A stretch of DNA of 62,849 nucleotides from a virus. The notes under the pieces were generated by a model. It saw only the letters and a program-made list of their open reading frames with translations. It made no database searches and was not told the origin of the DNA. Where the stretch lies: the IMG/VR virus record IMGVR_UViG_3300020451_001669, positions 1 through 62,849 of that record; one strand, 5' to 3'. How positions within the stretch are numbered: the first letter of the stretch is position 1; every line of letters begins with the position of its first letter. A program made the translations under genes and the position numbers. Below, in pieces: positions 1-62,849 of this stretch.

Positions 1-177
<177 letters not shown>

Positions 178-634
178 TCTGCAAGTGAAAACATGCTCAG
201 ATATACTTCAGTTGTCGATCAGGCAACTGATGTATATCGAGTATTGTTACTTGGACAGGAGGCCGGTCATGTAATGCGTAGAAAAGGTCAGAAAGAATGA
301 TTGATCAATAAAGGTTTCATACTATTAGTGTATTGATGGAGTCAATGATCTACCTGTCTGATGAAGGTATGACCAAAGAGCCCTGCCGAATAGGGCCATG
401 ACAAACAGGATAGTCTAGCTGTGAGGATTCTTGGCGATCCATAGGACAGACCTTGCCACGGTAGCAAGTAATCTGGCGTTCTCAACCTATTGAGGTTTTA
501 GAGTATTGAAGTTATGACAAGTAGTTTCGATGCAGTTGAGATGAATCGAAGCCGCTAAGCCAAGAAAATTAGCCAACTCAGCCAAGTCAGGCAAGTGACT
601 CGGTAGAAACGATCAAAGAGTTTTCGTTCCTTTG
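178..634 (+). other. Hairpin-rich non-coding stretch, possible structured RNA
   Basis: This 457-base gap ends at a good intrinsic terminator. It contains a series of short perfect hairpins: 351-369 (tacct/aggta), 380-396 (gccct/agggc), 452-468 (cttgc/gcaag), 481-494 (ctcaa/ttgag with a 4-nt loop) and 526-550 (ttcgat/atcgaa). Near-tandem 9-nt units AGCCAACTC, AGCCAAGTC and AGGCAAGTG lie at 571-597. The only open frame seen is a 35-codon ORF at 193-300 without a convincing Shine-Dalgarno, which I would not call a gene. A transcribed non-coding RNA or a long 3' UTR of the upstream gene both fit. I recognise no known RNA family. Confidence 0.3.
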
Positions 635-657
635 GCCCCTTTCGAGGGGCTTTTTTT
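635..657 (+). terminator. Rho-independent terminator
   Basis: GCCCC (635-639) pairs with GGGGC (646-650) around the loop TTTCGA, followed directly by seven T (651-657). It ends transcription of whatever reads through 178-634 and separates it from guaC. Confidence 0.85.
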
Positions 658-704
658 GTGCCTGCTTACGAAAGTCCATCCTTCTAGTCGATCATCTCTA
701 TGAC

Positions 705-1724
705 ATGAGAATCATAGATGATGTGAAACTTGATTTCGATGACGTTCTGATGAGTCCTAAGCAGAGTACGATCGAATCAAGAGCAGACGTTGATCTTGAA
801 CGGACTTTCATTTGTCATCATGCAGGCAGGGAGATTACTTGTATCCCGATTGTTGCGGCGAATATGTCTTCGGTGTCAAATATCGAAGTAGCGAATGTTC
901 TAGCATCCAACAATATGCTAACTGCTCTGCCCAAAGATGAGAATTATTGGAATGAAAACTGTCCTAAGTCACATTCTTTTATGACCATTGGTTCTTCTTT
1001 GGATCCTCTCATAAACACGGATCGAAAGCCCGACATGCTATGCATCGATGTAGCAAACGGCTACATGAATAGGTTTGTAGAGCTTATTGAGCGGTCAAGA
1101 GAGATTTTGCCCGATGCCATCATTGTTGCCGGTAATGTATGCACGCCAGAAGCAACTGAGCGACTTATTTTCGCGGGAGCGGACATAATCAAGGTTGGCA
1201 TTGGCGGAGGCAGCGGATGTACAACAAGACTAAAGACAGGTGTCGGGTATCCTCAACTCTCAGCGGTTATCGAGTGTTCGGATGCGGCCCATGGATTGAA
1301 GGGTCTTGTTATGTCGGACGGTGGCTGCAGGACGCCAGCAGATATATGTAAAGCATTCGGAGCCGGAGCCGATTTCGTTATGCTCGGAGGCATGCTCGCC
1401 GGGCACGATCAAAGTCCGGGCGAGATTGTTCAAGGCAAGAACGGTAACTATTACAAAGAGTTCTACGGTATGTCTTCGCATTTGGCTCAAAAGAGGCATA
1501 ACGGCGGAGTCAAAGACTATCGATCATCAGAAGGCCGAGAAGTCCTTGTTCCCTACAGGGGCAACTTGCAGGATACGGTCAATGATATACTTGGCGGTCT
1601 TCGTTCTTGTTGCGCGTATTGCGGAGCGGAGAGATTGAAAGAACTATCGAAACGCACGACATTTGTAAGAGTTAGTCGTCAACTCAATACTGTCTATGAC
1701 CGTAGCGAGAAAATCGAGCAATGA
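705..1724 (+). CDS. guaC: GMP reductase
   Basis: NADPH-dependent GMP reductase (GMP to IMP plus ammonia), 339 aa against about 347 in E. coli. The IMPDH/GMPR TIM barrel is clear: N-terminal LDFDDVLMSPKQST, the active-site loop GGGSGCTTRLKTGVGYPQ with catalytic Cys172, then SDGGCRTPADICKAFGAGAD and FVMLGGMLAGH. The C-terminal GGLRSCCAYCGA and RRTTFVRV-like segments fit GMP reductase rather than IMP dehydrogenase, and no CBS domains are present. No clear Shine-Dalgarno precedes the start. The stop overlaps the next ATG. In a phage, the enzyme would shift guanylate to inosinate and the adenylate pool; that role is inferred. Confidence 0.93.
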   Translation: MRIIDDVKLDFDDVLMSPKQSTIESRADVDLERTFICHHAGREITCIPIVAANMSSVSNIEVANVLASNNMLTALPKDENYWNENCPKSHSFMTIGSSLDPLINTDRKPDMLCIDVANGYMNRFVELIERSREILPDAIIVAGNVCTPEATERLIFAGADIIKVGIGGGSGCTTRLKTGVGYPQLSAVIECSDAAHGLKGLVMSDGGCRTPADICKAFGAGADFVMLGGMLAGHDQSPGEIVQGKNGNYYKEFYGMSSHLAQKRHNGGVKDYRSSEGREVLVPYRGNLQDTVNDILGGLRSCCAYCGAERLKELSKRTTFVRVSRQLNTVYDRSEKIEQ

Positions 1725-2098
1725 TGAGTTTGGCCGATATGAATACCATGCATGACTTCGAGAATATGTCCGCCTCAGATCATGAAGAAGTATCCGTTCG
1801 CTTTCTAGTGAAGTTCAGGGATGTCTATGAAGATCGTATTGCCAGCGGCGAGATAAAAGCCACTGATATCGTAGGCGAGCAATCAGTTATGGTAGAAGAC
1901 CTGCTGTTTGCCTATTTCGATTTTAGAAGAAACACTGTCCCGATACCTGTGCCGAGTCCGGAGTTTACATGCCAACAACTCATTGACTTTATCAATGATG
2001 ACGTTCTCTTGTATATCTCTGATGAAAAGCCGGAAATGCTTGAGTATGAGCCTCGCAGCGGTAGATACTTCATCTTATTTGATGACGAGGATGATTGA
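1721..2098 (+). CDS. Acidic protein of unknown function
   Basis: 125 aa and strongly acidic, ending FDDEDD. It starts at ATGATG overlapping the guaC stop by four bases, so it is probably translationally coupled to guaC. I recognise no domain. The middle (residues about 25-90) looks like an ordinary small alpha/beta protein and the C-terminal tail is Asp/Glu-rich. Its 3' end overlaps the convergent minus-strand gene at 2075-2833 by 24 bases. Confidence 0.65.
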   Translation: MMSLADMNTMHDFENMSASDHEEVSVRFLVKFRDVYEDRIASGEIKATDIVGEQSVMVEDLLFAYFDFRRNTVPIPVPSPEFTCQQLIDFINDDVLLYISDEKPEMLEYEPRSGRYFILFDDEDD

Positions 2099-2833
2099 AT
2101 CGTTCATATTCACCGATGCGAAGCTATAGCTTAGGGCAGAGGCAAAAATGATCGAACTATCATTCGAAAACTCATGCAGTCTTCCAAGGTAGTTGTTCTC
2201 TACATTATTGTCAATAGGTAGACAGATTATCCATGAGCCATTCTTTTCGAGTCGGCTCATAATGTATGGGGCTATTGCAATCGGGTCTTCTTCATATTCA
2301 AGATGTCTATGAGATATGATGACATCATATTTGTCATCTGTTTGCAGAATACTGCCATATGTAGAAGTTCTCAGGTGTCTTTTGAGATGAGGAATCTGAG
2401 TTAGGCATGTCGCCTCTTCTTTCTCAAAACAACCTGTTTCAGACTCAAGATCAAGTATGCTTTTTGCAGAAGGCGAAAGCATGTCAAGCAGAGACTTTTT
2501 CTCTTCAGACATGACTTCTAGTCTTTGGAAGTGATTCTGAGTTATTGTTTGCTGAAGAAACTCGCCGTTCGCTCTCATCCTTCTTAGATGCAGGTTATGA
2601 TAGTTTTTGAGAGCAGCTTTTTTGCTTTCAGACACAAAGCAATGCTGACAGCTTTGGCATCGACGATGCTTGTAGAAGTGAAGAGGAATTTCGCTTGATT
2701 CTCCGCCGCATATTGGGCAAGCTAGCTTAGGCGAGCTTGATGGCGGACTTAAGTAGGTCGTCGTTCTCTTCAACTGAGGCCTGGTACCATCCGAGAGGCC
2801 CTTTATCGATGAATAGTCGAAGGGTGTTTTCAT
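2075..2833 (-). CDS. Degenerate SAM-methyltransferase-like protein with zinc ribbon
   Basis: Up to 252 aa. A four-Cys zinc ribbon (CPIC ... CQSCQHC, residues about 39-65) is followed by a class I methyltransferase-like Rossmann region: SILDLESETG in place of the usual ILDIGCGTG, then YDVIISHRHLEYEEDP, which matches the family's motif after strand 4. The glycine-rich SAM loop is degenerate, so catalysis is doubtful. The ATG at 2833 overlaps the upstream minus-strand gene by 107 bases. A TTG near 2776 is an alternative start that keeps the zinc ribbon. The substrate is unknown. It is likely co-transcribed with 2727-3341. Confidence 0.6.
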   Translation of the reverse strand: MKTPFDYSSIKGLSDGTRPQLKRTTTYLSPPSSSPKLACPICGGESSEIPLHFYKHRRCQSCQHCFVSESKKAALKNYHNLHLRRMRANGEFLQQTITQNHFQRLEVMSEEKKSLLDMLSPSAKSILDLESETGCFEKEEATCLTQIPHLKRHLRTSTYGSILQTDDKYDVIISHRHLEYEEDPIAIAPYIMSRLEKNGSWIICLPIDNNVENNYLGRLHEFSNDSSIIFASALSYSFASVNMNDSIILVIK

Positions 2834-3341
2834 ATAGTTGTATCCATTCCTGAGCTTCTTGCTGGCTAGCCTTCTTAAGAGTTTTGCGACAGTAACCAGT
2901 CTTAGCTTCAGCTTCTTCTTCTGCCTTTTTTCTTAGATCTCGCCATTCATCAATTGTGTCAGCTACCGGTCCCCAGTGAAGCATTTGCTTATCAGAGGAC
3001 AGGCACCAGTAATCAACGTTGAACTCGCAGGCTTTCAGAAGCCCCTTGGTGAACTTGACAGCCTTGGGATTGAAGCCTTCTTCTTCTAGATCGCGGAACG
3101 GAATATTGAATGGCCCCATTGGGCCTTTCTCGATTGCTAGAAGATCGCCGGAATCAAAAGAGCATTTGACCAGTAGCTCAACCTCTCGAATGGGAGTCTC
3201 CTTGTTGCGGATACATTCCGCATAGGTTCCCCATGTCAATAGCTCTTCAACTCCTGGGAGAGAAGATATTTTGACAGAGCTTTCTTTGAGCATTGGCTCA
3301 AGTTCTCTGACGGTCGGCATGATGCGGTTGTACCAGCCCAT
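2727..3341 (-). CDS. Unknown protein, faintly nucleotidyltransferase-like
   Basis: 204 aa, first gene of a two-gene minus-strand unit. Residues about 28-60 (LPGVEELLTWGTYAECIRNK followed by REVELLVKC) faintly recall the GS-x(n)-D-x-D strand-turn of the minimal nucleotidyltransferase fold, but the catalytic Asp pair is not evident, so no function is assigned. The rest is helical and charged (a Glu/Lys-rich stretch near residue 140). About 140 bases separate it from the divergent gene at 3484, so promoters for both probably lie in that gap; I could not identify their boxes. Confidence 0.6.
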   Translation of the reverse strand: MGWYNRIMPTVRELEPMLKESSVKISSLPGVEELLTWGTYAECIRNKETPIREVELLVKCSFDSGDLLAIEKGPMGPFNIPFRDLEEEGFNPKAVKFTKGLLKACEFNVDYWCLSSDKQMLHWGPVADTIDEWRDLRKKAEEEAEAKTGYCRKTLKKASQQEAQEWIQLYENTLRLFIDKGPLGWYQASVEENDDLLKSAIKLA

Positions 3342-3483
3342 GATTCTAAGTAGTTCGTGTATTCACGCTTATCCTTTATTCGTTCTTCGACATTTTGGCT
3401 GTTTGGGATCAGAGTTGTTCTCAGCAAGTGTATCTGTTTTTCGGTATCATTTCTTCTGGACGCTAACATATGAGTTGTGAAAT

Positions 3484-3906
3484 ATGACACAGATAAAGCG
3501 ATTGAAAACGCAAGCGGCAGACGCAATCGAAGGTATAGACAGCTTGATGAAGTCGTTGAGAGTCTCTCAACAGATGTATCAGGATTCCAGCACTATTTAT
3601 CCTCCCAATCTTGATCGGATGATTGACGAGGTTGGCAGAGACTTTAGTTGCCTCACCCGTCGCTGGCGACTTCTTATCACCCGCCTAGACGACATTGAAA
3701 AGCAAGGCGATTACAACGCAGACATTATGGCTCGTGCCATAGGGGATTTCAGAGACATTCGCATGCTCTATATTCAAGGGCTTGCGAAGGTTGATGAAAT
3801 CCTCTTTGAGTTTCAAGCAATCGACGATGTTGACCGGGCGTTATTCCAAGAGAGTGACTTTCTTGAGGACTTTGGTCCATCGGACGATGAAGAACTCTAT
3901 GAATGA
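3484..3906 (+). CDS. Small helical protein of unknown function
   Basis: 140 aa, largely predicted alpha-helical with heptad-like spacing ([12 protein letters not shown]..., [15 protein letters not shown]) and an acidic C-terminus. It begins an operon with thyA and DHFR: its stop overlaps the thyA start (ATGAATGA). No family is recognised. Its position next to thyA-DHFR suggests expression with the nucleotide-metabolism genes. Confidence 0.7.
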
Positions 3907-4690
3907 CCATCCTGAATATCAGTATCTCGACCTCCTAGAAGACCTGCTCAAAAGCGGAACGCTCAAAGGCGATCGAACTGGAACGGGCACCCATGCCTTA
4001 TTCGGTTATCAGATGAGGTTTGACCTGCAAAAGGGTTTTCCCTTGCTGACAACCAAGAAGTTGCATACTCGCTCAATTTTCCATGAGCTTCTCTGGTTCC
4101 TTAGAGGCGATACGAATGTTCGCTATCTTCAGGAGAACGGCGTAACCATTTGGGATGAATGGGCCGATGAGAACGGCGACCTCGGTCCGGTCTACGGCAA
4201 GCAATGGAGAGATTTCAATGGGGTCGATCAGATTGCAGATGTCATTCATTCGCTGAAGACGAACCCAAACTCAAGGCGTCATATCGTTACTGCCTGGAAC
4301 CCCGTTGAGGTTCCGAGCATGGCTTTGCCTCCTTGCCATTGCCTATTCCAATTCTATGTTGCTGATGGCAAGCTCTCTTGTCAGTTGTATCAAAGAAGCT
4401 GCGATACATTCTTGGGCGTACCTTTCAATATAGCTAGCTATGCGCTGTTGACGCACATGATGGCAAAGGTCTGCGATCTGGATGTTGGAGACTTTGTTTG
4501 GACCGGAGGCGATGTTCATCTTTACCTGAACCATTTTGATCAAGCGAAGACGCAGCTATTGAGAGAGCCTCGACCATTTCCAGCCCTAAAACTTGCTGAC
4601 AGAGAATCGATCAGCGACTTTGAGTACGAAGACATCGAGATTATTGGTTACGATCCTCACCCGAGCATTTCTGCACCTATATCCGTATGA
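3899..4690 (+). CDS. thyA: Thymidylate synthase
   Basis: 263 aa (E. coli ThyA is 264 aa). It makes dTMP from dUMP using methylenetetrahydrofolate. Family signatures are complete: DRTGTGT near the N-terminus, [10 protein letters not shown], the LWFLRGDTN block, catalytic Cys146 in [11 protein letters not shown], then [20 protein letters not shown] and [11 protein letters not shown]. The start at 3899 gives the normal N-terminus; the open frame extends further upstream, but inside the previous gene. Its stop overlaps the DHFR start by four bases, as expected for an enzyme pair that produces and recycles dihydrofolate. Confidence 0.97.
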
Positions 4691-5199
4691 TAAATCTGAT
4701 TGTTGCAACATCTGAGAACGGCTGCATAGGTCGAGACGGACTGCTCCCTTGGAACAAGCAGAAGTCCGACATGAAGAACTTCCGGGCACTAACGCTTGGG
4801 CACCCGGTCATTATGGGGCGAAAGACATACGAGAGCATTCCCTTCGATCTTGACGATCGATATCAGATCGTCTTGACAAGAGCGGGAAGCATTGGTCATG
4901 GGCAGAACTTCTGCGGCCTTGGCAATACTTGTATTGCGACAAATGTTGACGAGGCTCTCAGTATAGCTTCATCGTTTGATGCCGATCCATTTGTTATAGG
5001 CGGCGCTGAGGTTTATAAGCTTTTCCTACCTGTTGCTGATCGTATCTTCAGGACGATCATACATGCAGAGATCGAAGGGGACGCCTTCTTTAATGTTCCA
5101 GAAGGTTGGACTCTAGTAGAGGAAAAGAGACATTCCTCAGATACAAACAATGAGTATGACTACACTTACCAGCTTTTCCAAAGAGTTACAGGGAGCTAA
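4687..5199 (+). CDS. Dihydrofolate reductase
   Basis: 170 aa, type I DHFR (folA/frd type). N-terminal [20 protein letters not shown], the acidic substrate-binding residue Asp28 in the SDMKNFR helix, [12 protein letters not shown] (NADPH-binding) and the [13 protein letters not shown] motif are all present. It regenerates tetrahydrofolate consumed by the adjacent thymidylate synthase. The start overlaps the thyA stop (ATGA), indicating translational coupling. Its last 50 bases overlap the next gene. Confidence 0.95.
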
Positions 5200-5788
5200 T
5201 CTATTCCTTCTCGTTGACCTTGAGGCAACGTGTTGGGAACGCCGTAAGGTGAGAGATAAGAACGAGATCATTGAAATCGGTATTTGCGTCTGCAATACTG
5301 ATGGGGAGATACTTGGTAAGTATCAGTCGTTCATTCGCCCTCGAATCAATCCAAAGCTATCTGGTTTCTGCAAGAAGCTGACTGGTATATCTCAGCAAGA
5401 CATCGATGCTGCCGAGATCCTCTCTGTTGTCATGGCAGATGTCCATGATTGGGCGGAGACTAAGTTTTCCGCGGATTTGAAGACAATCAAATGGGGATCA
5501 TGGGGCAACTGGGATGTCGCTTGCATAGAAAGAGACTGCAATAGGCACAATCTAGACTTTCCTTTTTCAGATCATATCTGCTTGAAAGTTCTTTATGAAG
5601 AGCTTCGAGGCGTCGAATGCGGACTAAAAGAGGCCGTTCGTAGAGAAGGCTTTGAATGGGAAGGGTCTGAGCATCGAGCCCTAGACGATGCTTACAACTC
5701 TCATAAGATTGCCAAGTTGCTTCTTACTGAGCATCCAGACCCGACATCATCTGAACATGATGAACCCCTCGACGGCCAGTCTGATTGA
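5150..5788 (+). CDS. DEDDh-family 3'-5' exonuclease
   Basis: About 212 aa. ERI-1/RNase T-like 3'-5' exonuclease domain with the four acidic residues in order: VDLEAT (Asp23, Glu25), GNWD around residue 124, and HRALDDA near residue 185, giving the DEDDh signature. It lacks polymerase or other domains, so it is a free-standing nuclease acting on RNA or single-stranded DNA ends. The ATG at 5150 overlaps DHFR by 50 bases; ATG 5156 is equally possible. Its 3' end overlaps the convergent lysozyme gene by 65 bases. Confidence 0.88.
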   Translation: MSMTTLTSFSKELQGANLFLLVDLEATCWERRKVRDKNEIIEIGICVCNTDGEILGKYQSFIRPRINPKLSGFCKKLTGISQQDIDAAEILSVVMADVHDWAETKFSADLKTIKWGSWGNWDVACIERDCNRHNLDFPFSDHICLKVLYEELRGVECGLKEAVRREGFEWEGSEHRALDDAYNSHKIAKLLLTEHPDPTSSEHDEPLDGQSD

Positions 5789-6491
5789 ACCACTTCGAGT
5801 CTTGCATTTCTCTCGCAGCATCGCCGTAATCTCTCCGCTTGAGGGCATCAAGAAGCTTGGGAAAGCTCTTGAGTTTTGGCCCTAGGGTATGAGCCATGTC
5901 TGCGATGAGCATCTGAACTTGTTGAGGATGAGAGCCTAGATCGGGTACTGCCGCTACCGCGTCATCGATGGCTCTCTGACTTGTTATCTGAAGCAGTCTT
6001 TCCATTTGCTGATCGCTGAGCCCCTGGGTTCCGTTGTAGACTGCATCGAAGTTTGCTCCGACGCTTTCTATTTCTCCGCGAGAAACAGCGTTACCCAAGT
6101 AATATCCGTATCCCACCGATCTGCTATCTGCATCCGGATATGAGCGAGAGCGCTTACCCTCCCATTGCGCGATGAACGGAGCCAACTGCTCCGCAGAAAT
6201 CAGGCTTGAAGTTTGCTGTTCTTCTTGCGGCTGAGAGGGCGGCTGGGTCTGTTGTTCTTGTTGAACCTGCTGAATAACTTCAGGCGGAGCTTGCTCTACA
6301 ATCTGTTGAGCCCTAGCCGGGTCTGTATTTATGAGGGTTTGAGCCTCTTGAGGCGTTGTCCCTAGTGAATGAACGATGATACCTACAGCAAGTGGGGCTG
6401 CGAGGCCCGCTCCTTGCATAAGTCCCCTGAACGTGCCTGACCAGTCAAAGGCCATCTTTTCTTCCGCTAATAGGGTTCGATACCAATTCAT
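5724..6491 (-). CDS. Phage lysozyme (T4-type, GH24-like) with hydrophobic N-terminus
   Basis: 255 aa from the ATG at 6491; an in-frame GTG at 6509 would add six residues. The C-terminal half is a T4-lysozyme-like muramidase: QWEGKRSRSYPDADSRSVGYG corresponds to the catalytic Glu region and glycine-rich hairpin, and AREMQDSKWFNQTGRR matches the family's conserved C-terminal W-x-NQT-x-R motif. Residues about 20-42 are hydrophobic and may be a membrane or signal-anchor segment. A Gln/Pro-rich linker follows. The gene is monocistronic on the minus strand, convergent with the exonuclease. It could be a lysis endolysin or a virion-associated muramidase. Confidence 0.85.
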   Translation of the reverse strand: MNWYRTLLAEEKMAFDWSGTFRGLMQGAGLAAPLAVGIIVHSLGTTPQEAQTLINTDPARAQQIVEQAPPEVIQQVQQEQQTQPPSQPQEEQQTSSLISAEQLAPFIAQWEGKRSRSYPDADSRSVGYGYYLGNAVSRGEIESVGANFDAVYNGTQGLSDQQMERLLQITSQRAIDDAVAAVPDLGSHPQQVQMLIADMAHTLGPKLKSFPKLLDALKRRDYGDAAREMQDSKWFNQTGRRGVHHVQMMSGLDAQ

Positions 6492-6592
6492 ACCATGTCT
6501 TTCGACCACCTGCTTGAAGATACCTTGCGTGACTGGTCGATAGTTTGAGCTAAGAGGTGGCGATAAAGAGTGAAAGACTAAAGGAGATACCC

Positions 6593-6916
6593 ATGCCCCT
6601 ACCCCAAGAAACGCTGTCTAAACTGAAGGTTCAAGCCCTTGAAACGGCTGACAATATCATGAAGCAAATCCTCGATGCTTATCACAATCCGCAGATAAGC
6701 CTGAGCGGAGAGGCCCTGAAGATATGGAACGAGCTTGAGGAATGGGGCTTTCTGGAGGATTATCCCATTGATGACCCGAATACACACATGATGTATCGTC
6801 GTATGCTAGCGATGAACCAGTTTAGACATCTCAGATGGAACGAAGAGCATCCTCCTTCTGAGAAAAAGAAGATGTCAAAATGGGAAAAGGTTACAGGAAG
6901 AGCCGCTCGCAAATAA
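6593..6916 (+). CDS. Small protein of unknown function
   Basis: 107 aa. The start at 6593 is chosen because AAGGAG lies seven to eight bases upstream; the open frame reaches 6557 but without a ribosome site. The protein is helical, with a basic C-terminus (SKWEKVTGRAARK). No family is recognised. It overlaps the next gene by 37 bases and begins the plus-strand run leading to the sigma factor. Confidence 0.7.
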   Translation: MPLPQETLSKLKVQALETADNIMKQILDAYHNPQISLSGEALKIWNELEEWGFLEDYPIDDPNTHMMYRRMLAMNQFRHLRWNEEHPPSEKKKMSKWEKVTGRAARK

Positions 6917-7125
6917 TACTGCCTCCAATATCATTCTTTGCTGATTTGGGCAAGGAATCATTCCAAATTAGCGAAATGCTTATGAGGCGGCATCTTCCTC
7001 ATGAGTTCGTGTTGACCGATGAGGTTTTTCTGCTCTCTGTCCAAGGCAAGAGAGATTTAGAAGGATTTACTCGGATTCGATCGTACTTGACTAACTACGA
7101 GTACATCTTTGACTCGCGAGGATGA
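6880..7125 (+). CDS. Small protein of unknown function
   Basis: 81 aa, basic at the N-terminus and otherwise mixed alpha/beta. It overlaps the preceding gene by 37 bases and lies three bases before the next. No recognisable domain. It is accepted because it fills the space in a tightly packed operon and uses codons like its neighbours. Confidence 0.5.
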   Translation: MGKGYRKSRSQIILPPISFFADLGKESFQISEMLMRRHLPHEFVLTDEVFLLSVQGKRDLEGFTRIRSYLTNYEYIFDSRG

Positions 7126-7128
7126 AGC

Positions 7129-7470
7129 ATGTTCTGGATATCTGTCATATCAGCCATCGGTATTGCTCTAATACTGGTTGAAAAGAGCGAAGATTGGCCG
7201 ATATCATCCTTCATTCCTCATATAAAAAACACGCTGGCAGTATTTCATGAGAAGCTGCCAGATATGCTGGAATGCACGATATGCACGGCATTCTGGTCTG
7301 CCTTGCTGACGGATTTGTTCTTGTTGGTCGCAACCGGCAGCTATTTTCTATGGCCTTTGACAGGATTTGCAGCAGCAGGACTTGTTTGGGTCACTTACCA
7401 GCTACTAAATGCTTTGGAGGCAAAGGATGTTCAACAGGAAGAACTCGAAGAGTCGGAAGAGAACGCCTAG
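7129..7470 (+). CDS. Small membrane protein, DUF1360-like
   Basis: 113 aa with an N-terminal transmembrane segment (MFWISVISAIGIALILV) and a second hydrophobic region around residues 55-92. The CTICTAFWSALL stretch resembles the C-x2-C-x-GFW core of DUF1360-type phage and bacterial membrane proteins. The C-terminal tail is acidic. Its 3' end overlaps the next membrane-protein gene. Its role is unknown; the lysozyme nearby makes an envelope function plausible. Confidence 0.65.
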   Translation: MFWISVISAIGIALILVEKSEDWPISSFIPHIKNTLAVFHEKLPDMLECTICTAFWSALLTDLFLLVATGSYFLWPLTGFAAAGLVWVTYQLLNALEAKDVQQEELEESEENA

Positions 7471-8488
7471 ACGTTCAATACTCAGTATCATAATGATGGT
7501 AGTCCTTATGGGCGGTTACATGGGTTATGCTATGCATATTCCAGGTTGCTCTTGGGGTTCTGGCGGCAGGCAAGTGGGCGAGCCAGTCGAAACTCCTGAT
7601 CTAACTCAGGAGCGAGATAGCGTTGAAAGAGATGCCGCCACCGTTGGCGAGATAGCGGATTCTGTAGACGAATCTGCGGATGCCATTGACAATGAAACCG
7701 ATGCCGTCCGAGGAGCGGTTGATCCTGACACTGGCTCTGCCATTGAGCCTAACTTGGACAATATCAACAATGAGACTAGGGCTCTCAGAGATGATAGTGC
7801 AGAGCTAAGGAGAGTTCAAAATTCTCTCGAAGAGACAAAGAACGCGCTCTCTGACGAGCAAGGAAAGGTTGATGAGCTAGAATCAGCGGCCAGAACTTCA
7901 TTGGCGGAAATCGAGTCTCTTAAGGACGAAAACGCTGATCTTAGAAGTAAGGCTTCTCAGCTTTTCAAAGAAAAGATGGCCTGGATTGGTGTCATATCGG
8001 TCTTTGGCATAGGAGCGTGTATTATCCTAGCATTCTTGACTCGTAGCATGACAGCGACTCTTATCGCGATAGGTTTTGTCGTCACGCTAGGCGTTTCGAT
8101 AGCGGTTTCCCTCTATATGTCAGCTATCGCATGGATTACTATCGCTATTGCTGGCGTTGCAGTAGTCGGCGTCCTAGGCTATATGGGCTACAATACGTTT
8201 GTTCAGAACAAGTCGGTCGATGAACTTGTCCAAACTGGAGAAGTCACGAAGAACTACCTTTCTCAGGAAGCAAGGGATTACATCTTCGGTAGAGGAGCGG
8301 AGCCCGGCGTTGCCGACCAAGTTCAGTCGAAGGATACTAAGAAGCTGGTGCGTCAGATAAGAAGTTATAATGGCGTCAAGCGGAAGTTCGATCTTGCACC
8401 TCGCGAACCGCAAGCGGCAAGGCTTCCAAGAGTACCTGAAAGTCAAACATACGTTCTAGATCAGGCTCAAGAAGCCCCATCCTACTAA
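7427..8488 (+). CDS. Membrane protein with coiled coil, possible lipoprotein
   Basis: 353 aa; the start at 7427 has GGAGG seven bases upstream. A basic N-terminus precedes a hydrophobic segment (residues about 19-36) ending in IPGC, a weak lipobox. Residues about 60-180 form a Glu/Asp-rich coiled coil (VDESADAIDNE..., EETKNALSDEQGKVDELES). Two or three hydrophobic segments lie at about 185-255, then a basic C-terminal region. No family is recognised. Membrane segments plus a coiled coil near the lysozyme gene recall spanin-like proteins, but the topology does not match a standard spanin. Confidence 0.7.
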   Translation: MFNRKNSKSRKRTPRRSILSIIMMVVLMGGYMGYAMHIPGCSWGSGGRQVGEPVETPDLTQERDSVERDAATVGEIADSVDESADAIDNETDAVRGAVDPDTGSAIEPNLDNINNETRALRDDSAELRRVQNSLEETKNALSDEQGKVDELESAARTSLAEIESLKDENADLRSKASQLFKEKMAWIGVISVFGIGACIILAFLTRSMTATLIAIGFVVTLGVSIAVSLYMSAIAWITIAIAGVAVVGVLGYMGYNTFVQNKSVDELVQTGEVTKNYLSQEARDYIFGRGAEPGVADQVQSKDTKKLVRQIRSYNGVKRKFDLAPREPQAARLPRVPESQTYVLDQAQEAPSY

Positions 8489-8530
8489 TACAGATGACCA
8501 AACAAATTCATTACCAGGAGAGTTGCAAAA

Positions 8531-9355
8531 TTGCAGACGCAGATAGACCAATCAGTAGTGGAGGAGAGGCTGTGGACCGAGTTTGATAAGGTTCGCCATC
8601 TCGCAAAGCAGAGCAAGTCCTATATCAAGGCTCGCAATGATCTCATTGAGCATTACTATGAGATCGTCGAAGGTATAAGCCGTCGCCTTGCTCGCAAGCT
8701 CAAGGAAATCACAGCGGAAGAGATAGCATCCTATGGGGTCGATGGCTTGATAGATGCGATCGAGTCGTTTGATAGAAATCGAGATGTGAAGTTCAAAACC
8801 TGGGCCACGATTCGCATTCGGGGCTCTGTCATTGACAATATTCGCAAGTCGGACTGGGTTCCTCGCCTTGTTCGTCAGAGATATTCAAAGCTCGAAGAGG
8901 TCAAGAACCGTATCGAGTCGGCTCACGGCGGAGCAACCGATCAGGAGGTTGCGAAAGAGCTTGGCATCAGCGTTGAAGAGTATGTTGAACTCGCTCGAAA
9001 ATCAACGCCAATAAGCCAGGTTAGTATGAACGCAAAGCCGAGAGGCGATCGCAGCGATGAATACGATGAACTTGGCGACATTGCTACCGAGGCCGAGACT
9101 ACTTCTCCGGATGACAATCTTCTTCGGGAGGAGATGTATAAGAAGCTATTGGGCAAGAATTTTACCCGGCCAGAGCGTCACATTATCTACCTGCATTACT
9201 ATGAGAACTTGACGATGAAGGAGATCGCTGAGCATACCGGCTTTTCTGAGTCAAGAATCAGTCAGATGCATGCCGATATAATTCGTAGGCTCAAGAAGAA
9301 AGTGGAGCGCAATCCGGCATATGCTGCTGACTTGCAAAGGTTGCTAGAGACATGA
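8531..9355 (+). CDS. RNA polymerase sigma factor, FliA/SigF-WhiG type
   Basis: 274 aa with a TTG start at 8531; AGGAG lies about 10 bases upstream and no ATG is available. Region 2 (GVDGLIDAIESFDRNRDVKF, KTWATIRIRGSVIDNIRKSDWVPR), region 3 (TDQEVAKELGISVEEYVELA) and region 4 helix-turn-helix (LTMKEIAEHTGFSESRISQM) are complete, in the FliA (sigma-28) arrangement. It should direct host RNA polymerase to a subset of phage promoters, most likely middle or late genes. I could not identify its promoter consensus in this window. The stop overlaps the macro-domain start (ATGA). Confidence 0.95.
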   Translation: MQTQIDQSVVEERLWTEFDKVRHLAKQSKSYIKARNDLIEHYYEIVEGISRRLARKLKEITAEEIASYGVDGLIDAIESFDRNRDVKFKTWATIRIRGSVIDNIRKSDWVPRLVRQRYSKLEEVKNRIESAHGGATDQEVAKELGISVEEYVELARKSTPISQVSMNAKPRGDRSDEYDELGDIATEAETTSPDDNLLREEMYKKLLGKNFTRPERHIIYLHYYENLTMKEIAEHTGFSESRISQMHADIIRRLKKKVERNPAYAADLQRLLET

Positions 9356-9915
9356 TCAGATTGCTGATTGGAGACATCACGAAGCTGCGAGACGTTGAAG
9401 TCATTGTCAACGCGGCAAATGGCATTGGCGTTATGGGCGCAGGCGTTGCAGGTGCTATCGCTCGCTCAGGCGGCGAAGCATTCTGCGATGAGGTCCGAGA
9501 GATCGGTCGCAGCCAAGGCCCATTTGCTCCCGGCAGCGTTTATGCGTCGAGTTCTGGCGCGATGAACAAGATGGGCATTCAGGCCGTCTATCACGCCGTG
9601 ACGATGATGTATCCGGGCACGCAGTCATCCATTGATGATGTCGTTCAATCGGTCAGGAACACCTGTAAGCAAGCAATCGAAGACGGACGCAAGTCAATCG
9701 CATTTCCCGGTTTGGGAACAGGAATCGGAGGACTCAATAAGCGTCAGGTCGCTCAAAGAATGGCGACAGTCCTTTTTGAGTATCATTCCCAAATCGATAT
9801 TACTGTAGTAGACATCAACGAAGATTTTGTTCTCCTGGTAAAGGAGGCTCTAGGAGTAAAGCGAGAACCCAATAATGACCTCGAACCTGAACAAGCCAAC
9901 TCTAGTACTGAATAG
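9352..9915 (+). CDS. Macro-domain protein
   Basis: 187 aa. ADP-ribose-binding macro fold: GDITKLRDVEVIVNAANG at the N-terminus, the GVMGAGVAGAIARSGG loop, AVYHAVT and the GLGTGIGGLN phosphate loop. Family members bind ADP-ribose or remove ADP-ribose from proteins and nucleic acids. In a phage it might reverse host ADP-ribosylation, process NAD+-derived products, or bind nucleotide signals; none of these can be chosen from sequence. It is coupled to the sigma factor upstream and overlaps the HNH gene by 41 bases. Confidence 0.92.
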   Translation: MIRLLIGDITKLRDVEVIVNAANGIGVMGAGVAGAIARSGGEAFCDEVREIGRSQGPFAPGSVYASSSGAMNKMGIQAVYHAVTMMYPGTQSSIDDVVQSVRNTCKQAIEDGRKSIAFPGLGTGIGGLNKRQVAQRMATVLFEYHSQIDITVVDINEDFVLLVKEALGVKREPNNDLEPEQANSSTE

Positions 9916-10507
9916 CGGATGGCAGCCGATCACGATTGCCTCTGTTCGTAAGTCTATTGTGAAGGTTTGCACGGGTCTTGGAAACTTCCTAGAGCCAGAA
10001 AGCTACATCCTTCACGACTTCGAGTCCTGGCTGTCCCTGACGGCTGGCGAGGACGAAGACGCAATCGTAGGCTCAAACGGTCTTCGCATGAAAGTGCCGG
10101 AGATCATTGTCTTGAAGTCTTACAGCGCTTTTCCAACCAAGCAGGTCAAGCTTACGAGACGCAACCTGTTGATCAGAGACGGCTTCCGTTGCCAGTACTC
10201 TGGTCAAAAGCTATCGGCTCGCGAAGCCACCATTGACCATATCATTCCTCAATCCCGAGGCGGTCCGCATTCTTGGGAGAACGTTGTCATCTGCGCTGTG
10301 GATGTCAATTCCAAGAAGGCAGACAGAACTCCGGCTGAAGCAGGTATGAGCTTGATCAGCAAGCCAATCCAGCCAAAGTGGAGCCCTGTCTACTCCAAGT
10401 TCTCTCGCGTAACCATGACCGGTAACTACCCGGACTCTTGGAAGCATTTCATCAAGCAAAAAGAGAACTGGTCGCCAGAGGATTATTGGGAAGATGACCG
10501 CAGGTAG
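9875..10507 (+). CDS. HNH-domain protein with reduced zinc ligands
   Basis: 210 aa. The C-terminal half carries an HNH nuclease core: IRDGFRCQYSGQ, then TIDHIIPQSRGGPHSWENVV and VNSKKADRTP. In close relatives the two CxxC pairs bind a structural zinc (CQYCG ... CxxCNxxK). Here the second Cys of each is replaced (CQYS; CAVDVN), so folding must be maintained differently or the nuclease is weakened. The N-terminal 90 residues follow the usual layout of this HNH family (LVLNSGWQPI, RKSIVKV). It is part of the sigma-macro-HNH run, and its arrangement does not look like a recent homing insertion. Confidence 0.85.
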   Translation: MTSNLNKPTLVLNSGWQPITIASVRKSIVKVCTGLGNFLEPESYILHDFESWLSLTAGEDEDAIVGSNGLRMKVPEIIVLKSYSAFPTKQVKLTRRNLLIRDGFRCQYSGQKLSAREATIDHIIPQSRGGPHSWENVVICAVDVNSKKADRTPAEAGMSLISKPIQPKWSPVYSKFSRVTMTGNYPDSWKHFIKQKENWSPEDYWEDDRR

Positions 10508-10512
10508 TTTGT

Positions 10513-11202
10513 ATGGCAATAAAGCGAAAGATCAGATATTCAGCCGTTCGCAATAAGACGAGCGTAAAAGGCTGGAAGGACAAGCTAGAGGGCGTACCAT
10601 GTTTTATACTTGGAAACTCTCCTGCGCTTGAAGATGAGGATCTTGAGCTACTTCATCCCTTCTTTACGATAGGGATAAATAGGGCTTTCTATAAGCTCGA
10701 TACTACCGTTCTGCTTTGGCAAGACATCGAGCTTTGGTATACAGAGAGAAAGCGTCTTATGAAGATGAACTCTCTCAAGGTATGCCGAGATTCTTCTGAT
10801 CCGCAAAATCGCTTTTTCCATTTCAAGCTACAACCAGGCAATTTTGGGCTGCCCGAACATCCGGGCACTCTAAAGGGGACCGGCACGACCGGTCCCCTTG
10901 CCGCGCAGTTTGCATATGCTCTCGGCTGCGATCCAATTGTTTTGCTCGGTATGGACTGCAAGAAAAGAGGACAGAATACAGATTTCTATGGTCGCAACAG
11001 ACACCATAAGCCTCATACACTTTCTAACTGTAAGGGAGGCCTTAAGTGGATCAAGAAAACATTCGACGACCTAGATCGAACAGTTATCAACTGCTCAAAG
11101 GATAATGAGCTATTCGACTACCAACCGCTACAGCAGGTTGTAGAACAAATCGATTCCAAGCATAGCCTCAACAGGGCTCATTGGGTGAGTCGTCTTGCAT
11201 GA
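10513..11202 (+). CDS. DUF115-like Rossmann protein (copy 1)
   Basis: 229 aa. The strand-turn FILGNSPALEDEDLELL followed by FFTIGINRAFY, and LLWQDIELW, match the DUF115/MptE-like family and resemble the GNGPSL motif of GT42 sialyltransferase-like enzymes. A second conserved block, GTGTTGPLAAQFAYALGCD plus VLLGMDC and TDFYGRN, is shared with the next gene. Family members are linked to surface-glycan or pterin chemistry; the reaction here is unknown. It lies five bases after the HNH gene and its stop overlaps the start of its paralogue. Confidence 0.75.
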   Translation: MAIKRKIRYSAVRNKTSVKGWKDKLEGVPCFILGNSPALEDEDLELLHPFFTIGINRAFYKLDTTVLLWQDIELWYTERKRLMKMNSLKVCRDSSDPQNRFFHFKLQPGNFGLPEHPGTLKGTGTTGPLAAQFAYALGCDPIVLLGMDCKKRGQNTDFYGRNRHHKPHTLSNCKGGLKWIKKTFDDLDRTVINCSKDNELFDYQPLQQVVEQIDSKHSLNRAHWVSRLA

Positions 11203-11867
11203 TTGCTCATAGATTCAATATTGCTCAATGGAAGGGTATTCTCGACGGAGAAACGGTGTTTCTTATTGGAAACGGTCCTTCTCTTATCGAGGAGAACTTG
11301 GGCCTCTTAGAGGGCAGGTTTTCTATCGGTATGAATCGATGCTTCAAGGTATTCGACCCTACAATTCTCATATGGCAAGACAGAGGTATGTATGCAAACG
11401 ATGGCATCGAGAAGATTAGACTTTCAAAAGCTATCAAAGTATGCCGAGATTCGATCGACGATCATAAAGAATTCAACAACTTTACTATTAGCCGAGGCAA
11501 CTTTTCATTCAAGGTTTCGCCTCATAGACTGCAAGGGTACGGCTGCACTGGAGCGCTAGCTGCTCAACTTGCGGTAGCCATGGGAGCCGGAAGGCTTGTT
11601 CTTCTGGGTTGCGACGGCAAGTATGGCGAGCATACCGATTTCTATGGGAACAATCCTGACCACAAATCTCATACGCTTCTAAACTTTGATAGAGCATATC
11701 GTTTCATACAGCAGCAAAGTCCTGTTGAAGTCATTAGCTGCTGTTCAAACGATCTTTGGGAACGATCCAATCTCGAAGAGGTCGTAAATTCATTGTCCGA
11801 CAAAAAGCAGACACGGATTCAATGGATATCCAAGTTCCTTTCAAGTGAACTAACCAACACCCTATAA
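11199..11867 (+). CDS. DUF115-like Rossmann protein (copy 2)
   Basis: 222 aa from the ATG that overlaps the upstream stop (ATGA); the open frame extends to 11181. It is clearly paralogous to 10513-11202: VFLIGNGPSLIEENLGLLEG, FSIGMNRCF, LIWQDRGMY, KVCRDS, GCTGALAAQLAVAMGA and HTDFYGNNPDHKSHTL align in order. It keeps the canonical GNGPSL loop, whereas copy 1 has GNSPAL. The two may form a heteromer or act on different substrates. A nucleotide-sugar-dependent reaction is possible but not shown by the sequence. Confidence 0.78.
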   Translation: MIAHRFNIAQWKGILDGETVFLIGNGPSLIEENLGLLEGRFSIGMNRCFKVFDPTILIWQDRGMYANDGIEKIRLSKAIKVCRDSIDDHKEFNNFTISRGNFSFKVSPHRLQGYGCTGALAAQLAVAMGAGRLVLLGCDGKYGEHTDFYGNNPDHKSHTLLNFDRAYRFIQQQSPVEVISCCSNDLWERSNLEEVVNSLSDKKQTRIQWISKFLSSELTNTL

Positions 11868-11951
11868 TGAAAGCAAGATCGCTGTGGAGCGATATGACAC
11901 CTCGACAATACTGTCGAAGTACCACGATGCTCCTATTTGATCGGAGAAATC

Positions 11952-13088
11952 ATGTCCGAAACGACTAATGAACAGACAACTGAATCTAGCTTCGATTATT
12001 CGGCATTCACGCAACGAATAGCTTCTGCAGAGCAGAATACGGTTGCCATCATATGCCATGATCAGCCGGACCCAGACTGCCTCGCAAGCGCTATGGCTAT
12101 GAAAGTGATTGCCGAAAACTTTGGCAAGACAGCGACTATCTACTACGGCGGCGAACTCGGCCATACTCAGAACAGAATCATGGTCAACGTTCTTGATATC
12201 CCCTTATCTCGATTGGATATTGATGATGACGAGGATGCTGCAGGCGACATAAAGGACTACATAGATAGCAGCTTTGTTGTCGTTGTAGACACCTCTCATT
12301 TCGGCTGCGAGAACTGCTCAGGCATTTCTTCTTTCGTTGATAAGAAAGAAGAGCCGGATATGGTTATTGACCACCATGATCTGAACTCAAAAAGAACCTG
12401 TCCTTACCTTCGTAGAACATACGGTTCTTGCGCTACTATTCTCTATGAGATGATGCTTAGTCTTGAGATACCTGTATCGAGAATACTTGCAACGGCTCTT
12501 TACTTGGGTATCAATACGGATACGGCTGATCTTAAGGGCGAGGGAGCAACTACTGAAGACCACGCAGCTTATGAATCGTTGAAAGAGAAAATCGACCTAG
12601 AGAAGTATCTCAAGGTGTTTAACTATCCGAAGCCATCTGCTCTGCTCGATCTTCGAAAGAGAGCGTATGCGGATATTCATACAACAAGCACGCTTGCTGT
12701 TGCGAATGTTGGAGTGATAACCCCGCAGCAGAGGTCGCTTGTAGCTGAGCTTTGCGAAGAAATATTGGAGATCGAATCCATCGAAACGGCTGTCGTTATG
12801 GCAATCGTTGATGAGGGGCTCAAAACAAAGAAGGCTCTTGTCGCCTCCTTTAGGAGTAGCCTTCTTGCAATCAATACCAAGGACTTCATGACGAAGATCT
12901 TTGGAAAGAAGGGCGTTGGCGGCAGAAAGGGAGCAGGCGGAGCAAACATACCGCTTGACTTCATCCATTGCGACACGATCGATTCTATCAGGTCGCAGCA
13001 CGGAGACAACGGTCACCTTTCGCAGTACATATCCCATATTTTTGATGCTTATTCGATCAAGATCAAAGAAGAAAAAGAGAACGTCTAA
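11952..13088 (+). CDS. DHH/DHHA1 phosphoesterase (NrnA-like)
   Basis: 378 aa; the start at 11952 has CGGAGA just upstream. DHH motifs are complete: HDQPDPDCLASAMA, VVVVDTSHFG, and DHHDLN (the DHH motif proper). The C-terminal DHHA1 substrate-binding region includes the glycine-rich GGRKGAGGA near residue 330. NrnA-type enzymes degrade nano-RNAs and pAp, and relatives cut linear or cyclic dinucleotides. The phage enzyme may recycle nucleotides or remove signalling nucleotides. Two short perfect hairpins lie upstream (near 11879-11895 and 11903-11918). It is followed after 21 bases by the AAA+ gene. Confidence 0.92.
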   Translation: MSETTNEQTTESSFDYSAFTQRIASAEQNTVAIICHDQPDPDCLASAMAMKVIAENFGKTATIYYGGELGHTQNRIMVNVLDIPLSRLDIDDDEDAAGDIKDYIDSSFVVVVDTSHFGCENCSGISSFVDKKEEPDMVIDHHDLNSKRTCPYLRRTYGSCATILYEMMLSLEIPVSRILATALYLGINTDTADLKGEGATTEDHAAYESLKEKIDLEKYLKVFNYPKPSALLDLRKRAYADIHTTSTLAVANVGVITPQQRSLVAELCEEILEIESIETAVVMAIVDEGLKTKKALVASFRSSLLAINTKDFMTKIFGKKGVGGRKGAGGANIPLDFIHCDTIDSIRSQHGDNGHLSQYISHIFDAYSIKIKEEKENV

Positions 13089-13109
13089 TCGTTCTCTTGA
13101 GGAAAGAGA

Positions 13110-14498
13110 ATGAAAGAATCCGGTCGTAGATACGAACTCTCCAGCATCGAGCTAATGCATGCGAAGCTAGATGAGTACGCTTACGCAATGAAGACTGTCG
13201 AAGGCGATTCTCTTAGCGAGATCGAGATTCGAGAGTTCTTCTATGGAGGGGAACATAGCTGCATCAAAGGCGGCAATCAGTCCATATACCAGCACAATAA
13301 GCTGCAATGGGTTATGTCCTCTTACTTCGAGGAAATGGGATTCAAGCAAGTCAGAGCGGTAAGCTACGGCTATCTTGATGTTATGCCTCCCAAAAAGCAG
13401 GATATCGAAAACGAGCCGGGAAAATACTTCCAAGCCTACGAGGACGCTGTAGTCTACTACGAACGATCCAGAGGTAAGAAGTCCAAAGAGAAAGATCGTA
13501 TCGTTGTTGAAGTTGACGAGAACTTCCATGGCAACGGTATGAACTACACGATCTACCATAACCTCGAAAGCTCGTCTCTCTTTACCGACTGGTCAAAGCT
13601 CGCGGATGAAAAGAACTTCTACAAAGGAAAGAAAATCAATGTGAGCGGCGAGTTCCTTAAGCTCAACGATGTTGGGTGGGACGATGTTGTTCTTTCAGAA
13701 GAGAAGAAAGGCCTCATCAGAGAGTCCGTAGCCGAGCTATTCGAGAACTCTGAAGTATTCCGCAAGTTCGGAATCTCCATACAGAGAGGCGTCATCCTTC
13801 ATGGACGACCGGGTACAGGTAAAACCCAGATATGCCGAGCATTGGCAAAAGAGTCGAAATGCTCTGTCCTTTACGCGCTGCCGACTGACTTTCAAAAGAA
13901 CCAGGCAGGCGTTCGTCGAGTAACCGACATGGCAAAGGACTTGGCCCCATGCGTGCTTATCATCGAGGATATGGACTGGATCGCGCTAGATCGAGATGCG
14001 GGTCGGGCCGGTTTCGTCATGGAACTCATGAATCAGATGGATGGCATTGAAGCTTTCGGCGACATTGTTACGGTCGGCACTACGAACCGAAAGGAAGACC
14101 TTGAAGAGGCTGTCAAGAATCGACCCGGACGATTCGATAGGCTCATTGAGGTAGATTATCCTGCACTCGCTGAACGAGTTGCTATGGTTCAATCCTTCTG
14201 CTCGCAATGGGATATTTCCCAAGTAAACATAGAGAAGATCGCAGAGAACCTTAAAGACCTTTCCGGAGCCCATATCAAAGAGATATGCAAGACCGCTGCT
14301 ATCCATGCGGTCTATGCGAAGTCCTTTGCGGATAAGGGCGAAAAGCTGGTCGTTACCAACGATCACTTCCTGAAAGCATGGGAAGAAGTTAAGGACAAGG
14401 ACATTTCTTCATTCCTAGAAACTCAGGCGAAGAGCGGGGGTAACAGCGGCTTTGGTTTTGCCCCTTCTCGCTCTTCTGATCCATGGGATGAACTCTGA
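13110..14498 (+). CDS. AAA+ ATPase
   Basis: 462 aa. A unique N-terminal domain (about 180 aa) precedes a classical AAA module: GWDDVVLSEEKK linker, Walker A GRPGTGKT, Walker B VLIIEDMDW, sensor VTVGTTNR and the second-region NRPGRFDR arginine motif, then a helical lid with GAHIKEICKTAA. It is closest in layout to the FtsH/CDC48/Bcs1 group of remodelling ATPases, with no protease domain. The C-terminus ends in a Gly/Ser-rich tail, SRSSDPWDEL. Function unknown; protein unfolding or complex remodelling is the family role. It follows the DHH gene directly. Confidence 0.9.
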   Translation: MKESGRRYELSSIELMHAKLDEYAYAMKTVEGDSLSEIEIREFFYGGEHSCIKGGNQSIYQHNKLQWVMSSYFEEMGFKQVRAVSYGYLDVMPPKKQDIENEPGKYFQAYEDAVVYYERSRGKKSKEKDRIVVEVDENFHGNGMNYTIYHNLESSSLFTDWSKLADEKNFYKGKKINVSGEFLKLNDVGWDDVVLSEEKKGLIRESVAELFENSEVFRKFGISIQRGVILHGRPGTGKTQICRALAKESKCSVLYALPTDFQKNQAGVRRVTDMAKDLAPCVLIIEDMDWIALDRDAGRAGFVMELMNQMDGIEAFGDIVTVGTTNRKEDLEEAVKNRPGRFDRLIEVDYPALAERVAMVQSFCSQWDISQVNIEKIAENLKDLSGAHIKEICKTAAIHAVYAKSFADKGEKLVVTNDHFLKAWEEVKDKDISSFLETQAKSGGNSGFGFAPSRSSDPWDEL

Positions 14499-14525
14499 TC
14501 CTGTAAGATTTTCTCCTCCCTCTTT

Positions 14526-14579
14526 TTCTCCATTTTAGTTATTTGGCGCAGAGCCAGAAAACAAGGGTGAACTGGAGAA
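14526..14579 (+). other. Possible structured leader of the RNR gene
   Basis: The 163-base gap before the RNR gene can fold: TTCTCCA (14526-14532) pairs with TGGAGAA (14573-14579), enclosing a small TGGC/GCCA hairpin. A further AGTGGT/ACCACT stem lies near 14594-14620. Neither is followed by a T-run. It could hold a promoter or a leader, but I see no cobalamin-riboswitch core or NrdR box. Confidence 0.25.
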
Positions 14580-14661
14580 GGTATCGATACTAAGTGGTCG
14601 AATATTACTCCTACCACTAGCAAGTATTGAAACAAAGCAAAGAGCATTTTGGAGGAAATCT

Positions 14662-17067
14662 ATGTCTCAGACGACTGCTACTCAATCGTCTTCAGTTGAA
14701 GCGCGTAAGCTTACCAGAGATGACACGCTTGCCGCTTTTGGCGGAGACCACCTAGCTACCGATGTATTCCTAAAGAAGTATGCGGTAACTCGAACAGACG
14801 GAACTCTTGAAGAGCACCTGCCAAGTCAGATGTGGAGGCGAATGGCAAAAGCCGCTGCCTCCGTGGAAGATAACCCGGATTATTGGGAAGAGAAGTTCTA
14901 CAACGTCCTAGATGAATGGAAAGCCGTCCCTCAGGGCAGCATTATGTTTGCCCTAGGAAATCCATATCAGCGTTCATCATGCTCGAACTGCTTTGTCGTT
15001 CCCATCCACGAAGATTCCTTGGATGGGATTTTTAACGCGGCGAAGGAAATGGCTAAGACATACGCCTATCGAGGCGGCGTCGGTATTGACATTTCCCCTC
15101 TCCGACCTGACGGAGCCGTAGTTTCCAATGCAGCCAGAACTTCTACTGGCGCATGGAGCTACATGGACTTCTACAGCTACATTACCCGCCTTATTGGTCA
15201 GCACGGTCGTCGCGGTGCTTTGATGCTTACGATTGAAGACAGTCATCCCGATGTCATGAGCTTCATTACGGCGAAGACAGATCTTACAAAGGTGACCGGA
15301 GCGAACATTTCGATCAAGATATCGGATGAGTTCATGCGTTGCCTAGAGAATGATCAGCCTTGGACAATGGAGTTCTCTACGTCGCACGAAACCATTCGCA
15401 AGCAAGTTCCTGCAAGCGAGGTTTGGGATCTCGTCATTAAGTGCGCAACCGAAACAGCAGAGCCGGGCATTCTTTTTTGGGACACTATCCTGAAGGAAAG
15501 TCCGGCTGATTGCTATGCTGAAGATGGTTTTAGGACTATCTGCACCAACCCTTGTTCTGAGATACCTCTGCCTGCATATGATGCTTGCACGCTTCTTTCT
15601 ATGAACCTGACTAAGTATGTCAACGATCGCTTCCTCGATTCCGCGAAGTTTGATTATGACCGCTTTGCTGAGGACGTAGCGACTGCCGTAAGGCTTCTCG
15701 ATAACGTGAAGGAGATCGATTTCGACCTCATGCCATTGCAGGAGCAGAGAGATGTTGCTGCTAAGGGTCGCAGAATCGGCATGGGAACGAACGGTTTGGG
15801 CGACACGCTCGCAGACCTTGGTATCAAGTATGATACTGAGGAGGCCATTGATTTCGTAGACAAGCTCTACGAGTTCTTCGCGAAGACCGTATACGGAGCG
15901 TCCGCGCAACTAGCGGAAGAGAAGGGTCCGTTCCCGATTTTCGACGCGGAGAAGGAAAAGGACAACCCATTCCTCAATCGCATCGGTTTTGCGGGCGTTC
16001 CTCGCCGAAACATCGCTTGTTTGACTTGTGCCCCAACAGGCTCGCTTTCTATGCTTTGCCAGACTTCTTCTGGCGTTGAGCCGGTATTCCGTAATGCTTA
16101 CATTCGTCGTCGTAAGATTAATCACAATGAGGCAGCAGACATTCCTCAGGACAACCAGTACGAGGACGGACTTGGCGATCTTTGGGAAGTCTACGCGGTA
16201 ATCCACCACAACATCAACAACTTTACAAAGGAAGTCCTTGGCGTTGACCTTCTGTCGATGGATAATCACGAGGACAGAAAGGAAGCCTTCGAGGAAATCG
16301 AATATCAGCTACCTGATTACTTCGTAGAATCAGACACGATCGACTGGGAGAAGAGAGTTCGCATTCAGGCAACCATGCAGAAGTGGGTTGACCATGCGAT
16401 TTCTTCTACCTGTAACTTGCCGAAGGGAACTCCGGTTGAGACTGTCAAGAAGGTCTACGAGGCCGCTTACAAGGCTGGCTGTAAGGGATATACCGTCTAT
16501 GTTGACGGATGTCGAGATGGCGTTCTTGTAACCGAGGACGACAGCAACGAGAACCCAAGCAGTATTCAAAAGACCCATGCTCCAAAGAGACCAAAGACTT
16601 TGGATGCAGATGTCTACCATGTCACCAAAGCAGGTCAATCTTACTTCGTTATGGTTGGACTCCTTGAGGGCGAGCCTTATGAGGTCTTCGCGGGCAAGAA
16701 CGGCTTCATGGACCGAAAGGTTAAGACGGCCAAGATATCTAAGGTCAAGAGAGGCCACTACAAGGCAGAGCTTGATAACGGCGAAGTCGTTGATAACATC
16801 GCTGAGCATATCACTGATGAAGAAGCTGCTATTACTCGACTTATGTCGCTATCGCTGCGTCACGGAGCAGATATCAAGTATTGCGTCAATGTTCTTCAGC
16901 GAGTTCCGGGCGATATGAACAACTTTGCCAGAGTCATGTCGAGGGCGATCAAGCACTACATTCCTGACGGAACTGTCAACTCAAGCATGAGCGAGGACGG
17001 TAAGACTTGGATACATGAAGAAGGGTGTCTGCGCTGCCTAGAGACCGGGGAAACCAAGTGTCAATAG
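14662..17067 (+). CDS. nrdJ: Class II (adenosylcobalamin-dependent) ribonucleotide reductase
   Basis: 801 aa. It reduces ribonucleotides to deoxyribonucleotides without a separate radical subunit. Redox and radical residues are visible: Cys107 in SSCSNCF, the NPCSE motif with Cys298 and Glu300, and Cys453/456 in ACLTCAPTGS. The C-terminal swinging tail is EGCLRCLETGETKC (Cys789, 792, 800), which relays electrons to the active site. GGAGG lies eight bases before the ATG. The final 15 codons have a diverged second copy at 18310-18357, with a homing-endonuclease-like gene between them. No nrdA/B is present nearby, as expected for class II. Confidence 0.95.
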   Translation: MSQTTATQSSSVEARKLTRDDTLAAFGGDHLATDVFLKKYAVTRTDGTLEEHLPSQMWRRMAKAAASVEDNPDYWEEKFYNVLDEWKAVPQGSIMFALGNPYQRSSCSNCFVVPIHEDSLDGIFNAAKEMAKTYAYRGGVGIDISPLRPDGAVVSNAARTSTGAWSYMDFYSYITRLIGQHGRRGALMLTIEDSHPDVMSFITAKTDLTKVTGANISIKISDEFMRCLENDQPWTMEFSTSHETIRKQVPASEVWDLVIKCATETAEPGILFWDTILKESPADCYAEDGFRTICTNPCSEIPLPAYDACTLLSMNLTKYVNDRFLDSAKFDYDRFAEDVATAVRLLDNVKEIDFDLMPLQEQRDVAAKGRRIGMGTNGLGDTLADLGIKYDTEEAIDFVDKLYEFFAKTVYGASAQLAEEKGPFPIFDAEKEKDNPFLNRIGFAGVPRRNIACLTCAPTGSLSMLCQTSSGVEPVFRNAYIRRRKINHNEAADIPQDNQYEDGLGDLWEVYAVIHHNINNFTKEVLGVDLLSMDNHEDRKEAFEEIEYQLPDYFVESDTIDWEKRVRIQATMQKWVDHAISSTCNLPKGTPVETVKKVYEAAYKAGCKGYTVYVDGCRDGVLVTEDDSNENPSSIQKTHAPKRPKTLDADVYHVTKAGQSYFVMVGLLEGEPYEVFAGKNGFMDRKVKTAKISKVKRGHYKAELDNGEVVDNIAEHITDEEAAITRLMSLSLRHGADIKYCVNVLQRVPGDMNNFARVMSRAIKHYIPDGTVNSSMSEDGKTWIHEEGCLRCLETGETKCQ

Positions 17068-17097
17068 TTCTACCTGTCTAAAAACATAGAATATATC

Positions 17098-17140
17098 CAA
17101 AACTGTTGGAGGTATTAGGCGTTACTTGACGAATAGTTAG
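17098..17140 (+). other. Hairpin between RNR stop and the inserted endonuclease gene
   Basis: GCGTTAC pairs with GTAACGC (seven perfect pairs, within about 17117-17148) around an approximately 15-base loop, in the 100-base gap before the homing-endonuclease-like ORF. It may hide the ORF's ribosome site (TTGGAG shortly before the ATG) on long transcripts, as some phage homing genes do, or be part of an intron-like fold. I could not recognise a group I intron core. Confidence 0.3.
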
Positions 17141-17167
17141 GTAACGCTTTATACGTTGGAGTAAACT

Positions 17168-18310
17168 ATGTCAAGACGGAAAGAACTATCAGGCAAAAAG
17201 TTTGGAAAGCTGACAGTGAAGCAGGTTTCTGAAAAGCGAGGGCCTAGAGGTGAGCTTTATTGGGACTGCGAGTGCGACTGCGGCAATACAAAAGCGATTC
17301 GCAGTTCTTACCTCAATAAGGGCAAAGTGCAGTGTTGCGGCTGTACTCATAGGGGCAACCTTAAGGGGCAAAGTTTTGGACATTTGATCGTTCTTGAACG
17401 TTCGGAAAAAACAAATTCCCACGGCAATGTTTATTGGACCTGTGAGTGTAAGAGATGCGGAAACCAAAAAGATATTGCTGCCAATGGTTTGAGGTCCGGC
17501 TATCATAAGTCTTGCGGTTGCCTAAAAAAGACCCGAACAAAAGAATCTAGCAAGATGATTCCCGGCCATATTTGGTACTCAATACAAGATAGCGCTAAAC
17601 GGCGCAATATAGATTTTCAACTTTCCCTTCAAGACGCAGAAACTCTACTTACAGAACAGGAGTGGATATGCCCCCTGACTGGATCTGTCCTTGGATTCGA
17701 CTATGCGAATCCCAAAGGGACCAATACTACGGCTTCACTAGACAGAAAAGATTCAACCAAACCATATTGCAAAGACAATTGTTGGTGGATATTAAAAAGC
17801 ATCAATCTTATGAAAGGCTCATTGCCTCTCGATGAGTTTATAGCATTATCTAATTATGTTTCTCAGAAAAAGGAATCAAATATGTTCAAAATAGAACAAA
17901 ATCTATACAATGCTCACAACGCAATTTATTTGACCAAAATCAATAGCAAGAAGTTTGGACTCAGAGTAAGCGATCAAAGTCTTAGAACGACAAGAGGACA
18001 TAAGGGCATTAACTGTCCAGATGGAATTGACTCTGATAAGGCTTATGGCGTAAATCAACTAAGTGGAGACGTTGACTTGATGTTCAAACTAGACATCGAT
18101 CATTATGCAAAAATCAATCTAGATAAAGAGGTTGTCGATAAGGGTTACAGTCTTTATCGAGATAGTCAAATGATTTATCAAAAGCAATATCACATGCCAT
18201 GTATCTATCTTAGACACAAAGACCGTAATCATTCAGTTTTTGAAGACTTAGGATTTTTTGCAGGCAGACATATTGGAACAGTTGACGTGTATCGTTTTTT
18301 CGACGAATAG
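17168..18310 (+). CDS. Homing-endonuclease-like protein with tandem zinc-finger repeats
   Basis: 380 aa. Two tandem repeats at residues about 8-60 and 62-118 share G-x-x-FG-x-L-x-V, YW-x-CEC, CGN and a closing CxC/SCGC, a DNA-binding pattern common in phage homing endonucleases. A nuclease-like domain follows (residues about 130-235): EWICPLTG, TASLDRKDSTKPYCKDNCWW and SINLMKG, an HNH-like arrangement with Asp-Arg in place of Asp-His. The last 130 residues are unrecognised. The gene is visibly more AT-rich than its neighbours and sits between two copies of the RNR tail, so it is very probably mobile. Confidence 0.82.
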   Translation: MSRRKELSGKKFGKLTVKQVSEKRGPRGELYWDCECDCGNTKAIRSSYLNKGKVQCCGCTHRGNLKGQSFGHLIVLERSEKTNSHGNVYWTCECKRCGNQKDIAANGLRSGYHKSCGCLKKTRTKESSKMIPGHIWYSIQDSAKRRNIDFQLSLQDAETLLTEQEWICPLTGSVLGFDYANPKGTNTTASLDRKDSTKPYCKDNCWWILKSINLMKGSLPLDEFIALSNYVSQKKESNMFKIEQNLYNAHNAIYLTKINSKKFGLRVSDQSLRTTRGHKGINCPDGIDSDKAYGVNQLSGDVDLMFKLDIDHYAKINLDKEVVDKGYSLYRDSQMIYQKQYHMPCIYLRHKDRNHSVFEDLGFFAGRHIGTVDVYRFFDE

Positions 18311-18357
18311 AAGGCTGCGTCCGATGCCTGGAGACTGGTGAAACTAAGTGCATGTAA
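18310..18357 (+). pseudogene. Displaced second copy of the RNR C-terminal tail
   Basis: In frame from 18310 the sequence reads EGCVRCLETGETKCM then TAA. It matches the last 15 residues of the RNR upstream (EGCLRCLETGETKCQ) at 13 positions, while the DNA matches at only about 34 of 48 bases, mostly third-position changes. No start codon or upstream homology exists, so it is not translated alone. It is probably the original 3' end of the RNR gene, pushed downstream when the endonuclease element inserted with its own recoded tail. If an intron is spliced out, it could instead be a real second exon. Confidence 0.85.
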
Positions 18358-18395
18358 GAGCCCGATTCTCATAACATCCGATATAGTTCAAAGAG

Positions 18396-18425
18396 CGCCC
18401 TTTGACGACTCATTGGGCGTTTTTT
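18396..18425 (+). terminator. Rho-independent terminator
   Basis: CGCCC (18396-18400) pairs with GGGCG (18415-18419) around a 14-base loop, followed by six T. It lies 38 bases after the displaced RNR tail, consistent with being the original terminator of the RNR gene. Confidence 0.7.
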
Positions 18426-18477
18426 CATGGAAGACAGACCTTTTCCATTCTGTCCATATATCTTTACAGGAGAAAAG

Positions 18478-18930
18478 ATGCAGATCAAAGTAAAGAAGCT
18501 TCACGAAGACGCAGTATTGCCTCAGAGGGCCAACTCAACCGACGCAGGCTACGATCTTGTAGCCATTGATGATGGAGAGGTTGTTTTGGATGATTACGGT
18601 ACTTGCCTATATGTTCAATACCGAATAGGTCTTGCGATCGAGCCTGGCGAGGGATTTCATACCGAGATATTTCCTCGATCAAGCGTGACAAAGACGCATT
18701 TGGTTTTGGGAAATAGTATAGGATTGGTCGATGAGGGATACAGGGGAGAGATACTGGTGAGGTTCAAGCCGATTGTTCAGCCAGATACCGCTGGATTCAA
18801 GGGATATTCCAAGGGTGATCGTATAGCACAACTTGTCATCCGCAGAACAGAGCATGCAGATTTCAAATGGTCTGCAGATTTAGATGACTCAAACAGAGGC
18901 GAAGGAGGCTTCGGCTCATCAGGTAACTAA
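18478..18930 (+). CDS. dut: dUTPase (trimeric type)
   Basis: 150 aa from the ATG at 18478, which has AGGAG seven bases upstream. The longer open frame from 18427 starts inside the terminator and is rejected. All five dUTPase motifs are present: STDAGYDLVA, PRSSVTK, NSIGLVDEGYRGEI, GDRIAQLVI and the C-terminal GEGGFGSSG lid. It converts dUTP to dUMP, keeping uracil out of DNA and feeding ThyA. The length is that of the homotrimeric family. It is followed after three bases by 18934-20712. Confidence 0.96.
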   Translation: MQIKVKKLHEDAVLPQRANSTDAGYDLVAIDDGEVVLDDYGTCLYVQYRIGLAIEPGEGFHTEIFPRSSVTKTHLVLGNSIGLVDEGYRGEILVRFKPIVQPDTAGFKGYSKGDRIAQLVIRRTEHADFKWSADLDDSNRGEGGFGSSGN

Positions 18931-18933
18931 TGT

Positions 18934-20712
18934 ATGGCATCAATCGCCGCCGAAAATGTTGTTGTCGTATATCGACAGGCAGATAGCGAGTCGGAAGACG
19001 CGGCCCTTCGCTATCAGACTTTGCATGGACTGTCTAGCGATCAGCTTATAGAAATACCATGCTCTTCGATTGAAATACTTGACTCATATGCAGACTTCAA
19101 GTCTGAGGTCGAAGATTACATTGTTGATGCTTTGACGGGATCTGCTTCTCCTCTCGTCAACAGAACTGTTTATGCTATAGTTTTAATGCCGAGAGTTCCA
19201 GGCGGCTTCAGAGATGGAAGCGACATAATCTCGTCAACTTCTAGGGTTTCGAGAATCTTTTACGAGTTTGATTCTGATGAGAAATACATTCAGAACCCTC
19301 TTTATGACCGTCGAACTTTTAAGAGATTCGATGAAATAGATGCAGATTTTGCTTTCATCTGCACTCGCATCGATTCCCCCTTGGCTGCCATAACAAACCA
19401 GTGGTTTGAAAACATTCAGCTAGCAAATGATCAACTCTTGATCAACGGTAGATTCTATTTTGATGCTTACTCGGCATACCAAGGTTCTCAAGCTCAGCAA
19501 TACGAAGCCGACTTGCTTTCTTTTCGAGGCGGTCTTCTTGACAGGCTTGGCCTGACAATTTTTGATACTACAAGAGTTGACCCGTATAGAGATGCTCTAA
19601 TCTCTGTTGTAGAGAACGACTCATTCTATTGGGGCTGGGGCGCGGACAGGGGCTCTCTTACGTTCTTCAGAGACTCAGCTAATATCCGAGGCTTCTTTTA
19701 CAATGCCGATTTTGATGGCGCTGAAACCATTAGGGATATTGACGCAAGAACATGGCCCCTTCTTGCTATACGTCAAGGATATATAGCTACCGCAGGCTCA
19801 ATGTCTGATCCAGGAGCAGAGAACTTTCTGCGTCCGGATCCTTTCTATCAGGCACTATTCAGAGGGGCGACAATGGGAGAGGCCATGCTCTATTCTCAGC
19901 CTCGACTGAATACGCCGATAGCATGTTTCGGAGACCCCCTTTCAAGATTTACCTTCCCTCTGGTATTTGATGATACAGAGCTAATCGATCAGGATCAGGC
20001 TTGGGCAGATATCAACGAATGCTTTGCCCGCTCGTGCATCAATATATTCCGGAAGAACAAGATTCTCAAAGAGATCAGAGATCTTGTTGTGGCTGGCGAT
20101 GATGTAGATGTTAGTTTGGATTTGATCAAACCTATTAATCGCCTAGGTAAGCTATTTGAGACTCCGGACTGGAAGAACGACTACGCCAATCTAGCCATTG
20201 CTATGTTCAACTTAGTTGTCATCAGAAATCAGACTGCATACGATGAGTTCTATCCAGGCATCAATGATTATCTAACGAGAACCGAAACAATCATACCAGA
20301 AATAACCCTTGACGCTTTGCTCAATGATAATACAAAGACAACCGTCGAAGAGCGATGGCTGTATGAGGAGGGGACTTGGGAGTTCACTTTTGAACTACAG
20401 CACGATCCAGGCACATTCGCTTTCTATCATTTTGAAATGGACGTTGCGACCGATGCTGATTTTGACAACATCATCATCTCAAGAGATAGCTTTGTAAGCG
20501 TTAGAAACTGGTTCTTTGAACAAGAGCAGAATCGCTTTGTTCCGATGGGCGTCAATGGAGTGACCTCTAACTACGCCGGTCTTAGAGTTCGTTACGAGAG
20601 TCAAGAAGGCGAGACTCTTGAAAGAGGCCGATACTACTACTTCAGGGTCCGGCAGAAGGATCAGTTGACTATTTTTGGGTATAGGAACTTCCGAGAGGTT
20701 GTTTATCGATGA
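18934..20712 (+). CDS. TIGR03790-like protein, probably virion-associated
   Basis: 592 aa. The N-terminus (NVVVVYRQADSESEDAALRY, then LHGLSSDQLIEIPC) and the C-terminal part of the first domain (ATAGSMSDPG, FFRGATMGEAML-like helix, ACFGDPLSRF) match the pattern of the TIGR03790 family of bacterial proteins, with a Rossmann/caspase-like order of strands. No catalytic His/Cys pair can be assigned. The last 200 residues are beta-rich and end in a fibronectin-like pattern (YYYFRVRQKD). Its position just before two structural-type genes and the terminase suggests a virion protein. It is coupled to the next gene (ATGA). Confidence 0.65.
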   Translation: MASIAAENVVVVYRQADSESEDAALRYQTLHGLSSDQLIEIPCSSIEILDSYADFKSEVEDYIVDALTGSASPLVNRTVYAIVLMPRVPGGFRDGSDIISSTSRVSRIFYEFDSDEKYIQNPLYDRRTFKRFDEIDADFAFICTRIDSPLAAITNQWFENIQLANDQLLINGRFYFDAYSAYQGSQAQQYEADLLSFRGGLLDRLGLTIFDTTRVDPYRDALISVVENDSFYWGWGADRGSLTFFRDSANIRGFFYNADFDGAETIRDIDARTWPLLAIRQGYIATAGSMSDPGAENFLRPDPFYQALFRGATMGEAMLYSQPRLNTPIACFGDPLSRFTFPLVFDDTELIDQDQAWADINECFARSCINIFRKNKILKEIRDLVVAGDDVDVSLDLIKPINRLGKLFETPDWKNDYANLAIAMFNLVVIRNQTAYDEFYPGINDYLTRTETIIPEITLDALLNDNTKTTVEERWLYEEGTWEFTFELQHDPGTFAFYHFEMDVATDADFDNIIISRDSFVSVRNWFFEQEQNRFVPMGVNGVTSNYAGLRVRYESQEGETLERGRYYYFRVRQKDQLTIFGYRNFREVVYR

Positions 20713-21173
20713 TAGGAACTGTTAGCTACAAAACAGTAGCAGATACGCTTGGAGAAGCTCAGCAGCTAGGACTTGATTCGTTAGAGCCCCTAGTCTGCAT
20801 GATATCCAATCTGCAAACTATGAATATTTCGCGTTCAGAAAGATACCGGAATGTTTTGTTCAACAGCATCGTATCCACCTACTCATTCATAGCAAACAAG
20901 CATGCCAATTTGAACCAGCCCATGATCAACGCGGTTCGAGCTTTGAATCAGCATGTTCTTGATAACTATGGCCCGCAATATGGATATGAAACGATTGATG
21001 AGTTTTTGGTCGATCAATACATAGAGGTCGATCCAACCTTTGCTTCAGTTTCCAGATTTTTGGGGTACGACGTAAACCAAGTAGGAACTAAGGCGGCTCG
21101 TTGGAGAGATATCGATGACGTATGGAGCGAAGTCGATATTCCCTGGAGCAAGCTAGGATGGAGTAATCTGTAA
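20709..21173 (+). CDS. Small virion-type protein, paralogue of 47797-48270
   Basis: 154 aa, helical. The segment AVRALNQHVL ... ETIDEFLVDQYIEVDPTFAS ... LGYDV aligns with SVRALNNHIL ... DVNDYLDAFSIVVPDAWAA ... VGMPI in the polyproline protein at 47797, and the N-terminal helices also correspond. This copy lacks the polyproline/glycine tail and ends in a Trp-containing segment (IPWSKLGWSNL). Overlapping stops and starts on both sides (ATGA, TAATG) place it in a coupled unit with the neighbouring structural-type genes. Confidence 0.72.
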   Translation: MIGTVSYKTVADTLGEAQQLGLDSLEPLVCMISNLQTMNISRSERYRNVLFNSIVSTYSFIANKHANLNQPMINAVRALNQHVLDNYGPQYGYETIDEFLVDQYIEVDPTFASVSRFLGYDVNQVGTKAARWRDIDDVWSEVDIPWSKLGWSNL

Positions 21174-21757
21174 TGTCTAATCTAGAGAACGTAACGCCAG
21201 CAGATAGCTATCCTGATCTGTTTCGCCTTGTAAATGGCGGGGCGGGCCTCGATGCAACGCTAAGAAATATTACCGGAGGAGATGGAACTCCGACCGGCAT
21301 CTTTATCTCAAGCACAGTTGTTCAGGCCGATATGAACGATGGAGTCCTCCGCCGCCCTCTTATGAGAGACGCTCGGAAGCTTTATCTCAATCTAGGCGAC
21401 GTATCAACCATCGATGGAGGTTCAGGTACGGTAGACCTTGACCTAGAAGCGGCAGATGTATTTAGGGTTGGAGTCGATCAGAACTTGACGACTCTGAATC
21501 TCGATAATGCGGTTGCTGGCGTTGATGCGACTGACGGTAGAATGAAGGAAATACTGCTTGTTCTTGACCAAAAGGGAACTAGCGGAGGCGGCTATTTTAC
21601 TGTCTCTTGGCCTAGCAGTATCAACTGGGACGCTTCGGCTCTTCCGGTTTTGAGCGAAGTTGACAACTCAACTGATGTCTTTAGGCTTATCTATTTGAAC
21701 GATGGCAGCGATCTATGGTTTGGCGAGATCGTTGGACAGAACATGGGTACGCCGTAA
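21173..21757 (+). CDS. Fibre-like structural protein
   Basis: 194 aa, rich in Gly, Asp and Thr, with beta-strand repeats. The pattern TLNLDNAVAG ... KEILLVLDQKGTSGGG ... WPSSINWD ... DVFRLIYLNDGSDLWFGEI is typical of receptor-binding or fibre-associated domains in phage tails. It has no coiled coil, so it may be an adaptor or a short fibre. It overlaps the neighbours by one base on both sides (TAATG), directly before the terminase. Confidence 0.65.
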   Translation: MSNLENVTPADSYPDLFRLVNGGAGLDATLRNITGGDGTPTGIFISSTVVQADMNDGVLRRPLMRDARKLYLNLGDVSTIDGGSGTVDLDLEAADVFRVGVDQNLTTLNLDNAVAGVDATDGRMKEILLVLDQKGTSGGGYFTVSWPSSINWDASALPVLSEVDNSTDVFRLIYLNDGSDLWFGEIVGQNMGTP

Positions 21758-24700
21758 TGCCTCCTAAGAAGAAAAAGAATGGAGAACTCAGCGACATAAT
21801 CAAAGACCTCAAGAATGAGGTCAGGGCCAGCAATATGCTCAAACAGTTTGGAGCGGGTCTGCCTAGTATTATTGAGTTCGTTGAGCAAGAAAGATGGCTT
21901 GGAATGAGTCACTATCCCCAGCCGGTCATTCTCCGACCGATGCAGCGGATACTTCTCAAGTGCTTTTATCGAGGTAGCCCCGGTAATGAAAACTTGCAGT
22001 TAGATCCTGAAGAGATCGAGCTAATCAAGAAGCATGGTCTTACTGAAGAAGAAAACGGCGACGTACTAAACAAGTGGAACAATGAGACTACTTTTAGAGA
22101 GCTAGTCCTCGTATGGGGTCGCCGTTGCCTTTCCGAAGACGCAACCATCGTTGATCCGGATACTGGTATGCGATGGAGAATCGGCGATCTTTGGGACTAC
22201 GGTAAGACAAATATGTCTTCTTGGACTTACAACGAACAGTCTAAGAAGATGATGAAAATAAAAGACTGCAATCTCATTAGCCAAGGCGTCAGAGATGTGT
22301 ATGAGGTAGAGCTTGCGAGCGGTCATAGAACCGAAGCTACAGACAATCATCCCTTTTTGACTAAGGATGGATGGAAGCAGGTAAAGGAGATCAGAGCCGG
22401 AGAGAAGATAGCTCTGTCTCCAAGCATGCCTTTCTTTGGGCAGTCCAGTCAGTTGGGAACAAGCCAGGCTGCTTTGCTGGGCTACCTAAGTAGCTCGAAG
22501 ATGTCTAAGATCAACAATATGCTTGTTGTTAGCAGGGTTGCCTCTGATATCGAGGCAGACTTCAAGGACCAGATTGCCAATTCCTTTGAGAATGCGGATG
22601 TCAAGTCTCCGTCCGGAAAAACACAATCGATGGCTTTCTTTGACCATGCAAGCTCGGTCAAGGACTGCAAGGATATCCGAACTCTAAAGGACTGCAAAAG
22701 CATTCATCAGCTAGCTCACATGTCAGGGCTTCTAAACAAGTCAGCAGATGAGAAGCATGTTCCCGTCAGGCTTATGAGGTCTAGCAAGCAATGCGTTTCT
22801 GCATATCTGAGCAGGCTTTTCAGCGTGGAAAGCGAACTGACATACAGCAAAAAGTCCGGAAGAGTCTACGCTAAGATCGAATGCAACTTCGAGAGCCAGT
22901 CTCTTGCCGAATCTGTTCACCACTTGCTTCATAGATTCGGAATCTTTTCTACCGCGAAGTATAATCGCAAGATCGAGGGCAAGACTCGACATACTATTAC
23001 GATTAGCAAGCTAGCTGACATCAAGTTATTCTTGAGAGATATCGGATACGTTGACCGCGGCGAAGAAGTTTCTGAGCTTCTATCTTTGTTGTCTCATGTA
23101 GACATCGATGAAAAAATCGAGTATGTATCTCTGCAGTCAAAGCGAAAGATTGGCAAGAAGAGGACTTTCGATCTCCAGGTTTCCCATGAAGAGCATAAGC
23201 AAAACTTCGTAGCTGACGGCTTTATAGCTCACAACAGCGGTAAGGACTTCATCGTATCGATCATGGCTCTTTACGAGGCGATGCGTCTATTGGAGACTCC
23301 GGGCGGTAATCCGTATACGACTTACAATCTTAGCTCTGCTGCTCCGATGACCATTCTCACTATCGCTAACGCCGCTCCTCAGGCAAAGATTCTCTTCCGA
23401 GAGGTAAGAGACAAGGTGAACAGGTCTCCCTACTTCCAAGACAAAGTAGGGCACATGACCGATGATATGATTTATCTTCTTACTCCTCATGACAAGGACA
23501 GTAATAAGAAGCTGAAAGAAAGAGGGCTCGACGGAACAAGAGGTTCTGTTCAGATCAAGGCCGGTCACTCTAACTCGAACTCTCTCGTTGGTCTTTCTTG
23601 TTTCGCGGTTATGTTTGACGAGATTGGTACTTACAAGATTACCGCAGGTTCGTCTTCAGGCGATCAGCTATATCATAACCTTGTTCCGGCTACTATGACA
23701 TATGTTCGCAAGGAACCTGTGCTAAAACCTGACGGAACTCCGGAGCTAGACGAAAACGGAAACGAAAAGTTTAATAGGGTACTTGACGGCAAGGTCATAT
23801 GTATTTCGACCCCTCGTGGCAAGGACGGTATTTTTTACGATCTCTATTCAAACGCAAACGAAGTTCCTCATAGATTCATGATGCGAGCCCCTACTTGGGC
23901 TGTTCATCCTGATCTAAGCGAGGCTGACCTGCTCAAGGGTAACCCTGACATGGGCGATTCAAAATTTGCAATGGAGTTCGGAGCAGAGTTCCTTGGCACA
24001 GCAGGCGAATCTTTCTTTAGTTCAGATGATGTTGACGCATGTTTCCGTTCCAAGAACATCAAGAAGGTTATGCATGGTCTGCCAGGCGTTACATATTTTG
24101 CTCACCTAGACCCTGCTACGTCAAGTCACAACTATGCTCTATGTATTTGCCATCAAGAGATGTTTGTTGACAGTAAAACTGGTAAGAGAGATTTCCGCAT
24201 CATAGTAGACCACTTGCATCATTGGACTCCAACTGGAGATAATCCGATTATGGTCGAAGAGGTCGATAAGTACATGATCGAGATGCACAAGAGATTCCAT
24301 TTTGGCCTTGTTACCTATGATCAGTGGAATAGCAAGAACAGTATCAACAATCTAAGAAAGCACGGTGTTCCTGCCAAGGAGACGGCCTTCTCCAAGCAAT
24401 ACAAGCAGCAGATATACGACAACCTTTACCAGTTGGCTATCAACAAGAAGATTTTGATACCAGAATACAAGCTGTTATACCATGAAATGAAGAATCTGCA
24501 AAGGAAATGGACGGAAAGCGGCTATAAGGTAATGGCTAAGAAGGATGCCGATATCGATACAGACGACATGTGCGATGCGTTGGCAGGAGCCTGTTATAAC
24601 GCTATCGAAAGAGGAGTTAGCAGACTTCCACAAGGAAAAATGGTCAATATGCCAGTATCACCAAACGGAAACTCTCAGGTCTGGAGATCGATGCAGGGCA

Positions 24701-24774
24701 CTCCGTATGGCTACGGCTCAGGTCAACAAGTGGCAAACAATATGAGAAATCGCTCGGGCTTCAGATCAGTCTAG
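21757..24774 (+). CDS. Terminase large subunit, interrupted by an intein
   Basis: 1005 aa precursor; removal of a 370-aa intein leaves 635 aa. It is the ATPase-nuclease motor that packages DNA into proheads. The Walker A loop is split: VWGRR before the intein and SGKDF after it, giving GRRSGKD when joined. Walker B is FAVMFDEIG. The RNase H-like nuclease has acidic motifs in AHLDPATSSHNYAL, VTYDQWNS and DTDDMCDAL. Translation starts at 21757 (TAATG) rather than the longer frame at 21715. The C-terminal 50 residues are Gly/Asn-rich. No small terminase subunit was recognised nearby. Confidence 0.95.
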   Translation: MPPKKKKNGELSDIIKDLKNEVRASNMLKQFGAGLPSIIEFVEQERWLGMSHYPQPVILRPMQRILLKCFYRGSPGNENLQLDPEEIELIKKHGLTEEENGDVLNKWNNETTFRELVLVWGRRCLSEDATIVDPDTGMRWRIGDLWDYGKTNMSSWTYNEQSKKMMKIKDCNLISQGVRDVYEVELASGHRTEATDNHPFLTKDGWKQVKEIRAGEKIALSPSMPFFGQSSQLGTSQAALLGYLSSSKMSKINNMLVVSRVASDIEADFKDQIANSFENADVKSPSGKTQSMAFFDHASSVKDCKDIRTLKDCKSIHQLAHMSGLLNKSADEKHVPVRLMRSSKQCVSAYLSRLFSVESELTYSKKSGRVYAKIECNFESQSLAESVHHLLHRFGIFSTAKYNRKIEGKTRHTITISKLADIKLFLRDIGYVDRGEEVSELLSLLSHVDIDEKIEYVSLQSKRKIGKKRTFDLQVSHEEHKQNFVADGFIAHNSGKDFIVSIMALYEAMRLLETPGGNPYTTYNLSSAAPMTILTIANAAPQAKILFREVRDKVNRSPYFQDKVGHMTDDMIYLLTPHDKDSNKKLKERGLDGTRGSVQIKAGHSNSNSLVGLSCFAVMFDEIGTYKITAGSSSGDQLYHNLVPATMTYVRKEPVLKPDGTPELDENGNEKFNRVLDGKVICISTPRGKDGIFYDLYSNANEVPHRFMMRAPTWAVHPDLSEADLLKGNPDMGDSKFAMEFGAEFLGTAGESFFSSDDVDACFRSKNIKKVMHGLPGVTYFAHLDPATSSHNYALCICHQEMFVDSKTGKRDFRIIVDHLHHWTPTGDNPIMVEEVDKYMIEMHKRFHFGLVTYDQWNSKNSINNLRKHGVPAKETAFSKQYKQQIYDNLYQLAINKKILIPEYKLLYHEMKNLQRKWTESGYKVMAKKDADIDTDDMCDALAGACYNAIERGVSRLPQGKMVNMPVSPNGNSQVWRSMQGTPYGYGSGQQVANNMRNRSGFRSV
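22126..23235 (+). mobile_element. Intein in the terminase P-loop with degenerate LAGLIDADG domain
   Basis: In-frame 370-aa insertion. Splicing motifs are intact: Cys1 with block A (CLSEDATIVDPDTG), block B (TEATDNHPF), block F (RTFDLQVSHEEH), and the end VADGFIAHN followed by Ser+1 of the extein. Between them is a region the size of a LAGLIDADG endonuclease, but the two helix motifs read LLGYLSSSKMS and YLSRLFSVES, so the catalytic acidic residues are missing. The intein probably still splices but can no longer home by cutting. Its position inside Walker A makes packaging fully dependent on splicing. Confidence 0.93.
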
Positions 24775-24793
24775 CGTCCAATAAGGAGCAGAA

Positions 24794-25519
24794 ATGGCAA
24801 AGTTCAATCTCAAAAAGCATGCAGAAAAGGCTGATATGTCCCATTCGTATCCGAAGCGGCTATCCGGTCAAAATGATGACCGCGGTTATTCTGCTGATTC
24901 CGGTAAGAAGGTAGAAAGTATTCAGGGCATGCTTGGTTCCAGCCGCAAGGAGGGAATTGACGACCCTAAGACCACGGTAGAAAATCTCATGGACCAAGAC
25001 CGTAAGGGTTCGGAAGGCTCTACGGTTGAGAGCCAGATTGGTTCGAGAGATTCATACTGGCCGCACCGACAGCATAAAGAGGAATCAAGAGGACCGATCA
25101 AGCCAAATGATATGCTTTCAGAATCCTATGACCAGCGTTACTATGAACGATTTGCAAGTCAAGAAGAGGCCGCAGACACGGCATTTTGGGACAAGCAGAT
25201 CGGAGTTCAGCTATCTGGCGAGAAGACAACTATCGTAGGACAGGTTCCTGGCAATGGTAGTCAGTTGCAAAATCATCCCGATCGATTCAAGAAGGTCAAG
25301 GACGAAGGCGGGCATGTCGATCCAATGGATAGCGATAGCGTTCTGAAGAAGAACAAGGAAATGACTTATGCTTCTGCTCTTAGTGAGCTAGATGGCAAGC
25401 TTTTCCAGATCTACTATAAGGCTGCTAAGGCAGATCGAGAACTAACTTCCGAGGAAAAGAACTCTGTCAAGGCCATCTCTGAAGCTAAGGCAGATATTTT
25501 GACCTCTGCTTCAGAGTGA
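24794..25519 (+). CDS. Hydrophilic protein, putative virion-internal
   Basis: 241 aa, very polar, with few hydrophobic clusters until a helical C-terminus (ASALSELDGKLFQIYYKAAKAD). It opens with MAKFNLKKHAEK, a motif nearly repeated at the start of the next gene and found inside two other proteins of the cluster. No known domain. A ribosome site (AAGGAG) lies eight bases upstream. Its position right after the terminase suggests a head or core protein carrying a targeting peptide. Confidence 0.75.
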   Translation: MAKFNLKKHAEKADMSHSYPKRLSGQNDDRGYSADSGKKVESIQGMLGSSRKEGIDDPKTTVENLMDQDRKGSEGSTVESQIGSRDSYWPHRQHKEESRGPIKPNDMLSESYDQRYYERFASQEEAADTAFWDKQIGVQLSGEKTTIVGQVPGNGSQLQNHPDRFKKVKDEGGHVDPMDSDSVLKKNKEMTYASALSELDGKLFQIYYKAAKADRELTSEEKNSVKAISEAKADILTSASE

Positions 25520-25525
25520 GAAACA

Positions 25526-26098
25526 ATGGCAAAGTTCAACCTGCGACGATACAAAGAGGCAAGAAGGGGGTCTGAGCCTCCTGAGGCATTCCTGCCGCAG
25601 GTATGGAGAGGCGATCCCTATGACCGAACTCGGCATCCGGGCGACGGTAAGGGATACAATCTTGTTACTCCAGGAAATCAAGGGTTGGGGACTCAACCTC
25701 CGGATATATCCGCTCCGGAGTTTGGTCGTAAATGGACCGCAGAGGGACCGGATATCCCAACCGCTCAAGACCAAAACCTCAATGAAGACAAAGCTATTAG
25801 GCGTAATGATACGCCGTCTGATTGGGATCCAGATGATCCCTTCGCTGCAGAAAATGATGGAGATAACCGATCTACAGAGTATGGGCAGGGCTTGTCTACC
25901 GATTATGGACAAGGCCTCCATGACGATTCAGAGCCAGCAGCGGATACCGCTTTGGGCCTGCATTCGACTGTGGAAAGGATGATGAACGACGACGGCAGGG
26001 ACAGACCGACGCCATTTGGGAATATGCAAAAGACTCCTCATCCGTTCAATGCGTCAAGTCGTCGTAGCGTTTTTGATCGAATTAGGAAGCATCAATAA
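25526..26098 (+). CDS. Disordered hydrophilic protein, putative virion-internal
   Basis: 190 aa, mostly disordered (Asp, Gly, Pro-rich), including a repeated YGQGL element at residues about 118-131. It starts MAKFNLRRYKEA, like the previous gene, and ends SSRRSVFDRIRKHQ, a version of the short FD-x-x-x motif seen in other proteins of this cluster. No known domain. It starts seven bases after the preceding stop. Confidence 0.72.
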   Translation: MAKFNLRRYKEARRGSEPPEAFLPQVWRGDPYDRTRHPGDGKGYNLVTPGNQGLGTQPPDISAPEFGRKWTAEGPDIPTAQDQNLNEDKAIRRNDTPSDWDPDDPFAAENDGDNRSTEYGQGLSTDYGQGLHDDSEPAADTALGLHSTVERMMNDDGRDRPTPFGNMQKTPHPFNASSRRSVFDRIRKHQ

Positions 26099-26110
26099 GA
26101 AGAGGTTATT

Positions 26111-26941
26111 ATGAAGGTACAAGTTACAAAGAAGGCAAAGGGAGAGCTTTTCATCAGAGCGATAGGAAAGGCCATGAGGGTTGGAGCCGAAATCACTCTG
26201 AATGATGATCAGTTTTATGATTCGGCTACTCAAGCTGCTATTCAGGCAGGCTTTCTAGACGTTGTAGATGGCCCAACCGAGAAAGCGGTAAAGGGCGAAG
26301 AATACATCAACGTCTACAAGAACAGCCTTTCGTTCAAGTGCATTCGTCGGGCCATTCCATCAGGTTCTACCTTCTTTGTCCGAGAAGATCTTGTCGGCGA
26401 TCACGAGATAGTCGCAGCTTTCAATGCAGGATACATTGAGCTTGCTGATCCGGAACCAAAAGATTCTAAAGAGGCCGGTTCAGCCGAGACCCCCAAGAAA
26501 GAGAAGTCCTCAAAAAAGGCCACTCGCAAGCGATCGGGTAAGAAGTCCTCTAAGAAGTCAACGAAGCGCATTAAGAGGGTTGGCTCTGATAAGGAAGCAG
26601 ATGCCGATGCTGCAGAGGTTAAAGTATCGGTAGGAAAGCCGCCTGAAGAAAGCCCAGTAGAAGGAGATGAGCCAACAGATACTCATGCCCTTCCTAAGAA
26701 ATCTCAGGTTGAGGCTCCGGAAGGAATGTATGCTCACGATCCAACCGGCGAAGGCGTTAGCGTCCGCAAAGCGTCTGCTCCCAATGACATTTTTGGAGAT
26801 GATTCTAACGACGTTGGATTTGTCGAATCGACGCCCGACGCCGATGATATTAGCTTCGTTGATGAAGAGCAAACAAGGGAAAGAGCAAAGAAAAGCGGTA
26901 TTGCAGATGATATCTTCGATGACAATGTAGAAGTCGAGTAA
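26111..26941 (+). CDS. Protein with duplicated N-terminal domain and histone H1-like Lys-rich stretch
   Basis: 276 aa. The first 115 residues appear to contain a duplication: ELFIRAIGKAMRVGAEITL ... AIQAGFLDVVDG resembles SLSFKCIRRAIPSGSTFFV ... AFNAGYIELAD. Residues about 138-170 are almost purely Lys/Arg/Ser (KKEKSSKKATRKRSGKKSSK), like histone H1 tails or bacterial AlgP-type proteins, suggesting DNA binding. The acidic C-terminal third contains two D-IF-x-DD elements (NDIFGDD, DDIFDDN). It may condense or coat packaged DNA, by inference. Confidence 0.72.
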   Translation: MKVQVTKKAKGELFIRAIGKAMRVGAEITLNDDQFYDSATQAAIQAGFLDVVDGPTEKAVKGEEYINVYKNSLSFKCIRRAIPSGSTFFVREDLVGDHEIVAAFNAGYIELADPEPKDSKEAGSAETPKKEKSSKKATRKRSGKKSSKKSTKRIKRVGSDKEADADAAEVKVSVGKPPEESPVEGDEPTDTHALPKKSQVEAPEGMYAHDPTGEGVSVRKASAPNDIFGDDSNDVGFVESTPDADDISFVDEEQTRERAKKSGIADDIFDDNVEVE

Positions 26942-26948
26942 ACCATCT

Positions 26949-27116
26949 ATGAAAAGCATTCTATCTAAATCTGTTGAAGCCAGACTAAGCGACAGCGATA
27001 AGTCTATACTCAAAAACTACTGGTCTTTGCTAGAGGGCGATGATTTCGCAGATGCTCTAGTGTTCAACCCTAACGAGAAACCTAAGAAGAAAGAGAAGAA
27101 GGATAAGTCGGATTGA
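26949..27116 (+). CDS. Very small Lys-rich protein
   Basis: 55 aa, starting MKSILSKSVEARLSDSDKSI and ending with a Lys-rich tail (EKPKKKEKKDKSD). The open frame exactly fills the 171-base gap between two genes, starts seven bases after one stop and overlaps the next gene's TTG start by four bases (TTGA), which supports it being real. No family is recognised. Confidence 0.6.
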   Translation: MKSILSKSVEARLSDSDKSILKNYWSLLEGDDFADALVFNPNEKPKKKEKKDKSD

Positions 27117-27844
27117 TCGAGCTTCTGACAAAAGAGCTTTCGCTTCATGGTATCTCTTTCGATAAGGGACAGCTATTCTTTCGCGGGCAGAAAAGCTCGT
27201 ATCAAGATGTTGCGAACAAGCTTGATGTTAGAATCGAGAAGAATACGAAACTTCTTAGAAGGCTTTCCACCGAAATCATTACCGAACTTCAGAATCCAAC
27301 AGCAGGCTCGGCAGACAAGAAAACAAGACGCATGTTTGCTCACGCAATCAAGAGCGTCTATGAGATATTCCTAGAATGCAAGTGCCCGCTGAATGCTATC
27401 AAGGCAGCTAAGAACATCGTCAATGCCGATAGCGGCCTATTTTCATCTCGTTTTATGGCGAAGGTCATTGATTTCAACCTCGGTATCCAATGGTTGATAC
27501 ATCTGATACGCCGAGATATGTATACGATTCATTTGCTGTTCAAGTTTTCCGAGAAGATCCGCTCCGGAAGACAGGCATTGGCCCGAGGGTTCGCTGGTCC
27601 TTGGGGCAGGCTTGATCTCCCTATGGAAGAGCGGGTTTTTCAGTGGGATGACATCGCAGAGGAGACCGCAGGCCGAGAAGCCGACAAGATGCGGCAGAGA
27701 AGATACCGCATGGGGCTAGAAAACACGAAGGACAACTGGCCCAATGAGGGTTTCTATTGGAGAGAGATTCGCAACGAACCTTTTGCATGGGGCGACGAAG
27801 ACTCTAATCCATACCCGCATCGAAATCTACTATGGAGATCATGA
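27113..27844 (+). CDS. Unknown basic protein
   Basis: 243 aa with a TTG start overlapping the preceding stop; no ATG lies near. Mostly helical, with a hydrophobic centre (FNLGIQWLIHLIRRDMYTIH) and a C-terminal third rich in Trp, Arg and Asp (FQWDDIAEE, PHRNLLWRS). No known family. It sits in the coupled cluster between terminase and portal, so a head-related role is likely but unproven. Confidence 0.68.
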   Translation: MIELLTKELSLHGISFDKGQLFFRGQKSSYQDVANKLDVRIEKNTKLLRRLSTEIITELQNPTAGSADKKTRRMFAHAIKSVYEIFLECKCPLNAIKAAKNIVNADSGLFSSRFMAKVIDFNLGIQWLIHLIRRDMYTIHLLFKFSEKIRSGRQALARGFAGPWGRLDLPMEERVFQWDDIAEETAGREADKMRQRRYRMGLENTKDNWPNEGFYWREIRNEPFAWGDEDSNPYPHRNLLWRS

Positions 27845-28335
27845 TGAACAAAGAAGCTCAAACATCCCTACTGGATTTCTTGCAAGACGCAATACCAGAA
27901 CTACAACACTTTACGCTTCTCGTAAAGCCTGGACCATCTTCTGATCCCAATGTTCAGAGGTTATACGATATCTGGTCTGATGTTCAGAACAAAGTTGCTG
28001 ATCGCAAGTTTCTTAGACCTCCAACAATGAGCGGAACTGAAGTATCGAAGCTTGAGTCATCCGGTCTTGTAGAGGTTCAAGGCAAGTATCTCAAGGTTAC
28101 ATCTAAGGGTGTTGATGCTATAAAGAGCATGATTCTCCATTCTGAGAAATCATCGTTCAATAAGTCTGCTTCTTCTGCTGGAATGACCAAGGTCGCTCAG
28201 CAACAGATGGCAGAGCAGCCAAATAACTGGTATGGCCAGCAGCGAGCTATCGAGCAATCAAGAGCAGAAGAGTCCATATCCGCAGAAACAGAGATAGAGA
28301 AAGATGAGCCATCGTCAGACGACATATCTGATTGA
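27841..28335 (+). CDS. Unknown protein with winged-helix-like segment
   Basis: 164 aa from the ATG at 27841, which has GGAG a few bases upstream and overlaps the previous stop. Residues about 55-100 (MSGTEVSKLESSGLVEVQ, GKYLKVTSKGVDAIKSM) read like a winged-helix DNA- or protein-binding domain. The C-terminal 60 residues are polar and disordered. The last 32 bases overlap the next gene. Confidence 0.65.
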   Translation: MMNKEAQTSLLDFLQDAIPELQHFTLLVKPGPSSDPNVQRLYDIWSDVQNKVADRKFLRPPTMSGTEVSKLESSGLVEVQGKYLKVTSKGVDAIKSMILHSEKSSFNKSASSAGMTKVAQQQMAEQPNNWYGQQRAIEQSRAEESISAETEIEKDEPSSDDISD

Positions 28336-28690
28336 TATATCTCCGAAGCAAGTCAGAGTTCAGACCAAAGCTAAGAATAAGCTTCTATGGTACGACTCAG
28401 ATGAGAACAAGATGCTTGAGTTCGAGGGCGGAAAACTGACGCCCGTTTTCGACATGAGGTTCAAGAAACTCGTTCCAAAAGTAGAGGATATCTATTACAC
28501 GAGTTACTCAACCGAATCTAATGAGCAGAAAGTTATCGATTGGATGAGGAACTATGGAGGCAGATTCGGGGCCGAGATCAATAAAGAGGAAAGCAGCAAC
28601 AGAGAAATAGCAGTCGATATCGACTCCAATAGTTCTTCTGTTTTTGAGTATGCACTTGACAGGCAAGGATTCAGGTACGAGAAACAATGA
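28304..28690 (+). CDS. Unknown small alpha/beta protein
   Basis: 128 aa, starting with a beta-rich half (YLIDISPKQVRVQTKAKNKL) followed by an alpha/beta region (VIDWMRNYGGRFGAEIN). It overlaps the preceding gene by 32 bases and the next by four (ATGA). No domain is recognised. Conserved packing and codon use support it as a real gene. Confidence 0.65.
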   Translation: MSHRQTTYLIDISPKQVRVQTKAKNKLLWYDSDENKMLEFEGGKLTPVFDMRFKKLVPKVEDIYYTSYSTESNEQKVIDWMRNYGGRFGAEINKEESSNREIAVDIDSNSSSVFEYALDRQGFRYEKQ

Positions 28691-28911
28691 AGATTATAGA
28701 GTCTCAATCCTATAAAGATCGTATGAGCGGAGGCTTGGCTGATGATAAGAAGCCTTCAGACTTTGACCAGAAGCAACTAGAGGACGGCATCAAAGTTGAA
28801 TACGAGCATACAAATGATAGAGAAGTGGCTAGGGAGATAGCTATGGATCATTTGACGGAAGACAAGGACTACTACAAGAAGCTCAAGAAGATGGAAGGCG
28901 ATGGAAGCTAA
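28687..28911 (+). CDS. DUF5661-like small protein
   Basis: 74 aa. The stretch PSDFDQKQLEDGIKVEYEHT, then REVAREIAMDHLTED and DYYKKLKKME, matches the DUF5661 pattern found in many large phages: a short helical protein with conserved His residues (EHT, DHL). Its function is unknown. Translationally coupled on both sides. Confidence 0.8.
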   Translation: MKIIESQSYKDRMSGGLADDKKPSDFDQKQLEDGIKVEYEHTNDREVAREIAMDHLTEDKDYYKKLKKMEGDGS

Positions 28912-29848
28912 GCTAAGAGTAACAGTTGCAGATACGCCAAGCAAGCAGGCCAAAGGTCTGATGTTTGTCCGTGAAATGCCTCGCGATCGAGGTATGCTGT
29001 TTTCTTTTTCCAAGTCTGATATACTGAGTTTCTGGGGACAGAATACCTATATCCCTCTCGATATAGCTTTCGCAGATGAAGATGGCGTAATCAGTAACAT
29101 CGAGATGATCAAACCTCTTAGTTTGAGACCGGTCAAGAGTTCGAGCAAGTGCATGTATGCTGTCGAGGCCAATGCTGGCTATTTCGATGAACACGGCATC
29201 GGCATTGGAGATAAGATTGTTTTCGCGGAAGAGGGCGAAGAGCTTTCGATTCTGAGCTTTCGCAAGAAGACCGACCTATCGAGATACTCGATGTTTGGCT
29301 CCGAAGCGGTAAAGAAAGCTCAGCTTATGGGCAACGAATACGGCTTCGACATCAACGATGCTCAGAGAGAGGAAGAAGAGCAGGCACGATCGAGATATGA
29401 GTCTCTTCCGGTTGTTTCTCCCGAAAACGTAGGGGACATCCTTGTAGACCAAGAGTTTGAAGATACGCCTCAGCAGTTCGTTGATCAGCCATCTGATATG
29501 CCGGAACCAAAGGTTCCAGAGACGGATTTACCTCCGGTTGAGCCCTCTCCGGAGCCTATTCCTGAATTTGACAATGTATTCGATGCGATTGACGAATACG
29601 CCAAACCAACCGTAAACAACGATTTCATGGGTTCAGCGATGAGAATCGACTACACGACAAAGAGCGGGAAGTCGATTGCGAGGGATATTGAACCCCATGG
29701 GACGTTTCATGCCGATACCACTGGTAATGAGATTCTGGTCACATATGACAGAACTGCAGGAGGTATTCGAGCGTTTATCATGCAAAATATTAAAGCGTTC
29801 GCTTTATTAGATGACAAGTTCGAGCCTAAGTTCAGGGTCGAAGGATGA
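28901..29848 (+). CDS. DUF192 protein with C-terminal WYL-like domain
   Basis: 315 aa. Residues 1-115 form a DUF192 domain: KGLMFVREMPRDRGMLFSF, FWGQNTYIPLDIAF, AVEANAGYF and GIGIGDKIVF. A Pro/Glu-rich linker follows. Residues about 245-313 resemble a WYL domain (RIDYTTKSGKSIARDIEPHG, ILVTYDRTAGGIRAFIMQNI, FEPKF). WYL domains usually bind nucleic acids or ligands in bacterial regulators. The combination inside a virion-gene cluster is unusual. The stop overlaps the next frame's first ATG by four bases. Confidence 0.8.
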   Translation: MEAKLRVTVADTPSKQAKGLMFVREMPRDRGMLFSFSKSDILSFWGQNTYIPLDIAFADEDGVISNIEMIKPLSLRPVKSSSKCMYAVEANAGYFDEHGIGIGDKIVFAEEGEELSILSFRKKTDLSRYSMFGSEAVKKAQLMGNEYGFDINDAQREEEEQARSRYESLPVVSPENVGDILVDQEFEDTPQQFVDQPSDMPEPKVPETDLPPVEPSPEPIPEFDNVFDAIDEYAKPTVNNDFMGSAMRIDYTTKSGKSIARDIEPHGTFHADTTGNEILVTYDRTAGGIRAFIMQNIKAFALLDDKFEPKFRVEG

Positions 29849-29856
29849 GGATTGCT

Positions 29857-31494
29857 ATGAATTCTATCATTGAAACCATCGTAACTATAGCCAATCAGCT
29901 TGATGACAGTGGCAATGATGCTCTAGCTGATACTCTCGACTCATTTGCTCAGCGCCTCACTGACATCAAGGTTGCTCAGTATGTTGGTTCGCAAGGCTAC
30001 TGGATGCGCAACACTCGCTGTTGGGCTAACTGCTACAGAGAGAAAAGGGCTAAGAACCCCAACATGCCAGCCCAGGAAGTATGGACCTCTTGCCATGAGG
30101 AATACGTCACTGCTATGCAGAACGAAAACTCAGGAAAGTCTACGGCGTCTTGGGACAAGTATGCAAGCTCGAATAAGAAGAGCAGCTACGATGGCATCTT
30201 CGACGACGAGTTCAACAAGCTCATTGAGAGTCATGTTGAATCCGGCATGGACAGGGGACATGCGATCTTCGCGGCTATTGACGACATGGAAATGAAGCCA
30301 TACGATGACCTTGTTGAGGCTTCTCAGCAAGCATTCGATCTTGCCGCGGAAATGTTTGATAAGTCGCCAAGAGAAGCTGTCAAGATTGCTCAGGCTGGCG
30401 AAGAACTTATCAAGGAAGCTCAATGGTGGCGTCGTCGCATGAATGACATGGCCGCTCCTGCTAGGGGTCTGCGTCAGATGTGGAATCCAGCAGTTATGGA
30501 TTCCAAATCGCAAGGAAGCCTATTCAAGTCAATCAACAGTCTTACAAGGGCAATGCAAACGGTTGTCCAAGAGAAGAACAATCTTGTAAACCTTGCCAGA
30601 CAGTCTGGTATGGAGCAGATTGCTCAGGAAATCGAGACTCAGATTCCTCAAGATTCGCTCATGCAGATCGCCAATGGATTGACAAGGGTCAATCAGTTTG
30701 CTCAAGATGTTACGAACAGAGAAACCGGCGGCGAACGAGGAAATGCTGTTCAGCGAGGCCTCAACTGGCTTGGTAATCAGCAGCAGCAAGGCGCTGACAA
30801 AGCTCGCCAGTCTGACGAGTTTTTCGCAAATCAGCGAGGAGAGAACTCAGGAGAACCTCAGTCTCCTCAGTCAAACTTCGTAGGGCAAGGTCTTGATGGT
30901 CAGAATTTTGATGTTCAAAACGTTCAACCTCAGGATAGCTCATATCAAACAACCGACACGAGCAATATTGTTGGCCCGGGTATGAATCCGCAGCCGCAAG
31001 CTCCTCGGCAGCCGCAAGCTCCTCAGCAGGAGCCTAAGCGGTCTCCGATCATTACTCCCTCTGATATCAACCAAAGCGTAATACAGAGCAACCCAATCCT
31101 TAGAACGCATGCCAGCATGGTTCCGACCATCGTTAGCGTAGCACCGGATATGGCCGCTCTAGATCGCCTCTTTGCCCCTTACTTGGGGAACAGACCTCAG
31201 ATTCAGTCTGACTCAAAGTCCTCTGATAAAATCAAGAAGACAGCTAACGATCCGCAAAATAATGGAGGAGATTTGAGGTCTCAAGTCGAACAATACCTGA
31301 ATGGGCTTGATAGCAGAGATGTTATAGCCTTGTATGAAGCGTTAAAGGAGCTTATCCAAAGTAGTCAAGGAGAAGCCTCTTATAGCGGAGATTCGACGCA
31401 CTCGTCGTATTCTTCGTCAAAGAAACAGGTCAAAGCCTCAGTTGGCAAGACCTTCAACCTGTCCAAGTTCCGTGATGGAGGAGCCACGCAATGA
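29857..31494 (+). CDS. Large hydrophilic protein, putative virion or core component
   Basis: 545 aa from the ATG at 29857 with GAGG six bases upstream; the frame opens at 29845. The N-terminal 75 residues are helical with three Cys (RCWANCYREK, WTSCHEEY). A Gln/Pro-rich centre follows, then a more ordered segment (HASMVPTIVSVAPDMAALDR) and a C-terminus ending KTFNLSKFRDGGATQ. It carries the shared motifs IFDDEFNKLIES (near residue 110), IKKTAND and KTFNLSK. No enzymatic domain seen. Confidence 0.75.
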   Translation: MNSIIETIVTIANQLDDSGNDALADTLDSFAQRLTDIKVAQYVGSQGYWMRNTRCWANCYREKRAKNPNMPAQEVWTSCHEEYVTAMQNENSGKSTASWDKYASSNKKSSYDGIFDDEFNKLIESHVESGMDRGHAIFAAIDDMEMKPYDDLVEASQQAFDLAAEMFDKSPREAVKIAQAGEELIKEAQWWRRRMNDMAAPARGLRQMWNPAVMDSKSQGSLFKSINSLTRAMQTVVQEKNNLVNLARQSGMEQIAQEIETQIPQDSLMQIANGLTRVNQFAQDVTNRETGGERGNAVQRGLNWLGNQQQQGADKARQSDEFFANQRGENSGEPQSPQSNFVGQGLDGQNFDVQNVQPQDSSYQTTDTSNIVGPGMNPQPQAPRQPQAPQQEPKRSPIITPSDINQSVIQSNPILRTHASMVPTIVSVAPDMAALDRLFAPYLGNRPQIQSDSKSSDKIKKTANDPQNNGGDLRSQVEQYLNGLDSRDVIALYEALKELIQSSQGEASYSGDSTHSSYSSSKKQVKASVGKTFNLSKFRDGGATQ

Positions 31495-32279
31495 AGTTTT
31501 TCACGAACAAGATTTCAACTAACAGCAACGGTAGATTCAGCGATCTAGTAAAGAAGATTGCCGAAAGCGATCAGCAAGTCAAGACGGCTTCCGCCAAGAC
31601 TGCTGAAGAGAATGTAGAAGATGTCGTTTCTCAGGAAGAGAACGCAAAGGTCGAAGCCAAGTCTGATACCAAGGTTGTCAAGGCTGAGGCTGGCGTCGAT
31701 GATGATGGCGAAGGTAAGCGAACCGATGTCCATCACGGCGAAGGTTCTCCAAAGGACCAGAACGGCGAACCAGAAGAGGACGGCGAGAACAAGACTGTCG
31801 ATCCTGAGGGCTTGGGCTCCTCTGCCGAGGCAGAAGAAGAGGTCAAGATTGCATCTGAGGAAGGCGAGTCCGGTTCCAAGCTAGGAAATGGCGAGGGCGA
31901 TTCTGGCGACAACCAAGAAGGCGTCAACAAGGGCCGCTTCCCTGACGAGTTCGAGCCAAAGCAGGAGTGCGAAGACGAGGGCACTGCCGACGTTGAGGCA
32001 TCTGGCGAGAAGCAGGTCAAGGAGGCAGGCGAGCTTCCGGAAGCTCTCAAGGAGCATCAGTTCGGCAAGAAGGACTCCGAAGACAAGAAGGACTCCGAAG
32101 GCAATGACGATGCAGATGGCAAGGACGATGACGCTGAGAAGGAGGGCTGCTCTGCTTCGGCGACGAGCAAGCTTGAGCGCGTTGCAAACCTTACCGCTCC
32201 GGAGAAGAACCGTCTCAAGTCCTACTTCCGCCGTTACTACCCGGAGAGCTACGCAGACGCTTTGACTCAGGACAAGTAA
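31491..32279 (+). CDS. Highly acidic low-complexity protein
   Basis: 262 aa, dominated by Glu, Asp, Gly, Lys and Ala, with a conserved-looking helical C-terminus (LTAPEKNRLKSYFRRYYPES). This composition resembles phage scaffold or core proteins. A KTASAKTAEEN stretch near residue 30 contains two copies of the K-T-A motif seen across the cluster. Third-position C is frequent, as in the capsid genes, suggesting high expression. ATGA overlap with the previous gene. Confidence 0.75.
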   Translation: MKFFTNKISTNSNGRFSDLVKKIAESDQQVKTASAKTAEENVEDVVSQEENAKVEAKSDTKVVKAEAGVDDDGEGKRTDVHHGEGSPKDQNGEPEEDGENKTVDPEGLGSSAEAEEEVKIASEEGESGSKLGNGEGDSGDNQEGVNKGRFPDEFEPKQECEDEGTADVEASGEKQVKEAGELPEALKEHQFGKKDSEDKKDSEGNDDADGKDDDAEKEGCSASATSKLERVANLTAPEKNRLKSYFRRYYPESYADALTQDK

Positions 32280-32306
32280 TCCCTAGAAACACGGAGGCCT
32301 ACCGAG

Positions 32307-33050
32307 ATGGCAATCATACCTAATGGCAGGCGGAGGGTTTCGAGAGAGGCTCAAAGCCTAGATTATCAGAGAACCGGACTAGACGGTGCAGAAATCTCTC
32401 AAGAGGTGGCTCAACCTGCGCCTGAGACTACCGGTCCGGCTACTGATTTCAACGCTCTGCAGAATCAGATAGAGCAGCCATCGCCGCAGGCAGAAGTTCC
32501 GGATATGTCTCAAATGAACGATGAAGGCCAAGGCCAATCGTCCATGGAGGGCAACAACATCGCCGAGTTCCGTAATCAGCTAATCGATGCATTGGCTAAC
32601 GTTGATGTTGATCCTGAGCGAGCAAGGCTCGTAGCCAAGAAAGCGTTGACTATCGGGTACAAGAACCCCCAAGAGGACATTCTTGCGGGCGAGTTTCTTG
32701 TTCCGGCTAAGGATAACGTCCCAATCACTCAGGTCAAGTCTGTTTTTGCTCCTATTATCGAGCAGAACGGATTTGCCCTAACTTCGCTCAAGCCTCATCA
32801 AAATACTGGCAAGAGCGGTAAGAAGGTTGTTGATTATTGGAAGTTGGAGTTCGAGACTAAGACCGAAGACCCCAACGCCATGCAGATTGAAGGCGATTAT
32901 GCCGACCTTCTTGAGCAAAGCGGAATGGGCGGCGACGGCGAATCTATGCCTGTCGCTGCTCAGAGTCAGCATGCTCTTATTCGAAACGGAAGAAGCAAGC
33001 TCTTGGATTTTATGCTCGAAGAACTTGCTAGAAAAGGGGAATCCCAATGA
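32307..33050 (+). CDS. Unknown head-cluster protein
   Basis: 247 aa. The N-terminal 85 residues are disordered (Gln/Pro/Glu), followed by a compact helical and beta domain (FRNQLIDALANVDVDPERAR, VAKKALTIGYK, EFLVPAKDNVPITQVKSVF, WKLEFETKT) and a helical C-terminus. No family is recognised. ATGA overlap with the next gene. Confidence 0.72.
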   Translation: MAIIPNGRRRVSREAQSLDYQRTGLDGAEISQEVAQPAPETTGPATDFNALQNQIEQPSPQAEVPDMSQMNDEGQGQSSMEGNNIAEFRNQLIDALANVDVDPERARLVAKKALTIGYKNPQEDILAGEFLVPAKDNVPITQVKSVFAPIIEQNGFALTSLKPHQNTGKSGKKVVDYWKLEFETKTEDPNAMQIEGDYADLLEQSGMGGDGESMPVAAQSQHALIRNGRSKLLDFMLEELARKGESQ

Positions 33051-33826
33051 GAATTCGCAAAGTATCCGACGAGAACCAGCTAAGCGTATTTGATGTTCTG
33101 GCATCGAATCACGTTCCTCTTAAGGATAGAGAGCCAGAGATGAAGCAGCCTCGTCAGAAGGAGGCTGATCGCTCATGGGCCGAGGATTCTCCTGCGGCTA
33201 AGCTTGAGCATAACACTCCTGATGAGGTCAATCTTGCTCGCAGGGGCAACAGTATTCGATCTGCACGCTGCGCTCCTGATGGCATTACCAACGAGGGCGG
33301 TTCGTCCAATGGCTATGGAGTTTCCGGTCGTAACAGCATTTTTGATTCGGAGGTTCTTGATCGCCTAGCTGAGGCAGAGACGAACCGAGAGAAGACCGCT
33401 CAAGAGCGAGCATCTGCCGATGACATTCGCAAGAAAAAGGCAGACGAATGGAAGGCCGCATCGCAGCAGCAGCTTGGCGAAGGAGATGAGGATTTTGAGG
33501 CCCGTAGAGGTCCGTCTGTCAATCGTCTCGACACCGAGGCCAACCGTCGTCAATGGGTTCCTCAAAACTCGATCAGCATGTTTGATAACGCTGACTTCGA
33601 GCGTATCGCTGAGTCTCAAGGAGAGTCCATTCAGCCTCGTCAGGCTTCTAAGGATGATTCTTGGAGGCAGGCGAAGAACGCCAAAGCTCACTCGATCCAA
33701 GAGAAGCAGAACGAAATGGTTGATCGTCTAACAGAGGCCTCTTCTGAGGACTCGTCATACAGAAGCATGCATCAGGATGCAACTGATCGACTGTTCAATA
33801 TTCTGAAGGAACAGCAGGACAAGTAA
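33047..33826 (+). CDS. Hydrophilic protein with repeated FD-motif
   Basis: 259 aa, charged and mostly helical or disordered. Two internal repeats align: RNSIFDSEVLDRLAEAETN (around residue 95) and QNSISMFDNADFERIAESQ (around residue 170), each followed by a Lys/Gln/Ala-rich helix. Related FD elements occur in four other proteins of the cluster. No enzymatic features. It is probably an internal or scaffold-associated protein. Confidence 0.72.
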   Translation: MRIRKVSDENQLSVFDVLASNHVPLKDREPEMKQPRQKEADRSWAEDSPAAKLEHNTPDEVNLARRGNSIRSARCAPDGITNEGGSSNGYGVSGRNSIFDSEVLDRLAEAETNREKTAQERASADDIRKKKADEWKAASQQQLGEGDEDFEARRGPSVNRLDTEANRRQWVPQNSISMFDNADFERIAESQGESIQPRQASKDDSWRQAKNAKAHSIQEKQNEMVDRLTEASSEDSSYRSMHQDATDRLFNILKEQQDK

Positions 33827-35271
33827 TGGCAATACCTCCGAACGCTCAACAGATTCTTGACGAGAACAACGATTCGTTGAACAATATCGTTGACAACTCA
33901 CTGGGTGTTATGCCGGAGGGACTTTCTCCAGAGGAGCAAGAAGAGTTTCGGGCTAGACAGTTGGCTCAGATGCAGTCCGGTCAACAGCAAATGCAGACAT
34001 TGTTTCAGGCGAATACTGAAATCAACGATGCTACCGAAGACGCTATGAATAAGCTGCCTGCCGCTGCTGGCTCTTACTTCGACCTGACCAAAGAGGCTCA
34101 GATGGAAATGGGTCAGCCTGTAATGGATCAAGGCATCGGAGAGTTTGATTCTCACATTGACTTGTTTCAATATTTGGAGCAGAAGCTAGCTAGCGGGCAA
34201 CCGGAAGCTATCGATGAAGTTCGCAACGAACTGTTTCAGATAGTAGGAAATCAACCAACTGTCGATGAACAGGGTATAGAGCAGCCGAATCCGCGGCAAG
34301 TAATAGCGGACTCGCTTCAAGAATACCTAAGAGCCCTTCAAGAGGGCAATGAGCAAAAGAGAGCTAAGCTAGCTATGACCATGTTCGAAGCTATGCCGCA
34401 AAGCGACCAAGGAGACACCATGGTACAGGGAGTTAAAGAGGTTGTAGCGGAGTCCAACGAGACTATCCGTCGCCTCGCTAAGAGCCTGGCTTCACGCCAG
34501 ATGAACAAGCAGGCGTCTTCTAGCAAGGCTTTCAATCTCAAGAAGGAAGCTCAGCATAAGGGAATGGATAACGTCATTATGCACGGACCAGAAGGGAACC
34601 GTATCGATCCCTTTACTGGACAGCTTATCAATGATTGGCATGTCTATGAGCGCAACAAGGGTTGGGGTCTCAAGATGGACGATGCTTTGTTCATTGACTA
34701 TGAAGCTCTTTGGCGCGGACATATCATGGACAAGTACAGCCGTCCCTACAGAGATGAGGATGGAAACTATGTCGGCGGTTACATTGAGAAGCGGTTTGAA
34801 GTAGATAAGTGGATTCCGCCGGGCAATAACTATCAGTTGAAGCCAGGCGAAAAGCGTCGTCCGTACCTTCCTGAATATCGCTCTACCGAAGCCCGCATGC
34901 AGCATATGAGAGCAAACAACACTGATGAAGGCAGAGTTTACAATGACACAACTGAGCCATTCAACTGGTCAAAAATGGCTTCTAGCAAGAAGCAAACTAA
35001 GACCGCTCAGTTTGATCAACCTCAAGGCATGACTTTCATTGTCCAAGATTTGCAGACGGGTCAAGAACTTCAGAGACTTTCTGCTCCTGGCAAGGACGAG
35101 GCTCTTCAGCAGGCTCAGGCAATGGCTAGACAGCGCAGTCAGCCGGTTCTTCTTCTTACCTACGATATGGCCGCTGATGAAATGGACCCTATCGAGGAAG
35201 ATATGATCTGGCCGGACGAGGCGGCACAGCCGGTTGCTGCTTCTGCAGATAGTAAAAAAAAAGTGAACTGA
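33826..35271 (+). CDS. Virion-type protein ending at an A9 slippery run
   Basis: 481 aa in the zero frame. N-terminal half Gln/Glu-rich and helical; the centre has QASSSKAFNLKKEAQHKG, containing the shared FNL motif. A more ordered region follows (IMHGPEGNRIDPFTGQLIND, VYERNKGWGLKMDDALFID). The C-terminal domain (TFIVQDLQTGQELQRL, QPVLLLTYD) comes right after a K-T-A site. Near the stop, codons AAA AAA AAA (35254-35262) form a classic slippery run. A -1 slip continues into an open frame that reaches the zinc-ribbon ORF at 35397, giving a product of about 633 aa. Confidence 0.78.
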   Translation: MAIPPNAQQILDENNDSLNNIVDNSLGVMPEGLSPEEQEEFRARQLAQMQSGQQQMQTLFQANTEINDATEDAMNKLPAAAGSYFDLTKEAQMEMGQPVMDQGIGEFDSHIDLFQYLEQKLASGQPEAIDEVRNELFQIVGNQPTVDEQGIEQPNPRQVIADSLQEYLRALQEGNEQKRAKLAMTMFEAMPQSDQGDTMVQGVKEVVAESNETIRRLAKSLASRQMNKQASSSKAFNLKKEAQHKGMDNVIMHGPEGNRIDPFTGQLINDWHVYERNKGWGLKMDDALFIDYEALWRGHIMDKYSRPYRDEDGNYVGGYIEKRFEVDKWIPPGNNYQLKPGEKRRPYLPEYRSTEARMQHMRANNTDEGRVYNDTTEPFNWSKMASSKKQTKTAQFDQPQGMTFIVQDLQTGQELQRLSAPGKDEALQQAQAMARQRSQPVLLLTYDMAADEMDPIEEDMIWPDEAAQPVAASADSKKKVN

Positions 35272-35726
35272 AGGTAGCCGATCTGGCTCCTAATCCAATC
35301 GGGCGGCCTAAGAGTGATCCATTTGCTCTTTCGCCGCTTGGTCTACGCGAGCCCGGACAGACCGGCGATGAAGCGCAAAAGGCTATTGCTCCGGCAATGA
35401 AAAAGGTCTGCCCGGTTTGCGGATCTGACAACGGACCAAACGATACGGTCTGCGTGAACTGCAGCGCTTCGCTTACTGGAAATCAGAAGATGGTAGATAG
35501 AAGCCCTACTCCCAAGGGGGAGCAGGGTAATCCTCTCGGGCACGTTACCGCTCAAGGCGTAATGCCAACAAATCCCAATGTTGTCAAGAGAGACATGCCA
35601 GAGTCCATGAATCGCAGAGTTAAGAGACAGCCCGTTTATCGGGAACTATCTGATGATTTTGTCGATTCAATAGAAGATGAACACCTAGATCAGGTACAGC
35701 ATTCTGCTGACCACTTGGGTCTATAA
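35262..35726 (+). CDS. Zinc-ribbon module reached by -1 frameshift (or free ORF from ATG 35397)
   Basis: The -1 frame is open from the A9 run through SELKVADLAPNPIGRP to an ATG at 35397 (MKKVCPVCGSDNGPND ... CVNCSASL). That is a four-Cys zinc ribbon followed by a disordered tail ending at 35726, 154 aa in all. No ATG, GTG or TTG start occurs in frame before 35397, and that ATG has no Shine-Dalgarno, so expression as a frameshift extension of the upstream gene is more likely than independent initiation. A homopolymer indel in the assembly could also explain the frame break. Confidence 0.65.
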   Translation, partial: SELKVADLAPNPIGRPKSDPFALSPLGLREPGQTGDEAQKAIAPAMKKVCPVCGSDNGPNDTVCVNCSASLTGNQKMVDRSPTPKGEQGNPLGHVTAQGVMPTNPNVVKRDMPESMNRRVKRQPVYRELSDDFVDSIEDEHLDQVQHSADHLGL

Positions 35727-35740
35727 GGAGATGAAACACT

Positions 35741-37990
35741 ATGGCAAACAAAAAGCCTATCAAGATGCAGCTACCAACCAAGAAGGCAGAGAACATTGCT
35801 GCCGCAGCTAAGGGTCATACCGTTATCGGTACGACTCAAAAAGCTGGCACGACAATGGGAATAGGATATGGCAAGGGCGATACGGTATCGGTCCCCTTGA
35901 CAAGAGCGGCTCAGGCAATCGGCGGCGGAGCATCGGTGACGATGACGCAGCCCATGTTCTTTTCTCCGCTGCATACTCCGCAAAACTGGCAGATTGCTAG
36001 TAAGCGTCGAGAAGTTTACCAGTGGGCTCGGTTCTATTATGAGAACGAGCCAAAGGTTGCAGCCGGTATCGATTTCTATTCTCAGTTTCCGATCAATGGC
36101 TTCAAGCTTGAATGCAAGAAGAAAAAGATCACTGCATTCTATGAGAGACTTGTAGATAGGCTTGAACTTATCAGGTGGTTACGTCTTATATCTCATGAGC
36201 GTTTTTTGCTAGGCGATGTCTTCGTCTTCCTTGAAATAGACTCCCCTGATACGAGAGGTGAGACTGATCTTGATCCTGATGAAACTCCTACTCATGCAGA
36301 CGGAACGTTCAAGAGGATCATGGTTCTCAATCCGGACTGGGTTGAAGTCTATACAACTCCGCTTGCTGACGAACCAGAGATTGTTATGCTTCCGGATGAC
36401 GAGCTAAAGAAGATCGTCATGACTAGGCAGCCTGAATCTGTCTATAAGAGACTTCCTGACAATATCAAGCAACTTGTTGCAGCGGGTCGTCCGATTCGTT
36501 TGTCCAATAACGTAACTAGTCACATCAAGCATGGCGGCTCTCCATACGGAACATATGGGGATTCGCTTCTGCGTCGTCTGTTTACAATCTTGGCTTACAA
36601 GACGAAGCTGATGACTGCGAACTGGATCGTAGCAGAGCGTCTTATTCTTCCAGTTCGAGTTGTCAAGGTTGGCGAGAAAGATCGTCCGGCGGCAGAAGAT
36701 GATATCGCAGATGTCGTTCAGCAGTTGTCCGCGGTTGCGAATGACCCCAACTTGACGATTGTCACTCACCATGCATTCGACTATGAATGGTATGGAGCAA
36801 CCGGTAAGATTCACAACATTACCAATGAGCTTGAGCAGATCGGCAAGGAAATGCTCGATGGACTCATGCTTAACCAGGCTCTACTCAACGGCGAAATGAG
36901 CGGCTATCAGAACGCTCAGGTTGGTGTTGAAATGCTTATCCGTCGCCTTGAGTCTTGGAGAAAAGAGCTAGCTCAATGGGTAGAAAAGAACATCTTCTTG
37001 CCTGTAGCCAAAATGCAAGGATTCATCGATGAAGAAGAATCTGACATGCTCGGCGAAACCGTCTACTTGTACCCAAGAATCAAGTGGGACGACCTCAAGC
37101 TAAGAGACCCAACTAACCGTATGCAGATGGCAATGAACCTCCATCAGAACGGCACCATATCTACGCAGACTCTTCTTGAGATGTTTGAGCTTGATTACGA
37201 CCAAGAGGTTGAACGGATTAGAGATGAGCAAGTTCAAACTATGGGCAATGGTCAGGTCATGGGAGGACAACCCGGAGGAGGCATGCCCGGCGGAGGTATG
37301 CCCGGCGGAGGCGGAGGTATGCCTCCTGGCGGCGACCCTATGGGCGGCGGCATGGGCGGAGCCCCAATGGGAGGAGATCCTATGGGCGGAGGCATGGGCG
37401 GAGCCCCAATGGGAGGCGCTCCTATGGGCGGAGGCATGCCAGCAGCCGCTCAAGCAGCCCCTCAAAAGGTGACAAAGCGAGGCAAGGGCGGCGATAAGAA
37501 GGAAGAGGAGATGCCGCCTGTCCAAGTTCAAAGCGTTCAGCTAACAAAGCCTGAAGCAAAGGTTTATCGCATCCTCTCTAACATGCAGTTGCCTTTCCAA
37601 CTGTATGCTCAATACAAGTATCAGGTGCCGGGAGAGCAGCAGCCGTACCTGCTTGATTTTGCTCTTCCTGATCTTGGTTTGAATATCGAGGCAGACGGCG
37701 AGCAGTGGCACTCAACTCCTGAAGACAAGAATTCTGACCAAAACAGAGACTACAAGTTAGCTGAACAGGGATGGACCGTTATACGGGTTTCTGAGACGGC
37801 ATTGAATGAAAATGTCGAGGGAGTAGAGAACCTTCTTGCGGAGAACATCAAGGCCGCTCTCGATCAAAGAAGGAAAATGCAATCAAAATCAGCAAATGCT
37901 AAGATAACCAGCTATAAGTTTGGCAGAGCAGAAACGGGCTTGCCTCGTTGCAGCCTCATAAAGACAGATCCTCAATACGAGAATGACTGA
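35741..37990 (+). CDS. Portal protein fused to a Vsr/DUF559-like nuclease domain
   Basis: 749 aa, with AAGGAG before the start. Residues about 70-500 are a portal protein: RREVYQWARFYYENEPKVAAGIDFY, the clip/stem region, and GLMLNQALLNGEMSGYQNAQ typical of large-phage portals. A Gly/Met/Pro linker (about 503-580) follows. Residues about 598-712 form a DUF559/Vsr-like PD-(D/E)XK domain: LTKPEAKVYRIL, YLLDFALPDLGLNIEADGEQWH (split here by family convention into the D, E-x-D and H positions), and EQGWTVIRVSE. Portal rings carry twelve copies, so twelve nuclease domains would sit at the head vertex. Confidence 0.88.
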   Translation: MANKKPIKMQLPTKKAENIAAAAKGHTVIGTTQKAGTTMGIGYGKGDTVSVPLTRAAQAIGGGASVTMTQPMFFSPLHTPQNWQIASKRREVYQWARFYYENEPKVAAGIDFYSQFPINGFKLECKKKKITAFYERLVDRLELIRWLRLISHERFLLGDVFVFLEIDSPDTRGETDLDPDETPTHADGTFKRIMVLNPDWVEVYTTPLADEPEIVMLPDDELKKIVMTRQPESVYKRLPDNIKQLVAAGRPIRLSNNVTSHIKHGGSPYGTYGDSLLRRLFTILAYKTKLMTANWIVAERLILPVRVVKVGEKDRPAAEDDIADVVQQLSAVANDPNLTIVTHHAFDYEWYGATGKIHNITNELEQIGKEMLDGLMLNQALLNGEMSGYQNAQVGVEMLIRRLESWRKELAQWVEKNIFLPVAKMQGFIDEEESDMLGETVYLYPRIKWDDLKLRDPTNRMQMAMNLHQNGTISTQTLLEMFELDYDQEVERIRDEQVQTMGNGQVMGGQPGGGMPGGGMPGGGGGMPPGGDPMGGGMGGAPMGGDPMGGGMGGAPMGGAPMGGGMPAAAQAAPQKVTKRGKGGDKKEEEMPPVQVQSVQLTKPEAKVYRILSNMQLPFQLYAQYKYQVPGEQQPYLLDFALPDLGLNIEADGEQWHSTPEDKNSDQNRDYKLAEQGWTVIRVSETALNENVEGVENLLAENIKAALDQRRKMQSKSANAKITSYKFGRAETGLPRCSLIKTDPQYEND
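37340..37437 (+). repeat. 45-base direct repeats in the portal linker
   Basis: Two near-identical tandem units of about 45 bases, plus a shorter third, encode GGD/APMGGGMGGAPMGG in the portal's glycine-methionine linker. They suggest that the linker grows and shrinks by slippage or unequal recombination. Confidence 0.75.
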
Positions 37991-38433
37991 TGCAAGAAAT
38001 CTTTGATCTCAATAAGGTTGCCAAGCATACCGGAGGTAGAACTCCGATCAAGGACAGAGGCATTAAGTGGAAAGAATCATACGCAGACCGTACTGCGAAC
38101 ATGAGGAAAAAGTTCAATGATGCAATCGGTTACGATTCTTATATCAGGTATGAAGGACACGATCATACAACTAACTCTGACTACTACATTGTCATAGGCC
38201 CATCTGTTGAAAAGAATATGGGCAAATGCTTTTTCGCGGGCGTAAAGAAGCTTCCGCCTCCGAGAGAACGAGAAGGCAAAACCTTTTCTCCATACGGGGA
38301 GTATTTCAAGACCATGAAGGCCGCTCATGCTTATGCAACCGAGAAGTGGGGCGTTCCCATGAAGAAGAACCTCCCTAACTACACGCAAGCTGATTTGGCA
38401 AATGTAGACATTCCGTCGCACATCAAGGGGTAA
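37990..38433 (+). CDS. Unknown protein downstream of the portal
   Basis: 147 aa, starting MQEIFDLNKVAKHTGG, a variant of the cluster's F-[ND]-L-x-K motif. The centre is beta-rich (YDSYIRYEGHDHTTNSDYYI) and the C-terminus helical (EYFKTMKAAHAYATEKWG). The portal stop overlaps its ATG by one base (TGATG). No family is recognised; the location suggests a head or connector component. Confidence 0.7.
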   Translation: MQEIFDLNKVAKHTGGRTPIKDRGIKWKESYADRTANMRKKFNDAIGYDSYIRYEGHDHTTNSDYYIVIGPSVEKNMGKCFFAGVKKLPPPREREGKTFSPYGEYFKTMKAAHAYATEKWGVPMKKNLPNYTQADLANVDIPSHIKG

Positions 38434-38435
38434 CT

Positions 38436-40193
38436 ATGAACATAGACAATCCAAGACAGCTACTCAGAAGGCTTCGCAGAACTGCGGATATGCCCCTGTT
38501 TCAAGACATGGGCGGTCAGCTTTCCAATAGAGGCCTTCAGTGGAGCAGGTTCCAAGAGGGTAGTTTTGCAAACAACAAGCTTCCTGAGGAAATGGTTTCG
38601 CAGATAACTGCCATGCGCTCTATGTTTATGGAGTCGTTTTCTCAGTTCGCGATCAACGATAAGACAGGACGGGCTTTTGATGCATTCAAAGGCATGATCT
38701 TCACTGTTTTTGCTCCTAACTTCATTGGGGACGACCTTCCGCCGGAAGCAAAGCTTTCTCCGGAACAGCAAGCAACCCTTGATTTTGCTCGTAATAACAA
38801 CATTGTTCTTCCTAGCCAAGACGAGAATCCAGCTAAGCAGATTGGAACCGATTGGTGGTTCAGTCATTACGCATATGCTTGGAAAGATCAGTTTGAGCAG
38901 GGTATCGAGGATGTTGGAGCAAGTCAGAGCAACAAGGTTGTTACGGTCAACAATCCTGAGTTAGCTCGATCTAAGGGTATTGATTACGGACCCGTTCAAA
39001 TTGCCCCTACTTCAGGCGGCGGTTACGGCGTATTCATCAATACTGATGCGGGAGGATCAGAAGGCGGTCTTGTTCCGATGCTTGGTATTCAGGCACCTCA
39101 GAACATGGATAAGTTTTTCATGAGCCCGGGCGGCAGCTTCAAGGGACTGAGGCCAAACCAGTCCAATATCATTCTTCCTGAAGGTCCGCAAGGAAATAGG
39201 GTTGAGTACGCCCGACAGGCAAGGCCTCGTAACAGATCGGGTCTTAGCTCTGAGCAGCTTGCGCAGATAGAGCAAGTCAATCAGTCCATCAATGATGCCC
39301 GTCAAGATGGCACCCTTTGGCAGTTGCGCCTTGCCGAGGACGGAACCCTTTTTGCAAAGAGCGTTTCGACTGGCGATGAAGCTCCGCTTTCCAAGGCGAT
39401 TGTTCAGCAGTTGATCAAGCCTGAATACTTTGAGGGCATGCAGGGCGTTGTTCCTGCTAAGACTCGTTCTGATCAAACAAATGAAGCTGGCGTTGGCAAC
39501 ATGGGCCGCTGGAAAGTAGACGATGAGGTCAAGGCTCAGATCATGGGCGATCCATCGAATCCATACTCTAATCCGCGAAGTGTTTCTGCTCTTCGACAGT
39601 TGCGCATAGACATCAACGAGATGAGAGGCGGCAACAGGGTCGAACTCAATGGTTATCACATCATTACTATTGGGCCTAAGTTTTCTAACCCCGAGAACCT
39701 TGGCGAAGGACAGACCACATCTGCTCCGGGCTTTGTTACGCCTCAGACTATGGTCAATCCCGCTGATCAGTCGGTCATTCCCGTCGTTGAAAGAGGAACT
39801 AAATGGGTTGTTCTTGTTGACGAGTTCCAAGGAGAGAAGTTGAAGTCGCAGGGTCGTAGAAGCAACCCCAAGAAGAAGTCTGCCGAGTTCGATGACCTTC
39901 ATAAGGCCTTTGAGTGGGCGAAGGGCCAGTATGGAGGAGATACTTCAGCATTTGATGTTGGAGAAAGAACCATCCGCAAAGCTATGGATGCTCTTCAGGC
40001 TTCTAGTCAGGCTGGCTTTGATGCAAACAACCAGCAAATGCCTGCTCCGCAGCCTGCAGTTGACCAGATGCCAACTCAGCAGGTTGGAGTCAATCCCGCT
40101 CAACCGCCGATGAACAGTGGACAGGATATGCAAGCAGACAACCGTATAGCATCTGCCAATATTAGAAGAATGATGAAGCGTATGTCGCTTTGA
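38436..40193 (+). CDS. Unknown head-cluster protein
   Basis: 585 aa. An N-terminal helical region (residues 1-110, with LQWSRFQEGSFANNKLPEEM) is followed by a mixed domain and a Gln/Pro-rich C-terminus ending IASANIRRMMKRMSL. Repeated lysine-serine spots (GRRSNPKKKSAEFDDLHKAF) suggest exposed helices. No enzymatic motif. It lies between the portal and the prohead protease, where large phages often keep minor head proteins. The next gene begins 68 bases later. Confidence 0.7.
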   Translation: MNIDNPRQLLRRLRRTADMPLFQDMGGQLSNRGLQWSRFQEGSFANNKLPEEMVSQITAMRSMFMESFSQFAINDKTGRAFDAFKGMIFTVFAPNFIGDDLPPEAKLSPEQQATLDFARNNNIVLPSQDENPAKQIGTDWWFSHYAYAWKDQFEQGIEDVGASQSNKVVTVNNPELARSKGIDYGPVQIAPTSGGGYGVFINTDAGGSEGGLVPMLGIQAPQNMDKFFMSPGGSFKGLRPNQSNIILPEGPQGNRVEYARQARPRNRSGLSSEQLAQIEQVNQSINDARQDGTLWQLRLAEDGTLFAKSVSTGDEAPLSKAIVQQLIKPEYFEGMQGVVPAKTRSDQTNEAGVGNMGRWKVDDEVKAQIMGDPSNPYSNPRSVSALRQLRIDINEMRGGNRVELNGYHIITIGPKFSNPENLGEGQTTSAPGFVTPQTMVNPADQSVIPVVERGTKWVVLVDEFQGEKLKSQGRRSNPKKKSAEFDDLHKAFEWAKGQYGGDTSAFDVGERTIRKAMDALQASSQAGFDANNQQMPAPQPAVDQMPTQQVGVNPAQPPMNSGQDMQADNRIASANIRRMMKRMSL

Positions 40194-40261
40194 ATGAAGG
40201 ATTTTAGTGCATTTCTTTCTAAATCAAAGTAAAGCTTTGTCCAAACTCAAGAGGATATAAC

Positions 40262-43200
40262 ATGGCTCTAAACAAGAGAGGCTCTCATTCGATGCCTATC
40301 GAGGCGTTGAACATGCCCAAAAACTGGGACATGATCAATACATCGGGTCTTGCTAAGGCCGCTTCAATGACCAAGGATAAGGGAGTCGATCTTAATGGCT
40401 TCGACCTTGAAGCCGCGGCTAAAGAACATCCCGAACATCTGTTCGTCAAAGTCTTCGCCATCAAAAAGGATGAAGTCAATGATAACGGAGATGCTTTCTG
40501 CGAGGCAGAACTAAAGAGAGCAGCGCAGACTTTTATTGGCTGCCCCGTTTTTGTCAATCATCAGAATGATGATGTTGAAAAGGCCAGAGGTCGGGTCATG
40601 CATGCATGGTACGACGACAGCGCTGGCGGCATCTATTGTATCAATAGAGTGGACAAGGTTGCATATCCTCAGCTAGCGAGAGGCATCCAAGAAGGATACA
40701 TAACGGGCACTTCAATGGGTGCCCAAGTTGGCTATTCTCTCTGTTCTATCTGCCATAACAAGGCTCATAGCGCGGACGAGTTCTGCTCTCATGTCAAGAA
40801 CTCAAAGACCCGTAAGTTTTCGGGCAAGATCAAGAATGCTTACCACGATAGCCCATGCTCTCCGGAAGACGATGACCCGTTGACTGGCAAGAAGAAGGGC
40901 GAGGAAGAGATTCTTGAGCATAAGGAAGCTCAGGTATTCGAATGGAACTACGATATCAAGTTCATCGAGGACTCGTTTGTAGTAAATCCTGCATGTCATG
41001 ATTGTCTTGTTTGCGACATCCTTGATGTTAGCAATATTCAGTCAAAGCTATCTTCTCAAATTTCAGAACTGCAAAAGGTTGCATCTAAGTATGAAGAGGG
41101 TATGGCTAAAAATCAGATCAGCAAGACCGCTGGCAAGATGGAGATTCAGGCTCTCAACGATGCCATGAACCTTATTGAAAAGGTTACTCGATCCATTCTG
41201 GCTCAGAAGCAGTATGTCGATATGGAGTATGCAAGCGATCTTGTTGAGGTTCTTGCTGATCTCCAAAGCTCAACAGATGAGCTTATTGAGATGGGTTACA
41301 GTTCTCTTCCTTCGCCAGACGAGGAAGACATTGCCTTTGGAACTGATGATCCTGCATCTCCGGCTGAGCAGGGGGGAGCAGAGCAGGTTTCACCGGGTTC
41401 TATTGGTCAAGATCAGCCTTCTCAGCAGCCTTCTCAGCAGCCTTCTGCACCGGCTCAGCCGCAGTTCAGCGGAGTCAGCAGTAGTCCTGCAGCGGAAGTA
41501 GGAACGGTAACTCGTCCGAACTTTTCTGCCGCATCGCAGGATACGAAGGAGGAATTTACCCGAACTGCTGACAACATATCAAAGAAGCTGCATCGAATCA
41601 ATGCCGGTCTAAAGATGGCTTCGCAACTTTGGGAGCTTCGGAGGAAGCAAGTGACTGAACCAGATAGCGTTTATGAAGCATCAAACGGTAGCAGGAAAAT
41701 CACTATTGCCAAAATGGACGATGGTGAGATGTATGTCGGAGAATGGCAGAAGGACAAGCTCGTTAGCTGGTCTTCTGCGGATAAATATGATCATGATTGG
41801 CGGATGATGATGGCGAACAAGCCTCATGAGGCCGCAAAGCAAATTCTGTCAAGTCTTGAAAAGGAGTCGGATTCAGCCATGGCTAAGGAAAACAAAACTG
41901 CGGCGGGTCGAGGCGTAACCGAGGAGCAGGCTGAGGTCATTACTCAGAAGCAACTTGACAAGGCCAACCTCGAACTACACGGTCGCCAAGAAGACCACTA
42001 CAACACGATTACCGAGGGTTCGGAGCAGATCGGCGGAGACGAGAGAGTGAACGACACGACCTCGCAATCTCCTCAGGTCCGCAAGGATAACCCTTACGAG
42101 TTCATCACTGAAGCTCAGCTTCAGGAGATCACCGAAGAGCATATGACTCGCTGGTCTTCTTATCCGGAAGTTATTACCGAGAAGCAATGGGACGAAATGA
42201 GTCGCCTTGTTTCCTCGATCCTTCCGGACGATTGGACTGAATCCATTACTCAGCAGCAGCTTATCTCGTTGAGAGATTCGCATAGCTGGGTTGATCCAGA
42301 CTTTATTACTCAGGAACAGCTTGAGAACCAGGGCTCTACCCTTCCTCAGGGCGATCAGACCGCTCGATGGAAGGCTGCTTCTACATTCGATGCAAAGGCC
42401 CTTGTTGAGGCGGCAACCGCTTCTGTTTCTGATGCAATCGCTAAGTATAATCTGTCTCCTGCCGATGTTCGCAAGGCCGTAGCTGAGTTCTCTCGCTCGC
42501 CGCAGCATCAGATGAAGGCAGCATATCTCACCTTGGTCAACGCTCTTCCTGCGAAGATTGCTGACCGCAAGGCTGAGCTTCACCGCAATAACTACTTTGC
42601 AAAGGTAGCTGGCCGTAAGTCCTCGGTCAAGCCGATCGACGGATTGCTTTCTGCTATTGCTGATAACATTGGTTATGCTTCTGCTCCTGACATGCTAGAT
42701 GCAGTTCAGTTCGTATCCAATGACATGCAGGCATTGGCAAACTGCGAGCGTATTGCTATGCAGAAGCTCGCTTCTGTCGAGGCAGAGGAAGAGGTCGTAG
42801 ACAAGCAGTCTGCTTTCCGTAACGCATTCGCTCAGTTGGAAGACGACGGACTTTACAAGGTTTGCGGAACTTTCAATGAAGACCTAGGAGGCGTCGATCT
42901 CAATGATCGAAGCACGTTTCTTCGATCTGTCTTGGCATACTCGCAAGAGAAGCTAAACGGAGCAGAAGTTATATTGTCGAATGTCAAGGTTGACGAAGAT
43001 CTTGGAATCTTTGAGGCAGTTCTGAAGTCTGCATCCGTAGCAACCGAAGAGGAGAAGACTGCATTCTCTAGCCTTGGGCTAGCCAAAGCAGCCGATGCTG
43101 AAAGCGGTCGTCCTGAATCTGGCGAAAGCTTCTCGGCCTACGTCAACAGTCAACATGACGATGATGGCGAGGACAGCGACGGAGATGAGAAGACTGCATC

Positions 43201-46081
43201 CCGTAAGTCTAAGAGAGAGGAACTGGTAAGAGAAGCTCAGATGATGGGCGGACAGATGCCAGCAGGCCTCGGAGACGGCGGAGCAGGCGGAGCGTCCCTT
43301 CCAATGCCTCCGGGCGAGGCAGGCGGCGAAGCCGTCGAGTCGTTCGATGCTGGCACTGATGAAGGCTTTGATGACGCAGGATCAGGCGATCTTGAAGCAG
43401 CCCCTCCCGGCAGCCGTTGCCCGGTTTGCGGTTCTGATGACGTAGATATTATCTCCGGCAAGGGAGCATGCAATAACTGCGGCGCTGAATATGCAATGAA
43501 GGTTGACATCGAAGTCTTGAAGTGGCCAGGCACTATGGAAGGCGAGAACGGCGACGATGCTGGCGACGAGTTCGGAGGCGAAGGCCTCGCTCTCGAAGAC
43601 GACGGCCTCGATCAAGAGCTTCCGGTAGCAGCATTTACTCGAATCACTGACAAGGCCATGGAGAAGCTTGCATCGAGCAAGATTGTCCTTGGAAGCGTCA
43701 GCCCGTATACCGGCTCGACCGATACCGTTGCTCTTGGCGATGGAAAGTATGTCTGCCTCGAAACCGGCAACCGCTACTCAATCCGTCAGGCAATGAAGGA
43801 CGATGATCTTTACCTGCAATGGGAATGGACGCATCGTCCGGCAGCAATGGACTGCGAGCCATGCAAGTCTGCCCGCAAGACCTTTGCTTCGGCTCTCAAG
43901 GACTTCGGACTGGACAACAACGAGTTTGATCAGATGAGTTTGGCTGACAGAGGTCGCACTATCCTTGCCATGAACGACAAGGGACTGTTGCGTCGAGTCA
44001 AGACCGCATCTGTTGAGGGCAACTCGCTACGCCACTTCAAGCAAGCATACGCTATCGGCGACAAGTTCCCGGTAGAGCGCTGTAGAGAACTTATTGCTCG
44101 TCGCTTTGGCGAGAACGCTATCGCTATGAGCGGACCGGATGAGGGAAGCAACCTCGCAGACTCGATCTGCAAGAGGCTCTCCACCGCCGGTATCTACAGC
44201 GATAACATCGCTATCAAGGTAGCAGAAACTTGGAAGGATCCTGACGGCTGCGTAATGTGCCTTGAGGACTTCATCCGAGGAGGCTTTACTGCTAAGCAGG
44301 CTAGCTTTATCTGCGATCAGCTAAGAACTAAGTATGCTCAGGCAGTTGAGTTCTTGGCCGACGAGCTTGATGGCGACTTCGATGACGGAGGTATGGATGA
44401 AGTAGTCGTAGATGACGCCCCAATGGACGGATTCGAAGACTCCTTTGACGACTCTGTTGACCCATTCTCTGACGACATGGGCGGCGGCGAGTTCGTAACC
44501 GTAAACCTTCCTCTCGATGTTCTCGAAACGTTCGACGAAGAAATCGATAAGGCTCTCGGAGTCGATCCGGCAACCGAAGAGCATCACGATGAGTCTGCAC
44601 TCCCAGAAGGCGACGTAGAGATGGCATTGCCAGAAGACGCTGCTGAGGATATTGGAGAGGTAGCAGATGAAGCTCTCGACACCGCTGTTGAGGTAGCTGA
44701 TGGCATCGAGGATGCATTCGAAGGCGGCGATGGCGACGACGGCGATGATGATGACGACCCGTTTGACGGCGGACCATCCGGTTCGGACGCTGACGGCGAG
44801 CCAGACGACGCCGACAAAGAGGGCATGGGTATGAGCATGCCGTCCGGAATGGGCGATATGTCAACAATGTCTGCCGAAACTGCAGAAAATAAGAAGGAAT
44901 CTTCTAGCGATTCTCAGAATGCTGAAGATAACTCAGAAGAGGAGCATTCAATGCGAGAAGCGTCTGACATGGCTGATGTATTCAAGAGGGGTCGAATCTC
45001 TTCGTCCCACAAGGTCAACCTAGACCTTTCCGCTGTTGCTGAGCTTCTGAGCAAGGAAGCTGGCGATAGCAGCATCACCCATCAGAATGTCCAAGATGAT
45101 TCGGATACCAAGCCTTACTCGGCTTCCAATGGATCGGCTATGGGGCATGAGGATAAGTTCTCCGCTGAAGACCCATCTGCACCATCCGCAGGAACCGGAG
45201 CAACCATGGGCAATGAGTCGAATGACCTTGCCAAGACGGATGTTCCAACTGTTCCGGCTGGCGGTTCCCCAATGGGTAACGAAGGCGAACAGGGTTACAC
45301 TCCTGAGAAGGGCCACGACTACACCGGCGGCGATCAGGGAGCAGGTAACAGCAAGGCTGCTTCTACCAAGGCTCAGCAGGACGATCTCGCAGAGCGTTTG
45401 ATCGCAACTGCAGATTCGAAGCTTGATGAGGCCAAGCCAGTATCGGATGACGGAGACGTTCAACCGATTTCTAACAACAAAGACCACTCGCATACCCCGG
45501 AAGGCTCGAAGATCAAGCCATTCGAGGAGAGCGATCACGCAGAAACCGATTCGGTCCCTGAAGAGGGTTCCGGAGCGTTCATGGGCCATGAGGAAGAGAG
45601 CATCGGCGATGTTCCAAAGGCTCCTGATCATCAACCAGAAATCCCAGAGGGCGGCGGCGTAAATGAGCATTACGACAAGAACGATCGCTATGCCCCTGAG
45701 AAGCAAACAGATTTGAAAGGCACGGTCATCGCGCGTAGCGATGAGGAGTCTAAGACTGCCCGACAGAATGCCGCAATCCGAGTAGCTGGACGCATGCTTG
45801 AAGCTAAGAGAATCTCCGCAGAGCAGTTGCCTGCGAAGATCGCTGAGCTAGAGAGATATGAAGTCGAGCAGATCAAGGATTTTGAAAAGGCCATGTTCGG
45901 AGTTGTTCGCAAAGGGCTCGACACCGTAGCGCAGGGTTCCGAAACCGCATTGGTTATCCCTGAAAGCAGCAATGTAAAGGATGCTTCGACGGAACTAACA
46001 AAGCAAATCCAAGGGCTCTTTGAGCTTGATCGACGCAACCGCGCTGCTGACGACGATCCCAATGCAGACCTGAAGCGTTAA
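40262..46081 (+). CDS. Giant prohead protease-scaffold fusion
   Basis: 1939 aa. Residues about 50-260 match the head-maturation-protease family of large myoviruses: LFVKVFAIKKDEVNDNGDAF, CPVFVNHQNDDVEKARGRV, GYITGTSMGAQVGYSLCSIC and a Cys/His site CHNKAHSADEFCSH, then DSFVVNPACHDCLVC. The rest is scaffold-like: ITE/Q-x-QL repeats (residues about 557-690), a four-Cys zinc ribbon near 1053-1077, a very acidic stretch near 1360-1560, MGxE repeats (about 1620-1785) and a conserved helical C-terminus. K-T-A sites occur at about 288, 545, 932, 977, 1247 and 1831. Protease and scaffold are usually separate genes. Confidence 0.82.
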   Translation: MALNKRGSHSMPIEALNMPKNWDMINTSGLAKAASMTKDKGVDLNGFDLEAAAKEHPEHLFVKVFAIKKDEVNDNGDAFCEAELKRAAQTFIGCPVFVNHQNDDVEKARGRVMHAWYDDSAGGIYCINRVDKVAYPQLARGIQEGYITGTSMGAQVGYSLCSICHNKAHSADEFCSHVKNSKTRKFSGKIKNAYHDSPCSPEDDDPLTGKKKGEEEILEHKEAQVFEWNYDIKFIEDSFVVNPACHDCLVCDILDVSNIQSKLSSQISELQKVASKYEEGMAKNQISKTAGKMEIQALNDAMNLIEKVTRSILAQKQYVDMEYASDLVEVLADLQSSTDELIEMGYSSLPSPDEEDIAFGTDDPASPAEQGGAEQVSPGSIGQDQPSQQPSQQPSAPAQPQFSGVSSSPAAEVGTVTRPNFSAASQDTKEEFTRTADNISKKLHRINAGLKMASQLWELRRKQVTEPDSVYEASNGSRKITIAKMDDGEMYVGEWQKDKLVSWSSADKYDHDWRMMMANKPHEAAKQILSSLEKESDSAMAKENKTAAGRGVTEEQAEVITQKQLDKANLELHGRQEDHYNTITEGSEQIGGDERVNDTTSQSPQVRKDNPYEFITEAQLQEITEEHMTRWSSYPEVITEKQWDEMSRLVSSILPDDWTESITQQQLISLRDSHSWVDPDFITQEQLENQGSTLPQGDQTARWKAASTFDAKALVEAATASVSDAIAKYNLSPADVRKAVAEFSRSPQHQMKAAYLTLVNALPAKIADRKAELHRNNYFAKVAGRKSSVKPIDGLLSAIADNIGYASAPDMLDAVQFVSNDMQALANCERIAMQKLASVEAEEEVVDKQSAFRNAFAQLEDDGLYKVCGTFNEDLGGVDLNDRSTFLRSVLAYSQEKLNGAEVILSNVKVDEDLGIFEAVLKSASVATEEEKTAFSSLGLAKAADAESGRPESGESFSAYVNSQHDDDGEDSDGDEKTASRKSKREELVREAQMMGGQMPAGLGDGGAGGASLPMPPGEAGGEAVESFDAGTDEGFDDAGSGDLEAAPPGSRCPVCGSDDVDIISGKGACNNCGAEYAMKVDIEVLKWPGTMEGENGDDAGDEFGGEGLALEDDGLDQELPVAAFTRITDKAMEKLASSKIVLGSVSPYTGSTDTVALGDGKYVCLETGNRYSIRQAMKDDDLYLQWEWTHRPAAMDCEPCKSARKTFASALKDFGLDNNEFDQMSLADRGRTILAMNDKGLLRRVKTASVEGNSLRHFKQAYAIGDKFPVERCRELIARRFGENAIAMSGPDEGSNLADSICKRLSTAGIYSDNIAIKVAETWKDPDGCVMCLEDFIRGGFTAKQASFICDQLRTKYAQAVEFLADELDGDFDDGGMDEVVVDDAPMDGFEDSFDDSVDPFSDDMGGGEFVTVNLPLDVLETFDEEIDKALGVDPATEEHHDESALPEGDVEMALPEDAAEDIGEVADEALDTAVEVADGIEDAFEGGDGDDGDDDDDPFDGGPSGSDADGEPDDADKEGMGMSMPSGMGDMSTMSAETAENKKESSSDSQNAEDNSEEEHSMREASDMADVFKRGRISSSHKVNLDLSAVAELLSKEAGDSSITHQNVQDDSDTKPYSASNGSAMGHEDKFSAEDPSAPSAGTGATMGNESNDLAKTDVPTVPAGGSPMGNEGEQGYTPEKGHDYTGGDQGAGNSKAASTKAQQDDLAERLIATADSKLDEAKPVSDDGDVQPISNNKDHSHTPEGSKIKPFEESDHAETDSVPEEGSGAFMGHEEESIGDVPKAPDHQPEIPEGGGVNEHYDKNDRYAPEKQTDLKGTVIARSDEESKTARQNAAIRVAGRMLEAKRISAEQLPAKIAELERYEVEQIKDFEKAMFGVVRKGLDTVAQGSETALVIPESSNVKDASTELTKQIQGLFELDRRNRAADDDPNADLKR
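41928..42336 (+). repeat. ITE/Q-x-QL protein repeats
   Basis: Inside the giant scaffold, about five to six short repeats follow the pattern [VFS]-IT-[EQ]-[KAQE]-Q-[LW], for example VITQKQLDK, FITEAQLQEI, VITEKQWDEM, SITQQQLISL and FITQEQLENQ, spaced roughly 20-40 residues apart. They look like helical binding units repeated along a scaffold. Confidence 0.75.
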
Positions 46082-46132
46082 GGTATAGAGATAGTTCAAC
46101 TCTCAAAAAAGAAACTCTAAGGAGAAAGAACA

Positions 46133-46678
46133 ATGGCACTTATTGAAGTACAGCACCTAATCCCGACCTCGTTCGACGTTGATCCAGACCACGATGCAGT
46201 CAACAACCCAATCATTGAGGGACAGCTTGTCGCTCTTGATGCAAACGGCTACGTCACCGAGTCCAACGTCACGACTCGCGCAGTTGGTATCGCAGGCGAC
46301 ACGATCGCTTCCGATTCTGGCTACACCCCTTACGCTGCTGACATCGTTGTCAACAGCGGCGGAGCAACTCGCTCCACCTCGAACCGCGTCTCTGATATGT
46401 ACAACGAGACTCTCGGTTCAGGTAAGATGACTGTTTACATTTCTGGCGGCGAGTTCTTGACCGACCAGTATGACGCATCGCCTTCGGCCTCTTGGACGCC
46501 GGGCGCTGACGCATACGCAACGTCAACCGGACTCTTCTCGCCAGATGACCCAGGTTCCGGTCGTATCGTCGGAACGATCCTCAGCGGTCCATCCGCTGTT
46601 GAGAGCGGCGTCCCAGGCACCGATATCCGCGGTTCCATCACGCTGGGCAACTTTGTCCGCATCAAGCTGGGCCTCTAA
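46133..46678 (+). CDS. Capsid decoration protein
   Basis: 181 aa, beta-rich, without Cys. The start MALIEVQHLIPTSFDVDPDH, followed by IIEGQLVALDANGYVTES and TRAVGIAGDTIASD, is typical of head decoration or head-fibre base proteins that sit next to the capsid gene. It has a strong ribosome site (AAGGAG), and the leader sequence AAACTCTAAGGAGAAA is repeated before the capsid gene. Third-position C and G codons dominate, indicating very high expression. It lies between scaffold and capsid genes, as decoration proteins usually do. Confidence 0.8.
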   Translation: MALIEVQHLIPTSFDVDPDHDAVNNPIIEGQLVALDANGYVTESNVTTRAVGIAGDTIASDSGYTPYAADIVVNSGGATRSTSNRVSDMYNETLGSGKMTVYISGGEFLTDQYDASPSASWTPGADAYATSTGLFSPDDPGSGRIVGTILSGPSAVESGVPGTDIRGSITLGNFVRIKLGL

Positions 46679-46730
46679 TCTTAGTTAGAGACAGCAGAGG
46701 TTGATTCTTATTGACCTGTAAAGCAAGAAA

Positions 46731-46753
46731 GAAAACTCTAAGGAGAAAAGAAA
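46731..46753 (+). promoter_or_regulatory. Strong ribosome-binding leader, same as at 46110
   Basis: AAACTCTAAGGAGAAA precedes both the decoration gene (about 46115-46130) and the capsid gene (about 46734-46750), seven to nine bases before ATGGCACT. The shared leader suggests tuning for the two most abundant virion proteins. Confidence 0.7.
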
Positions 46754-47632
46754 ATGGCACTAACTAAGATTTCTGATGACAAGAAGGAAGCGATTATCGC
46801 TCAGGCTCTAGAGACTGACGAGGGTCGCGTAGCATTGGCTCAGGCCATGGTCGAGCCAATCCGTCGTTCGCTTGAGTACCAGGCAGTCGGTCGTAAGCTT
46901 CTCATGGTTGACGAGTTGCCTCAGGGCGCTCTCGCTCGCTACGAGCGCGACCTTGCAGCAACGGCTCACATCGTCGCCCGTCGAGGCGCTGTTCCTGATC
47001 AGATTCAGGAAGGCGAGGAAATCCTTGTCCCAACTTGGGAGATCGCTGCTAACCCAACGATCCGTCTCTCTGAGATCAAGGCTCGTCGCTTCTACATCGT
47101 AGACCGCGCTCAGATCAAGGCTAAGGAAGCAATCCAGAAGGAAGAGGATTCTCAGATCTTCAACGCTCTGATCGCTGCAGCCGACAACCGCGCTACCGCT
47201 GGCGACCCGCAGGTCGTTACGGATATCGGTTCGCTCAGCACCACTTCCTTGAACTCGGCCTTCCGTTACATTGAGCAGCACGACCTCGTTGCAACCAAGA
47301 TCGTTGTTCACGCTAACCGCTACGCAGATATCCGTACCTTTGGTAAGGACTTCTACGATGAGGCAACCCAGCGCGAAATCTTGACGACCGGACTCTACGG
47401 CCACCTCTGGACCGCAGACATCCACGTCTCCTCGCGTATGGACCCGGCTACCGTCTTGGTAGTTGCATCCCCAGACACCGTTGGAGCATTCCCGATCCGC
47501 CAGGACATCACTGTCCTTCCGGCTGACGATCCAAAGAAGCTCCGCCTCGGTTGGGTCATCTACGAAGAGGTTGGTATCGCGATCATCAACGACTACGCAA
47601 TCGCTAAGATTGAAGTCACTGACGCATCGTAA
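46754..47632 (+). CDS. Major capsid protein (HK97 fold)
   Basis: 292 aa. The N-terminal helix (VALAQAMVEPIRRSLEYQAV), VPTWEIAANPTIRLSEIKAR, the long spine helix around RAQIKAKEAIQKEED, and the closing strands WVIYEEVGIAIINDYAIAKI fit the capsid family of large myoviruses. It has no large N-terminal delta domain, consistent with a separate scaffold (the 1939-aa protein). Codons are strongly biased towards C-ending ones. It is followed by two hairpins, the second a strong terminator. Confidence 0.9.
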   Translation: MALTKISDDKKEAIIAQALETDEGRVALAQAMVEPIRRSLEYQAVGRKLLMVDELPQGALARYERDLAATAHIVARRGAVPDQIQEGEEILVPTWEIAANPTIRLSEIKARRFYIVDRAQIKAKEAIQKEEDSQIFNALIAAADNRATAGDPQVVTDIGSLSTTSLNSAFRYIEQHDLVATKIVVHANRYADIRTFGKDFYDEATQREILTTGLYGHLWTADIHVSSRMDPATVLVVASPDTVGAFPIRQDITVLPADDPKKLRLGWVIYEEVGIAIINDYAIAKIEVTDAS

Positions 47633-47659
47633 TAGAGACACCTAGTTTCTCTTAGAAAT

Positions 47660-47688
47660 GAGGTCTCCGGAGCTTTGCTCCTAACCTC
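47660..47688 (+). other. Hairpin in the capsid mRNA 3' end
   Basis: GAGGT (47660-47664) pairs with ACCTC (47684-47688), and GGAGC/GCTCC pair inside. There is no T-run. It may stabilise the 3' end of the capsid transcript ahead of the terminator. Confidence 0.5.
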
Positions 47689-47707
47689 TTCTACCAAAAC
47701 TTCTATG

Positions 47708-47735
47708 AGAAGGGCAGGCATTCGCCTGCCCTTCT
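47708..47735 (+). terminator. Strong intrinsic terminator after the capsid gene
   Basis: A perfect 12-bp stem (AGAAGGGCAGGC with GCCTGCCCTTCT) and an ATTC loop, followed by TTGTAATTT. It closes the head-gene transcription unit. Confidence 0.9.
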
Positions 47736-47796
47736 TGTAATTTGAAGGTTGGTAGTCTATAGCTGTCGAAATATACAGAAACAGTTGGAGCGGCTC

Positions 47797-48270
47797 ATGG
47801 CTAATAACTTCATTGACCCAGATGATTTTGATCTAATCTCTCAATCATACTCGAATGCGTTTGAATCTTTGAACTCAGCAAAGAGTCATTTATTTGATGC
47901 TGTGTATCGCATTGTAACTTCAAATGAGACAATAATCGAGATTGACCTGCTCAACGAGTTCTGGAACGTATATCAACTGAATTCGCAGTCTCTTTCGAGT
48001 CTAACCCCCTTCCTTTCGAGCGTTAGGGCTTTGAACAATCATATTCTCAAGCGAGCCAATGTTGTTGATGTGAATGATTACCTTGATGCATTTTCGATAG
48101 TTGTTCCAGATGCGTGGGCGGCTCTTAGCGAAGCTGTAGGTATGCCGATCGATGGACAATCGCCCATGGCTCCTCCGCCTCCTCCACCTGGACCTCCGCC
48201 TCCTCCGATATCAATGGCATCTAGCGGCGGCGGGACTGGCGGCGGCGGATCAGGCTCGTTTATGCCATAG
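47797..48270 (+). CDS. Polyproline-tailed protein, paralogue of 20709-21173
   Basis: 157 aa from the ATG at 47797, which has TTGGAG 7-8 bases upstream; the frame opens at 47749. The first 125 residues form a helical domain with SVRALNNHIL and DAFSIVVPDAWAAL, shared with 20709-21173. The C-terminus is APPPPPPGPPPPPISMASS, then GGGTGGGGSGSFMP. The same ending occurs at 1-177, so polyPro plus Gly-rich plus FMP is a recurring C-terminal module. It may act as a flexible stalk or attachment point on the virion. Confidence 0.78.
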   Translation: MANNFIDPDDFDLISQSYSNAFESLNSAKSHLFDAVYRIVTSNETIIEIDLLNEFWNVYQLNSQSLSSLTPFLSSVRALNNHILKRANVVDVNDYLDAFSIVVPDAWAALSEAVGMPIDGQSPMAPPPPPPGPPPPPISMASSGGGTGGGGSGSFMP

Positions 48271-48349
48271 GATGTGTATTCTCATCCCTTTGGAGCCATC
48301 TGTTCGATAATTGGAAAGTCGCAAGCTGCAATAACAAGGAGCAAGGAAT

Positions 48350-48838
48350 ATGAATCTGACAATCACTCTGCGAGAACTATCTCCGATTATTCAAAGTCTC
48401 AACAGCTTTGTGCAGGTACCGCTTCCTGCCAAATACTCATGGAGACTCGGCAAGGTCATGAAGAAGCTTCAGGCTGAAGTTGACGAGTTTACCAAGAGCA
48501 GAACCGCTTTGTTTGAGAAGTATGGCGAGCAAATCGAGGAAGAGAACAGGGCAAACCTGCCTCCGGGCACGCCTCCAGGCAAGCAGTTCAAGATCAAAGA
48601 AGAGAACATGGAGGTCTTTAGTCAGGAGCTTGAGGAGTTGCTCTCTGAGTCAATAACCATCAGTTTTGACCCGATCCCGCTTTCTCTTGTCGAGGGATCG
48701 TCTATGACTATCGCTGATATGGCAAATCTTGAAGTCTTCTTTGAAGATGACGAGCATCCTGCAGAAACGGATGTTGTTGAGCAAATTGCAACTCCGTCTG
48801 AGTCTGAAGAGGAAACCGAAGCAGTTTCCTCGAAGTGA
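48350..48838 (+). CDS. Small phage protein, DUF1617-like
   Basis: 162 aa. YSWRLGKVMKKLQAEVDEFT followed by KSRTALFEKYGEQ resembles the helical core of DUF1617-type phage proteins. The C-terminal region (ITISFDPIPLSLVEG, MTIADMANLEVFFED) is beta-rich with an acidic tail. AAGGAATATG provides the start. It is the last gene before the structured RNA locus. Confidence 0.65.
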   Translation: MNLTITLRELSPIIQSLNSFVQVPLPAKYSWRLGKVMKKLQAEVDEFTKSRTALFEKYGEQIEEENRANLPPGTPPGKQFKIKEENMEVFSQELEELLSESITISFDPIPLSLVEGSSMTIADMANLEVFFEDDEHPAETDVVEQIATPSESEEETEAVSSK

Positions 48839-48849
48839 TAACTTGTAAT

Positions 48850-48873
48850 GTCGCTGCAGTAGCGACTTGTATT
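48850..48873 (+). terminator. Weak terminator-like hairpin
   Basis: GTCGCT pairs with AGCGAC (48850-48866) around GCAGT, followed by TTGTATTT. It may partly separate the upstream gene from the RNA locus. Confidence 0.45.
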
Positions 48874-48892
48874 TACGAAAGGGGTACATACC

Positions 48893-48988
48893 ATGTCTAG
48901 TTGTCCATTTACCGCCGAAAACAGAAACTCCGCCCCCCAGGTACAAGATAAGCGAATTATGCTCCTCTCCGGAGGGCTCGTTAGCTAA
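48893..48988 (+). CDS. Possible 31-residue peptide
   Basis: The open frame MSSCPFTAENRN... ends LLSGGLVS then TAA. AAAGGGG lies eight bases upstream, a good ribosome site. Its 3' part overlaps a stable CCTC/GAGG hairpin. It could be a leader peptide for the structured RNA behind it, or chance. Confidence 0.3.
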   Translation: MSSCPFTAENRNSAPQVQDKRIMLLSGGLVS

Positions 48989-49134
48989 GCCTAGGGCTTG
49001 GCTCAGGAACTCGCGCTAGGGAACTAGCAGCCCCGATTTCGGTTGGGGCCAGAGCAGGCGGACGACTCGGCATGGTGTGCAGAGAATCGAGAAACTCGAT
49101 CAGCTAGGTTCGATTCCTAGGTCCGCAGCTTTAG
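48958..49134 (+). ncRNA. Structured RNA locus with a tRNA-like 3' domain
   Basis: Dense perfect hairpins occur in this gene-free stretch: CCTC/GAGG near 48964-48975, AAGCC/GGCTT near 48988-49000, GCTAG/CTAGC near 49015-49028 and GCCCC/GGGGC near 49030-49049. They are followed by a tRNA-like fold (49057-49127) and a terminator. Such a density of stems in about 180 bases is unusual for this phage's spacers and suggests a functional RNA. No 5' strand able to make it a one-piece tmRNA was found. Confidence 0.5.
49057..49127 (+). ncRNA. tRNA-like structure without a decoding anticodon loop
   Basis: Acceptor stem GCGGAC (49058-49063) pairs with GTCCGC (49121-49126). The T arm is canonical: CTAGG, TTCGATT, CCTAG, directly contiguous with the acceptor strand. 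A D-like arm (CTC/GAG, loop containing GG) follows the acceptor. In place of an anticodon arm there is a six-pair hairpin, ATCGAG/CTCGAT, with a three-base AAA loop. No U33 is available in any seven-base reading and no CCA is encoded. It is therefore a degenerate or non-decoding tRNA-like element rather than a working tRNA. Confidence 0.55.
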
Positions 49135-49157
49135 TACGGCCCGAAAGGGCCGTATTT
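49135..49157 (+). terminator. GNRA-loop terminator hairpin
   Basis: TACGGCCC pairs with GGGCCGTA around a GAAA tetraloop (49135-49154), followed by TTT. The T-run is short, but the eight-pair stem is very stable. It ends the RNA locus 25 bases before the glycosyltransferase start. Confidence 0.7.
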
Positions 49158-49181
49158 CATGTACTTGTCGATAGACCAGAT

Positions 49182-50591
49182 ATGAAGTTCATCAACTCAA
49201 CTGGCAACTCAGTATACCTCGAAGACATTGATCGTAATGTTCTTTTTGAAGAGGGCAAGATCGAGTCTATCGACGTTGACGACATACTCAAGAGTAACTC
49301 GTTTCAACAGCTTGTTCTTCTTGGGGCATTTGATATTGTCGAGCATGGATCGAGTCGGATTGAGAAAAACTTGGCCCGACTTAGAGCCGAGAGGGATTCC
49401 GAAGGAAAGAATGATGAAACAGAAGATGAGGAGCCACGCATGCCGAGCGGCATAGAACCTGAAGTCATTATCAAGGGCCATTTCTATGAAGCCGGAGGTT
49501 ACGCCAAGGTCAATAGGAACTTGGCATTCGGACTTGCTAAGTCGGGCATCAATGTAGAGATTGATGCAACGAATAAGCTCAAGAGCGACCTTAATGAAAT
49601 CGAGGCTCGGGCACTAAATAGCTTGACTCGCAAGGTTGGCAACAAGGCCATTCGCATTGATAGCATCATCCCTAGTTTCAGCCGTATTAGTCCCAAGATG
49701 CCATATCGCATTCTTTATACGACAATCGAGGCGACCACTGTGCCCGAGCAGACTGTCAATGTTTGCAATGCGTATGATGAGTTATGGGTAACTTCCGATT
49801 TCTGCAAAACGGTTCTCGAAGAGGCAGGAGTAAAAAGGCCGATACTGGTCATGCCTGCAAGCGTTCAAACAAACTTGTATCATGAGAACCATGAAGCTCA
49901 TGAATTTCGTCCCAAGCTCAAAGATTTTGTGTTCGTTAGCCTGTTTGGATGGGGATATCGCAAAGGCTATGATGCCCTCCTGAGAGCTTATCTTGAAGAG
50001 TTTGATGGCGACGATGATGTTTCTCTCCTGATTGTTAGTCGATATCAGCAATCCTCAAAACGCTCTGATGTCATACGTCAGGAGATTGAGAAGTTCATAA
50101 AGAAGTATGGCAAAGGTAATCCGGCTCATATAGCTCGATGCAGTAGGGTCATTCCTGAGCATGAGTTGCCTCGCATTTACAAAGCTTGCGATGCGTTTGT
50201 CCTTCCTTCTCGCGGAGAAGGATTTGGACTTCCATACTGCGAGGCCTCTCTCTGCGGGCTGCCTGTTATAGCTACAAATCACAGCGGTCAGACGATGTTC
50301 TTGAATAAAGACAACAGTAGTTTGGTCGATATAGATACATTAGCAAAGGTGACTCCTGGCAGTTCCCATGTTCATTATTGGGACAATCAGATGATGCCAT
50401 CGTTGAAAAGCAACGCATTCATTCAGGACTTGGGTTCTGCAATGAGAGATGTCTACGAAAACTATGATGAAGCATGCAAAAAGAACAAGCTCTTGCAGTC
50501 TGATTTGCGAGAGAGCTACTCGTTCTCCGTAAACGCAGAAAGAGCGTCAAAGAGGTTGAAAGAGATATGGCAAGAGGTACGACCAAGCTAG
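49182..50591 (+). CDS. GT-B glycosyltransferase (family 4-like) with phage N-terminal domain
   Basis: 469 aa from the ATG at 49182. The longer frame from 49077 reads through the tRNA-like RNA and terminator and is rejected. Residues 1-70 (VYLEDIDRNVLFEEGKIESI, SFQQLVLLGAFDIV) look like a small phage adaptor domain. The rest is a GT4-type enzyme: GHFYEAGGYAKVNRNLAFGL, FVSLFGWGYRKGYDALLRAY, and the E-x7-E site in RGEGFGLPYCEASLCGLPVI. It transfers a sugar from a nucleotide donor; the target (virion protein, DNA or host glycan) is unknown. It overlaps the next gene by 25 bases. Confidence 0.88.
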   Translation: MKFINSTGNSVYLEDIDRNVLFEEGKIESIDVDDILKSNSFQQLVLLGAFDIVEHGSSRIEKNLARLRAERDSEGKNDETEDEEPRMPSGIEPEVIIKGHFYEAGGYAKVNRNLAFGLAKSGINVEIDATNKLKSDLNEIEARALNSLTRKVGNKAIRIDSIIPSFSRISPKMPYRILYTTIEATTVPEQTVNVCNAYDELWVTSDFCKTVLEEAGVKRPILVMPASVQTNLYHENHEAHEFRPKLKDFVFVSLFGWGYRKGYDALLRAYLEEFDGDDDVSLLIVSRYQQSSKRSDVIRQEIEKFIKKYGKGNPAHIARCSRVIPEHELPRIYKACDAFVLPSRGEGFGLPYCEASLCGLPVIATNHSGQTMFLNKDNSSLVDIDTLAKVTPGSSHVHYWDNQMMPSLKSNAFIQDLGSAMRDVYENYDEACKKNKLLQSDLRESYSFSVNAERASKRLKEIWQEVRPS

Positions 50592-51268
50592 TATTCGTTG
50601 ATGCTGAAAACCAGCAGATCAGAATTATTGACAACGAAGTCAGACTCTATGGATGGAATGAAATACAGCAAGTAGCCGATGAAATATCCGGCTCGGAAGT
50701 TCTGTATATTACCTCTCTTGATAGGGTCAACGGCACGGACATCGTTGAGATGCTATCAGAGCATACCGGCAAAAGATATGTCGCTCCGGTCCGAACTGGC
50801 AGAAAGTATCTGCATACCTCGAAGCCCGGTAAGGTTATCGTTCCTCATGAAGACTCTGACTATGAGCCGCTTGTTTTTGATAGCCCGATTGACTTCAAGC
50901 CTTTCTCAGAAAAACTCTATACCATGTTTCCGACTCTCCGTCGATACATGGAACTCGACCGTATTGAGATAGTCGATGAAGGAGATATGCCGAGAATTCG
51001 CAAAGAATATAACAGCAAGGTGGGAGAAGTCAAGCGAAGGCAGCAGAGCGCTAAAGATCAGTCTCTAGATTCGATTCTCGTTCAAGATAGCGCAAAGAGA
51101 ATCATTGATCGCATTGAGAATGAGGGCTACTCGGATGGACTTGATTCCGAGGAGCTTGATATCACAGATGATGTTAATGCTGCCGAGGACGGCCTTGCTG
51201 AGGAAAGCGACTTTTTTAGGACAGCAAAGGAAGCTGGCATAGACATAGACAATATGGATGAAGAATGA
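50567..51268 (+). CDS. Unknown protein between glycosyltransferases
   Basis: 233 aa. The N-terminal half is alpha/beta (TKLVFVDAENQQIRIIDN, GSEVLYITSLDRVNGTDI), the C-terminal half a charged helix with an acidic tail. It overlaps the glycosyltransferase upstream and the next gene (ATGA), so it is probably made together with them. No domain is recognised; an accessory role in glycosylation or a virion role are both possible. Confidence 0.65.
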   Translation: MARGTTKLVFVDAENQQIRIIDNEVRLYGWNEIQQVADEISGSEVLYITSLDRVNGTDIVEMLSEHTGKRYVAPVRTGRKYLHTSKPGKVIVPHEDSDYEPLVFDSPIDFKPFSEKLYTMFPTLRRYMELDRIEIVDEGDMPRIRKEYNSKVGEVKRRQQSAKDQSLDSILVQDSAKRIIDRIENEGYSDGLDSEELDITDDVNAAEDGLAEESDFFRTAKEAGIDIDNMDEE

Positions 51269-52017
51269 CAACAGCAGTAATCTTACAATACGGTTCTCCT
51301 TGGATTAGCCTTGCGTCCACGACGTTGATCAAGGCTATGCACAAGAAGCATAAGAAGCTATCTCTTGATTGGGCAACCGACCAAGAGAGCTACTGTCTGT
51401 TTCAGCACAACTCTCGTATCAGAGATTTGATGGTTGGCTATGGACCTTTCCATAACCAATACGACATTGCGATCAACCTAAGCCCAACGGCAGAAGCCTG
51501 TTCCGTAATTATGGATATTGATGCTGATTGCAAACTGGGTTTTGGGGATATCGCAGGCGAAATCGGCTGCTTCAATACCGAAGCAGAAGAGGGACTAAGC
51601 GTCTTGAAGGACGGAGCTACTTCCGAGCGCCATATACTGCAGATTTTGTTTCGCATTGCAGGCCTTCGATGGAGGGGTGATGGCTACGACCTGGCTTATT
51701 ACCCAAAGAACAAGATGAAGAGAGGCAAGACCGGCATTGCCATTGGAGATGATGATCTCAGGAGATATGTGAAAGACAATCTCAACTTGAGCCAATCAGA
51801 ACTTTGGCATGTTCCGCTAAAGCAAAACCTTCTGAAGCGAATAGATGAGATCAATCGTTGTAAGCGGATTGTTACAGACGATCTGTTTGCTGCTCACGCA
51901 TCTATTGCTATGAGAAAGCATGTTGAGTTTCTTGATAAGAACGGCCTGAATATCCACATGGAGTTTTTCGGAAACGGAAACCATATCAGGCTCAATCATG
52001 AAAACAAAGACATATAA
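51265..52017 (+). CDS. GT9-like (heptosyltransferase-type) protein
   Basis: 250 aa, shorter than a full heptosyltransferase (about 320-350). Recognisable pieces are AVILQYGSPWISLASTTLIK at the N-terminus, DIAINLSPTAEACSV, the phosphate-binding region GKTGIAIGDDD, and CKRIVTDDLFAAHASIAMRK followed by LDIHMEFFG-like strands, where GT9 enzymes have D-S-G-x-x-H-x-x-A. The Asp and His of that motif are present. Weak but consistent overall. ATGA overlap upstream and a 20-base overlap with the protease gene. Confidence 0.6.
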   Translation: MTTAVILQYGSPWISLASTTLIKAMHKKHKKLSLDWATDQESYCLFQHNSRIRDLMVGYGPFHNQYDIAINLSPTAEACSVIMDIDADCKLGFGDIAGEIGCFNTEAEEGLSVLKDGATSERHILQILFRIAGLRWRGDGYDLAYYPKNKMKRGKTGIAIGDDDLRRYVKDNLNLSQSELWHVPLKQNLLKRIDEINRCKRIVTDDLFAAHASIAMRKHVEFLDKNGLNIHMEFFGNGNHIRLNHENKDI

Positions 52018-52810
52018 GTGCCGAAAGCCAAATCCTAGACATGCAATAGCTTCTCTTAAAAAGCCAGCAAACTATTCATTGAGTAAGTTCGGCTTTAGGG
52101 GACTAAGCGGAGACGGTTTAGGAGTTAAGATATGCGTCATCGATACGGGCAGACCTAATACCAGTTTCATAAAGACGCCAGCTAATAACGCAATCGATTT
52201 CACCGAAACCTCTGTTTATGACTCCCATGGTCATGCAACAGGAGTTGCCGGTATGATGGTTGCCCGGTCTCCGGGTAACATGACAGGTTTGATTCCTCAA
52301 GCAAGCGTCATTTACGCCAAGGCGATAAAGGATGACGGCAAGGGCGACCACGGAGCGGTTCAGGCTTCTATCCTCTATGCTATCGTTCAAGGCGTAGACA
52401 TCATTGTTATGTCGTTTGGATGCGAGTCTGCTCATCCTTCTCTAAGGGATGCAATAGCCAAGGCTTACAATAATGACATCTGCCTCATAGCTGCCGCTGG
52501 TAATGGCGGATCAAACACGAAAGATGCCGACTTTCCCGCAAGGCTACCTGAAGTATTGTCAGTAGGGCTGAAGAACTCTAAGGGCAAGAACGTGCAATCC
52601 CCATCGTCGGATGCCCCGGCCATTGATATTTCCGCAGATGGGCTATACACAACCTATCTGGATGACCGATTCATAAAGATGGGAGGTTCTAGTATTGCTG
52701 CTCCAATCGTAGCTTCAGCAGCAGCATGCGTAATACAGCGTCAGAAGGGCAAAAACGTCAAGCTGAAAGCCTCGGATGTTTATGAACAAGTTATGCATTC
52801 TGCAACTTGA
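51998..52810 (+). CDS. Subtilisin-like serine protease (S8)
   Basis: 270 aa. The catalytic triad is visible: Asp49 in VKICVIDTG, His79 in DSHGHATGVAGMM and Ser232 in GGSSIAAPIVA, with the oxyanion Asn in IAAAGNGGS. It has no signal peptide or prodomain of normal length (only about 35 residues precede the core), so it probably acts in the cytoplasm or on the virion. Possible roles are processing of fibre or head proteins, or digestion of host proteins. Its neighbours are glycosyltransferases upstream and fibre genes downstream. Confidence 0.9.
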   Translation: MKTKTYKCRKPNPRHAIASLKKPANYSLSKFGFRGLSGDGLGVKICVIDTGRPNTSFIKTPANNAIDFTETSVYDSHGHATGVAGMMVARSPGNMTGLIPQASVIYAKAIKDDGKGDHGAVQASILYAIVQGVDIIVMSFGCESAHPSLRDAIAKAYNNDICLIAAAGNGGSNTKDADFPARLPEVLSVGLKNSKGKNVQSPSSDAPAIDISADGLYTTYLDDRFIKMGGSSIAAPIVASAAACVIQRQKGKNVKLKASDVYEQVMHSAT

Positions 52811-52860
52811 AAAACGAGGTTTGAGGGCCTTTCTGATGGAATACAGAGTCGGAGACTTCT

Positions 52861-54639
52861 ATGCCCAATGTACCTCGTCGAAGAATAAGCGAAGATTCCG
52901 GACCTGTTGACGCCTCTGATGTCACTTATGCTCCGATCGATCTGACTGATTGGGATAACGACCAGGATCCCGGCAACGTAGATGATGCGCTCGATGAGCT
53001 TGCAGATAGAACCGCCACAAACGAAGATCTCTTGAACGAACTGTTGCCCGCCGAAGCTCCCGCCCTTTCTAATATGTCAACCGATGATGTCGGCGTATCC
53101 GCTCGACTCTCTTTTGGGCCAACTGCTTCAAGTAACCCGCCAGGCTACACGAATCATCCGACCCTTGATGTCGGAGACCTCTTCAATACGACATCTCCAA
53201 ACAGGGGCGTCATTTCTGATTCGCGAGATTTGGAAGGGACGCTCGCTGACAGCGTAACGGCTGATAGTTCAGGCTCGTATCCGGCTGATGCGTTCGGTCC
53301 GGGCAATGAGGGAACGCTTGCCTTGGTTGTAAATGGATCGACTGTTCATAGCGTTGATCTCAGTTCTTTCGGTAGCGGGGCATCCGTCAACGCAAACCTA
53401 AGCGGCTTTACTTTGAGCGCCTCGACTGCTGTTCAGTTCCCAAGCGGTTCTCCATTCAGCGGTCGCCAATACAGAACGGGCACCTGGATAGTCAAGGCAG
53501 CGGATCTTCGTAATGGCTACAACACTGTTCAGGTAACTCATACAACAAGCGGAACAAGCTCAACAGAAGAATACGTCTACATTGTAGATGATGATTCTAC
53601 CGCTACAGTTATCAACGACTTGGCCTGGAGCGGCCTATCAACGAGCGGTAGCAAGTATCTATCTGGCGTTGAGTATCATACTGATGCCTCAGCCGATTTG
53701 ACCGCAGATATAGCCAATGCGTATCGTAAGACATATTCAAACGGCAATGCCATTTCGTATCCAAACCCAAACAACTGCTCTCTGAGTTCTCAAGCTCTAC
53801 CTAACCCCGGAGCAGACGGCTACACGGACTTCTTGGATGATATTTCTCAGTCCGCGAGTTTGAATGCTACAAGGATCATTACTGGTCTTACGACTTATGA
53901 TGGCTTCAGAGCCAGAGTCCGATGCACAAGACCTTTGCTAGCAACGATTACTTCATCTTATCTCGAAGGTTTCAAGCTGCTCATAGACAGGCAATCCGCG
54001 ACAAGCGGAAATTTGTCGAACGATTTCAATGACGAAGATTACCGAATACCAAGCAATGCGAACTTCGACAATAACCTTAGTTCTACTTGGGATGAGACGA
54101 TATCGCTTGTTTCTGCTACCATCGGATACTCGGATGGGCTTCAGACCATCAATGGCGGGCTAAGTTACCCAACCCTTGATTTTTCTACCTCTACGGTAAC
54201 TGATGGCCCGGCGGGCAATCCTGACTATTCTTCTGCAAGCGGAACAAGGTATTACTACGGGTATTTCACTAATGGAACAGGATCAGCTAACTTCCGCTTG
54301 ACTCTAAACGGTTCTGGCGTTCAGGTTATACCGGAGGCTACAGCTTTTAGCGGCGCTGACGAAATCAAGATATCAATCAAGCTACCTCAGGGAGCTGGCA
54401 GCGGAACAGGCTGGCTTGATATTACTCAGCCGTTTGTTGAACCAAACTTCAACGACGGCGATGGATGCTATGCGGCTACTTTTGGAAATGACCAGACAAT
54501 ACCAAGTACGAACTGGGGTCTGAGCGTCGGAACGCGCAATACTGCTAACTCCTATGATAAGGTCTACTACCGTATAACGGCTCCAAGCACTTTTACCGGA
54601 AGTCTGACCGAAATCAGCATTGAATGGGCGGTTGTCTAA
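52861..54639 (+). CDS. Tail or head fibre protein
   Basis: 592 aa, Ser/Thr/Asn/Gly-rich and beta-structured. The N-terminus contains a typical phage fibre linker (DVTYAPIDLTDWDNDQDPGN then VDDALDELADRTATNEDLL), a short trimerising coiled coil. Ig- or fibronectin-like stretches follow (VNGSTVHSVDLSSFG, YNTVQVTHTTSG). The C-terminal part is jelly-roll-like (EIKISIKLPQGAGSGTGWLD). CGGAG precedes the ATG. It heads the fibre-gene block, which is densely packed (3-17 base gaps). Confidence 0.8.
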   Translation: MPNVPRRRISEDSGPVDASDVTYAPIDLTDWDNDQDPGNVDDALDELADRTATNEDLLNELLPAEAPALSNMSTDDVGVSARLSFGPTASSNPPGYTNHPTLDVGDLFNTTSPNRGVISDSRDLEGTLADSVTADSSGSYPADAFGPGNEGTLALVVNGSTVHSVDLSSFGSGASVNANLSGFTLSASTAVQFPSGSPFSGRQYRTGTWIVKAADLRNGYNTVQVTHTTSGTSSTEEYVYIVDDDSTATVINDLAWSGLSTSGSKYLSGVEYHTDASADLTADIANAYRKTYSNGNAISYPNPNNCSLSSQALPNPGADGYTDFLDDISQSASLNATRIITGLTTYDGFRARVRCTRPLLATITSSYLEGFKLLIDRQSATSGNLSNDFNDEDYRIPSNANFDNNLSSTWDETISLVSATIGYSDGLQTINGGLSYPTLDFSTSTVTDGPAGNPDYSSASGTRYYYGYFTNGTGSANFRLTLNGSGVQVIPEATAFSGADEIKISIKLPQGAGSGTGWLDITQPFVEPNFNDGDGCYAATFGNDQTIPSTNWGLSVGTRNTANSYDKVYYRITAPSTFTGSLTEISIEWAVV

Positions 54640-54642
54640 GAT

Positions 54643-55599
54643 ATGGCTCTTGACGCACAATCTGAACGCAATATTGCTCTGAAGAAGCTGTTTGCGAAAG
54701 CCCATACGGGCAACACGAAGGGCGTGCCCAACGAGAGCATTGCTTCGCAGATTTCTATTGCCGCGAATCAGATTATTGGACAGTCCATCGACTCTGATCC
54801 TGCTCAGGCGGTTGCTGATGGGGTAGCCGAAGTTATTGAAGTTGATCTTGTCCTTGACGGAACATCGAATGGTAAATCGTATCGAGCCCATTTTCCGTCT
54901 GCCTACAGCGGAGCTTTTGGAGCAGGAGTGGCAGGCGATCCGGTCGGAGAGTCAACTTTTGCGATTCCGTTCTTCTATAACAATGTCGGCGTTGAGCTAG
55001 ACAACTCAGGAGGATATACAGCCAGACTTTTCGATAACGGGAGCGAGGTCTTCGCAGTTGATTCTAGGGACTGGGTGTTCGATCCATTTGCTGTTCTGAT
55101 AACCTCAGAAGAGGATTTGAATCTATCGACAACGGGCACGATGTATTTGTATGTCTATACCGGAGACACGGTTCAAGACCATATAGATGCCCAAGATAAC
55201 CCTCACAACGTCACTGCAAGGCAGGTCGGAGGTATTACTGAATGGCAGTCCAGTACGGGTTACGAGATAGGCGATATCATCTATATAGATCGAACCTCGT
55301 CTTATGGAGACGCCAATTTTACAAATAGCATCTACGTCTGTATTTCTGATCATACGTCAGATGGCTCAAGCTTTTTCAACGATCAGGCAAACTGGAAGGT
55401 TCTAAACTCTGGATATGAACACGTTCAGAGCGTGGCCTCTACTAGCTGGCAGGTCGATCATAGCTTAGGGAGGTTTCCTTCAGTTATGGTCACGAACTCT
55501 TCTGATGTGCTAATCGACGGCGAAGTAGAACACTCAAACACCAACAGACTTTTTGTCAGGTTCAATAAGCCTTTGACAGGAAGGGTCTATTGTACCTAA
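54643..55599 (+). CDS. Fibre protein with carbohydrate-binding-like module
   Basis: 318 aa. Residues about 190-260 (WQSSTGYEIGDIIYID ... IYVCISDHTSDGSSFFND ... WKVLN) follow the W-x-Y-x-x-G-D ... H-T-S pattern of chitin/cellulose-binding CBM5/12-like modules common in phage fibres. The last 60 residues (SVASTSWQVDHSLGRFPSVM ... GRVYCT) are a fibre tip domain also found at the C-terminus of the next gene. It probably binds cell-surface polysaccharide. Confidence 0.78.
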   Translation: MALDAQSERNIALKKLFAKAHTGNTKGVPNESIASQISIAANQIIGQSIDSDPAQAVADGVAEVIEVDLVLDGTSNGKSYRAHFPSAYSGAFGAGVAGDPVGESTFAIPFFYNNVGVELDNSGGYTARLFDNGSEVFAVDSRDWVFDPFAVLITSEEDLNLSTTGTMYLYVYTGDTVQDHIDAQDNPHNVTARQVGGITEWQSSTGYEIGDIIYIDRTSSYGDANFTNSIYVCISDHTSDGSSFFNDQANWKVLNSGYEHVQSVASTSWQVDHSLGRFPSVMVTNSSDVLIDGEVEHSNTNRLFVRFNKPLTGRVYCT

Positions 55600-55615
55600 A
55601 TAGTAGGAAGTATAC

Positions 55616-58600
55616 ATGGCTAGTCGCTCATTTTTCGCAGACATCAATCTAGACCAGAACGAGCTTCAGTTTGCCGTTCTGCATTCCCTTGCTTCCGCTC
55701 CAAGTAGTGGCACTGAAGTAGAGGGTCAGATATACTACGACACCGGTTCAAACACGCCGTTCTTCTGGAACGGTTCTGCCTGGACTTCTATGTCTTCTGC
55801 TGCGGCGTCCTCAGTTCCCTGGTCAGGCGTTACGTCAGGAACCAATACAAACCAGACGCTTGTTGTTGGATCGAATACCATATTCCTAATCGGCGACGGC
55901 ACCCTTGAGTTTGAAGGCGCTGGCGCGGGAGATATGACGCTAGGTACGAACCTGACCGGAGCGACCGATAGGACCGTTAATCTTCCAGATGTGTCCGCCA
56001 CGTCAACGCTCATAGCCTCAAGCGATACTCCTGCTGCAGATCAGTTTGTCGTTGCGACCGGCTCTACTGAGGGCATTGTTGAATATCGAGTCATTGCTAA
56101 CTCCGACATCGCAGGAATATTGGCTCTTGACGACCTAACGGATGTCGTCATTACATCGCCAGCCAACCCTTCGTACCTAAGATATAATGGTTCCAACTGG
56201 ATCGACGTTACGGCTGCGACCGTTGCGTCTGATGTCAATGGCTCTTTGGATCACGGAAGCTTGACTGGTCTGACTGATGATGACCACAGTCAGTATGTCT
56301 ATGATTCGCCAACCTCAAGCTCAAGAAACCTTGTTACCGCTGCGAATGCCACAACGATTCCGCTTACTCTCCGAGGGGCTTCTTCTCATTCGGCTGAGTT
56401 GTTTGTTGTTGAGAATAGCGGCGGAACCGATTTGTTCTTCATTGCCGCAGATGGAGACCTAACAGCCAGAGGCAGTATTAAAGGCGGCGGTTCTGCCGGT
56501 ACTGCTGATAGCACAGCGTTTATCCTTGACAACTCTGGTATTGGCGGCGGTCCAAGAACCTTTACATTCCCAAACTCTAGCGGCGAAATCATTACAAATA
56601 ATGCTGCTCAGAATATCTCGGGAACAAAAACCTTTGGTAGCCAAGATATTCGTTTTGAGAGCCTTGTATCCTCTTCTCATGGATGGACGTTCAGCACCTC
56701 CAAATCTTCTGGTAATTTCGATCTCCTCACTGTTCCGCCTATTTCTACCGCTGCAACGCTTCTTGCTACAGCGGACGGAAGCGTAACTGCCGGAGAGTTT
56801 GCGGTTGCATCTAATACGACCGTAGGCGAAATAACATTCAGAGACCTTCAGTCATCGGATTTGCCTGCGATCTCTCTTGATGACCTTTCTGATGTCGTCA
56901 TTACGACACCGGCCAATCCTTCGTATCTAAGATACAACGGTAGCAACTGGATTGATGTTGCTGAGTCTCAGATAGTAACTGATATTGAGTCTTCAATCGA
57001 TCACGGTAGCATTGCCGGTCTGTCTGACGACGATCATACTCAATATGTCATTACCTCTCCTAGCGTATCTACCAGAAATGTTATCGAGAGCAGCAGCAAC
57101 TCTCTTATTGGTCTTTCTCTTGAGTATGACGTTGCCTCTTCTTCTGCCGCATATCGTCCCTGGTTTGAAATACTGGGAGACACGAGTCTATCCGCCAATT
57201 TGTTTAGCGTAGGTATTGGAACAAGCGGATATCAAGTTCTCATAACGGATGCAACGCTAACCGTTGACGGAGCTTCTACTTTTGGTTCTACTGTTGTTAT
57301 CAACGACGTAACAACTCATAACGCCCGAGTCGATATCGATGACAACTCTACTGTCAGATTCTATGACGATGACGATTCAAACTATGTCGCTATAGATGTC
57401 CCTTCTGCGGTAACTTCAAACTATACGCTAACGTTTCCTGATGCTGGGCCTCCAGGAGCCAACTACGTCCTTATGGCGGATGCTAGCGGCGACTTCTCAT
57501 GGGTTGACGGTAGCGGCGTAGCCGTATCGGACCACGGTAGCTTGAGCGGCCTTGGCGACGATGACCATACGCAATACCACACTGATGCTAGAGCTTTGAC
57601 ATGGTTGGGAACCAGAAGCACTAGCGATCTGCCAGAAGGTACTAATCTCTACTACACTGATGAAAGAGTAGATGATCGCGTAGCTTCCTTGATACAAGAC
57701 GGAACGGGCATCACATGGACTTATGATGATGGAGCAAATACGCTAACAGGCAATGTTTCTCTAGCTTCATTTTCGCTGGATGACCTGTCTGACGTAGACA
57801 CGAGCGGGGCTTCTACAAACGATCTTCTACAGTTGAATGGAAGCGGAACTTGGGTTCCGATTGACCCTTCAACTGTCGGTGTAACCGACCACGGTAGCTT
57901 GTCTGGTTTGTCAGATGATGACCATGCACAGTATATCATTGACGATCCTGCGAATAGCTCTCGCAACGTTATTGATCCAACTGCAGATGACACAACGTCA
58001 TTGACCGTTCAGGCTTCAGGAAACTCAGGATCAGCCAGCTTTAACATACTTGAGGTCAATAACTCTGCGGGCTCAAACCTGTTTGCGATTCAAGATCTAT
58101 CAAATTCTTACTATGCAGAGTTTGATTCAACCCTCGATGGCATCCTAGTCAATGCGACAATGACATTCTTGGGAGCCGATATTGAGCTTGTCAATGGTTC
58201 TTCAGAGACAATTACGATACAGCCTCCGGCTTCGGTTACGGATTGGACATTCACTCTACCGGCTGATAGCGGTTCTAGCGGCGAGTTCTTGCAGACAAAC
58301 GGTTCGGGAGTTACGTCATGGGCAACGGCTCTTACATCTGTAGCTCTCGATGATTTGACAGATGTTGTCATTACATCGCCAGCCAACCCTTCGTACCTTC
58401 GCTACAACGGTAGCAACTGGATCGATGTTGCCGCTTCGCAGATAGTTACCGACATCGAATCTTCGATCGATCACGGCTCAATTTCTGGTTTGTCAGATGA
58501 TGACCATGCACAGTACATCACTGACGCACCTACAAACGATACCAGAAACCAGATAGTCGGCAACAACGGACAGAGAATGCTATTGGATGCCACCAATGGC

Positions 58601-59587
58601 ACTGGCGGTCTTTACTCTTCTCCGGAGGGTGATACAATTTTCCGCGTTCAAACTAATGCGGGAGACGACTATCTAAGATTTAATGCCACTTCAAACCTTA
58701 CGATGGTCATGCAAGTGAATGCCACGAACTTGCAGTTGCATAACAATACGCCGATTGTTTTCAAGTCGGCATCAACCAATGCAGCGGACGGCGTTTCGCT
58801 CAGAGCAAGCGGAACGATCTCATCTAGCTACACGATAACCCTGCCGGGCTCCGGACCTGCTGCGTCAGGCAACATACTCTATAACACTGGATCAGGAACA
58901 ATGGCATGGGGTAGCCATAACAACTTGTCTGGCCTAACAACCGGCGACCCTCATACTCAGTATGTAACAAAAAGCCCAACCTCGACATCCAGGAACCTTA
59001 TAACTGCAGGAAACTCTACAACTATACCTCTTACTGTTCGAGCGAATGCAACGCAGGCTGTTGATGTCTTTGTTGTCGAGAATAGCGGAGGCACTAACTA
59101 CCTAACTATTGACAATGGTGGAGATGCCACCTTCTCGCAGGATGTCATTATTACCGGAGACCTAACTGTCAATGGCACCACGACGACCGTAAATACGACG
59201 GAACTCATTGTCGAGGACAATATCATCGTTGTAAACTCGGCTGGTACCGTTCAGAACGCCGGTCTTGAAGTAGAAAGAGGGGCCAGCGCCAATGCCTCGA
59301 TCTTCTACAACGAGACCTCAGATGAATGGTTCGTCGATAATGCAAGTGTCAGCCTGCAGATTGCACGCAAGTATGTCGATACATCAACGATAGTCGGAGA
59401 CTCGTCTACGGACACGTGGGATATTACGCACAACATGGGTACGTCTGACGTTATAGCGGTAGTTTATGACTCAAGTGACAACCAGGTTGAGACAGAGATT
59501 GTTATTACGGACTCAAATACCGTAACGGTCAACTTTGCCAAGCCTCCTGCGACATCAGTTACCTATCGAGTCGTTGTAGTAGGATAA
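55616..59587 (+). CDS. Long repetitive tail fibre
   Basis: 1323 aa, built from repeated modules. LDDL-x-DVVIT plus PANPSYLRYNGSNWIDV occurs three times (near 56130, 56880 and 58350), and DHGSLxGLxDDDHxQY occurs five times (near 56250, 57000, 57530, 57890 and 58470) with a sixth diverged copy (near 58920). VFVVENSGGT-type beta repeats lie between them. The C-terminus (DTWDITHNMGTSDVIAVVYD) matches the tip domain of the previous gene. It is probably a trimeric beta-helical fibre shaft with a receptor-binding end. A 31-base DNA segment is identical at 56147-56177 and 58367-58397, suggesting recent internal recombination. Confidence 0.85.
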   Translation: MASRSFFADINLDQNELQFAVLHSLASAPSSGTEVEGQIYYDTGSNTPFFWNGSAWTSMSSAAASSVPWSGVTSGTNTNQTLVVGSNTIFLIGDGTLEFEGAGAGDMTLGTNLTGATDRTVNLPDVSATSTLIASSDTPAADQFVVATGSTEGIVEYRVIANSDIAGILALDDLTDVVITSPANPSYLRYNGSNWIDVTAATVASDVNGSLDHGSLTGLTDDDHSQYVYDSPTSSSRNLVTAANATTIPLTLRGASSHSAELFVVENSGGTDLFFIAADGDLTARGSIKGGGSAGTADSTAFILDNSGIGGGPRTFTFPNSSGEIITNNAAQNISGTKTFGSQDIRFESLVSSSHGWTFSTSKSSGNFDLLTVPPISTAATLLATADGSVTAGEFAVASNTTVGEITFRDLQSSDLPAISLDDLSDVVITTPANPSYLRYNGSNWIDVAESQIVTDIESSIDHGSIAGLSDDDHTQYVITSPSVSTRNVIESSSNSLIGLSLEYDVASSSAAYRPWFEILGDTSLSANLFSVGIGTSGYQVLITDATLTVDGASTFGSTVVINDVTTHNARVDIDDNSTVRFYDDDDSNYVAIDVPSAVTSNYTLTFPDAGPPGANYVLMADASGDFSWVDGSGVAVSDHGSLSGLGDDDHTQYHTDARALTWLGTRSTSDLPEGTNLYYTDERVDDRVASLIQDGTGITWTYDDGANTLTGNVSLASFSLDDLSDVDTSGASTNDLLQLNGSGTWVPIDPSTVGVTDHGSLSGLSDDDHAQYIIDDPANSSRNVIDPTADDTTSLTVQASGNSGSASFNILEVNNSAGSNLFAIQDLSNSYYAEFDSTLDGILVNATMTFLGADIELVNGSSETITIQPPASVTDWTFTLPADSGSSGEFLQTNGSGVTSWATALTSVALDDLTDVVITSPANPSYLRYNGSNWIDVAASQIVTDIESSIDHGSISGLSDDDHAQYITDAPTNDTRNQIVGNNGQRMLLDATNGTGGLYSSPEGDTIFRVQTNAGDDYLRFNATSNLTMVMQVNATNLQLHNNTPIVFKSASTNAADGVSLRASGTISSSYTITLPGSGPAASGNILYNTGSGTMAWGSHNNLSGLTTGDPHTQYVTKSPTSTSRNLITAGNSTTIPLTVRANATQAVDVFVVENSGGTNYLTIDNGGDATFSQDVIITGDLTVNGTTTTVNTTELIVEDNIIVVNSAGTVQNAGLEVERGASANASIFYNETSDEWFVDNASVSLQIARKYVDTSTIVGDSSTDTWDITHNMGTSDVIAVVYDSSDNQVETEIVITDSNTVTVNFAKPPATSVTYRVVVVG

Positions 59588-59591
59588 AAGA

Positions 59592-62390
59592 ATGCCATCG
59601 AGACCATTCTTTGCGGACATCAAGTTTGATGCGGACAATCTGCTCATAGCCTATGGAGAAGGATCTCCCGAATCTTCTAAGGCAGCAGATGTTTCATCAC
59701 TGTATTTGCGCTCCGATGCAACCGATTCGGCAACCAGTCTTTATATCAAAGATTCAGGAACAGGCAATACCGGATGGACCCCTGTTGCCGTAATACCATC
59801 CGGAGCTTCTGCCGGAATGGTTCCATTTTTGGCTTCAGATGGCAACCTTGGGGTTGAATCTGTAGGAGCTTTTTACTGGGACGCATCTAACGATAGACTT
59901 GGCATCAACACAAGCAGCCCTCAAACGGCTCTTCATGTATTTGACAACGGAGCCTTTACCTCTCGGTTGATTTTCCAGACCACTACTACCTCGAACGCTC
60001 CTGGCGTTCAGTTGCAATGGGACGGAGCAGGCACTCGCCGAGTCCTCATGAGAGGTATAACGGTTGGAACTCTTGGCGCTGCCATAGAGTTCTATGCCAA
60101 GCCGGATTCTGCTACTGCTGTTCAGAACTACATGACCATCGAAGCCGATGGCGATGTTACTATCGAGGCAGGCGACCTTGTTGTTCCGAATATGACTGCT
60201 TCGGTAGAGTCTGATGTTGTCTATTATGATTCTGCTACCGGCTTGCTTAGTTACGGAACCGCCCCGTCTGGCGGAGGAGGCTCCGTAGATGGATCCGGAG
60301 CAGCAGACCAGATCGCCTATTGGGTTGATTCCGACACATTGACTGGTTCTGCTGACTTCTTGTTTGACGGATCGGTTATGACGGTTCCTTCGGATACGAC
60401 TCCGGGCAATCTTTCGATCACATTCGACGGCGACACGAACACCGGTATTCAAGGGCTAACGGGCGATCAGATTGCTATGCGAGCAGGCGGCGAGACTGTT
60501 GCCATATTCAGTTACAATGTATCTGCTCCTCAAACTCAGTTCTCTGGTAATGTTTTGGTCACAAATGGTCATGTCAATCTCAATGACCAATACGAGTTGC
60601 AGCTTCAAGAGGATGTTGCTAACGGCAATGCATATGTAGCATTCCGTGCCGCTGCCGATATGACCGCCGCATCGGGAACTTACACTCTTACGATGCCCGC
60701 TGAAACCCCGGCAGACAACCAGGTTCTTAGATGGAACAACTCAAACTCAGACTTTGACTGGGTTACGATGGCCGATGTCTTTACGGGCGGCGGTTCTTCA
60801 GGACAGGTTGCCTACTACACAGGCTCGACTGCTCTTGGAGGCGAAGCGGCTTTCGCATACGATTCGGGCACGAATATTCTTACCGTCGATACGATTTCTC
60901 TTTCTTTGGGAGCGGTAGGAACGCCCAGTTTGACTTTCCAAGGAGATACAAATACAGGTATCTATAGTCCATCCGCAGACATACTGACTATCTCTGCGGG
61001 CGGGGCCGCTATAGTTGATTTTGATAATATCAGCACTGATAAGGGGATCATTCTAAAGCAAACTGGTCATATATTTGTTGCTCCTGATCCTGTGGCCCTT
61101 ACAACGCCTACCTACACATTTGCTGCTGATACTACATCTGGTTTTGGTCGATTTCAGTCTGGCACATTCCTTGGCTGGTCCGCTATTGTTTCCAATACAA
61201 ATGTCATGTATGCGTTCGATGCTTTTGGTCAGACATTTGTTTACTTCGTTGCCGATAACATTCTCCTTGACAGTCCCGGCCCTGTCCAGCTTCAAACCGA
61301 TACTCAGTTATCTGTCGGCCCAAACTGTACGGCTTCTGTGCCTTCTATAGTGTTTGCCAACAACGCTTTAGATACGGGATTCTTTCCGGCAGGAACAGAC
61401 CTAATAGGTCTATCAGGTCAAACTGTTCATTGGTTGACTTTTGATGGGGCTAATTACGACCTGACGCTTCTTGACGAATCAACTATAACGCTATCTGATT
61501 CAGGTTCAGCGAATTCAGTTTCTCTGAAGGCGATCGGCACGATGTCTACGTCGTATACGCTTGCTTTTCCTGCTGCTGCCCCTTCAGATGGAGAAGTTCT
61601 TGAGTGGGATACGAGTTCATCAGCCTTTGTCTGGTCAACGCCTTCCGGCGGAGGTAGCGGGTCTTCTGTTGAATTTGATCTAACCCAAGTTAGTCCTACA
61701 TTGGCTCTTCTTGATGCGGTATACCATGATGGTTCTGCATGGCAAAAAGCCCAAGCAGACGATGCTGAGACCCTCGGTACTCATGTTGTCATATCGAAGA
61801 GCGGGAATGACTATACTCTCTGTCAATCAGGTCGAGTAACTGTATCAAGCCACGGCTTGACTGTTGGAGAATACTACTTTACTTCTTCTGCTTCAGCGGG
61901 AGTTCTAACTGCGACAGAGCCCTCAAACTTCAGTAACCCGTTGGTCTATGTTGAAGATGCGAATACCATCCATGTATTACCATTTAGGCCTTCGGCGATT
62001 AACCCTATCGATGACAACTTTGGCCTTATACCTATTTGGGCAGAAGAGAACTCGACGCTTTCAAGCGCAACATATGAATGGGCATTCGGCAACGGAGCCA
62101 ACATGCCCAATGACGGCGGCGTCGTAATCCCATTTGATTATGAGATTGTACACATGGGCGGCGTAAACGGCAACGCCAGCGGCACATGGACGGTTAGAGC
62201 CGAAAGAAACGGTTCTACTTTCGCGGTAGCGGCAGAGGTTTCTTTGTCTTCAGAAAGATCGGCTACTGCTACGTTTTCTGCAGGATCAAGACCCCAGGGC
62301 AATGCTGGCGATCGGTTCAATTTTTACACAGTTACTAGCTCATCGTCATCTACTCCCTGCACGGTGATCGCTTATATCAAGCCGAGGTAA
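59592..62390 (+). CDS. Tail fibre protein
   Basis: 932 aa, starting PSRPFFADIKFDADN, similar to the previous fibre's start (ASRSFFADINLDQNE), so the two share an attachment domain. The shaft has repeats such as FDGDTNTGIQGLTGDQIAMRAGG and FQGDTNTGIYSPSADILTIS (the DTNTGI element, typical of phage and collagen-like fibre shafts). The C-terminal domain (GVVIPFDYEIVHMGG, GTWTVRAERNGSTF) is a beta-sandwich. Probably a second adhesin with different specificity. Confidence 0.83.
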   Translation: MPSRPFFADIKFDADNLLIAYGEGSPESSKAADVSSLYLRSDATDSATSLYIKDSGTGNTGWTPVAVIPSGASAGMVPFLASDGNLGVESVGAFYWDASNDRLGINTSSPQTALHVFDNGAFTSRLIFQTTTTSNAPGVQLQWDGAGTRRVLMRGITVGTLGAAIEFYAKPDSATAVQNYMTIEADGDVTIEAGDLVVPNMTASVESDVVYYDSATGLLSYGTAPSGGGGSVDGSGAADQIAYWVDSDTLTGSADFLFDGSVMTVPSDTTPGNLSITFDGDTNTGIQGLTGDQIAMRAGGETVAIFSYNVSAPQTQFSGNVLVTNGHVNLNDQYELQLQEDVANGNAYVAFRAAADMTAASGTYTLTMPAETPADNQVLRWNNSNSDFDWVTMADVFTGGGSSGQVAYYTGSTALGGEAAFAYDSGTNILTVDTISLSLGAVGTPSLTFQGDTNTGIYSPSADILTISAGGAAIVDFDNISTDKGIILKQTGHIFVAPDPVALTTPTYTFAADTTSGFGRFQSGTFLGWSAIVSNTNVMYAFDAFGQTFVYFVADNILLDSPGPVQLQTDTQLSVGPNCTASVPSIVFANNALDTGFFPAGTDLIGLSGQTVHWLTFDGANYDLTLLDESTITLSDSGSANSVSLKAIGTMSTSYTLAFPAAAPSDGEVLEWDTSSSAFVWSTPSGGGSGSSVEFDLTQVSPTLALLDAVYHDGSAWQKAQADDAETLGTHVVISKSGNDYTLCQSGRVTVSSHGLTVGEYYFTSSASAGVLTATEPSNFSNPLVYVEDANTIHVLPFRPSAINPIDDNFGLIPIWAEENSTLSSATYEWAFGNGANMPNDGGVVIPFDYEIVHMGGVNGNASGTWTVRAERNGSTFAVAAEVSLSSERSATATFSAGSRPQGNAGDRFNFYTVTSSSSSTPCTVIAYIKPR

Positions 62391-62396
62391 TTGCAT

Positions 62397-62744
62397 ATGG
62401 CCAGTTCAGCAGTTTCAAATGTTCTAAACAGTAGCGTTGTAGGTCTTCAATGGACTATACCTGATCCTGAAAACAGAACCTATAAGCTATTTCAGTATCT
62501 ACCCGTCAACTTTACCATAGAAGAGATATACTACGAGTTAGATAGCGGAACTTGCTCTCTCAATGTTCGCCTTGAAGCTGTTAGCGTTGGAGGCTTTTCT
62601 TCCCTCTCGGCAACTACTACAGAGCAGAGTGCTTCTGCGAGCAGTAACAACGATGCAAGCGTAGGGGAAACGCTTGATCTAGTTGTTTCCTCCGTTTCAG
62701 GAGCAGACATGCTTAGTCTAACGATCATAGGAACGGAAACCTAA
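62397..62744 (+). CDS. Small fibre-tip-like protein
   Basis: 115 aa from the ATG at 62397 with GAGG upstream; TTG 62391 is an alternative. Beta-rich: VGLQWTIPDPENRTYKLFQY, FTIEEIYYELDSGTCSLNVR, ending LSLTIIGTET. It resembles the C-terminal sandwich of the preceding fibre and may cap it or act as a separate small adhesin. The next gene starts three bases later. Confidence 0.65.
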   Translation: MASSAVSNVLNSSVVGLQWTIPDPENRTYKLFQYLPVNFTIEEIYYELDSGTCSLNVRLEAVSVGGFSSLSATTTEQSASASSNNDASVGETLDLVVSSVSGADMLSLTIIGTET

Positions 62745-62746
62745 AT

Positions 62747-62849
62747 ATGGGATTCTGGTATGCGTCCATTATAGCATCACCTCCGCCGCCACCTCCGCCT
62801 CCGCCGCCGCCGCCGCCGCCACCTCCTCCGCCTCCGCCACCGCCACCAC
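62747..62849 (+). CDS. Start of a polyproline protein (cut by the window end)
   Basis: The open frame reads MGFWYASIIAS followed by 23 prolines encoded by mixed CCN codons, then runs off the window. The short hydrophobic N-terminus contains two aromatic residues. Its last 19 bases equal bases 103-121 in the same codon register, so it may be the N-terminal half of the protein whose C-terminus is at 1-177. The contig probably ended here because CCN repeats cannot be assembled with short reads. Confidence 0.75.
   Translation, partial: MGFWYASIIASPPPPPPPPPPPPPPPPPPPPPPP

Follow-up and report, generated by a model that had tools for sequence, protein, structure and literature searches.

Mobile endonuclease ORFs that come with a foreign C-terminus are known from fungal mitochondria, where they have been described in Allomyces atp6, in Glomus atp6, atp9, cox2, and nad3, in Rhizopus atp9, and in Mortierella cox2 (PMC3630166). 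The copies of the Glomus atp6 C-terminus share 63.5% nucleotide and 91% amino acid identity, and the atp9 arrangement consists of an inserted end of 51 nt, the endonuclease ORF, and, immediately after it, a native end of 52 nt (PMC3630166). Homing endonuclease genes (HEGs) are also common beside phage RNR genes (PMC2988022, PMC10448857); among the free-standing HNH genes of the T4 type, mobE lies after nrdA, and in Aeh1 it lies in nrdA (PMC2988022). Expression of mobE is regulated, with an RNA hairpin in the Aeh1 case (PMC2988022). Synthetic counterparts exist among gene drives, namely the home-and-rescue (HomeR) and Cleave-and-Rescue designs (PMC7968924, PMC7951863), which, as is proposed here for the phage element, combine a nuclease directed against an essential gene with a rescue copy. 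They are engineered and use Cas9, whereas the phage element is natural, 0.6-1.3 kb long, and protein-only. Their rescue copy is reportedly recoded so as to resist the nuclease. The self-protection of free-standing HEGs, in turn, is usually put down to their having inserted into the very site that they recognise, or to divergence in the sequence of a neighbouring gene.

The locus described here lies in a 62,849-nt stretch of viral DNA (IMG/VR record IMGVR_UViG_3300020451_001669), referred to below as the window, and we consider it highly probable that it contains a free-standing HNH homing-endonuclease element that has inserted within the final codons of the gene for a phage class II RNR and carries a recoded end for that gene. 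As in the fungal cases, the endonuclease gene lies close to where an essential gene ends, there is a divergent in-frame C-terminus upstream and a displaced native C-terminus (both in the window and in a group of crAss-like phages), and relatives with an empty site have a single tail; the order of parts matches that of fungal atp9, with the native end directly 3' of the endonuclease ORF. The fungal elements are mitochondrial, encode LAGLIDADG or GIY-YIG enzymes, and occupy respiratory genes, whereas those of the window and the crAss-like phages belong to tailed phages, encode HNH enzymes, and occupy class II RNR genes. The window element resembles mobE in that an HNH gene accompanies, or interrupts, the gene for the large subunit of a phage RNR, but mobE has not been described as supplying a replacement C-terminus, and in Aeh1, unlike the window, nrdA encodes two separate, functional polypeptides. 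No phage HEG with a recoded host-gene end was found in the open-access literature searched, although most subscription papers were not covered and absence is not proof; within that limit, the novelty is that an element of the fungal-mitochondrial kind occurs in tailed phages, encodes an HNH nuclease, and has a class II RNR as its host gene.

Two RNR tails around an endonuclease gene

The host gene of the putative element, at positions 14662-17067 of the window (plus strand, as are all features given below), encodes an 801-residue class II (B12-dependent) RNR, matching Pfam PF02867 with an E value of 2e-96 and scoring above the cut-off of NCBIfam TIGR02504 (NrdJ_Z). Its C-terminal residues, ...HEEGCLRCLETGETKCQ followed by a stop, include tail 1 (EGCLRCLETGETKCQ and stop, 17020-17067), which is read as the RNR end. 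A 380-residue HNH homing-type endonuclease follows at 17168-18310 (phrog_374, E 9e-39), and the first base of tail 2 (EGCVRCLETGETKCM and stop, 18310-18357; GAA GGC TGC ... ATG TAA) is the last base of the endonuclease stop codon. The earlier note had reported that the RNR tail recurs on both sides of the endonuclease gene, and its coordinates and counts are correct, with 34/48 nucleotides and 13/15 amino acids identical. The 14 differences fall mostly at third codon positions (2, 1, and 11 at positions 1, 2, and 3; Fisher p=4.7e-5), and with the stop codon excluded they number 13, as compared with 14.1 expected for a second copy drawn randomly from the genome's codon usage. A frame check finds no start codon between tail 2 and the nearest in-frame stop upstream of it, and tail 2 is therefore probably untranslated.

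The match between the tails is not due to chance. When 94 distinct RNR genes (that of the window and 93 others) were each scanned, up to 3 kb downstream, for a copy of their own tail, the window copy scored 0.83 of the self-score, and none of the 93 other loci had a second tail, with scores no higher than 0.30 and a reversed-sequence control at 0.27. The window copy also ranks best among the 4309 ORF tails tested at all loci then collected.

Codon usage suggests which of the two tails is foreign. Tail 1 has an amino-acid-standardised z of -3.53, the lowest of 787 15-codon stretches of the RNR, and is the most codon-atypical of 44 gene ends in the window; genome-wide, only 2 of 1177 stretches are as low. 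GGG, which accounts for 2% of glycine codons in the window RNR, occurs twice in tail 1. Tail 2 is native-like (z +0.71), and among the genes of the window that of the endonuclease departs furthest from typical codon usage (z -6.4). We note that RNR tails are slightly atypical on average (mean -0.8, sd 1.3 across 96 RNRs), that the tail of one HEG-less genome (L083) is as extreme, so that an atypical tail is not unique to HEG-containing genomes, and that the tail of L001 is not strongly atypical despite its HEG. The reading of the upstream tail as foreign and recoded, and of the downstream tail as the displaced original, is supported by codon usage and by analogy, and in the window it rests on these alone because the nearest relatives are only ~70% identical and there is no near-isogenic empty site.

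The comparison with relatives lacking the insertion, which the earlier note had proposed, bears this out as far as it goes: in both L002 (RNR 69% identical, with two apparent inteins) and L034 (68% identical) a single zinc-ribbon tail is followed by a dUTPase gene, without an endonuclease. A terminator-like hairpin with a T run, identified by folding, lies 3' of tail 2 at 18390-18425, and a similar one lies 3' of the sole RNR tail of L002, as would be expected if the original gene ended with tail 2. Nearly all RNR relatives compared have a zinc-ribbon tail of the form CxxC..GCxxCxxCGxxxC. The window RNR departs from this form: in both of its tails the first CxxC is absent, as is the third of the cysteines in the motif's second part. 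As the rest of the protein is clearly NrdJ, we regard this as a divergent tail within the class II family; a role for so degenerate a tail as an essential redox tail is plausible, its function being inferred only. Both tails share a derived motif, LETGETKC, that is present in no relative; a pattern search of viral contigs returned two matches (L028 and L029), which we dismissed as chance.

Near-isogenic crAss-like phages with and without the element

Cultured crAss-like gut phages provide the clearest comparison. Homologues of the window HNH family lie directly 3' of the RNR in PhiCrAssBcn14, 15, 16, and 18. Of these, Bcn14 and Bcn18 were compared with the HEG-less PhiCrAssBcn1, PhiCrAssBcn20, and crAss001, from which they differ by an insert of exactly 576 bp in the RNR tail. 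Over the 300 nt preceding the insert, identity to Bcn1 and to Bcn20 is 100%; over the 900 nt that follow it, identity is again 100% to Bcn1 and is 99.9% to Bcn20, and crAss001 differs on this side. In the HEG-less phages the RNR ends in GATTGTGG-GTATAGTAAATGTTTATAA (GYSKCL and stop). In those with the HEG it reads GATTGTGG-CTACTCAAGGTGCAATTAA (GYSRCN and stop), and then come a spacer of 22 nt without a hairpin, the HNH gene, and ...GTGGCTGG-GTATAGTAAATGTTTATAA, such that the displaced native GYSKCL tail with its stop forms the in-frame C-terminal end of the HNH protein. The recoded and native tails are identical at only 10/21 bases, and one serine codon has changed from AGT to TCA, which takes three substitutions. 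The same recoded tail is present in all four HEG-containing crAss-like records and in no other record.

As the sequence on either side of the insert matches the empty site, the recoded tail can only have arrived together with the element. The proposal of the earlier note, that an element with a recoded C-terminus had replaced the end of its host gene, is supported both by these near-isogenic phages and by codon usage in the window. Displaced tails are thus seen in two distant phage groups, the window and the crAss-like phages. The donor of the recoded crAss-like tail was not found, and a scan of viral contigs with the crAss-like HNH query found nothing. The paper describing the isolates mentions variable endonucleases (PMC10354031), and the recoded-tail insertion is not mentioned in those passages of it that were found.

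Introns and other alternatives

Of the alternatives, the one that survives best, and which the earlier note had raised as the rival explanation, is a group I (or II) intron, whose splicing would join the RNR before 17020 to tail 2 and leave tail 1 as the end of the unspliced message. Introns often house HEGs, an in-frame junction (17012/18302) is allowed by a U and, 1290 nt further on, a G, identified by inspection, and splicing would account for purifying selection on both tails. However, a search with RF00028 and RF00029 gave no match in the window at E<=10, whereas the same RF00028 search recovered 3/3 T4 introns (E 2e-29 to 1e-8), so that no intron signature supports the alternative. The putative 3' exon is overlapped by the endonuclease stop codon, and only ~100 nt are non-coding. 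The homologous elements are no more favourable to splicing: by inspection, the crAss-like one has no junction-consistent register with both a 5' U and a terminal G, group-I-like matches in the RNR region of PhiCrAssBcn14 (3948-4040 and 5001-5035) do not coincide with the HNH insert, at which there is no intron match, and L026 has no second exon to splice to. An Rfam cmscan of the region also gave no match and was discarded as evidence either way because cmscan, run in that mode, failed to recover the T4 td intron. We consider an intron very unlikely.

A second alternative, which we hold to be a slim possibility and place just behind the intron, is that the RNR tail was duplicated locally first, that the endonuclease landed between the copies later, and that the tails diverged in place. 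The shared LETGETKC motif, being derived and absent from relatives, is what such an origin would leave; against it, third positions are near saturation and the protein is kept even though tail 2 is probably untranslated. The crAss-like case contradicts this order of events, as a tail only 10/21 identical cannot have diverged in place between flanks identical to the empty site.

Use of both tails, through a frameshift at the T_TTT_TTC run in the last endonuclease codons (18295-18301) or through other recoding that fuses the endonuclease to the tail or gives the RNR a different end, can draw on the position of this slippery-like heptamer just 5' of tail 2, where one extra T or a -1 slip would bring the endonuclease into the tail 2 frame, and on the in-frame fusion of the crAss-like HNH protein to the displaced tail, but six-T runs are common by chance, tail 2 has no start codon, and the crAss-like fusion adds only six residues and looks like a by-product of the junction, so that we find this the least credible alternative.

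The proposed element and its endonuclease family

We return to an inserted element with its own gene end. It would begin with a recoded, synonymously different copy of the RNR tail that includes a stop codon, continue with a spacer, which in three cases contains a strong hairpin, and end with the gene for the endonuclease. Upon insertion the RNR frame would continue into the element's own tail, so that the enzyme stays full length, and the native tail would remain untranslated behind the endonuclease. The nuclease would nick or cut the RNR tails of HEG-less phages, repair would copy the element into the cut gene, and the new host, with a recoded tail that lacks the target, would be immune. Sequence comparison establishes that the element inserted, that the recoded tail came in with the HEG, that the native tail was displaced, and that the RNR frame is complete. 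That the nuclease cuts the native tail, that the element homes, that recoding confers immunity, and that the RNR stays active are inferences, as there are no cleavage or homing data; evidence for mobility consists of the precise presence or absence of the insert in near-isogenic crAss-like phages, without crosses. Since such an element supplies an important host gene with a new end, it can insert into a reading frame and be tolerated there with no need of an intron or intein.

With rather less confidence, we lean towards a broader interpretation in which this phage HNH family has repeatedly colonised the very 3' ends of class II RNR genes (in the window, L001, L026, the Bcn14 group, and L189), with recoded ends where this is testable, and acts as a natural home-and-rescue drive that cuts the ends of competitors' essential genes while its own RNR remains working and immune. 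The window type of element would itself be a natural counterpart of the engineered drives, and it implies that the end of a phage RNR gene can be acquired horizontally on its own, independently of the rest of the gene. The cultured crAss-like phages with (Bcn14/15/16/18) and without (Bcn1/20) the HEG make cleavage, homing, and immunity directly testable in their laboratory host, Bacteroides intestinalis DSM 108646.

L001 (RNR 71% identical) has a 51%-identical endonuclease directly 3' of the RNR tail, although the contig stops inside this HEG; its tail is 71% identical to that of L002 as compared with 86% overall, a weak co-conversion signal that is only suggestive because a variable loop is equally divergent. 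L026, a 548-kb jumbo-phage contig, has the order RNR, endonuclease (36% identical), one more gene, and dUTPase; its RNR tail has a GC content of 0.62 versus 0.35 and the most atypical codon usage of 96 RNRs. No displaced tail was found at the L026 HEG or at the other HEGs tested (L172, L174-L176, L178-L180, L114, L124, and L138-L140). Among crAss-like genomes, L189 has another HNH gene (41% identical) directly 3' of the RNR, with a GWSRC-type tail. PhiCrAssBcn17, which has no HEG, has an RNR end nearly identical to that of Bcn1 except for its final ~100 nt, where it changes over to the type found in L189, with 41-43/45 matching L189 and 27/45 matching Bcn1. We infer that this switch resembles a co-conversion tract or a footprint of HEG loss.

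The window endonuclease is composed of two CxCxxCG-type modules (residues ~1-120), an HNH domain (~130-235), and a C-terminal extension (~238-380). Beyond phrog_374 it matches phrog_1035 and phrog_3322, within HNH and endonuclease VII families; there is no Pfam match. The best match to a solved structure is the PacI HNH enzyme (E 0.004). The AlphaFold model is confident only within residues 1-235, and for residues 238-380 there is no confident model and no relatives were found. A strong hairpin (17112-17154) lies between the tail 1 stop codon and the endonuclease ribosome-binding site, with a fold z of -4.7, and the spacers from tail stop to HEG start in L001 (-4.5) and L026 (-4.9) contain hairpins at the same place, but of different sequence.

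The 3' end of the window endonuclease

A T_TTT_TTC run lies close to the 3' end of the window's HNH endonuclease gene (18295-18301), and either one extra T or a -1 slip here would join the endonuclease to tail 2, the displaced native RNR C-terminus (18310-18357). The window endonuclease would then match the HNH protein of the crAss-like phages, which is fused to its own displaced tail. The run could represent a recent indel or a homopolymer error in sequencing. No relative was detectable for the C-terminal 143 aa of the window endonuclease (17879-18307). A possible internal start is present, with AAGGA ahead of the ATG at 17882.

RNR ends and endonuclease genes in the window and its relatives

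Nearly all relatives retain the zinc-ribbon cysteines of a CxxC motif and, within GCxxCxxCG, the third Cys. The window RNR has lost these (16990-17067), and the third Cys is missing from tail 1 (17020-17067) and tail 2 alike. In the relative L001, the endonuclease has no ATG, GTG or TTG start, and an AGGAGG is followed at normal spacing by ATA (L001:7455-7520); this gene may be inactivated or may use a rare start codon. Among crAss-like genomes, the RNR of PhiCrAssBcn17 (L184) has, at its end (4830-4962), changed over to the tail type seen in the endonuclease-containing L189 and carries no endonuclease gene, possibly reflecting a co-conversion tract or an immune allele.

In the endonuclease-less relative L034, an in-frame TAA interrupts the dUTPase ORF (L034:9730-10209).

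Other interrupted genes and mobile elements

In PhiCrAssBcn14 (L171), a gene annotated as 'DNA polymerase III gamma/tau' (3258-4375) is flanked by two RNR pieces, adjoins group-I-intron-like matches, and is probably an intron ORF. In cr111_1 (L176:5420-7317), two thyX pieces flank a relative of the window's HNH gene.

The window's large terminase gene (21715-24774) contains an apparent intein, with a HINT-like start to the insert and an end of ...VADGFIAHN. The RNR of the relative L002, which has no HNH gene after it, is a single 1570-aa ORF with two apparent inteins (L002:3462-8174), and several kinds of mobile element have therefore hit RNR in the window's phage group. Located 3' of the L002 dUTPase is a LAGLIDADG-like homing endonuclease gene (L002:8760-10961), seemingly interrupted by a TnpB-like ORF (9171-10370).
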